The position numbers and the translations under genes are program-made. Of a stretch of 36,303 nucleotides of DNA, positions 1 through 36,303 are shown one piece after another. A model generated the notes under the pieces. The model was not told the origin of the DNA. It did not search any database and saw only the letters and a program-made list of their open reading frames with translations. Each line of letters starts with the position of its first letter. Positions within the stretch are counted from its first letter, which is position 1. This stretch comes from Bifidobacterium breve (GTDB taxonomy: Bacteria > Actinomycetota > Actinomycetes > S36-B12), in the NCBI GenBank assembly GCA_945877545.1, contig CAMCSO010000008.1:1-36303 (forward strand). The letters run 5' to 3'.

Positions 1-141
1 CGCCGGGCGATTCTTGACAAGAACGTCGTGGTTCCCGATGGCGCTCAGATCGGGGTGGACCTCGAGCGAGATCGGGGCCTTTACACGGTGAGCGATGGCG
101 GCGTTGTCGTGCTTGGTAAGGGAGTACGGGCTGAGCTGTAG
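1..141 (+). CDS. glgC: Glucose-1-phosphate adenylyltransferase, C-terminal fragment (truncated by window edge)
   Basis: Frame 1 reads [46 protein letters not shown] with TAG at 139-141; resembles the GlgC left-handed beta-helix C-terminus. Confidence 0.85.
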
Positions 142-163
142 TGCTGCCATGTGACAATTCATT

Positions 164-1468
164 ATGCGCTCCTCACTGCTCTCTGCAGCCATCAAATCGG
201 GCATTCTTGCCCTTTGTCTTGCCGTGCCGGCGGCAGGTCATGCGCTGCCCGCGTCCGCCGCGGCTCCAGACCTTGCTCCCCGAATCATCGGCGGCGTGCC
301 GAGCGGTGCATCCGAGAACCCATGGCAGGTTCTCCTCCTCATCAATGATCGATCCCTGTGCGGCGGTTCACTCATCTCGAGAACCTGGGTCATCACTGCC
401 GCGCACTGCATGAAGGACGCCAGTGCCGCGGGAGTGAAGGCGTGGGCGGGTATCAGCGCGCTGAGCGAGAAAACGGAGCAGAACCGGTTGCCGGCCGCGC
501 GCCTTGTTGTCCACCCGCAGTACGACGCGGCCACGCTCGCCAATGATGTGGCACTCATCGAACTCGCGTCGCCTTGGGTGCCGAGCGCTGGCCAGCGCGT
601 GATAGCCCTCCCGGTGGCACAGGACCCGGCGACGTGGCCAGCGGTCGGGACTGCTGCAACAGTAAGTGGATGGGGCTATATCGGCAGCAAGGGCCCATCG
701 TCGACGGTGCTACAGCGAGCGCCCGTTCATGTGCTCTCCGCTCCTGATGGGACCTGCGGTTCGTACGGCGCCAGCTACCGGCCCGGAAATCACCTGTGTG
801 CTGGGGAAAGTACAGGGGGATTCGATACCTGTCAGGGGGACAGTGGCGGACCCCTCGTGATCGATGTCGGCGGCGTTCCGGTGCTCGCTGGAGTGACGAG
901 CGCGGGCAACGAGTGCGCTCTCGCCAACTACCCGGGCCTCTACACGCGGGTCACGTCGCATCTTCTGTGGATTCGCGACACGACCGGTATTCCGCTCACT
1001 CCCCCCGCGATTCCTGAGGCAGTCGCGGCCGCGGCGATCGCTGGAGGCAGGGTAGTGGTGGCCTGGACGGCGCCCGCCGCGGCATCCTTTGTCGTCTCGG
1101 CCGACTTCGGTGGCTTTACCTGCGAGACGACCGACCTCACCTGCGTCGTGAGCGGACTCACGCCGGGAAATACGTACACCTTCACCGTTCAGGCCTCGAA
1201 CTCCGCCGGTTCGAGTGCGGTCTCGACCCCCACCGCACCTGTTACTGCGGTCGACGGAACGACCTCGGTCGGTAAGACGGTCAAGGAATCAACGGTCTTC
1301 CGTTGGGCTGGCGTCCCATTGCGCGCGAACAGCACCATGCGGTCGCTCACCCCGTTGCGCTGCCGGGTGGTGGCAAGGGGCCTTGCCATTACCAAGGCCG
1401 GGATCTGCAGGGCTTCAGTGAAGACCGGTCGCACGAGCGCGGTGGTCGTCATAGGGTCGCAATCGTGA
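164..1468 (+). CDS. Secreted trypsin-like serine protease (S1) with C-terminal fibronectin type III-like domain
   Basis: Signal peptide; RIIGG activation site; TAAHC, DVALIEL and DTCQGDSGGPL give the His/Asp/Ser triad and the Asp of a trypsin S1 pocket; downstream TCVVSGLTPGNTYTFTVQASNSAGSS is FN3-like. Confidence 0.9.
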   Translation: MRSSLLSAAIKSGILALCLAVPAAGHALPASAAAPDLAPRIIGGVPSGASENPWQVLLLINDRSLCGGSLISRTWVITAAHCMKDASAAGVKAWAGISALSEKTEQNRLPAARLVVHPQYDAATLANDVALIELASPWVPSAGQRVIALPVAQDPATWPAVGTAATVSGWGYIGSKGPSSTVLQRAPVHVLSAPDGTCGSYGASYRPGNHLCAGESTGGFDTCQGDSGGPLVIDVGGVPVLAGVTSAGNECALANYPGLYTRVTSHLLWIRDTTGIPLTPPAIPEAVAAAAIAGGRVVVAWTAPAAASFVVSADFGGFTCETTDLTCVVSGLTPGNTYTFTVQASNSAGSSAVSTPTAPVTAVDGTTSVGKTVKESTVFRWAGVPLRANSTMRSLTPLRCRVVARGLAITKAGICRASVKTGRTSAVVVIGSQS

Positions 1469-1503
1469 ATCTGATTCGGCCGTGATGACGTGGGCCGTCG
1501 CTC

Positions 1504-2283
1504 TCATTCAGCAGGGTTAGTAATGGCGGCGGCGATCCCGAAGTCGGTGAGCCTTGTCACCGTTGAGGCAGCGACATTGTTTGCCCCGACAAGGGTTCGC
1601 ATGACCTGAACGATCAAGCCGCTGCTATCGATCCACACCGTCGCCGCGATGCGCGTAGATGGGCTGGCGGCTGCAAGCTGCAGAGCCCGCGAATTGAGGC
1701 CGAGTCCGTCGCTATGGCCGGCGAGGTCCAAGAACCCTGAGTATCGAGTCGCCTCGACCCCGTCAAGGAACTCAACTCCGTCGAGACGAACGTCCATGAC
1801 GTCACTGAGTCCACGCAGCGGCCGGCCGGCGGCGGCAGTGGGCGTCCACTCTTCGACAGGCACTGTCACCCAGGCGCCTGATGGAGGCTCGAGTTGAACG
1901 AAGAGGTTGTCAGCCAGAATGATTTCATGGGTCTGCCCGACCACCGAATTCCAGGTGAGGTCAACATCCCCAGCGTTGAGCACAGCGAGGCCCTCGCCTT
2001 GAATTTCATCGTCGAATCCCTCGACCGTGCTCAGCACCGTGATTTCCAAGCGGGCAGTGCCACGAGCCGTGGTTGCACTCACTGCAGAGGTGAGAACCGT
2101 GGCCGAGGGTGAGGTCGAAAGGCTCGGCGACGGCGACGGTAACGCCGAGAGTGACGGTGGGGGTTTTGCTATGGGCGGGTTGCTCGTTGACGGTCCAGCG
2201 GTCGGAGCGGGTGCGCAGGCTGCGAGGACTGCTGAGGCGAAGCATGCGGTCGCTAGGCGCTGGAATATCAGACGTCTGTTCAT
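1504..2283 (-). CDS. Putative secreted lipoprotein
   Basis: N-terminus MNRRLIFQRLATACFASAVLAAC with lipobox LAAC, then a Pro/Ser/Thr-rich linker. Confidence 0.75.
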   Translation of the reverse strand: MNRRLIFQRLATACFASAVLAACAPAPTAGPSTSNPPIAKPPPSLSALPSPSPSLSTSPSATVLTSAVSATTARGTARLEITVLSTVEGFDDEIQGEGLAVLNAGDVDLTWNSVVGQTHEIILADNLFVQLEPPSGAWVTVPVEEWTPTAAAGRPLRGLSDVMDVRLDGVEFLDGVEATRYSGFLDLAGHSDGLGLNSRALQLAAASPSTRIAATVWIDSSGLIVQVMRTLVGANNVAASTVTRLTDFGIAAAITNPAE

Positions 2284-2303
2284 CTACTCGCTCCGTCCCG
2301 GTT

Positions 2304-2336
2304 TGAAATTTCTATGTTTGATGTGAAATTTCTATG
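2304..2336. repeat. Two exact 13-bp direct repeats TGAAATTTCTATG with 20-bp period, upstream of the lipoprotein start
   Basis: TGAAATTTCTATG at 2304-2316 and 2324-2336. Confidence 0.8.
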
Positions 2337-2361
2337 ACAGGCACCGTAACCGGCGCAGTGC

Positions 2362-3315
2362 TCATTCGTCGGCGGCGACGTGCCGTTCGATGGCGACGAG
2401 TCTTGGCGCCGACCCCTCGAGAAACGAGCGGTGCAGGACGATGAAGCCCCCCGGTGGCAACTTTGGGTCCCATCGGGCCGCCCTGTCCTCGGCGCCGCTG
2501 GCTTGATCCTCACTCGTCATCTCGGTGGTTCCGAGGACCTCGGCTGCGACCTCAAGAAGTGTCGGAAGTAGCGGCCGATGTGAGCACAGGACAAGGGGCG
2601 CGGGGTCAAGGATCATCTTGCGCATCCGTCGGGCTGTCCGTTCCGGTCGCTCCTCGAACCCCTCCTCGCTCATGGCCGGCTCATGCTGAACCCCGGTTCC
2701 AAGGTGCTTGGCGAACTTGCGGACACTGTGTTGGCACCGCACAGCAGTGGAGGAATGGACATCGGTGATGCCGAAGGCGTCGAGGAGGGGAATAAGGGCT
2801 TTTGCCTGGCTTCGGCCCTTCCCGGAAAGTGGACGCTCAGCATCATCCTTTCCGCGGTAATCCGACCGCTTTGCTGCCACCGTATGCCGAAGCAGGATGA
2901 GCGGACTGGTCTGTGGCAGGGCCGCAGCCCGTGCGACAAGGTTTGCCTCCGATGCATGGGTGAGAGAGAGTGGGGAGGAGTCGACGGGAATCCATTGAAT
3001 GGCGTCGATCCCGGGGTCCGGGGTGAAGCCCTCATCGATATTTGCGTGAGCAGCCCAGAAGTCAACCCTCTTCGGGATCCCGTCCACCTCATAGTGCAGC
3101 GAAGGAAGCCGAGGACCGAGGACCGCTTGGAATCCCGTCTCCTCGTCGCATTCGCGGATTGCCGCGTGGATTTCCTGTTCGCCGGGCTCGAGTTTCCCCT
3201 TGGGCAGCGACCAGTCGTTGTACTTGGGACGGTGGACGGCGAGGACCTCGGGGAACGGCCCGGTGTGTCGAAGGAGGACGACTCCCGCTGCACGAATGCG
3301 GTTACCGCCCGGCAT
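2362..3315 (-). CDS. mutT1: NUDIX hydrolase fused to histidine phosphatase domain (MutT1-like)
   Basis: NUDIX box GKLEPGEQEIHAAIRECDEETGF; C-terminal LILLRHTVAAKR and LVLCSHRPLLPTLL of the RHG phosphatase fold. Start set at [11 protein letters not shown] (overlaps the upstream CHAD stop). Confidence 0.85.
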   Translation of the reverse strand: MPGGNRIRAAGVVLLRHTGPFPEVLAVHRPKYNDWSLPKGKLEPGEQEIHAAIRECDEETGFQAVLGPRLPSLHYEVDGIPKRVDFWAAHANIDEGFTPDPGIDAIQWIPVDSSPLSLTHASEANLVARAAALPQTSPLILLRHTVAAKRSDYRGKDDAERPLSGKGRSQAKALIPLLDAFGITDVHSSTAVRCQHSVRKFAKHLGTGVQHEPAMSEEGFEERPERTARRMRKMILDPAPLVLCSHRPLLPTLLEVAAEVLGTTEMTSEDQASGAEDRAARWDPKLPPGGFIVLHRSFLEGSAPRLVAIERHVAADE

Positions 3316-4855
3316 GGCGGACCAATCCCGATCGCCCGGCCTCCCAGACGACCGTGGACCAACTGGCGAAGACCGCCCTGCGTGCTTGGAGTTCCCGCTC
3401 GGCTTCGTAGGCATGGAGCCGTCCAAGCGCGAACGCGCGACGAGACTCGATCCCTGGTCCGTCCGAAAACTCCCGAATCATTTCCTGAGCGACCACCGCA
3501 TCATGATGCTCCCCGAGTACCTCTGTGAGGTCTGCCAGCACGTCGGCAAAACGCCCCGCCTGCTTGCCGAAGGTGGGGGCCACCGCCTCGACGGCGTATC
3601 GAGCCCGCTTCGCCTTGATCCTTGCGCGATGCCAGGATTCGCTTGCACCGTAGAGCGTGAGTCGGGTGACTGAGGCCTCAAGGGCACGCCAAGCCCGGTC
3701 AATGAGCGGAGGCAGGGCCAGTGCGCACGACACGCTGGCCCGATACCCGACCACTGGCGCGGTCGCTGCTGCAACGAGATCATCGAGCAACCATTCATGA
3801 CGATCACTGCGTAGCGCTCCGAGAGCACCAGATCTTGATGAGGCGAGTCGCTGCTCCAGACGTGGATCGATGACGGACCGAGCGAGTGGCCCGTCATCGC
3901 CGCCGAGATGGTCAGCATGGCTGTCGAGCCGCTCGAGGAATACCTCGGTGTCGCGGATGGCGCCGAGCTCCCTCGCGATCCACGCGAGCTCCTCGGCGAG
4001 CGAGGCTGTCCAAGATTCATCGAGGAGCGATGAGAAACTCTTCAGGATGCTGCGAATCCGCCGGGCGGCGACTCGCATCTGATGAACCGAGTCCGGCAGA
4101 TCCCGACGCACGGCGACGTCAGAGAGGATGAAGTGGCGAACGTGCTTCGACAGCGCCGCACGAAGTGCATCGCTGGACGCGGCGTGCACGGACGGCCAGG
4201 CGATGCTCGGGACATCGGGCGGGGCGGTCGCGGCGGCCCCCAGTGCGCTCGCGGCCTTGCTCGTCGACTCGACCGTGGCCCCACCTCGAATGAGGCGGGC
4301 GATGACCGTCTCGAGGAGGGTTTCCGCATGCGGATGCTCATGGTCGAGAAGTTCGACCTCGATCTCCCGAAAGCTGGTGACGACATTGTCTTGGGCGTCG
4401 AGGACGACGACGCTGTCGTCGACGAGTTCGAGGGACGGCGCTCCATCGCTGGCATGCAGAACCTGCGGGGTCCGATTGGTGCGTACGGTGACCTGGGGGA
4501 CGATGCGCTCTCCGCGGATGAGCGGTGAAACGATGTCCACGAGGGCGGCTGGAACCGAGCCCACGGTGCCGGCGAGGAGCGGCAATCGAATTTCGTCGCG
4601 TGATGTAGATGACGCGCCTGCCACCGGCAATTTAAGGTGCCAGCCAGCGTCAGCGCCACCCTCCCTGCGGCGCAATGTTGCGCGCCAACGGAAGAGCGAG
4701 AGGCCAGGCGTGTCGTGATAGACGGCAGCCATGTCGAAACTTGCGCCCGGCGTCATCGAGGCGACAATGCCCTCAGACACCAGATCGGGAACGACGAAGT
4801 CACTCGGCACCCTGAGTTTGCGCTCGACCTCCCGGTGCACAGTTGGGGTGATCAC
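3302..4855 (-). CDS. CYTH-CHAD domain protein (putative triphosphatase / polyphosphate-binding protein)
   Basis: GTG start at 4855 overlaps the ppk1 TGA (GTGA). N-terminus [17 protein letters not shown] has the CYTH ExExK motif; C-terminus has His-rich CHAD helices ([36 protein letters not shown]). The longer ORF extension to 5497 is out of frame over ppk1. Confidence 0.88.
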
Positions 4856-6924
4856 GGATCGACCAATTTGCCCTGCCGAGCGACGAGGGTCTCCTGGTAC
4901 TCGCGCAGCGGACTGCCGTCCGGTGCGTTCGTGCGGCGAGCCCACGTGCCATCGGGATGGAGGTCCCATACGGAGGTCTTGGGGTCGAAGGCAAGGTCGA
5001 AAAGATGGCTCACTGAGGCAATGTGCTCGGGATCCTTGAGCCGGACGAGGGTCTCGACCCGCCGGTCGAGGTTGCGGTGCATCATGTCGGCCGAGCCGAT
5101 CCAGGTCTCGGGTTCTCCGCCGTTCTCGAAGCAGAAGGTGCGGGAGTGCTCGAGGAACCGGCCCAGGATGCTGATGACGCGGACCATCTCGCTGAGGCCG
5201 AAGACGCCCGGCCGCATGGCGCAGATCCCGCGCACCCAGATGTCGACCTGGACACCAGCCTGCGACGCACGGTAGAGGGCATCGATGACACGCTCGTCGA
5301 CGAGCGCGTTGCACTTGATACGAATGCGCGCCGGACGTCCTTCGTGGTGATGTTGAATTTCCCGTTCGATACGCTCGACGAGTCCGATGCGAACGGAGTG
5401 TGGGGCAACGAGCAGGCGCGCGTACTCGGTATGCAAGGAGTAGCCGGATAGCACATTGAACAGGTTGGAGACATCGTCGCCAACCTCTGGGTCGCACGTG
5501 AGGAGGCCGAAGTCCTCGTACAGGCGGGCGGTCTTCGGATGATAGTTACCTGTACCGATGTGGCAGTAGCGTCGCAGTTGGTCACCGTCATCTCGGACGG
5601 CCATGGAGAGCTTGCTGTGGGTCTTCAGCCCGGCAAGGCCGTAGACGACGTGCACACCAGACTGCTCTAGCTTGCGGCTCCAGTCGATGTTGTTCTGCTC
5701 GTCAAACCGGGCCTTGATCTCAACGATGGCGAGCACCTGCTTGCCATTCTCCGCTGCGTTGATGAGGGCATCGACGATCGGCGAATCACCGGAGGTGCGG
5801 TAGAGGGTCTGCTTGATGGCCAAGACGTTGGGGTCGACGGCGGCCTGCTCGAGAAACAACTGCACGCTGGTGGAGAACGAGTCGTAGGGGTGATGCAGGA
5901 GGATGTCGCGCTCTCTGATCGCCGCGAGGACGTCGGGCGCTGACGATGACTCGACTTCGGCGAGTCGCTTTGCAGTCTTCGAAACGAACCTCGGCTGCTT
6001 CAAGTCGTCACGTTCGAGCGTCACGACCGTCCATAGCCCGGTGAGGTCGAGCGGGCCGGGGAGGTGGAAGACCTCATGCTCGTTCACGTCAAGCTCGCTC
6101 ACGAGTAGGGCGAGCACATGAGGGTCGATTGACTCCTCCACCTCGAGCCGGACCGGAGGGCCGAACCTGCGACGCATGAGTTCGCGCTCGAGGGCGAGGA
6201 GCAGGTTCTCTGCGTCGTCCTCCTCCACCTCGACGTCCTCATTGCGCGTGACCCGGAAGGAGTGGTGCTGGATCACCTGCATTCCTGGGAAGAGTTGGTC
6301 GAGATGCGCGGCGATGACGTCCTCGAGCGGGACGAAGCGTTGATGGCCGAGGAGGATGAACCGAGGCAAGGATGGCGGGATTTTCACCCTCGCAAAGAGC
6401 TCCGCGCCCGTGATCGGATGCCGGACGACGACGGCAAGGTTGAGGGAAAGTCCGCTGATGTACGGAAATGGGTGGGATGGGTCCACTGCGAGCGGCGTAA
6501 GGACCGGAAAGAGATGAGCGTCGAAGAACCTGTCCATGTCGCGGCGCTCGGACTCGGAAAGGGACTCCCACCGCAACAGCGCAATACCGGCTCCGCTGAG
6601 GGATGGCAGAATGTCGTCGCGGAAGGCATGGGCATGTTGACGCTGCAACTCGTGCGCCCGCTCCCAGATATTCTCCAACACCTCGCGCGGGCTGAGTCCG
6701 CTCGCGGCCCTCACGGCAATTCCGGTCGCGATCCTCCGCTTGAGGCCTGCGACGCGCACCATAAAGAATTCGTCAAGATTGCTCGCGAAAATGGCGAGGA
6801 ATTTGGCGCGCTCCAAGCATGGGAGATCGTGATCCTCGGCCAGTTCGAGCACCCGCTGGTTGAATGCCAGCCAGGAAAGTTCGCGGTCGAGGAAGCGATC
6901 TGCGGGTAAAGACTCATTCTCCAC
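4852..6924 (-). CDS. ppk1: Polyphosphate kinase 1
   Basis: [59 protein letters not shown]-like and [22 protein letters not shown] motifs. Confidence 0.96.
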
Positions 6925-6964
6925 GTCGTCATGCTCCCACAGTGAGGTGAACGATTGCCCGTAT

Positions 6965-7891
6965 TCAGGTGTGCGGGATGAGCAGGTACATGACGTCTGT
7001 TTCCCAGCGGGTGAACCCTAGGCTCTCGTAGAGGCGAATTGCTGGTCCGTTCGTCGATTCGACGAAGAGCATCGCCTGGCCCAACCCAAGGGACCGGAGG
7101 TGCTGCAGTCCGGCGACGGTGAGGGCTCGGCCGAGGCCGTTGCCGACCCATGCGGGATCAACGCCGACCACGTACACCTCACCGATCGCATCATGTCCGT
7201 GCGAGCCATGCTTGCCGTGCACTTTCGTCCAGTGGAAGCCGATGAGGGTGCCGGTGGTGTCGCTTTGTGCGATGAGGAATCCGCCTGGTGAGAACCATGG
7301 CTCGGACATCCGCTGATGCAGGTCAATAAGGGACCACTCACCCTGCTCTGGATGCCCGGCGAAGGCGCGTCCGTTAAGGGCGAGCCATGGCGCATCGTCG
7401 TCGCCCGGCACGAAAGTGCGCAGCGTGATGCCGGCTGGTAGTGAGACGTCGGAGAGGGGACTAAGGAGCGATCGTCGCATCTGCCACAGCACGCGGCTGT
7501 GCGTGAAGCCGAAGGACTTTGCCAGAGCGGTGGCGGCCGCCTGCTCTCCATGGGCCCAAAGCCGCAGTCGCCCGTCGCCAGTCGCGTCGATAAGTGCTGA
7601 AACCAGTTGTCGGCCAATGCCGCATCGACGGTGATCGGGTTGGACCGCTAGCTCCGCACTCGCGCCATGGACCTCGTCGGTCATGTCGAGATGCGCGTAG
7701 CCAATCATCACGCCATTTGCATCGGTGGCAATGAGGTGGCGCCCGCCCTCATCGCCGCCGTGGCGGAGGTGGAGGAGCACGTGCTCCGACAGGGGCGCCA
7801 CGGTATCGGCTTCGGTTACAGCCCCGATGAGGTCGAGAACCTGAGCGGTTTCATAGGAATCGAGCCGCTCTGCGATGCGAATTGCGGTCAT
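6965..7891 (-). CDS. mshD: Mycothiol synthase (two GNAT domains)
   Basis: Two acetyl-CoA-binding motifs ([40 protein letters not shown]) and terminal [27 protein letters not shown]; adjacent to a GlnR-like regulator as in mycobacteria. Confidence 0.92.
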
Positions 7892-7894
7892 AGG

Positions 7895-8641
7895 TTAGGC
7901 CGAGGACGTCAAGCGAATCTGAGAAGCTGGGTCATCTGCGAGTGCCGCCAGCGTTGCTTCGTCAGCGCGTTGCGGCACGAACCGGTAACCAACATTGCGA
8001 ACAGTCCCGATGAGCGCCTCGTGTTCGGTGCCGAGTTTTGCACGCAGGCGACGGACGTGGACATCAACCGTTCGGGTACCCCCGAAATAGTCGTAGCCCC
8101 ACACCTCCTGCAGCAGGACCGGACGGGTGAAGACGCGACCAGGGTGCTGCGCGAGGAACTTCAGGAGCTCGAACTCCTTGAAGGTGAGGTCCAGGGTGCG
8201 ACCGCGCAGCTTCGAGGTGTAGGTGGACTCGTCGATCATGAGTTCGCCGCTGCGAATCTCTTCGGGCTCGTGCTCGGGGGCTCCGAGGATGTCGCCCACG
8301 CGTGAGCAGGCCAGCCGAAGCCGCGCCTCTACCTCGGCCGGGGAAGTGGTGTCGACAAGGACCTCGTCCATGCCCCAGTCCCACTGGACTGCTGAGAGGC
8401 CGCCCTCGGTTGTGACGAGGATGAGCGGAACGCTGACGCCAGTCTGGCGCAGGAGCCGGGTGAGTCCCCGCACGGCGGGGAGATCGCGACGTCCGTCGAT
8501 GATGAGGACGTCGCAGTCGGGGGCATCGAGGAGGGCTGTGGGCTCGGCAGGGAGCGTGCGGATGTGGTGGGCCAGGAGGCCGAGCGCGGGAAGCACCTCG
8601 GATGATGGTTCCATCGCGCGAGTGAGGAGAACGATCCTCAT
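7895..8641 (-). CDS. glnR: OmpR-type winged-helix response regulator, GlnR-like
   Basis: C-terminal wHTH ([55 protein letters not shown]); divergent receiver; adjacency to mshD matches Rv0818-Rv0819. Confidence 0.82.
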
Positions 8642-8765
8642 GCCTGCCTTCCCTCAATTCCCAGCCTAGTTTTCGGACACCCCTGTGCCATGCAGCCTAC
8701 CGGCGCTCGAGGGTGTGATCCATGTGCGATGTGAGGACCCGCCTCAATGAGGCGACAATTGACTC

Positions 8766-9572
8766 ATGTACCCCGGTGAGGAGAGGACCCTTGTGACGTC
8801 TGATGGCGTCACCATCAGCGCGAACCATGCTCCTGCGCTCGGTCTGGGAGCACGTGACCTGTGCCTCGTCGTGGCCCATGGATTCACGAATGGCTGGCGC
8901 CTGCCACGTGTGCAGCGCGTCGTGGACCGGTTGGGTCAATTCGGCGGGGTCATCGGGCTCGACTTCCGGGGGCACGGCAAGTCAACGGGAGTATCGACCG
9001 TGGGTGACCGCGAGATTCATGATCTCGATGCTGGGGTGCGCTGGGCGAGGGACCTCGGCTATCGGAGTGTCGTTCCGGTCGGATTCTCGATGGGGGGCTC
9101 GGTGGCGCTTCGGCAGGCGGCCATCGGTCGCGAGCCTGTCGATGCGGTCGTGAGCGTGAGTGCCCCAGCGTTCTGGTACTACCGCGGGACTCGGAGCATG
9201 CGGATCCTGCATCTCGCGGTTGGCACCCGCGCCGGTAGGGCAATTATGCGGGCGCGTGGGGTCCGGATCGGTGCCGGTGGTTGGTCAGAACCGCTCCCGA
9301 TGGAGCCGGTCGCTGCAGCGTCGATCATCGACGTCCCACTGCTTATCGTCCACGGACATATCGACCACTACTTCCCGATCGAGCATCCCAAGGCCCTGCA
9401 CCGAGCGGCGGTGAGCGGCGGCAACAAGCAGGCGCAACTATGGCTCATCGAGGACCTTGCCCACGCCGAATCCGGAATCGACGACGCCACGCTTGACGGC
9501 ATTGGCGGCTGGATTCGACAGACGTGCGGGCTGGAACAAATCGGCACCCCCGTTGGTTGGAGCATTTCATGA
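8766..9572 (+). CDS. Alpha/beta hydrolase
   Basis: VVAHGFTNG, GLDFRGHGKS, VGFSMGGSVAL nucleophile elbow, LLIVHGHIDHYFP, LAHAESGI. Confidence 0.85.
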   Translation: MYPGEERTLVTSDGVTISANHAPALGLGARDLCLVVAHGFTNGWRLPRVQRVVDRLGQFGGVIGLDFRGHGKSTGVSTVGDREIHDLDAGVRWARDLGYRSVVPVGFSMGGSVALRQAAIGREPVDAVVSVSAPAFWYYRGTRSMRILHLAVGTRAGRAIMRARGVRIGAGGWSEPLPMEPVAAASIIDVPLLIVHGHIDHYFPIEHPKALHRAAVSGGNKQAQLWLIEDLAHAESGIDDATLDGIGGWIRQTCGLEQIGTPVGWSIS

Positions 9573-10054
9573 CCGGCGTCGTCGTTCTCATCGTTGTCCT
9601 CGTGGCCGCCACCGCCTTCGGATTGTGGCGCCGCAGGGTCGACGGTCGCATGCGCGACACCGCTGATGGCCGGCCGGTTCCGGTGGCTGATGATGATGCT
9701 GAGGTGGGGATGGACGAGGAGCAGGGGGCGACGCTCGATGAGCGTGAGCTTGGCGCGCCTCTCGGGGCACGGGCCACCCTCCTGCAGTTCTCGACCGCGT
9801 TCTGCCAGCCGTGCCGTGCCACCCGCCGCATTCTCGATGAGGTGGCGGCGATGGTCGAGGGCGTCGTCCACATGGAGATCGATGCGGAGGCCCACCTTGA
9901 CCTGGTACGCCGCCTTGACATCCGAAGAACCCCAACCGTGCTCATCCTCGATAGCGACGGGGTCATCCGCAAGCGCGCATCGGGGCTCCCTCGGAAGGTC
10001 GACGTGATCGCGGCGCTGGGAGCGGTCACCGGCCCTGCGAGTTCTTCGCAGTAG
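9569..10054 (+). CDS. Membrane-anchored thioredoxin-fold protein
   Basis: ATGA overlap with the hydrolase; N-terminal TM (VVVLIVVLVAATAFGLW); FSTAFCQPCRATRRIL CxxC; RTPTVLILDSDG cis-Pro region. Confidence 0.85.
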   Translation: MTGVVVLIVVLVAATAFGLWRRRVDGRMRDTADGRPVPVADDDAEVGMDEEQGATLDERELGAPLGARATLLQFSTAFCQPCRATRRILDEVAAMVEGVVHMEIDAEAHLDLVRRLDIRRTPTVLILDSDGVIRKRASGLPRKVDVIAALGAVTGPASSSQ

Positions 10055-10119
10055 GCCAATTCGTCCACTAGTGCGAAATCACGTTGTCGCTGTCGGGCCA
10101 TGTGATTAGCCTGCAAACT

Positions 10120-10575
10120 ATGACCTCACCACTCGTGCCCGATGCCCGCACTACCGTTGACCCACGGGGGCCTCGATTCGGTGCGTCGATCACCGTCATC
10201 GTCCTTGCAGCGGCCCTCGTGACCGCTGGGTCACCCGTTGGCCTCGTGCTCATTGCCTGGCAGACCCTCGTCTTCGCGCTTGGCGCCTTCATCGGGCTCT
10301 ATGCGCAGCCGTACGGGGTGATCTTTCGCAAGCTCATCTGCCCACGGCTGACGCCGCCGACGGAGCTTGAGGATGCAGCACCCCCCCGCTTCGCTCAGCT
10401 CGTCGGATTTGCGTTCCTCGCGATTGCGCTGGTCTCCACGCTCGCGGGAGCATCCGCCATCGCGATGGTGGCTGTCGGGTTCGCGCTGGCGGCAGCGTTC
10501 CTCAATGCTGCATTCAATTTCTGCCTCGGATGCGAGATGTACCTCATCAGCAAACGGGTCCTCGTTCGTGGGTGA
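10120..10575 (+). CDS. DUF4395 family membrane protein
   Basis: VDPRGPRFGASITVIVL and C-terminal AAFNFCLGCEMYLISKR characteristic of DUF4395; follows a thioredoxin gene. Confidence 0.85.
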   Translation: MTSPLVPDARTTVDPRGPRFGASITVIVLAAALVTAGSPVGLVLIAWQTLVFALGAFIGLYAQPYGVIFRKLICPRLTPPTELEDAAPPRFAQLVGFAFLAIALVSTLAGASAIAMVAVGFALAAAFLNAAFNFCLGCEMYLISKRVLVRG

Positions 10576-10593
10576 CCCCGGCTGGACCCTGAT

Positions 10594-10968
10594 TCAGTAG
10601 ACGAGTGCCTGCGTTAGGGGTGCGACCGCCTCCTCCACGAACGCGGTCGCTCCCTTGATGCGCACTCCGGGCAGGCAGTCCTCGGCGGTGATGCCCCGAC
10701 GTTCTGCGCACTGAATGCACACGGTCACTGATCCCGAATCGAGGATCAGCGAGAGGAGGGCATCGAGCGGGGCGGAGCCGGCAAGTTCAAAGGCTGCAGC
10801 GCGTCCGGGCACCGCCAGCCATGCGGCCTCACCGGTCAGCCAGAGCGATACCGAAACCCCCGAGCTGACGGCTGCTGCGGCCACCGTAAAGGCCTGCGCG
10901 CACCGCTCGGGGTCGTCGGCGCCGGCGGTTGATTTAACGAGCAAGCGAACCGAACCCTCCGAGGCCAT
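10594..10968 (-). CDS. DsrE-like family protein
   Basis: VRLLVKSTAGADDPERCAQAFTVAAAAVSSGVSVSLWLTGEAAWL and VTVCIQCAERRGI. Confidence 0.75.
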   Translation of the reverse strand: MASEGSVRLLVKSTAGADDPERCAQAFTVAAAAVSSGVSVSLWLTGEAAWLAVPGRAAAFELAGSAPLDALLSLILDSGSVTVCIQCAERRGITAEDCLPGVRIKGATAFVEEAVAPLTQALVY

Positions 10969-10987
10969 GAACGGTAGGCTGCCGCAC

Positions 10988-11089
10988 ATGATCGATGCCG
11001 TCTACACCGGACTCCTCGTGGCGTCACTTGCCGTGGCCGGGCTGGCGTGCTTCTTCATCGTTGTTCGGATGTTCAAGGGTCGGGCGTGA
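10988..11089 (+). CDS. 33-aa single-pass hydrophobic peptide
   Basis: MIDAVYTGLLVASLAVAGLACFFIVVRMFKGRA; stop overlaps the possible GTG start of the next gene (GTGA). Confidence 0.6.
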   Translation: MIDAVYTGLLVASLAVAGLACFFIVVRMFKGRA

Positions 11090-11091
11090 AT

Positions 11092-11637
11092 ATGGATGCA
11101 GGCAGCGAGTCGACAATCCCGGAGCAGTTGCTCCCACTCTCGTGGCTGATCGGCCGCTGGACCGGAGTCGGCACGGGCCAGTACCCGTCGATCGATGACT
11201 TCAGGTTCGGGCAGGAGGTTACCTTCTCGACCGATGGCCGGCCCTTCCTCAGTTATGCATCCCGGAGCTGGCTCCTCGACGACGACGGCAACCGGGTGCG
11301 TCCCCTTGCCACCGAATCAGGCTTCTGGCGGCCGCGACCCCACAACCAGGTGGAGGTCCAACTCGCCCATCCGACTGGATATTCGGAAATCTGGTATGGC
11401 AATGTCGAGATCACCGGTCTGGAGAACGCCCGCATCACCGGTGCCCGGGCTGAGCTTCGCACCGACATGGTGGGGCGAACCGAGAGTGCAAAGGAGTACG
11501 CCGGCGGGCACCGGCTCTATGGCCTCGTTGATGACCGTCTCCTGTGGACCTTCGATATGTCCGCCGTCGGCCAGCCCATCACCAATCACCTCGCGGCCAC
11601 CTTGAATCGCGCCGATGACGGCGCGCCACCCGCATGA
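11092..11637 (+). CDS. FABP-like / nitrobindin-family heme-binding beta-barrel protein
   Basis: LSWLIGRWTGVGTGQYPSID, RPFLSYASRSW, ESGFWRPRP, HRLYGLVDDRLLWTFDMSAVGQPITNHLAATLNR. Alternative GTG start at 11086. Confidence 0.85.
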   Translation: MDAGSESTIPEQLLPLSWLIGRWTGVGTGQYPSIDDFRFGQEVTFSTDGRPFLSYASRSWLLDDDGNRVRPLATESGFWRPRPHNQVEVQLAHPTGYSEIWYGNVEITGLENARITGARAELRTDMVGRTESAKEYAGGHRLYGLVDDRLLWTFDMSAVGQPITNHLAATLNRADDGAPPA

Positions 11638-12080
11638 TCGTCGACTGGGACCGACGCCTGCGCGAGCACGGGTTCCGCATCACCCCGCAGCGTCAACTCG
11701 TCCTTGAGGCGGTGGAGCGGCTACGTCACGGAACGCCCGAGGAGATCCTCGTTGAGGTCCAGCGCACGGCGTCCGGCGTCAACCTGTCGACCGTGTACCG
11801 CACCCTCGAAGTCCTCGAGGATGTCGGCCTCGTCACCCACGCTCACATCGGACATGGGGCACCGACCTACCACGCAGTCGACGAGCACATGCACATCCAC
11901 CTGGTCTGCGACCTGTGCTCGAAAGTTTCCAGCGTGCCAGCCGAGGTGGCGTCGCAATTCGTGAGCAGTCTGAAGGCTGATCATGGGTTCGTCACCGATA
12001 TTTCGCACGTCTCGATTCACGGCTGGTGCGTCGAGTGCGTCGAGGCATCTAGGGCTGACGCCGAGGTGAGCCCTCAGTGA
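11634..12080 (+). CDS. Fur-family metalloregulator
   Basis: REHGFRITPQRQLVLEAVE, VNLSTVYRTLEVLEDVGLV, HMHIHLVCDLCSKV, WCVECVEA metal-binding Cys pairs. Confidence 0.9.
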   Translation: MIVDWDRRLREHGFRITPQRQLVLEAVERLRHGTPEEILVEVQRTASGVNLSTVYRTLEVLEDVGLVTHAHIGHGAPTYHAVDEHMHIHLVCDLCSKVSSVPAEVASQFVSSLKADHGFVTDISHVSIHGWCVECVEASRADAEVSPQ

Positions 12081-13078
12081 GCGATGCTCCCCGCAGTGCC
12101 GTTCCACCGCCCGATGGCTCCGCCGACCCGCTCGTTGCGTGGCATTTCGGGGATCCCCATGGCGAGCAGCGCCGACTCTCGCAGGGCGAGGGGATCGTGG
12201 ACCTGTCGAATCGAGGCGTGGTGACCGTCACGGGTGTTGATCGACTCTCGTGGCTGCATAGCCTCACTTCGCAGCATGTTGAGCACCTCGGTGCAGGGGA
12301 GTCTGCGCTCGCACTCATCCTCAGCCCGCACGGCCATGTCGAACACGAACTTCATCTCATCGACGATGGGGAGACCGCTTGGATCGTCACCCAGCCCGGC
12401 GCTGCCCCGGAACTCACCCGCTACCTCGACTCGATGCGGTTCATGCTCCGGGTTGAGGTAGCCGACGTTTCAGATGCCTTCGCCGTGGTCTGGGAGCCCT
12501 CCGCGCAGTCTGATGCGCATGCGCCCACGTGGGTGGTGCCCGAGCCCTTCGCTTCCCGGGGCTATCGAGGCCGCGAAGTCATCATCGCGCGCGCGGCACT
12601 CACAGCCCGGCTCGACGAGGCCGCGCCCGCCGGCACCTGGGCCCTCGAGGCGATACGCGTGGCGGCTGCAATGCCGCGACTGGGCCAGGAGACCGACCAC
12701 CGAACGATCCCGCACGAGGTGGGCTGGATCCCGGCTGCGGTCCACCTGCAGAAGGGGTGCTATCGAGGTCAGGAGACCGTGGCCCGCGTGCAGAACCTCG
12801 GGAAGCCGCCGCGCCGACTGGTGCTCCTTCACCTAGATGGCTCTGATGAGGTAACCCTCGCGCATGGTGATCCGGTCTTCTCTGGCGATCGGGAGGTCGG
12901 TTGGGTCGGCTCGTTCGCACGTCATTTCGAACTCGGGCCGGTAGCGCTCGCCATCGTCAAGCGGAATGTCACGGTTGATGCCCCGCTAGTGGTGCGCCAC
13001 GTGATCGGGGACGGGACACCGTCCGCGCGAACTGCAGAGATAGCAGCGGCGCAAGAAACAATCGCCCCACCCACCTAA
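12077..13078 (+). CDS. ygfZ: Folate-binding YgfZ / GcvT-like Fe-S maintenance protein
   Basis: Signature LQKGCYRGQETVARVQNLGKPPRRLV; ATGA-type overlap with fur. Confidence 0.92.
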   Translation: MSDAPRSAVPPPDGSADPLVAWHFGDPHGEQRRLSQGEGIVDLSNRGVVTVTGVDRLSWLHSLTSQHVEHLGAGESALALILSPHGHVEHELHLIDDGETAWIVTQPGAAPELTRYLDSMRFMLRVEVADVSDAFAVVWEPSAQSDAHAPTWVVPEPFASRGYRGREVIIARAALTARLDEAAPAGTWALEAIRVAAAMPRLGQETDHRTIPHEVGWIPAAVHLQKGCYRGQETVARVQNLGKPPRRLVLLHLDGSDEVTLAHGDPVFSGDREVGWVGSFARHFELGPVALAIVKRNVTVDAPLVVRHVIGDGTPSARTAEIAAAQETIAPPT

Positions 13079-13087
13079 CCCCCCCTC

Positions 13088-13122
13088 CATTCATCTAGCC
13101 CAGAATCCGGGTGAGATGAATG
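13088..13122 (+). repeat. Hairpin motif copy A
   Basis: CATTCATCT-ag-CCC-AGAATCC-GGG-tg-AGATGAATG: perfect 9-bp outer stem plus CCC/GGG around a 7-nt loop. Confidence 0.85.
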
Positions 13123-13148
13123 AATTTGTGTCGTTTCGAGGCTGATTC

Positions 13149-13181
13149 GTTCATCTGGCCCAGAATCCGGGTGAGATGGGT
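13149..13181 (+). repeat. Hairpin motif copy B (same orientation, 60 bp downstream of A)
   Basis: TTCATCT-gg-CCC-AGAATCC-GGG-tg-AGATGGG; same loop and inner stem. Confidence 0.8.
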
Positions 13182-13188
13182 CGAGGGG

Positions 13189-13668
13189 TTAGCGGGTGGT
13201 GTCGAGGGTGATCGTCATGGGTCCGTCGTTGACGAGTTGGACGCGCATATCGGCGCCGAAGATCCCCGTTGCGACCCTGGCTCCCCTCGCACGGAAGCGC
13301 TCGGCGAAGGCATCGACGAGGGGCTCGGCCAGTTGTCCGGGTGCAGCGGCGTCCCACGTGGGCCTTCGGCCCTTGCGAGTCTCGGCGTAGAGCGTGAACT
13401 GGCTGATGACGAGCACTGGGAGTCCGAGATCGGACGCGGAGACCTCCCGGCCGACATCAGGGGCGAGTGACACCCCTGCCACTCTCGCGTGCTCGTGTCC
13501 GAAGATTCGCAGGTCGTAGATCTTGTCGGCGAGGGAGAATGCGAGGGGCTCATCATCGTCATGTGTGATCCCGATGAGGACGACAAGTCCGGGTCCATCG
13601 AATGAGCCGACGACGGTGCCAGCGACTGCGACCGAGGCCCCATCAGCCCGTTGCACCACCGCTCTCAC
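13189..13668 (-). CDS. dtd: D-aminoacyl-tRNA deacylase
   Basis: MRAVVQRADGASVAV, VISQFTLYAETRKGRRPTWDAAAPG, FGADMRVQLVNDGPMTITLDT. Confidence 0.95.
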   Translation of the reverse strand: MRAVVQRADGASVAVAGTVVGSFDGPGLVVLIGITHDDDEPLAFSLADKIYDLRIFGHEHARVAGVSLAPDVGREVSASDLGLPVLVISQFTLYAETRKGRRPTWDAAAPGQLAEPLVDAFAERFRARGARVATGIFGADMRVQLVNDGPMTITLDTTR

Positions 13669-13693
13669 GAGCCCAGCGTGCCATCATGCGCCC

Positions 13694-13918
13694 GTGACAC
13701 AACACGGGCCCGTCGTCCTCGCCGACGTCGTGCGAAACGGATTCGTTGAGGGCACCGAGGTTGGGCACGCCGTGCTCGTGGCCCCGGATGGTCAGGTCGA
13801 GCGTGAGTTGTGGATCCGGCAGGGCAAGGCCCCGCGATCAATTGCCATGAACTGCTCGGGCGAGCACACGGCGATGCTGGCGACCCGCGGAGCCAATCGC
13901 CCACATCCGGGTCGATGA
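13694..13918 (+). pseudogene. Internally deleted remnant of an L-asparaginase II-family protein
   Basis: Reads VTQHGPVVLADVVRNGFVEGTEVGHAVLVAPDGQVE joined to GKAPRSIAMNCSGEHTAMLATRGANRPHPGR*. Resembles the asparaginase II N-terminus (LAEVVRSGFVEG) and its internal MNCSGKHAAMLAT motif, with the intervening region and C-terminal half missing. Confidence 0.7.
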
Positions 13919-13968
13919 CTGCGGTTCACCCGTGCCGGCAATGAGCGCCGCTTGCTATTGCACGCAGC

Positions 13969-13990
13969 CCCGCTTGCAAAAGCAAGCGGG
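13969..13990. promoter_or_regulatory. Perfect inverted repeat, candidate operator of the downstream XRE regulator
   Basis: CCCGCTTGC-AAAA-GCAAGCGGG ending 18 nt before the XRE ATG; extra half-site CCGCTTGC at 13948-13955, exactly 22 bp upstream of the second. Confidence 0.65.
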
Positions 13991-14008
13991 TTCAGGCACC
14001 ATGGCGTC

Positions 14009-14380
14009 ATGGCACGAATCGACGTCAGCGGCCTCGGGGATTACATCAAGGCGCAACGGGACCAGGCGCAGATGTCCCTGCGCCAACTCGCAAACGCTGC
14101 GGAGATTTCCAATCCTTACCTGAGTCAGGTGGAACGGGGGCTGCGTAAGCCCAGTGCCGACATCCTCGCTCGCATTGCCCAGGGACTGCGGATCTCCGCT
14201 GAGACCCTGTATGTGCAGGCTGGGATTCTGGCCGAGCGGGAAGGCGATGAGACCGTCACAACGGCGATCGCATCCGACTCGACCCTCACCGAACGGCAGC
14301 GAACCACGCTGCTGCAGATCTACGCCGCCTTCCAAGCAGAGAATCGCGGCAATCGAGAGGACACCGATCAACATGACTGA
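14009..14380 (+). CDS. XRE-family transcriptional regulator (Rv0474-like)
   Basis: HTH DQAQMSLRQLANAAEISNPYLSQVERGLRKPSADILARIAQGLRISAETLY. Confidence 0.9.
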   Translation: MARIDVSGLGDYIKAQRDQAQMSLRQLANAAEISNPYLSQVERGLRKPSADILARIAQGLRISAETLYVQAGILAEREGDETVTTAIASDSTLTERQRTTLLQIYAAFQAENRGNREDTDQHD

Positions 14381-14738
14381 GCAGACCACGAACCCGAAGG
14401 CCACCGTCAAACCGAAGGCCACCACCAAATCGAAGACCGCCACCAAGTCGAAGACCGCGACCACAGCCAAGGAGACCGCACGGTTCAGCCTGCCCTTCGC
14501 GGTCCCGACGTTCGACCTGCCGAAGGTCGATCTCTCGAAGGTCGATCTCTCGAAGGTCGACCTGCCGAAGGTCGATCTGTCGAAATTTGATCCGCGCGAA
14601 CTCGACGTGCACGCGTTGGCATCCACCGCGAAAGATGCCGCCGTGAGCGCGAAGAGGAAGGCAACTGCTGTATCGAACGACGTTCGTAAGAACATCACCC
14701 ACACGGTCACCCTCGTTCGAGAGGCCGTAGGAATCTGA
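14373..14738 (+). CDS. HbhA-like Lys/Ala-rich protein with pentapeptide tandem repeats
   Basis: Overlaps the XRE 3' end; KPKATTKSKTATKSKTATTAK tract; context XRE-(this)-DUF2516 matches Rv0474-hbhA-Rv0476. Confidence 0.65.
   Translation: MTEQTTNPKATVKPKATTKSKTATKSKTATTAKETARFSLPFAVPTFDLPKVDLSKVDLSKVDLPKVDLSKFDPRELDVHALASTAKDAAVSAKRKATAVSNDVRKNITHTVTLVREAVGI
14514..14588 (+). repeat. Five tandem 15-nt units encoding D-L-(P/S)-K-(V/F)
   Basis: gacctgccgaaggtc / gatctctcgaaggtc x2 / gacctgccgaaggtc / gatctgtcgaaattt. Confidence 0.9.
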
Positions 14739-14779
14739 CCGCCTCACGATGGTTGCGCGGCGTGCGTTAGCGTGTTGGA

Positions 14780-15061
14780 ATGTTTGGAGCCGTTCAGGGC
14801 CTTGTCATCTACGCGCTGTGGATCGTCCTTCTTATTGTCAAAGGGGTCGCATTCATTGATTGTGTCCGTCGACCGCCGCAGGCGTTCCCGGCAGTAGGCC
14901 GAAAGTCCAAGGTGCTGTGGCTGGTCCTCACCGGCCTAGCCGCCCTAGTCGGCTTGCTTCCGGGGTTGACTCTGGAGCTCTTCGGGATCGCGGGAACAGT
15001 CATCGCGCTGGTGTACCTCTTCGACGTACGACCCAAGATCATCGACATCACCAGTCGCTGA
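14780..15061 (+). CDS. DUF2516 family membrane protein
   Basis: ALWIVLLIVKGVAFIDCVRRPPQAFPAVGRKSKVLWLVLTGLAAL ... YLFDVRPKI. Confidence 0.85.
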   Translation: MFGAVQGLVIYALWIVLLIVKGVAFIDCVRRPPQAFPAVGRKSKVLWLVLTGLAALVGLLPGLTLELFGIAGTVIALVYLFDVRPKIIDITSR

Positions 15062-15062
15062 T

Positions 15063-15839
15063 CTACCGCCTTCCCTGTGCTGCGACGGCGGCTGACGCCT
15101 CAGCGGCAGCGGCAGGATCGAGGTACTCGCCCCCGCGGACGATCGGCCGAAGTGACTCGTCGAGCCGGTAGACGAGCGGAATGCCCGTGGGGATATTGAG
15201 GCCGGCAATCTCGGTGTCGGAGATGCCGTCGAGGTGCTTGACGAGGGCTCGAAGGGAGTTGCCGTGCGCAGCGACGAGGACGGTGAGCCCGGCACGCAGG
15301 TGCTCGGCGACGATGACGTCCTCCCAGTAGGGGATGAGTCGGTGGACGACGTCGGCGAGACACTCGGTCGCCGGGCGGGTCTCGGGCGGGAGCGCTGAGT
15401 AGCGGGGGTCATGGGTCTGCGCCCACTGGTCCTCGGGGTCGATGGGCGGAGGTGGCACGTCGTAGGAGCGACGCCACAGCATGAACTGCTCCTCGCCATA
15501 TTCCGCCAACGTCTCCTTTTTGTTCTTGCCTTGAAGGGCGCCGTAGTGTCGCTCGTTCAGGCGCCAGTTTCGGATGACGGGGATCCAGTGCCGGTCGCAG
15601 GCGTCAAGGGCCAGCTGTGAGGTTCGGATGGCACGACGGAGCAGCGAGGTGTGAACAACATCGGGGAGGAGGCCGGCCTGGGCGAGGAGTTCGCCGCCGC
15701 GGATGGCCTCGGCGACACCCTTCTCATTGAGGTCGACGTCGACCCAGCCGGTGAATAGGTTCTTCGCATTCCACTCGCTCTCGCCGTGGCGGAGCAGGAT
15801 GAGGGTGTACGGGGCATTCGTGGCTGAAGTCATCGTCAT
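15063..15839 (-). CDS. gpmA: 2,3-bisphosphoglycerate-dependent phosphoglycerate mutase
   Basis: [59 protein letters not shown]; start ATG at 15839 overlaps the ybjN-like stop. Confidence 0.95.
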
Positions 15840-16345
15840 ATTCTGCCGGGGTCGGCCAAATGATCGATGAGGTGCTCGAAGGCAGCGAGGTTCTCGGTCG
15901 ACTCCCCGCGGCTTTTCCGCCACGCCCACTCCCGTCGGATTGCTGACGCGAAACCGATTTCGAGCACCGTGTTGAACGCGCCGTCGGAGTATTCGAGCGC
16001 GGAGCCTAGAAGCCGGTCGAGTTCGTCATCATTGAGCGAGGTGAGCGGCACCTTGCCGGTCAGGTAGATATCGCCGAGGTGATCGATGGCGAACGCGACG
16101 CCATACATGCGGCGGTTCTGCTCAAGGAGCCACGCATGAACGGCAGGCGCTTGCTCGTCTGGTTTTCGAGCGACGAATGCATTGATGGTGAGGGCGTGCG
16201 GGCCGATGGTGAGGGAGACGTTGGTCTTGAGTTTGCGGGTGCCCGGCAGTTCGACAACGAAGGTGTCCGGGGTTGAGCGCTCGAATTCGATCCCGGCGCG
16301 CTGGAGAAAGCCCTCGAGGTAGTCGGAGGGGGCAGGTGACGTCAT
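15836..16345 (-). CDS. YbjN domain-containing protein
   Basis: [61 protein letters not shown]-like sequence; lies between mshA and gpmA as Rv0487. Confidence 0.85.
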
Positions 16346-17640
16346 GAGCGACCGGCGGCGAGCGGGATTCGCCCAGCACTGCCCGCCATGGCACGCGCGT
16401 AGGTGTCGAGAAGTCCCGTCGTGGTGGCGGCCCACCCGAATGAGGCCGCATGCATTCGGGCGCCGCGCGAGAGCTCAGCGAGCCGCTCCGGATTGTCGAT
16501 GAGGTGACGCAGGACGGTCGCGTAGTCGCGGGGATCGTGACCCTCGACGAGGACCCCGCTCGTCTCATGGAGGACCGCCGTGCGAAGACCGCCGACGGCA
16601 GCAGCGACCACGGGGGTTCCGCACGCCTGTGCCTCGACGGCCACGAGCCCGAAGGACTCGGAATATGAGGGAACGACAGTGACGTCGGCGGCCCGGTACC
16701 AATCGGCGAGCATCTGACGATCCCCCGGCGGTTCGAATCGAACGATGTCGGCGATGCCGAGATCGGCTGCGAGGTCGCTCAGCGAGGTGGGGTGTTCGAG
16801 TCCGGTCCCTGACGGCCCGCCGCACACAACAACGAGCAGGCGTGATCGAAGCACAGGGTCGGTCTCGAGCAATCTCGCTGCCGCGCGCAGCAGGATGTCG
16901 GGCGCCTTGAGGGGCTGGATGCGTCCGACGAACAGGAGGATCACGGAATCCTCCGCGAGTCCGAGCCGACGTCGGGAGACACCGGGCTCACCGGGAGTGA
17001 ACTGCTCAAGATCGACTCCTGGGTGGACGACATCGACGGCCTGGGGATCGGCTCCGTAAAGGTCGATCAGTTGCCGGGCCTCATCGGCGGTGTTCGCCAC
17101 GAGCCGGGCGGCGGCGGCAACGACCTGTTCCTCGCCGATGACACGCACCATCGGCTCCGGGTTATCGCCATCCGCGAGTTCGAGATTCTTCACCTTCGCC
17201 ATGGTGTGCATTGAGTGGACGAGCGGTACGCCCCAGCGCTCTGAGGCCAGCCAACCCACCTGGCCCGAGAGCCAGTAGTGCGAGTGGATGAGGTCGAACC
17301 AGCCCTCAGGATGGGTTGCCTCCACCCGCATTACGCCCGATGTGACCGCGCACAACTGCCCGGGGAGATCTGCTTTGAGGAGGCCCTCGTACGGCCCCGC
17401 GGTGACATGCCGTACGAGCACTCCCGGGGCGAGTTCAAGGGCGGGCGGAAGATCCGACGAGGTTGCGCGAGTAAAGATCTCGACGGCGGTGCCGGCGGCG
17501 GCGATGCGCTTCGCGGTCTCGACGACGTAGACATTCATTCCGCCGGCGTCGCCAGTGCCGGGCTGGTCCAGCGGCGAGGTGTGGATAGAAAGAACGGCGA
17601 TTCGAGAGGGTAGAGAACTCATGAGTCGTTGTGCGGTCAC
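16342..17640 (-). CDS. mshA: D-inositol-3-phosphate glycosyltransferase
   Basis: [88 protein letters not shown]. Start may be 17622. Confidence 0.95.
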
Positions 17641-17679
17641 GGTTCACCTCACCCTCGCGCATTCACCGTGGACGATAAT

Positions 17680-18339
17680 CTAATCCAGACTGACCCCGAC
17701 GTACGGCTCCCCGGTCACGATCGTGATGACGCGACGAGTCACGGAGACCGCGTGATCAGCGTAGCGCTCGTAGTAGCGGGAGAGCAGGGTCACGTCGATG
17801 GCTGCCTCCACTCCGTGGGTCCAGGATTCAGACAGGACGATTGTGAAGAGCTCACGGTGCAGGCGGTCCATCTCTTGATCGTGTGCGGCGATGTCGGCCG
17901 CGCGTGAGACGTCCTTCGTTGCAATGACAGCCCCGGTCTTGGAGACGATCGCTTCGGCGAGGCCGCCCATGACGGCGAATGTTCCACGAAGCTCCTGCGG
18001 AACTGCGGGCCTTGGGTAGCGCATCCGAGCCTGCTTCGCCACATGCTCAGCGAGGTCGCCCATGCGCTCGAGGGATGCGGCGATCCGAAGGGCCCCGATT
18101 ACAACGCGAAGGTCGCCGCCCACCGGCTGCTGAATGGCGAGGAGGTCAAAGCATCGTTCCTCGACAGCCGCGGTGAGCAAGTCAACTTCAGCATCCCCAT
18201 CGATGACGGCCTCGGCTACTCGAAGGTCGGCGTCGAGCAACGACCTGGTGGCCTGGTTCATCGCCGAACCCACCAGTCGGGTCATCTGCACGAGATCGTT
18301 GTTGACCGACACAAACTCGTCGCTATATTCGACTTTCAT
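17680..18339 (-). CDS. phoU: Phosphate transport/signalling regulator PhoU
   Basis: LVQMTRLVGSAMNQATRSLLDADLRVAEAVIDGD, DLRVVIGALRIAASLERMGDLAEHVAKQ, RYYERYADHAVSVTRRV. Confidence 0.93.
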   Translation of the reverse strand: MKVEYSDEFVSVNNDLVQMTRLVGSAMNQATRSLLDADLRVAEAVIDGDAEVDLLTAAVEERCFDLLAIQQPVGGDLRVVIGALRIAASLERMGDLAEHVAKQARMRYPRPAVPQELRGTFAVMGGLAEAIVSKTGAVIATKDVSRAADIAAHDQEMDRLHRELFTIVLSESWTHGVEAAIDVTLLSRYYERYADHAVSVTRRVITIVTGEPYVGVSLD

Positions 18340-18424
18340 GTACGAAGTTTAGAGAGGTTCGAAAGAATTCCGCTCAGTCCTTGAACATGTCGACTTCGCG
18401 AACAGTTGAGTATGTCATGGGAAA

Positions 18425-18457
18425 CTATACGAACACCCGATGAACCTCGGATGAACC
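18425..18457 (-). promoter_or_regulatory. PHO-box-like array of three 11-nt direct repeat units
   Basis: Minus strand reads GGTTCATCCGA-GGTTCATCGGG-TGTTCGTATAG; plus-strand GAAC cores at 18431, 18442, 18453 are exactly 11 bp apart. Confidence 0.75.
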
Positions 18458-18516
18458 CTCGGTAGCAGCCCAGCGCATTGCGATCTGATCCCTCAGTTCG
18501 CCCGTAGGCTTCACAC

Positions 18517-19665
18517 GTGACTAGCAGACTCATCTCAGCAGATGCTCTGCGAAATGACGCCGTTGATTCGCGATCCGGCGGTCTTCCGGTCGTGCCAGAC
18601 GAGGTCGTTCGAGTCCTGAGTGTGCTTCCCTCCGCATCGCTGGTTGTAAGTGCCGATGGCGTGGTGCTCCGGGCGAGTGCTAGGAGCCAGGCGCTCGGGC
18701 TTGTCAGCCGCAGTTTCGTCACGGTGCCCGAGATCTCCCGTCTGATTGAAAAGGTTGCACTTGACGGAGAGGCTCGCGAGCAGGAGATGCGCGTTCGGCG
18801 GCCACCCCTCGGGCGCGAACTGCTTGAGCTCAGGGTCAGGATTGCTCCTCTGGGAACAGGCGCAATTCTCGTCCTCATCGACGACCTCGCCGAGGAGCGA
18901 AGAGTTGACGCGGTGAGGCGTGATTTCGTTGCGAACGTCAGCCATGAGCTCAAGACACCCGTCGGCGCACTGTCGCTGCTGGCCGAGGCGGTACTGGCGT
19001 CGAGTGAGGATCCGGGCCAGGTTCGTCACTTCGCCGAGCGCATGCAACTCGAGGCTGCCCGGCTCAGTCACCTCGTTCAGGACGTGATCGACCTGTCAAG
19101 GCTTCAGGGTGATGATCCTCACACCCATGCGGAAATCGTCGATGTTGATGACCTCGTCGACCGCTCGATCGACGAGGTTCGAACCGTCGCAACTGCCAGC
19201 AGCGTTGACTTCATCGTCGGGACGTCCACGCGCGCTTCGATCTACGGTGACCGCGGGCAATTGCAGACCGCGATTCGCAACCTCCTCGCCAATGCGGTGG
19301 CCTACTCACCGGAGGGCACGAGGGTGGCCATTGAGGCGCGCGTGACCGGTTCAATGGTCGAGATCATGGTGAAGGACCAAGGGATCGGCATCCCGACAAA
19401 CGATCTCGACCGAATATTCGAGCGCTTCTATCGGGTTGACCCCGCCCGCTCGCGGGTGACGGGCGGCACCGGCCTAGGCCTGTCGATTGTGAAGCACGTG
19501 TGTCAGAACCACGGTGGGGAGTGCACTGCGTGGTCCGAGGTTGGCGTCGGATCGACCTTCACCCTCAGACTGCCCCTGTATGGGTCCGACCCAGATTCGG
19601 TGCTGGAGGCGCAGCCCATCTCGCTTGAAAATGTTTCGATTCCGAATGCAGAGGTGCTCGCGTGA
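18517..19665 (+). CDS. senX3: SenX3-like sensor histidine kinase lacking N-terminal TM segments
   Basis: FVANVSHELKTPVGALSLLAEA H-box, NLLANAVAYSP N-box, DQGIGIP, GGTGLGLSIVKHV; followed by regX3 with a 4-bp overlap; in-frame TAG at 18505-18507. Confidence 0.92.
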   Translation: MTSRLISADALRNDAVDSRSGGLPVVPDEVVRVLSVLPSASLVVSADGVVLRASARSQALGLVSRSFVTVPEISRLIEKVALDGEAREQEMRVRRPPLGRELLELRVRIAPLGTGAILVLIDDLAEERRVDAVRRDFVANVSHELKTPVGALSLLAEAVLASSEDPGQVRHFAERMQLEAARLSHLVQDVIDLSRLQGDDPHTHAEIVDVDDLVDRSIDEVRTVATASSVDFIVGTSTRASIYGDRGQLQTAIRNLLANAVAYSPEGTRVAIEARVTGSMVEIMVKDQGIGIPTNDLDRIFERFYRVDPARSRVTGGTGLGLSIVKHVCQNHGGECTAWSEVGVGSTFTLRLPLYGSDPDSVLEAQPISLENVSIPNAEVLA

Positions 19666-20342
19666 CGCGTTTGCTCGTAGTTGAGGACGAGGAGTCATTC
19701 TCGGACGCACTGTCGTTCATGCTGCGCCGTGAGGGGTACGAGGTTGTCGTCGCAGGCGATGGGCTCAAGGCCATGGATGAGTTTGACCGGCATGGTGCCG
19801 ATCTCGTGCTCCTTGACCTGATGCTCCCTGGGATTTCGGGGACTGAGGTGTGCCGGCTCATTCGCGCAAAGTCGACCGTGCCGATCATCATGCTCACCGC
19901 GAAGGACGGCGAGGTCGACAAGGTCGTGGGGCTCGAACTTGGCGCAGACGACTACGTCACGAAGCCGTTCTCGTCTCGGGAGTTGCTCGCTCGAGTTCGT
20001 GCCGTCCTCCGCAGACACGGCGAGATCGACGAGTTGCTCCCGGCGGTGGTTGAGGCAGGCCCGGTTCGACTTGACGTTGACCGGCATGCGGTCTCGGTTC
20101 GCGGTTCCACGGTGAGCCTGCCGCTGAAGGAATTCGACCTGCTGGAACTCCTCGTCCGGAACTCAGGAAGAGTCCTCACCCGCGCACAGTTAATCGACCG
20201 GGTGTGGGGGGCCGACTACGTCGGGGACACCAAGACCCTTGACGTACACATCAAGCGACTGCGAGCCAAGGTTGAGACCGATCCGGCGAATCCGGTCAAT
20301 ATTCAGACCGTTCGGGGCCTGGGCTACCGATTCGAGTCCTGA
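19662..20342 (+). CDS. regX3: RegX3-like OmpR-family response regulator
   Basis: RLLVVEDEESFSDALSFMLRREGYEV, DLVLLDLMLPGISGTEVC, MLTAKDGEVDKVVGLELGADDYVTKPF, wHTH with TLDVHIKRLRAKVE. Confidence 0.95.
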   Translation: MTRLLVVEDEESFSDALSFMLRREGYEVVVAGDGLKAMDEFDRHGADLVLLDLMLPGISGTEVCRLIRAKSTVPIIMLTAKDGEVDKVVGLELGADDYVTKPFSSRELLARVRAVLRRHGEIDELLPAVVEAGPVRLDVDRHAVSVRGSTVSLPLKEFDLLELLVRNSGRVLTRAQLIDRVWGADYVGDTKTLDVHIKRLRAKVETDPANPVNIQTVRGLGYRFES

Positions 20343-20381
20343 TCGCTTGGCCGAGGGTGCTGCGGTCGGGGTGAAGTGCCG

Positions 20382-20912
20382 TTATCGGGGGGCGGATGCC
20401 GGATTCGGGGCGATGCCCTCATAGCTGCCGACCGCCGGAACGCTCAATACCGAGAAGGACGTCGTCCCGGCCCGCTCGAACTGCATCGTCACCGGGACGA
20501 AGGCGCTCGACGCGATGTTGAGGTCGTAGGTGTTCAGCCAGAAGTCGCTGTCGTAGCCGAAGTTCACTGCAGCGCTTGGTGCAAGTTCGCCGGCGCCGGG
20601 GGTGATGTAGGCGGGGACACCGTTGATCGTCAGGCCGACGAGGTGGTCGTGCTCCCGACCGGTATTCACGAGGGTCGTAATGAGCGTGCCGCTCGCCGAA
20701 CCCTCCGGGCCGGTAATGAGCGTCGCATTCTCGATGCGCAGATCACCGACGATCTGCTGCGTGCCGTTGCCGGAATTCATCGAACTCTGCGTGGTTGTTG
20801 TGGCGTCAGGTCCGTTGAAGCAGCCGGCTAGCAGCGGGGCCGCCGCGAGGGCGCATGCGCCAATGAGCAGGGCAGATCGTCGGGGGGTCAGATTCAGTCG
20901 TGTCGTCGTCAC
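20382..20912 (-). CDS. Putative lipoprotein (DUF461/PCuAC-like)
   Basis: Signal peptide with lipobox LLAGC; IVGDLRIENATLITGPEGSASGTLITTLVNTGREHDHLVGLTI. Confidence 0.7.
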   Translation of the reverse strand: MTTTRLNLTPRRSALLIGACALAAAPLLAGCFNGPDATTTTQSSMNSGNGTQQIVGDLRIENATLITGPEGSASGTLITTLVNTGREHDHLVGLTINGVPAYITPGAGELAPSAAVNFGYDSDFWLNTYDLNIASSAFVPVTMQFERAGTTSFSVLSVPAVGSYEGIAPNPASAPR

Positions 20913-20987
20913 AGCTCAAGGGTAGCGGCAGGATTTCAGGCGTGCCGTCGCGTGGTAGCCTAGGCCTTCGGAAAGGGGCTTCACTTC

Positions 20988-21470
20988 ATGGTTTTTAGCG
21001 TCGGCGACACTGTTGTTTACCCGCACCACGGGGCTGCACTCATAGAGGCTCTGGAAATTCGCACCGTTCGAGGTGAAGAACGCGAGTACCTCGTCCTTCG
21101 GGTTGCGCAGGGTGATCTCACCGTGCGGGTCCCCTCGGACAACGTCGACCTCGTCGGGGTCCGCGATGTGGTGAACCAAGAAGGCCTCGATCGCGTGTTC
21201 AACGTACTTCGCCAGCCCTACACCGAGGAGCCGACCAACTGGTCGCGCCGGTACAAGGCAAATCTCGAGAAACTTGCGTCAGGCGACGTCATTAAGGTTG
21301 CCGAGGTTGTTCGTGATCTGTGGCGCCGTGAACGAGAGCGGGGCCTGTCCGCAGGCGAGAAGCGCATGCTGGCGAAGGCTCGGCAGATCCTCGTAAGTGA
21401 ACTGGCCCTGGCCGAGAAGACCGATGAGGACAAAGCCGAGGCGATCCTCGACGAGGTCCTCGCCTCCTAG
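20988..21470 (+). CDS. carD: CarD-family transcriptional regulator
   Basis: [83 protein letters not shown]. Confidence 0.95.
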
Positions 21471-21476
21471 GTCGCG

Positions 21477-22196
21477 GTGACAGCCGAACGGCGAACCGCG
21501 GCCATCGTTCCCGCTGCGGGGCGCGGCGAGCGACTCGGTCCGGGCGCCCCAAAGGCACTTCGGTTGCTTGGGGGCGCTCCACTGCTCGTGCACGCTGTTC
21601 GGGCATTGAGTGCCTCGCATGCCATCGACTTGATCATCGTGGCGGCGCCCATCGACCAACTTGACCTCGTCCGCAACCTTCTCGATCAACCTGACCTTTC
21701 GACTGAGATCGAGGTGGTCGCAGGTGGCGAGTCTCGTCAGGAGTCGGTAGCCCTCGCGCTCCTGTCACTGCGCCCGGATATCGAGTTCGTTCTCGTGCAT
21801 GACGCGGCCCGGCCGCTCGCCCCGGTGGAACTCGTCGCCTCAGTTGCTGCGGCCTTGCACGCGGGAAACCCCGCAGTCGTACCGGGCCTTCCTGTCGTCG
21901 ATACGGTCAAGAAGGTAGATGGCGACGATTACGTGTTGGCGACGATCGATCGGCGCCCTCTGCGGGCGATCCAGACTCCCCAGGGCTTCGCTAGGGCCGT
22001 TCTTCAGTCGGCGCACGCATTGACCGACCAATATGAGAGTTCGACGACCGATGATGCGAGCCTAGTTGAGCTCTCTGGCCAACAGGTGCTCGTTATTCCC
22101 GGGCACGAGGAGGCATTCAAGGTGACCCGGCCCATCGACCTCGTGTTGGCCGAGGCCCTCCTCGCGCGCCGCCGGGCCTCTGGCAATGTTTCATGA
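21477..22196 (+). CDS. ispD: 2-C-methyl-D-erythritol 4-phosphate cytidylyltransferase
   Basis: [60 protein letters not shown]. Confidence 0.95.
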
Positions 22197-22675
22197 ATGG
22201 CCTCCCCCTTATTGGGATCGGCACCGACGTGCACGCCTTCGCAGAGGGGAGGCCACTGTGGCTGGCCGGGCTCCTGTGGCCCGGCGAGACCGGACTCGCC
22301 GGACACTCCGATGCTGACGTCGCGGCGCATGCTCTTTGCGACGCACTCCTTTCGGCCGCCGGACTAGGTGATCTTGGCGAGGTGTTCGGGACCGATGATC
22401 CGAGGTGGTCCGAGGCAGCCGGGGTCACCCTCCTCGCGCACACTGCCCAAATTGTTCGTGATGCGGGCTTCACGATCGGAAACGGCTCAGTTCAGGTCAT
22501 CGGCAACCGGCCCCGGGTTGGCCGCCGTCGAGAGGAGGCGCAGGACGTCATGAGTGCCGCGATCGGTGCACCTGTCCGGGTTTCTGGCACGACCGCCGAC
22601 GGTCTTGGTCTCACCGGTAGGGGAGAGGGCGTGGCTGCGATCGCGGTGGCGACCGTGATGGCAGGGGTACGGTGA
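22193..22675 (+). CDS. ispF: 2-C-methyl-D-erythritol 2,4-cyclodiphosphate synthase
   Basis: [70 protein letters not shown]. Confidence 0.95.
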
Positions 22676-22679
22676 GCGC

Positions 22680-23075
22680 ATGTTGATCGAGTTGCCCGAA
22701 TCAGTTTCAACGATCTTCGACGCGCCGGAGTTCGCCACCCTCGCGACCCTTCAAACGGACGGCCAGCCGCAGCTGTCCGTCGTATGGGTAGTGCGCGATG
22801 GCCACGACCTTCTCATGTCGACAGTCAAGGGTCGCCAGAAGCATCGCAACCTCGAGCGTGATCCGAGGGCGACGGTGCTCGTGTATCCCAAAGCGAACCC
22901 GTACTCGTATGTCGAGGTGCGGGGCACGGTGACGATGACCGAGCAGGGTGGGCGCGAGCTCATCGACCGTCTGAATCGGGAGTACACCGGCGGGGATCGT
23001 TACACGATGGACGACGGCACCGAAAATATCCGCGTTGTCATCCGGCTGATCCCGTCGAAAGTCATCGTGCTCTAG
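22680..23075 (+). CDS. PPOX-class F420-dependent oxidoreductase
   Basis: FATLATLQTDGQPQLSVVWVVRDGHDLLMSTVKGRQKHRNLERDPRATVLVYPKANPYSYVEVRGTV. Confidence 0.85.
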   Translation: MLIELPESVSTIFDAPEFATLATLQTDGQPQLSVVWVVRDGHDLLMSTVKGRQKHRNLERDPRATVLVYPKANPYSYVEVRGTVTMTEQGGRELIDRLNREYTGGDRYTMDDGTENIRVVIRLIPSKVIVL

Positions 23076-23167
23076 CCCCTGTCGCGTCCACGCTCACCAT
23101 CCCCGCCGCCCGTCCAAGTATTTGAACCACGACATCGACCAACGACGAGAAGATCGGTAACCCCGCC

Positions 23168-24577
23168 GTGCCCCTATCCCTGTACGACACTGCTACGCGG
23201 GCCACCCGCGAGTTTGTCCCCATCGTCCCTAGCAAGGTTGGGATCTACCTATGCGGCGCGACCGTTCAGGCGCCGCCGCACGTGGGGCACATCCGAAGCG
23301 GCGTTTCGTTCGACGTCCTTCGTCGTTGGCTCATTGCGAGAGGCTACGACGTGACATTCGTCCGCAACGTCACCGATATCGATGACAAGATCATCCACAA
23401 CGCAGGACATGACGACCTGCCCTACTGGAACCTAGCCATGCGAAACGAGCGGGCATTTAGCCGGGCCTATGAGGTTCTCGGCTGCATTCCACCGACCTAC
23501 GAGCCACGCGCGACCGGTCACATCCCGGAGATGATCGCGTTGATGGAGCGGCTCATCGAGCGCAACCATGGCTACGCAGCGAAGGGCGATGTCTACTTCG
23601 ATGTGCGGAGTTTTGACGGCTACGGTTCGCTCAGCGGCCAGCGTATCGACGACATGCTCGCCTCACCTGACTCGGCAGCACAGGAGAAGCGTGACCCGCG
23701 CGACTTCGCTATGTGGAAGGCGGCCAAGCCCGGGGAGCCGGCATGGCAGTCGCCTTGGGGGCCGGGACGGCCGGGTTGGCATGTTGAATGCTCGGCGATG
23801 GCAGGCAAATACCTCGGGGAACAGTTTGACATTCATGGTGGCGGTCTAGACCTCATCTTCCCCCACCACGAGAACGAGATCGCGCAGTCCAAGGCGGCCG
23901 GCTGGGCGTTCGCGAACCTGTGGATGCATAACGCCTGGGTGACGACCTCGGGTGAAAAAATGAGCAAATCACTCGGAAATTCGCTCCTCGTTGAGGAGGT
24001 TGTTAAGCGGATCGCACCGGTCGAACTGCGCTATTACTTGGTCAGCGCCCACTACCGATCGATGCTCGAGTACTCCGACACATCGGTGGCAGAGGCCGGA
24101 CAGGGTTATCGCCGGATCGAGGGTTTCCTCCGGCGTTCCTGGGAGATGATTGGGGATGGTCGAGCGGTTCCGGAGGTAGATCCGGCGCTGCGTCTGCAAG
24201 GTTTCGACGATGCAATGGACAATGACCTAGCCGTGCCGCAGGCGCTAGCCGTTCTCCACGAGGAGGTTCGCCGAGGCAATGCCGCGCTCACGGCGCAAAA
24301 CATCACAGACGTGGAGGGAGCCTTTGGCGCGACCCTCGCCATGATCGACGTATTCGGCTTGAACCCCTGGGATCCGCTGTGGGCGACCGGTGAGAATGCG
24401 GGCACGCAGGCCACGGAGGTCATTGACGCCCTTGTGCAGGTGCTCATGAAGCAGCGGCAGGAGGCGAGGGCCCGCAAGGATTTCGCTGCTGCCGACGCAA
24501 TTCGTGACGGGCTGGACCAGATCGGCATACGGATCGAAGACACCGCGCAGGGCGCGCGCTGGACGCTTGAAAAGTAG
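23168..24577 (+). CDS. cysS: Cysteinyl-tRNA synthetase
   Basis: [75 protein letters not shown]. Confidence 0.97.
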
Positions 24578-24586
24578 GGACTGAAC

Positions 24587-25543
24587 ATGGCTGGCAACTC
24601 TCAGCGTCGCGGTGCGATGCGCAACGAGGGCACGAAGAAGGGCGCAACCGTCGGGTCGGGCGGGCAGCGACGTAAGCAGTTGAAGGGTCGGGGCCCGACC
24701 CCCAAGGCAACCGAACGCTCGTACCACCCGGCCGCTCGCCGCGAGCGTGCAGCGGTGAAGCGCGCCGACGAGGCGAAGGATCGACCGCCGGCATCGGCGC
24801 GACGTCGCACTGCTCGTGAGGAAGCCAGCATGCTCATCGGCCGTAACCCGGTTGTCGAGGCCCTGCGCGCCAAGGTCCCAGCGAAAGCGCTTTATGTTCA
24901 GGTGAAGATGGAGAGCGATGATCGCTGGCGGGAGGCCCTGCGATTGGCAGTGGCCTTCAATATCCCCGTGCTTGAGGTATCTCACACCGATATGGATCGG
25001 CTGACCGACGGTGGCGTCCACCAGGGTCTCGCACTCGCAGTCCCGGCCTACGACTACGCCGACCTCACTGACGTGTCGACCGGCTCCCTGCTCGTCGCAC
25101 TCGATGGGGTGACCGACCCACGCAATCTCGGGGCGATAGTGCGATCAGCCGCCGCATTCGGCGCCGACGGCGTCATCATCCCGAGCAGGCGCTCGGCTGG
25201 AGTCACCGCAGGGGCATGGAAAGCGTCAGCGGGTGCGCTCTCCCGGGTTCGGGTTGCGCAGGTTACAAATCTGACGCGCTCCCTTGAAACGCTCCAGCAG
25301 CAGGGCTTCACCGTGGTGGGCCTCGCGGCCGACGCGCCGCAGTCGGTGAGCGGTCTGCCGGCCGATGTGCTGACCGACAAGATCGTCCTTGTCATCGGCT
25401 CCGAGGGTGAGGGGCTCTCGCGACTCGTCGGCAAGACGTGTGACTGGATAGCAAAGATCGGCATGCGGTCTGATACCGAGTCGCTCAATGCGTCGGTGGC
25501 CGCGGGCATTGCGCTTCACTCGGTCTTCGCTGCCCGATCCTGA
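24587..25543 (+). CDS. rlmB: 23S rRNA (guanosine-2'-O-)-methyltransferase, SpoU/TrmH family
   Basis: LIGRNPVVEALRAKVPAKALYVQ, LDGVTDPRNLGAIVRSAAAFGADGVIIP, LVIGSEGEGLSRLV, SLNASVAAGIAL; basic N-terminal extension. Confidence 0.93.
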   Translation: MAGNSQRRGAMRNEGTKKGATVGSGGQRRKQLKGRGPTPKATERSYHPAARRERAAVKRADEAKDRPPASARRRTAREEASMLIGRNPVVEALRAKVPAKALYVQVKMESDDRWREALRLAVAFNIPVLEVSHTDMDRLTDGGVHQGLALAVPAYDYADLTDVSTGSLLVALDGVTDPRNLGAIVRSAAAFGADGVIIPSRRSAGVTAGAWKASAGALSRVRVAQVTNLTRSLETLQQQGFTVVGLAADAPQSVSGLPADVLTDKIVLVIGSEGEGLSRLVGKTCDWIAKIGMRSDTESLNASVAAGIALHSVFAARS

Positions 25544-26697
25544 TCTCGGGCGCGGCGCCCAAATGCTGCGGCGGCGAGTGGAAATACGAGAACCGAGAGC
25601 GCCCCGGCCCCAACGAGGGCCGCGGCGTTCTCGGGTCTCATGATGCCGGCCTGTGTTTCGAGGGTCGTCACGGCGACGATGATCGGAAGGCCTGTCGCTA
25701 CGAGCAGTGAGAAGCGGGCTCGCTGACGATTGTCCGGCAGGGCCTTGCGGTAGATGAAGTACTGCGGGATGCCTCGGACAAGGAGCAGGAGCAGGAAGAA
25801 CAAAGCCAGTAGCAACGGGTTCTCGATGATCGAATCGATGTCGAGGTTGGCCCCGGAAGTGATGAAAAACACCGGGACGAGAAATCCGAATCCGATTGCC
25901 TCGACCTTGGCAGACAGGACGGACTCCTTGCTCGGCGGCGAGAACCGCCGGACGATGACGCCGGCGGCGAAGGCACCGAGCACAGCATCGAGGCCGAATC
26001 CATCAGCAATCGCGAGCAGGAGAATGACAATGAGCATTGTCAGCCGAACGGCGGTCTGAGCGCTGGTGTGATGACCTTGCTTGATGAGGGCGGCAAGGCG
26101 CGCGCTTCTCAACTGTTTGGGGATGATCGCAAGGCCGACCGCGATGACGGCGAACGCCGCCAGCGTGATGAGGGCTAGAAACTTGGACTGCGAGCCGAGG
26201 AGTACGGCGATGGCGATGATGGGTCCGAACTCACCCCAGGCGCCTGCGCCCATAAAGAAGCGTCCGAATGGCCCGGTGAGTTCCCCGGAATCGCGAAGCA
26301 CGGGTAGAAGCGTTCCAAGCGCCGTGGAGGTGAGGGCGATCGAAACCCCCATGAAGTCATCGATGACGCCGGTCGCCTGAAGGACTCCTGAGACGATTCC
26401 AGCGATGAGTAGGGAGATGCCCCACCCAGCAGCGGCTAGACGGCCACTTCTACCGCGAACGGAGTTCTGTTCAAGCTCAAGTCCGGCCAGGAAGAAGAGC
26501 ATCGCAAGGCCGAGATCCGATAGAAGCATGATCGGCGGGGTGACGCTGATGAATCGAAGCGCCTCCGGGCCGAGAAGGATGCCAAAGCCGATGAGGAGTA
26601 CGACATCGGCGATGCGCAACCGAAGCATGCCCACGATGAGCGGTACGAGTGCGGCGATGAGCGCAATAGCGAAAAGGGAAACGAGGTCGTTGCTCAC
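25516..26697 (-). CDS. CPA2-family (Kef-type) cation/proton antiporter membrane subunit
   Basis: Multiple TM segments; LGLAMLFFLAGLELE, STALGTLLPVLRDSG, GAFAAGVIVRRF. Confidence 0.88.
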   Translation of the reverse strand: MSNDLVSLFAIALIAALVPLIVGMLRLRIADVVLLIGFGILLGPEALRFISVTPPIMLLSDLGLAMLFFLAGLELEQNSVRGRSGRLAAAGWGISLLIAGIVSGVLQATGVIDDFMGVSIALTSTALGTLLPVLRDSGELTGPFGRFFMGAGAWGEFGPIIAIAVLLGSQSKFLALITLAAFAVIAVGLAIIPKQLRSARLAALIKQGHHTSAQTAVRLTMLIVILLLAIADGFGLDAVLGAFAAGVIVRRFSPPSKESVLSAKVEAIGFGFLVPVFFITSGANLDIDSIIENPLLLALFFLLLLLVRGIPQYFIYRKALPDNRQRARFSLLVATGLPIIVAVTTLETQAGIMRPENAAALVGAGALSVLVFPLAAAAFGRRARDQDRAAKTE

Positions 26698-26820
26698 GCA
26701 GGAAGCCTTTCATGGCATGGGAATCAGCACAGGGCGCCGGTCTCGTCTCGTTGCTCCTCCTATTGTGAGGTACGAAGACGGCTGCGTCCCGGAGTTGAGA
26801 TGAACTGGCAGGATGCTGTC

Positions 26821-27540
26821 ATGTCTCGTCCTGTCATCGGCCTTACCTGCTACCTCGAACCGGCGAAATGGGGGGCCTGGAATATCGAGGCCGCACTCCT
26901 GCCGCACTGGTACGTCGATCTCTTCCAAGAGGCCGGGGCTCACGTCGTGATCCTTCCGCCCGACACTGATCTTGATGTAGGGGTGCTCGATCGTCTCGAC
27001 GGCCTTGTGATTGTCGGGGGCGCCGACGTGAATCCAGCCTCGTACGGGGAGCCCGCTCACGAGACGAGCGATAAGCCACGCGAGAGCCGTGATTCCTCAG
27101 AGACCAACCTCTATCGGGGCGCCCGGGATCGAGACATGCCGGTGCTTGGTGTCTGCCGGGGCCTGCAGGTCATGGCGGTCGCGCATGGCGGGTCGCTGCA
27201 TCAGAATCTCCCGGACGTCTCCATGCTGGTACACCGTGTGCGGCCGGGGGAATTTGTTGAACACCCAGCTACCTTTACCGAAGGGTCGGTTATCGCCGAG
27301 GCGCTCGGTTCAACGAGCGTGGTTGTAAACTCGTCGCATCACCAAGCCGTGAAGGACCCCGGTGATCTCATCGTGACGGGATTGGCGCCGGATGGCACGA
27401 TCGAGGTGTGCGAGGATCCCACCTCCTCCTTCTGTGTAGGAGTCCAGTGGCATCCGGAGCATCCCGACCGCAGAATTGCCGACCTCGGGCTCATCACGAG
27501 GTTCCTTGATGCCGCACGACTCCATCGCGACAGCCAGTAG
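26821..27540 (+). CDS. Gamma-glutamyl-gamma-aminobutyrate hydrolase-like class I amidotransferase (PuuD-like)
   Basis: VIGLTCYLEPAKWGAW, LVIVGGADVNPASYGE, VLGVCRGLQVMAVAHGGSLHQNL, VNSSHHQAV, GVQWHPEHP. Confidence 0.88.
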   Translation: MSRPVIGLTCYLEPAKWGAWNIEAALLPHWYVDLFQEAGAHVVILPPDTDLDVGVLDRLDGLVIVGGADVNPASYGEPAHETSDKPRESRDSSETNLYRGARDRDMPVLGVCRGLQVMAVAHGGSLHQNLPDVSMLVHRVRPGEFVEHPATFTEGSVIAEALGSTSVVVNSSHHQAVKDPGDLIVTGLAPDGTIEVCEDPTSSFCVGVQWHPEHPDRRIADLGLITRFLDAARLHRDSQ

Positions 27541-27542
27541 CA

Positions 27543-28349
27543 GTGCTCGCCTGCGCGGCTCAATTGCGGTTGAGCGTCGGTGACCTCGCCGGCAACCGTG
27601 CTGCTGCGCGGCGGGCGATCCAGGAGGCAGCGCAGGCCGGTGCCAAACTCATCGTCCTTCCCGAACTCACGGTGTCCGGTTACGTCTTCACGGGCCGGGC
27701 TGAAGCGGGCACCCTGAGCGAGGAACTGACCGGCCCAACGGTGACCGAGTGGACACACCTCGCTGCAGTGCTCGACATGGTCATCGTGGGGGGCATTGCC
27801 GAACGCGGCGCTGCCGGCGCGCTCTACAACACCGCGGTCATTATCGACCCAACGGGCCTGCGTGCCTCCTATCGCAAGGCGCACCTTTGGGATCTCGAGA
27901 AGGAGATCTTCATCGCTGGCGATGAGCCTGCGCCGGTGATCGAAACCGGCATCGGCCGAATTGCCGCGATGGTCTGCTACGACCTTGAATTCCCAGAATG
28001 GGTCCGACCCGTCGCCCTCGGTGGTGCTGACATTCTCTGCGTTCCGACGAACTGGCCGCTCGCCACGCGACCCGAGGGCGAGCGACCCGGCGAGGTCATC
28101 CGAGCCCAATCCGCCGCCTCGACAAACCGGCTCTACGTCATCGCTGCCGATCGATGCGGCATCGAGCGCGGGGTCATGTGGACCGGTGGCAGCGTCATCA
28201 TCGATCCGGACGGCTTTCCAATCGCCGGCCAGAGCAGTGCCGATGAGCCCGCACTCCTGTTCGCCGAGGTCGATGTTGCCCGGGCACGTCACAAGTTTCT
28301 TGGAGAGCGCAATGACGTACTTGGCGACCGGCGAACCGACCTCTACTGA
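27543..28349 (+). CDS. Carbon-nitrogen hydrolase (nitrilase superfamily)
   Basis: E-K-C triad motifs: LIVLPELTVSGYVF, YRKAHLWDLEKE, AAMVCYDLEFPEWVR. Confidence 0.9.
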   Translation: MLACAAQLRLSVGDLAGNRAAARRAIQEAAQAGAKLIVLPELTVSGYVFTGRAEAGTLSEELTGPTVTEWTHLAAVLDMVIVGGIAERGAAGALYNTAVIIDPTGLRASYRKAHLWDLEKEIFIAGDEPAPVIETGIGRIAAMVCYDLEFPEWVRPVALGGADILCVPTNWPLATRPEGERPGEVIRAQSAASTNRLYVIAADRCGIERGVMWTGGSVIIDPDGFPIAGQSSADEPALLFAEVDVARARHKFLGERNDVLGDRRTDLY

Positions 28350-28367
28350 TCACAAGGCCACCCGTGT

Positions 28368-29147
28368 CTACAGCGGCGTGACGTAGGCCCCAGAAATCCC
28401 GCCATCGATGAGGAAGTTCGACGCCGTGAGGAATGAGGAGTCGTCGCTGGCGAGGAATGCGACGGCGGCTGCTAGCTCGCTGGGCTCACCGAACCGCCCC
28501 ATTGGAATATGAACGAGTCGGCGCGCCGCACGCTCAGGGTCCTTCGCGAACAACTCGATGAGCAGCGGCGTATTCACTGGTCCGGGGGAGAGCGCATTGA
28601 CCCTGATGCCTGAGCGGGCAAACTGAACGCCAAGTTCGCGGCTCATCGCGAGGACACCGCCCTTGGACGCGGTGTAGGAGATCTGTGAGGTGGCGGCCGC
28701 CATCGTGGCAACGAAGGAGGCGGTGTTGATGATCGACCCCTTACCCTGCTCGAGCATGTAGGGGAGGACCTCCTTGCAGCACAGATACACGCTGGTGAGG
28801 TTGACCTCCTGTACCCGGCGCCAGGCGTCGATGCCGGTCTCGAGGATTGAATCATCGTCGGGGGGTGAGATGCCCGCGTTGTTGAAGGCGATGTCGATGC
28901 TGCCGTAGCTCTCCTTCGCCGTGCGGAACATGGTGGCGACATCCTCGGCGCTCGTCACATCGGTCTTGACGAAGATGCCGTCGACCTCGGCGGCGGCTGC
29001 CTCTCCCGACGCCGGATCGACGTCGCCGATGACGATCCGGGCACCCTCGTCGGCGAGGCGCCGGACCGAAGCCAGACCGATGCCACTCGCGCCACCGGTA
29101 ACCACCGCGACGCGGCCCTCAAGTCGACGGCACTTGCTTTCGTTCAT
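28368..29147 (-). CDS. Short-chain dehydrogenase/reductase
   Basis: VAVVTGGASGIGLASVRRLADEGA, NNAGIS, YTASKGGVLAMSREL, RVNALSPGPVNTPL; start at MNESKCRRLEG, not the longer ORF. Confidence 0.92.
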   Translation of the reverse strand: MNESKCRRLEGRVAVVTGGASGIGLASVRRLADEGARIVIGDVDPASGEAAAAEVDGIFVKTDVTSAEDVATMFRTAKESYGSIDIAFNNAGISPPDDDSILETGIDAWRRVQEVNLTSVYLCCKEVLPYMLEQGKGSIINTASFVATMAAATSQISYTASKGGVLAMSRELGVQFARSGIRVNALSPGPVNTPLLIELFAKDPERAARRLVHIPMGRFGEPSELAAAVAFLASDDSSFLTASNFLIDGGISGAYVTPL

Positions 29148-29196
29148 TGATTCCTCTTTCGTCATCGATTGGGCGTACGCCAAAGGTTCGGCGGCG

Positions 29197-30552
29197 TCAG
29201 TCTTCAGTGCTGATGAACACGTTCTTCGTTTCGGTGAACGCATCGAGGGCATCTGGGCCGAGTTCGCGGCCGAGTCCCGACTTCTTGTATCCCCCAAAGG
29301 GGGTCCAGTAGCGAACCGAGGAATGTGAGTTAACCGACAGGTTTCCGCTTTCGACCCCCCGCGCCACGCGAATTGCGCGACCGACGTCGCGTGACCAGAT
29401 GGACCCGGACAGCCCATATTCGGAGTCATTTGCCATGCGGATGGCGTCAGCCTCGTCCTCGAAGGTTGCGACGACCACGATCGGGCCGAAGATCTCCTCG
29501 CGGTAGGCGCGGTCCTGCTCTGTTGCGGTGAGGACTGTCGGGGGGAGCCAGTAGCCGGGCCCGGTTGGGCAGGTTCCCTGAAAGGCGATCGGCGCATCGT
29601 TAGGAAGGAACGTTCGAACCGTGTCGAATTGACCCTTAGAGATGAGCGGACCCATCTCGGTGCGCTCATCTGCTGGGTCACCGACAGCGACCCCTTTCAC
29701 AGCAGGTTCGAGCAGTTCCATAAAGCGGTCGTAGACGCTTCGCTGGACGAGAATCCGCGAGCGCGCACAGCAATCCTGTCCGGCGTTATCGAAGACGCCA
29801 TAGGGGGCGGTTGCTGCCGCCTTCTCGAGGTCGGCGTCTGCAAACACGATATTCGCGCTTTTCCCGCCGAGTTCGAGGGTGACCGCCTTGATGTGGGCCG
29901 CACAGCCTGCCATGACGGAGGTTCCAACGGAGGTTGAACCGGTGAAGACGACCTTGTGAACGTCCGGATGATCGACGAAGCGCTGGCCAACGACCGACCC
30001 CTTGCCCGGCAGGACGGAGAGGACATGCTCCGGGAAACCGGCCTCGAGTGCGAGTTCGCCGAGTCGGATGGCGGTGAGCGGGGTGAGCTCGGCTGGCTTC
30101 ATGACGACGGTGCACCCGGCGGCGAGGGCTGGCGCAAAACCCCAGCCGGCGATGGGCATCGGGAAGTTCCACGGGACGATGAGACCGACGACGCCCACCG
30201 GCTCTTTGAAGGTAATGTCGATGCCGCCGGCGACCGGAATTTGGCGGCCGAATAGCCGCTCGGGAGCCCCCGAGTAGTACGCCAGCACATTCGCGACGTT
30301 GTTCGCCTCCCATCGGGCATTGCCGATCGTGTGACCGGAATTGACCACCTCGAGTTGGGCGAGTTCCTCCACATGGTCGCGCACGACGTCGGAGAATCGG
30401 CGGAGGAGTTGGGCGCGGTCACTCGGGGCCACCTCGCGCCAACTCTTCAGGGCGACATTGGCACCTGCGATGGCCTCGTCAACCCCCTCAAGTGAGGTTG
30501 GGGCGATGCTGGCGACGACCTCTTCAGTCGCCGGGTTGATTACGGAGAACAT
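29197..30552 (-). CDS. Aldehyde dehydrogenase family protein
   Basis: [65 protein letters not shown]. Confidence 0.95.
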
Positions 30553-30597
30553 GAAACTCCTGAGCTCAGATGTGTTGGTGGGAAGGATTCTTGATGA

Positions 30598-31962
30598 CTA
30601 CAGGCGCTCGAAACCGCGAAAGCGCTCCCAGTCTGTGACGGCCTTGCCATAGGCGGCAATTTCAACACGAGCCATGTTCGCATAGTGCGCCTGCACCTCT
30701 TCGCCGAAGGTGGCGCGAATCCAGGCGGAGGACTCCCACAGATGCAGGGCCTCGCCCATGTTCGAGGGCACGCGCAAGGAGTCGCTGGTGTAGGCGTTTC
30801 CTTCGAAGGCCGGCTCGAGTGGCAGGGCTCGCTCGATGCCGTCGAGGCCCGCGGCGACCATTCCTGCGACAGCGAGATAGGGATTGACGTCGCCACCGGG
30901 CACACGGTTCTCGAGGCGAAGGCCCGCGCCGTGGCCGACGAGTCGGAAGGCGCAGGTGCGGTTGTCATGGCCCCAGCGGATGGCCGTCGGCGCGAAGGAA
31001 CCGGGAACGTAGCGCTTATATGAGTTGATTTGCGGTGCGAAGAGGAGGGTCAGCTCATTCGAGTGCGCAAGCTGTCCAGCAACGAAGGCCTTGCCAAGGG
31101 CTGACATGCCGGAGGGGTCCGCGGCGTCCGTCATGACCATCGAACCGTCGGCTCCACGAAAGGAGAGGTGGATATGACAGGAGTTGCCCTCGCGCTCATT
31201 GAACTTCGCCATAAAGGTGAGCGACATCCCCTCCTGGGAGGCGATGACCTTCGAGCCCGTCTTGTAGATGACGTGGTTATCGCAGGTGCCGAGCGCATCG
31301 GTGTACCGGAAGGCAATCTCGTGCTGGCCAAGATTGCACTCGCCCTTCGCGCTCTCGACCACCAAGCCGGCCTCGTACATTTCGTTGCGAATCCGGCGAA
31401 GTAGCGGCTCGACTCGCGCTCCACCGAGCATCGAGTAGTCAACGTTGTAGAGGTTCGCGGGGGTGAGATCTCGGTAACCGCCGTGCCAAGCCTCTTCATA
31501 GGAGTCCTCGAAGAGGATGAACTCGAGCTCGGTTCCGACGAAGGCGCCCATCCCGGCATCGGAGAGTCGGTTGAGTTGGCGACGCAGAATCTGACGCGGC
31601 GACGCGACGATGTCGGTGCCGTCCTCCCAGAGCGCATCGCACAGGACCCCGACGGCGCCTGGCTCCCATGGCATTCGATGCAGGGTAGCGAAGTCAGGCC
31701 GCATGACGAGATCGCCGTAGCCGGTGTCCCAGGATGACATCGCGTAGCCATCGACCGTGTTCATGTCGACGTCGACGGCGAGCAGGTAATTGCACCCCTC
31801 GGTTCCGTGGGCGATGACCTCGTCCACGAAAAACTGGGCATGAATCCGTTTGCCGACGAGCCGACCCTGCATATCGGTGATCGACACAGCGACGGTGTCG
31901 ATGAGCCCCGCCTCGACCTCCAGCTTCAGGGTTTCGATATCGAGTGCCTGCCTGCGAGCCAT
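30598..31962 (-). CDS. Glutamine synthetase-like gamma-glutamyl-amine ligase (PuuA / actinobacterial GlnA3-GlnA4 type)
   Basis: SITDMQGRLVGKRIHAQFF, GTELEFILFEDSYEEAW, KGECNLGQHEIAFRY, GNSCHIHLSF, NSYKRYVPGSFAPTAIRWGHDNRTCAFRL, ENRVPGGDVNPYLAVAGMVAAGLDGI. Confidence 0.92.
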   Translation of the reverse strand: MARRQALDIETLKLEVEAGLIDTVAVSITDMQGRLVGKRIHAQFFVDEVIAHGTEGCNYLLAVDVDMNTVDGYAMSSWDTGYGDLVMRPDFATLHRMPWEPGAVGVLCDALWEDGTDIVASPRQILRRQLNRLSDAGMGAFVGTELEFILFEDSYEEAWHGGYRDLTPANLYNVDYSMLGGARVEPLLRRIRNEMYEAGLVVESAKGECNLGQHEIAFRYTDALGTCDNHVIYKTGSKVIASQEGMSLTFMAKFNEREGNSCHIHLSFRGADGSMVMTDAADPSGMSALGKAFVAGQLAHSNELTLLFAPQINSYKRYVPGSFAPTAIRWGHDNRTCAFRLVGHGAGLRLENRVPGGDVNPYLAVAGMVAAGLDGIERALPLEPAFEGNAYTSDSLRVPSNMGEALHLWESSAWIRATFGEEVQAHYANMARVEIAAYGKAVTDWERFRGFERL

Positions 31963-32115
31963 TCTGTCTCCGTCCGTTCCTCGTCCAAGTCCATCATGTT
32001 TCGATCACAGCACCGACGGTGCACCCTGCCCTACTAGACCGGCACCGCCACCAGCAGCCTCGATATTCCAATTCGCTGGTCGCTCACGCCTTCGGCTCGT
32101 CTAGGGTCGGTTCTC

Positions 32116-33039
32116 GTGACGAGCATGCTCAGTGGCATCCCGCCGGCCGACGCCGCGCGGCTGCATGCTCTTCCATACGTGGCTGACGCCACCGGTATCG
32201 AGCAGCTTGAGGGCGGGATCACAAACCGAAACTACCGGTTGAGCCGGCCGGCGGGCGACCTAGTTGTGCGATTGTCTGACGCTGGGTCGTCCGACCTTGC
32301 CATTGATCGGGACAACGAGCACCTTGCCACCCTCGCGGCTGCGTCGGCCGGCGCCGGACCCGAGGTATTCGATTACCGACGAGGCGAGGGGATTCTCGTC
32401 GTTCGCTGGATCGAGGGACGTACCCTCACCCCTGACGATGTTGGAACGCCGGAGAACCTGCCTAGGATCGCAGCAGCCTGCCGCACCCTTCATGGTGGCC
32501 CGCCCTTCGCGAGTCGATTCAACATGTTTGACCTGCAATCCCGCTACTTGGCCCTTGTGCGCGAGCGGGGCTACCGGCTTCCTGCGAGGTATGAGGAATT
32601 CAGTCCTCTGGTCGAGCGGATTCGAGTGGCCATGGGGGCAGCCCCCGAGCCACTCGTCCCCTGCCACAACGACCTGCTAGCGGCGAACTTCATCGACGAC
32701 GGCGGCCGAGTGTGGATCATCGACTACGAATATTCGGGAAGCAATGAGGCGAGTTTCGAGCTAGGGAACATCTGGAGTGAGTCGACGCTCTCTGCTGACA
32801 TGCTCGAACTGCTCACCATGAGTTATTGGGGTGAGTACTCGAAAGAGAAGATCGCGAGGGCTCGACTTTGGGCGCTCATCTCGAAGTACGGATGGACGCT
32901 TTGGGCGTCAATTCAGCAGGCGGTCAGCCCCATTGACTTCGACTACTGGTCTTGGGGCATGGAGAAGTACGAGCGAGCGGTGTTGGAGTTCGACGGTGCG
33001 CGCCTTGAAGTGTGGCTGGACGAGGCGGCCGGGCGATGA
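32116..33039 (+). CDS. APH / choline-ethanolamine kinase-like phosphotransferase
   Basis: GGITNRNYRL, LVPCHNDLLAANFIDD, VWIIDYEYSGSNEASFELGNIWSES. Confidence 0.88.
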   Translation: MTSMLSGIPPADAARLHALPYVADATGIEQLEGGITNRNYRLSRPAGDLVVRLSDAGSSDLAIDRDNEHLATLAAASAGAGPEVFDYRRGEGILVVRWIEGRTLTPDDVGTPENLPRIAAACRTLHGGPPFASRFNMFDLQSRYLALVRERGYRLPARYEEFSPLVERIRVAMGAAPEPLVPCHNDLLAANFIDDGGRVWIIDYEYSGSNEASFELGNIWSESTLSADMLELLTMSYWGEYSKEKIARARLWALISKYGWTLWASIQQAVSPIDFDYWSWGMEKYERAVLEFDGARLEVWLDEAAGR

Positions 33040-33143
33040 GACTGACCGGGAAATCCGCGAATTTGCGCACGTACAGCGCATGTCCTCGCTAGTCTCCGTA
33101 CATAACGTGCCTTGACGTCCGGTAGTCGGATGTCATCGGAGCA

Positions 33144-34829
33144 ATGAGGAGGTCTACGGTGGCTGAAGTTTCCACGATGCAAGACGATGACGAACGCCGT
33201 CTTGCCGAGTTGGGCTACAAGCAGGAGCTGAACAGATCGTGGAGCGGGTTCTCAAACTTCGCGATCTCATTCTCGATCATCTCGATTCTGGCCGGCTGCT
33301 TCACAACCTTCGGCCAAGCATGGAATAACGGTGGTCCGATCGCCATTTCGATCGGCTGGCCCCTGATCGCCGCCTTCATCCTTATCATCGGCTTTTGCAT
33401 GTCCGAGTTGGTATCCGCCTACCCAACCTCAGGCGGGATCTACTGGTGGGCGTCGAAGCTTGGTGGCCCCAAGGCCGGCTATTACACCGGTTGGTTGAAC
33501 CTCATTGGACTTCTCGCCGTCATCGCCTCCGTGGCATACGGCTGCGCCACCTTCTTCGATCTCGCGCTGTGCTCGCTCAGTGAATCTTGGGCAGCGGGTT
33601 ACTCCCTTCAGCGCGTGTTCATCATGTTCATCGGGGTTCTCGCGATCGTCGTCATCCTCAATATCTGGGGTGGCACGATCATGGACAAGATAAACAACGT
33701 GTCGGTGTGGTGGCACGTCGCCGGAGCGTCGATCGTCGTCATCATCCTCGTTGTCCTCCCCGAGAGCCACATGAGCTTCAGCGAGGTCTTCTCGATGCGG
33801 GTGAACAACTCCGGTGGCCTGCATGGCGGCGGAACCGATGGCTGGGGCTTCTGGTTCTACGTGCTGCCGCTTGGCTTCCTGCTCACTCAGTACACGATCA
33901 CCGGCTTTGACGCCTCGGCGCACCTCTCCGAGGAGACCCATGGTGCAGCAAACACCGCTGCGAAGGGCCTTTGGAAGTCGATCTTCTACTCTGCCATCGG
34001 CGGCTGGGTCCTCCTCCTCGCCTTCCTGTTCGCAGTTCAGGATGCTGACGGCGTCACGGCGGGCGGCGGCGGCGTCGCGGTCGTGCTCACTCAGGCACTC
34101 GACGCCAAGGTTGCTGGGTTCGTGCTTCTCATCTCGGCATTCGGCCAACTCTTCTGCTCGACGGCTTGCATGACGAGCACCTCGCGGATGACCTACGCCT
34201 TCAGCCGTGACGGAGCCGTGCCTGGTGCGCGACTTTGGGCCAAGCTCAACAAGAACAAGATCCCGGCGAACGCTGTCGTCTTGGCGGCCGTCGTTGCGGT
34301 CATCATCACCCTGCCGGCACTGCTCGAGGTGAATATCGGTTCCGAGGAGGCGCCGATTATCGTCCCGACCGCGTTCTACGCCGTCGTTTCCGTGGCGGTC
34401 ATCGGTCTGTTCCTGTCCTTCCTTGTCCCGATCTGGCTGCGCTGGCGCATCGGCGACAAGTTCCCTCAGGGCTCATGGAATCTTGGCAACAAGTGGAAGT
34501 GGATGGCACCGCTCGCGATTATCGAAATCGCGGTCGTATCCGTGTACTTCATCCTGCCCTTCACTCCCGCAGGAACCCCGGGCTTCCTTCGCTGGCTGAA
34601 CGGTTCACCGAGCGCCGAAGAGGTGCCGTTCGACTGGAAGTTCGTGAACTACGCCCCGATCCTCACGATTGGTGCACTCATCCTCCTGTGGATCGGCTGG
34701 CATCTCTCGGCCAAGAAGTGGTTCACCGGGCCGAAGACGACCATCGACCTGCCCGCGGGGGTCTCGTCAGCAGATGAGATCGCCCTCGAGCACCAGCACA
34801 AGGGTCATCACCAGCCGCCTGAGTCCTAG
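33144..34829 (+). CDS. APC-family amino acid/amine permease
   Basis: LAELGYKQELNRSWSGFSNFAISFSIISILAG, SAYPTSGGIYWWASKLGGPKAGYYTGWLNLIG, TGFDASAHLSEET, about 12 TM segments. Start may be at the downstream ATG of MQDDDERR. Confidence 0.92.
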   Translation: MRRSTVAEVSTMQDDDERRLAELGYKQELNRSWSGFSNFAISFSIISILAGCFTTFGQAWNNGGPIAISIGWPLIAAFILIIGFCMSELVSAYPTSGGIYWWASKLGGPKAGYYTGWLNLIGLLAVIASVAYGCATFFDLALCSLSESWAAGYSLQRVFIMFIGVLAIVVILNIWGGTIMDKINNVSVWWHVAGASIVVIILVVLPESHMSFSEVFSMRVNNSGGLHGGGTDGWGFWFYVLPLGFLLTQYTITGFDASAHLSEETHGAANTAAKGLWKSIFYSAIGGWVLLLAFLFAVQDADGVTAGGGGVAVVLTQALDAKVAGFVLLISAFGQLFCSTACMTSTSRMTYAFSRDGAVPGARLWAKLNKNKIPANAVVLAAVVAVIITLPALLEVNIGSEEAPIIVPTAFYAVVSVAVIGLFLSFLVPIWLRWRIGDKFPQGSWNLGNKWKWMAPLAIIEIAVVSVYFILPFTPAGTPGFLRWLNGSPSAEEVPFDWKFVNYAPILTIGALILLWIGWHLSAKKWFTGPKTTIDLPAGVSSADEIALEHQHKGHHQPPES

Positions 34830-34847
34830 AAGGTCACTGGAACAACA

Positions 34848-34889
34848 AGTCGTAAGGGGCGCTCGCATTTGCGGGCGCCCCTTACGACT
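34848..34889. terminator. Strong stem-loop between convergent genes, candidate bidirectional terminator
   Basis: AGTCGTAAGGGGCGCTCGC-ATTT-GCGGGCGCCCCTTACGACT: 19-bp stem with one G-T pair, 4-nt loop. Confidence 0.85.
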
Positions 34890-34899
34890 GTTGCGAGGG

Positions 34900-35757
34900 T
34901 CAGGTGAAAAGTTCTTGGAGCGTTCGACGCATGACCTGGCCGTCGACGTCGACGCCAGTCCAGAGTTTGATCGCCACCCGGCCCTGATTCACGAGCATGC
35001 CCATGCCGTCGATCGTGGTGCAACCACGGTCGGCTGCATCTGCGAGGAGCCGTGTCCTAGGGGGATTGGGTATGACATCAGCGACCACCATGGAGGGCCG
35101 CAGCGAGTTCGGGTCGATGTTCAAGCGCGAATCGACGTCGGGGAAGAGCCCCACAGAGGTCGCGTTTACGACGATTTCGGTTGTGTCGGGAATCTCGAAG
35201 TTGTGATCCCAGTGGACGAATGTGGCAGTGGCCGGAGTATCAACGTTGATGCGATCAACGAGGTCCTGACCGCGTGACGCAGTGGTGTTGACGATCGTGA
35301 TGTGTGAGGCGCCTGCGAGCGCGGATTCGACGGCGATTGCTCGTGCGGCCCCGCCGGCGCCGAAGATGACGAGATCCTTTCCGGCCGGATCAACGACCGT
35401 ACGGAGTGACTCGACGAAACCCTTGCCATCGGTGTTCTCGCCGATGAGTCGTCCGCCCTTGATGACGACGCAATTCACCGCACCGATGATTGACGCGGAG
35501 GGAGCGAGCTCATCAAGGAATTCAATCACCTTCACCTTGTGCGGGAGGGAGCAGTTGAACCCGATGAAGCCCATCGCCAGTGCACCCCGCACGGCGCCGC
35601 CGAGTGCTTCGGGGGCCACCTCGCAATTGATGTAGCGCGCATTCAGCCCGTGGTGGGCGAATACAGCGTCCATGACAGCAACGGTTGGGTTTTCGGCTGC
35701 AGGCATTGCGAACGACGCCGTCAAACCGCTCATAAAATCGTGTGCCAAAGCAACCAA
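34900..35757 (-). CDS. AroE-like shikimate dehydrogenase-family protein, non-canonical N-terminus
   Basis: [99 protein letters not shown]. Start could be ATG 35733 or TTG 35748. Confidence 0.85.
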
Positions 35758-35795
35758 CCCCTCTCAGACAACAAGCCCCAAAAACCCACCCCCCA

Positions 35796-36081
35796 GTCAC
35801 TTCATCCAGAATCCGGTTGAAGTGGCCAAAGATCTGGTCAGATGACCATGTTTTTGGTCATTCTGTCCTGCCCCGTAGTTGCAGTGGCGCTCACCAGTTC
35901 ACGTGCTCAACTGTCGAGCCAGTCCAACTGTCACGGACAGTTGCAGCCCACGTCAGACAACAACTAGGCGCCGCCATCTTCTTTCACGTTACCTGAGCAC
36001 CAGCAACTGGACGAGATAACCAAAAACATGTCTATTTGACCAAAAAACTGGTCAGTTGCAACGGATTCTGGATGAAACGAC
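35796..36081. repeat. ~286-bp imperfect palindromic element with long inverted arms (MITE/REP-like)
   Basis: GTCACTTCATCCAGAATCC at the left end versus GTCGTTTCATCCAGAATCC on the minus strand at the right end; ATGTTTTTGG 35848-35857 versus CCAAAAACAT 36020-36029 in the same register; near the centre CAACTGTC-ACG-GACAGTTG at 35925-35943. Confidence 0.75.
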
Positions 36082-36084
36082 GGG

Positions 36085-36303
36085 CTAGGGGGTGAGGGCT
36101 TGATCGCCCTCGTCGATCGTGAGGGCCCCCGTCATGATCGCGACCACGTCATTCATCGTGTGGGTTTGCGGAGTCACGACGGCTGCCCGACGGCCGAGAC
36201 GCTGCACATGGATCCGATTGGCCACCTCGAACACCTGTGGCATGTTGTGCGAGATGAGGATGACCGGCATGCCCCTGTCGCGAAGGTCCTTGATCAACTG
36301 CAA
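36085..36303 (-). CDS. Sugar-type ABC transporter ATP-binding protein, C-terminal fragment (truncated by window edge)
   Basis: QLIKDLRDRGMPVILISHNMPQVFEVANRIHVQRLGRRAAVVTPQTHTMNDVVAIMTGA, as in RbsA/FrcA-type ATPases (switch His in ISHN). Confidence 0.85.
   Translation of the reverse strand: MQLIKDLRDRGMPVILISHNMPQVFEVANRIHVQRLGRRAAVVTPQTHTMNDVVAIMTGALTIDEGDQALTP

Follow-up and report, generated by a model that had tools for sequence, protein, structure and literature searches.

The window, the whole stretch of 36,303 nt that was analysed, is contig C8 of a draft genome (G000) made up of 307 contigs totalling 2.97 Mb. Close to its right end, an intergenic palindrome separates the 5' end of an AroE-like gene from the 3' end of an ABC ATPase-like gene. 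The features of this junction are the following.

34900-35757, minus strand: shikimate dehydrogenase (AroE)-like gene (Pfam), 5' end facing the element
35784-35795, no strand: C-rich tract on the outer side of the left core; such tracts recur beside units (alignment of unit ends)
35796-35868, plus strand: left unit, family 1, 73 bp (R1 model hit, E 1.2e-18; rows in alignments A1 and A2)
35796-35826, plus strand: 31-bp core of the left unit (12-bp arm, 7-nt centre AGAATCC, 12-bp inverted arm)
35836-35847, plus strand: middle half-palindrome GGTCAGATGACC (+41), with a T-rich stretch after it
35856-35868, plus strand: third arm, core arm 1 repeated at +61
35869-36008, no strand: 140-bp inter-unit spacer with the CAACTGTC-ACG-GACAGTTG hairpin
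36009-36081, minus strand: right unit, family 1, 73 bp, inverted (R1 model hit, E 9.5e-17)
36051-36081, minus strand: 31-bp core of the right unit
36082-36097, no strand: G-rich tract outside the right core, overlapping the stop of the ABC-like gene (TAG, 36085-36087, minus strand)
36085-36303, minus strand: ABC ATPase-like gene, 3' end, cut by the contig end (sequence reading)

The AroE name is supported by Pfam (PF08501 and PF18317). That of the ABC ATPase rests on sequence reading, since the 72-codon fragment up to the contig end has no Pfam hit.

An earlier, sequence-only reading had described the interval as a palindrome with long inverted arms and a central perfect hairpin. The palindrome was confirmed: it consists of two inverted copies of a 73-bp unit around a spacer, and the edges proposed for it match the outer ends of the two model hits exactly. 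When folded, a 321-nt stretch (35780-36100) reached a minimum free energy of -136.7 kcal/mol, against -93.7 ± 5.6 kcal/mol for dinucleotide shuffles (z -7.6), with none of 100 shuffles as low. The 73-bp arms are identical at 53 of 73 positions without gaps, and their local alignment scores 55, the best of 1000 shuffles reaching 28; arm identity is therefore far above that of shuffled sequence. The central hairpin exists in the window but is missing from the spacers at the aroE junctions of sister species, where the 140-bp spacer as a whole has no counterpart; hence, it is no conserved part of the element.

Copies of the unit within and outside the genus

Searching G000 showed that each arm has further copies, spread over about a dozen contigs; therefore, the palindrome is built of repeats. 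Second copies, which the sequence-only reading had proposed to look for, are present both in G000 and in sister species. The genus set comprised G000 and the genomes of four sister species (G001 to G004), all of them incomplete drafts (61-92% complete). Alignments were made of 18 ends at first, then of 95 units from three species. The family 1 core is a 31-bp imperfect palindrome with the consensus GTCATTTCATCC-AGAATCC-GGCTGAAATGAC, while the consensus of the full unit reads GTCATTTCATCC-AGAATCC-GGCTCAAATGACC, a variable stretch, TTGGTCATTTGACC, a second variable stretch and TGGTCATTTCATCC. An imperfect 12-bp stem around a 7-nt centre thus occupies positions 1-31, a half-palindrome positions 41-52, and a repeat of arm 1 positions 61-73. 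In most copies a C-rich tract lies 5' of the unit.

In the 95-unit alignment, 83.6% of stem cells are paired. Covariation in the stem amounts to 0.130, as compared to 0.113 ± 0.005 in shuffles (none of 500 reach it) and to 0.071 at most when the stem is slid; of the five covariation measures, two do not exceed shuffles, and columns 8 and 10 of the stem are frequently unpaired. A consensus-like core folds at -18.4 kcal/mol.

A sequence-only model identified 27 family 1 units in G000 (E ≤ 2e-8), many in G001 to G003 and weaker ones in G004; 34 further genomes from the family and order contained none. The 31-bp core, with its centre left free, was then sought in 168 genomes of the order. It gave 41, 28, 56, 48 and 70 strand-wise hits in G000 to G004, respectively, so that all four sister species carry it; reversed-pattern controls stayed near zero. 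Only one of the 163 other genomes had a hit, a single one that is probably due to chance. The repeat family is confined to one genus of uncultured Actinomycetota. Neither phages and plasmids nor the structured-RNA models of Rfam 15 (up to E = 1) gave a match. The public records carrying the core are metagenome-assembled genomes; three such records in which the repeats are present (CAMAWO01, CAMDKQ01 and CALPZT02; loci L111-L134) are titled "Bifidobacterium breve", an organism name that looks wrong.

A second family and the spacing of the arms

Weak hits at positions 13090 and 13150 of the window revealed a second palindromic family, also centred on AGAATCC.

13090-13120, plus strand: family 2 core, TTCATCTAGCCC-AGAATCC-GGGTGAGATGAA
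13150-13180, plus strand: another family 2 core, at a distance of exactly 60 bp from the first

The core consensus of this family is TTCATCTGGCCC-AGAATCC-GGGCCAGATGAA. It was hit 30, 8, 40, 44 and 5 times in G000, G001, G002, G003 and G004, the 30 strand-wise hits in G000 corresponding to about 20 cores, and was absent from the 163 other genomes of the order. In 35 of 39 loci a second arm, ATTCGTTCATCTnGCCC, lies at an offset of exactly 60 bp from the start of the core, and the DNA between is unrelated. Since only the core served to choose these loci, their selection did not favour the offset. The equivalent offset in family 1 is 61 in 78 of 88 scored cores, a count biased upwards because the model that picked the units itself contains the arms. 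Constant length combined with free sequence between the arms is the strongest sign of a complex that would read the arms in phase, and it is from this phasing that we infer a protein. A model of three RNA hairpins was dropped because pairing in the middle stem of family 2 is no better than with shuffled partners (792 of 2000 shuffles reach it).

Gene context, inheritance and turnover

Units are arranged as inverted pairs (189-415 bp long; 267-355 bp in G000), singly, on either side of genes and facing each other, or back to back with one common core. At two G004 loci (L281 and L283), 33-bp tandem arrays of 3-4 cores occupy places where sister species carry solo or paired units. The gaps holding family 1 units comprise 31 convergent, 36 co-directional and 6 divergent ones, and those holding family 2 comprise 11, 12 and 5, as against 9, 29 and 23 among the other gaps of the same loci; the median distance from stop codon to outermost core is 35.5 bp in family 1 and 15 bp in family 2. 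These counts came from a crude codon-usage gene caller with orthologues pooled across several species, and all such figures are only descriptive since orthologues are counted more than once. Units lie mostly downstream of genes, some being upstream, as at aroE. Stop codons facing a unit are TAA in 67 of 142 cases versus 14 of 112 in other genes, and these TAA stops often take the form CTAACCCC and lead on into the C-rich tract.

Three stretches lie between distant facing ends: an AbiEi-like gene (1.2 kb), purE-purK-gtrA (2.47 kb) and the gene of a secreted-looking protein (1.5 kb). Such an arrangement might denote a mobile cassette. This was rejected: the three bracketed stretches are collinear across species through both ends, and the order CoA-binding gene-purE-purK-next gene is identical in outgroup genera without units. 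The outgroup picture for gtrA is mixed, with no hit in three genomes (G006, G013 and G016), a contig ending within the gene in G009, and extra DNA in G008. Collinearity and the ancestral purE-purK order thus indicate that units joined existing junctions singly. The AbiEi-like protein was likewise discarded as a transposase, since homologues were found in 10 of 16 further genomes of the family, none of which has the repeats. It is AbiEi_4-like with a Pfam score below cut-off (L023:823-1812), and is orthologous in four species. The secreted-looking protein (L094:1073-2356; also L095 and L096) has a glycine-rich C-terminus and no Pfam hit.

Each G000 unit locus compared has a unit-bearing orthologue in G003, and all but two (L030 and L207) have one in G002; the comparison covers loci fetched for carrying units, and about a dozen G002 or G003 sites with no G000 counterpart lie outside it. 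Across 39 orthologous pairs, identity is 0.94 in the arms, 0.94 in the centre and 0.85 in the in-unit spacers, dropping to 0.74 in the inner 60 bp of flank and standing at 0.85 in the outer, mostly coding flank. Paralogues within G000 are 0.80 identical in the arms and 0.43 in the spacers, arm identity being somewhat inflated because units were selected by a model that includes the arms. Spacers follow descent and arms remain near one consensus. Constraint on the arms would fit this pattern better than conversion of whole units, as conversion would homogenise the spacers too.

The centres are AGAATCC-like in G000, G002 and G003, AGCATCC or AGTATCC in G001, and ACTATCC in G004, and these species-specific forms are also seen at loci orthologous to those of G000. 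At one junction, G004 has a core with the centre typical of that species next to an older relic, which is placed as in the other species. The potassium-channel/RarA-like junction holds two cores in G004 and none in G000, G002 and G003. Sites are therefore not all fixed, although gene content differs there too and this is no clean empty site. Past spread of the repeats and some later turnover are evident. At the aroE-ABC junction the element is present in G004 and absent in G001, the latter being too diverged for an exact empty site; none of the orthologous junctions checked displayed a target-site duplication or an exact empty site.

Gene order at this junction differs in G003. There, the aroE-side unit is followed by tRNA-Ser, which adjoins another element in G000 and G002 (L232, G003:C131), and a second contig joins a gene X to the ABC gene (L158, G003:C243). 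These joins would be explained by an inversion whose breakpoints lie in two elements, or else by a metagenome assembly join.

Relation to known repeats and competing explanations

REPs are described (PMC3733652) as palindromes of 20-40 bp, mostly tagged by GTAG or CGTC, that are situated in uni-directional or convergent gaps and often form dimers in opposite orientation; RAYT transposases are linked with the GTAG types, and a dedicated transposase is apparently lacking for the CGTC types. Classical REPs usually exceed 100 copies per genome (PMC2817692). The present repeats share much with these. Their 31-bp core falls within the size range, is an imperfect palindrome and has a common consensus; they are extragenic and multi-copy, mostly downstream of genes in convergent or uni-directional gaps (by crude gene calls, species pooled); they occur as single units, opposite-orientation and back-to-back pairs and, in G004, tandem arrays; and two types coexist in one genome. 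They differ in numbering only tens of copies (27 family 1 units and about 20 family 2 cores in G000), in carrying an extra arm at a fixed +60/+61 and C/G-rich outer tracts, and in lacking an unpaired GTAG or CGTC tag: the consensus starts with GTCATTT inside the stem and the preceding base varies. The Y1/RAYT transposase family (PF01797) was detected in five control genomes and was absent from the incomplete drafts G000 to G004, so a RAYT mobiliser was set aside. Untagged REP-like families in M. tuberculosis, D. radiodurans, Bordetella and Brucella (cited in PMC3733652) are palindromic without a terminal tag as well, a likeness of description; the excerpted account of them does not mention a phased extra arm, which the present repeats have. 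REPINs (PMC3116915) and MITEs also consist of palindromic repeats that are paired in inverted orientation and enclose a short spacer; here, by contrast, no transposase was found, G000 sites are common to sister species, and the pair is not obligatory, as many units are solo. The repeats should be called REP-like and not members of a tagged REP super-family, given that palindrome, location and dimers agree with the definition, and tag, copy number and RAYT (in these incomplete genomes) do not.

Among the three possibilities raised from the sequence alone, a paired REP/BIME thus fits best: the repeats are short, palindromic, extragenic and multi-copy, single or in inverted pairs, and enriched between convergent genes. 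To call the element a structured 3' UTR of the ABC operon would be too restrictive because more than 20 unrelated junctions carry the unit, though its transcript may form a hairpin with a role of its own. The third, a MITE-like element, gained no support from target-site duplications, exact empty sites or a transposase, and G000 sites are occupied at orthologous places. In a broader form, it would have a transposase acting on the ends spread the pair, or the single unit, as a non-autonomous MITE- or REPIN-like element. Dispersal within one genus does imply past spread, and G004, with its own-type core beside a relic, its two-core junction vacant in three sisters and its 33-bp arrays, speaks for such movement. 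We consider it unlikely all the same, given the recurrence of G000 sites in G002 and G003, the lack of a Y1-family transposase (the family searched for) in the five drafts, and the collinear genes between distant ends, with an ancestral purE-purK neighbourhood.

It is possible, if doubtful, that the units act primarily as bidirectional terminators or 3'-UTR hairpins, the transcribed core and a GGTCA-TGACC hairpin with a T-rich tail ending or protecting mRNAs. The frequency of convergent gaps, the short distances from stop codons and the stability of the folded core would all be accounted for, and the left unit does contain one terminator-like stem with a T-tail. That match is not above shuffles, however (1 versus 0.6 ± 1.0), and the T-run is weak in the consensus; moreover, a terminator needs neither an exact 60/61-bp offset nor a species-wide centre, and some units, such as that at aroE, are upstream of genes. 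We regard as very improbable that the repeat is a site for a tyrosine-type recombinase, with two 12-bp inverted arms, a 7-bp centre and accessory arm sites. The arm-centre-arm geometry, the centre common to loci within one species and the two G003 joins at these elements are as such a site would have them, but no recombinase is linked to the units, gene order near them is otherwise stable, and the G003 join, which falls in the spacer, is possibly an assembly error. Rather tentative, too, is the proposal that the units are chromosome-wide binding sites of a putative DNA-binding protein of the genus, which would organise the nucleoid or insulate transcription units at gene 3' ends. The arms are about two helical turns apart (positions about 1, 20, 41 and 61), and the central heptamer has changed together across many loci in different species, as expected if site and protein co-evolve.

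Our preferred reading, to which we assign a probability of roughly 60%, is that the element is a BIME-like inverted pair from a genus-restricted REP-like family whose phased arms are kept for a putative sequence-specific factor. The repeats are dispersed, restricted to the genus and recurrent at orthologous places, mostly gene 3' ends, with arms and spacing kept amid changing DNA; it is this conservation and phasing that would argue for a factor and a function. A protein might bind the arms in phase, or bind the extruded hairpin, and thereby cause the arms to be kept. By analogy with REP/BIME elements, the local effect could consist in ending or blocking transcription of the neighbouring gene, protecting the 3' end of its mRNA, or constraining supercoils.

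In REP-like repeats generally, it is difficult to distinguish mobility from RNA hairpin effects and from protein binding. The two families described here occur in a single genus in which no RAYT was detected; they are found again at orthologous places and keep their arms and a near-invariant offset amid changing DNA, and they therefore make it testable whether REP-like repeats are kept for protein binding as opposed to ongoing transposition. In conclusion, these repeats resemble known REP/BIME elements but are devoid of the usual transposase and end tag. Their fixed arm spacing points to a putative DNA-binding partner, and the species-specific centres permit a direct test of co-evolution.
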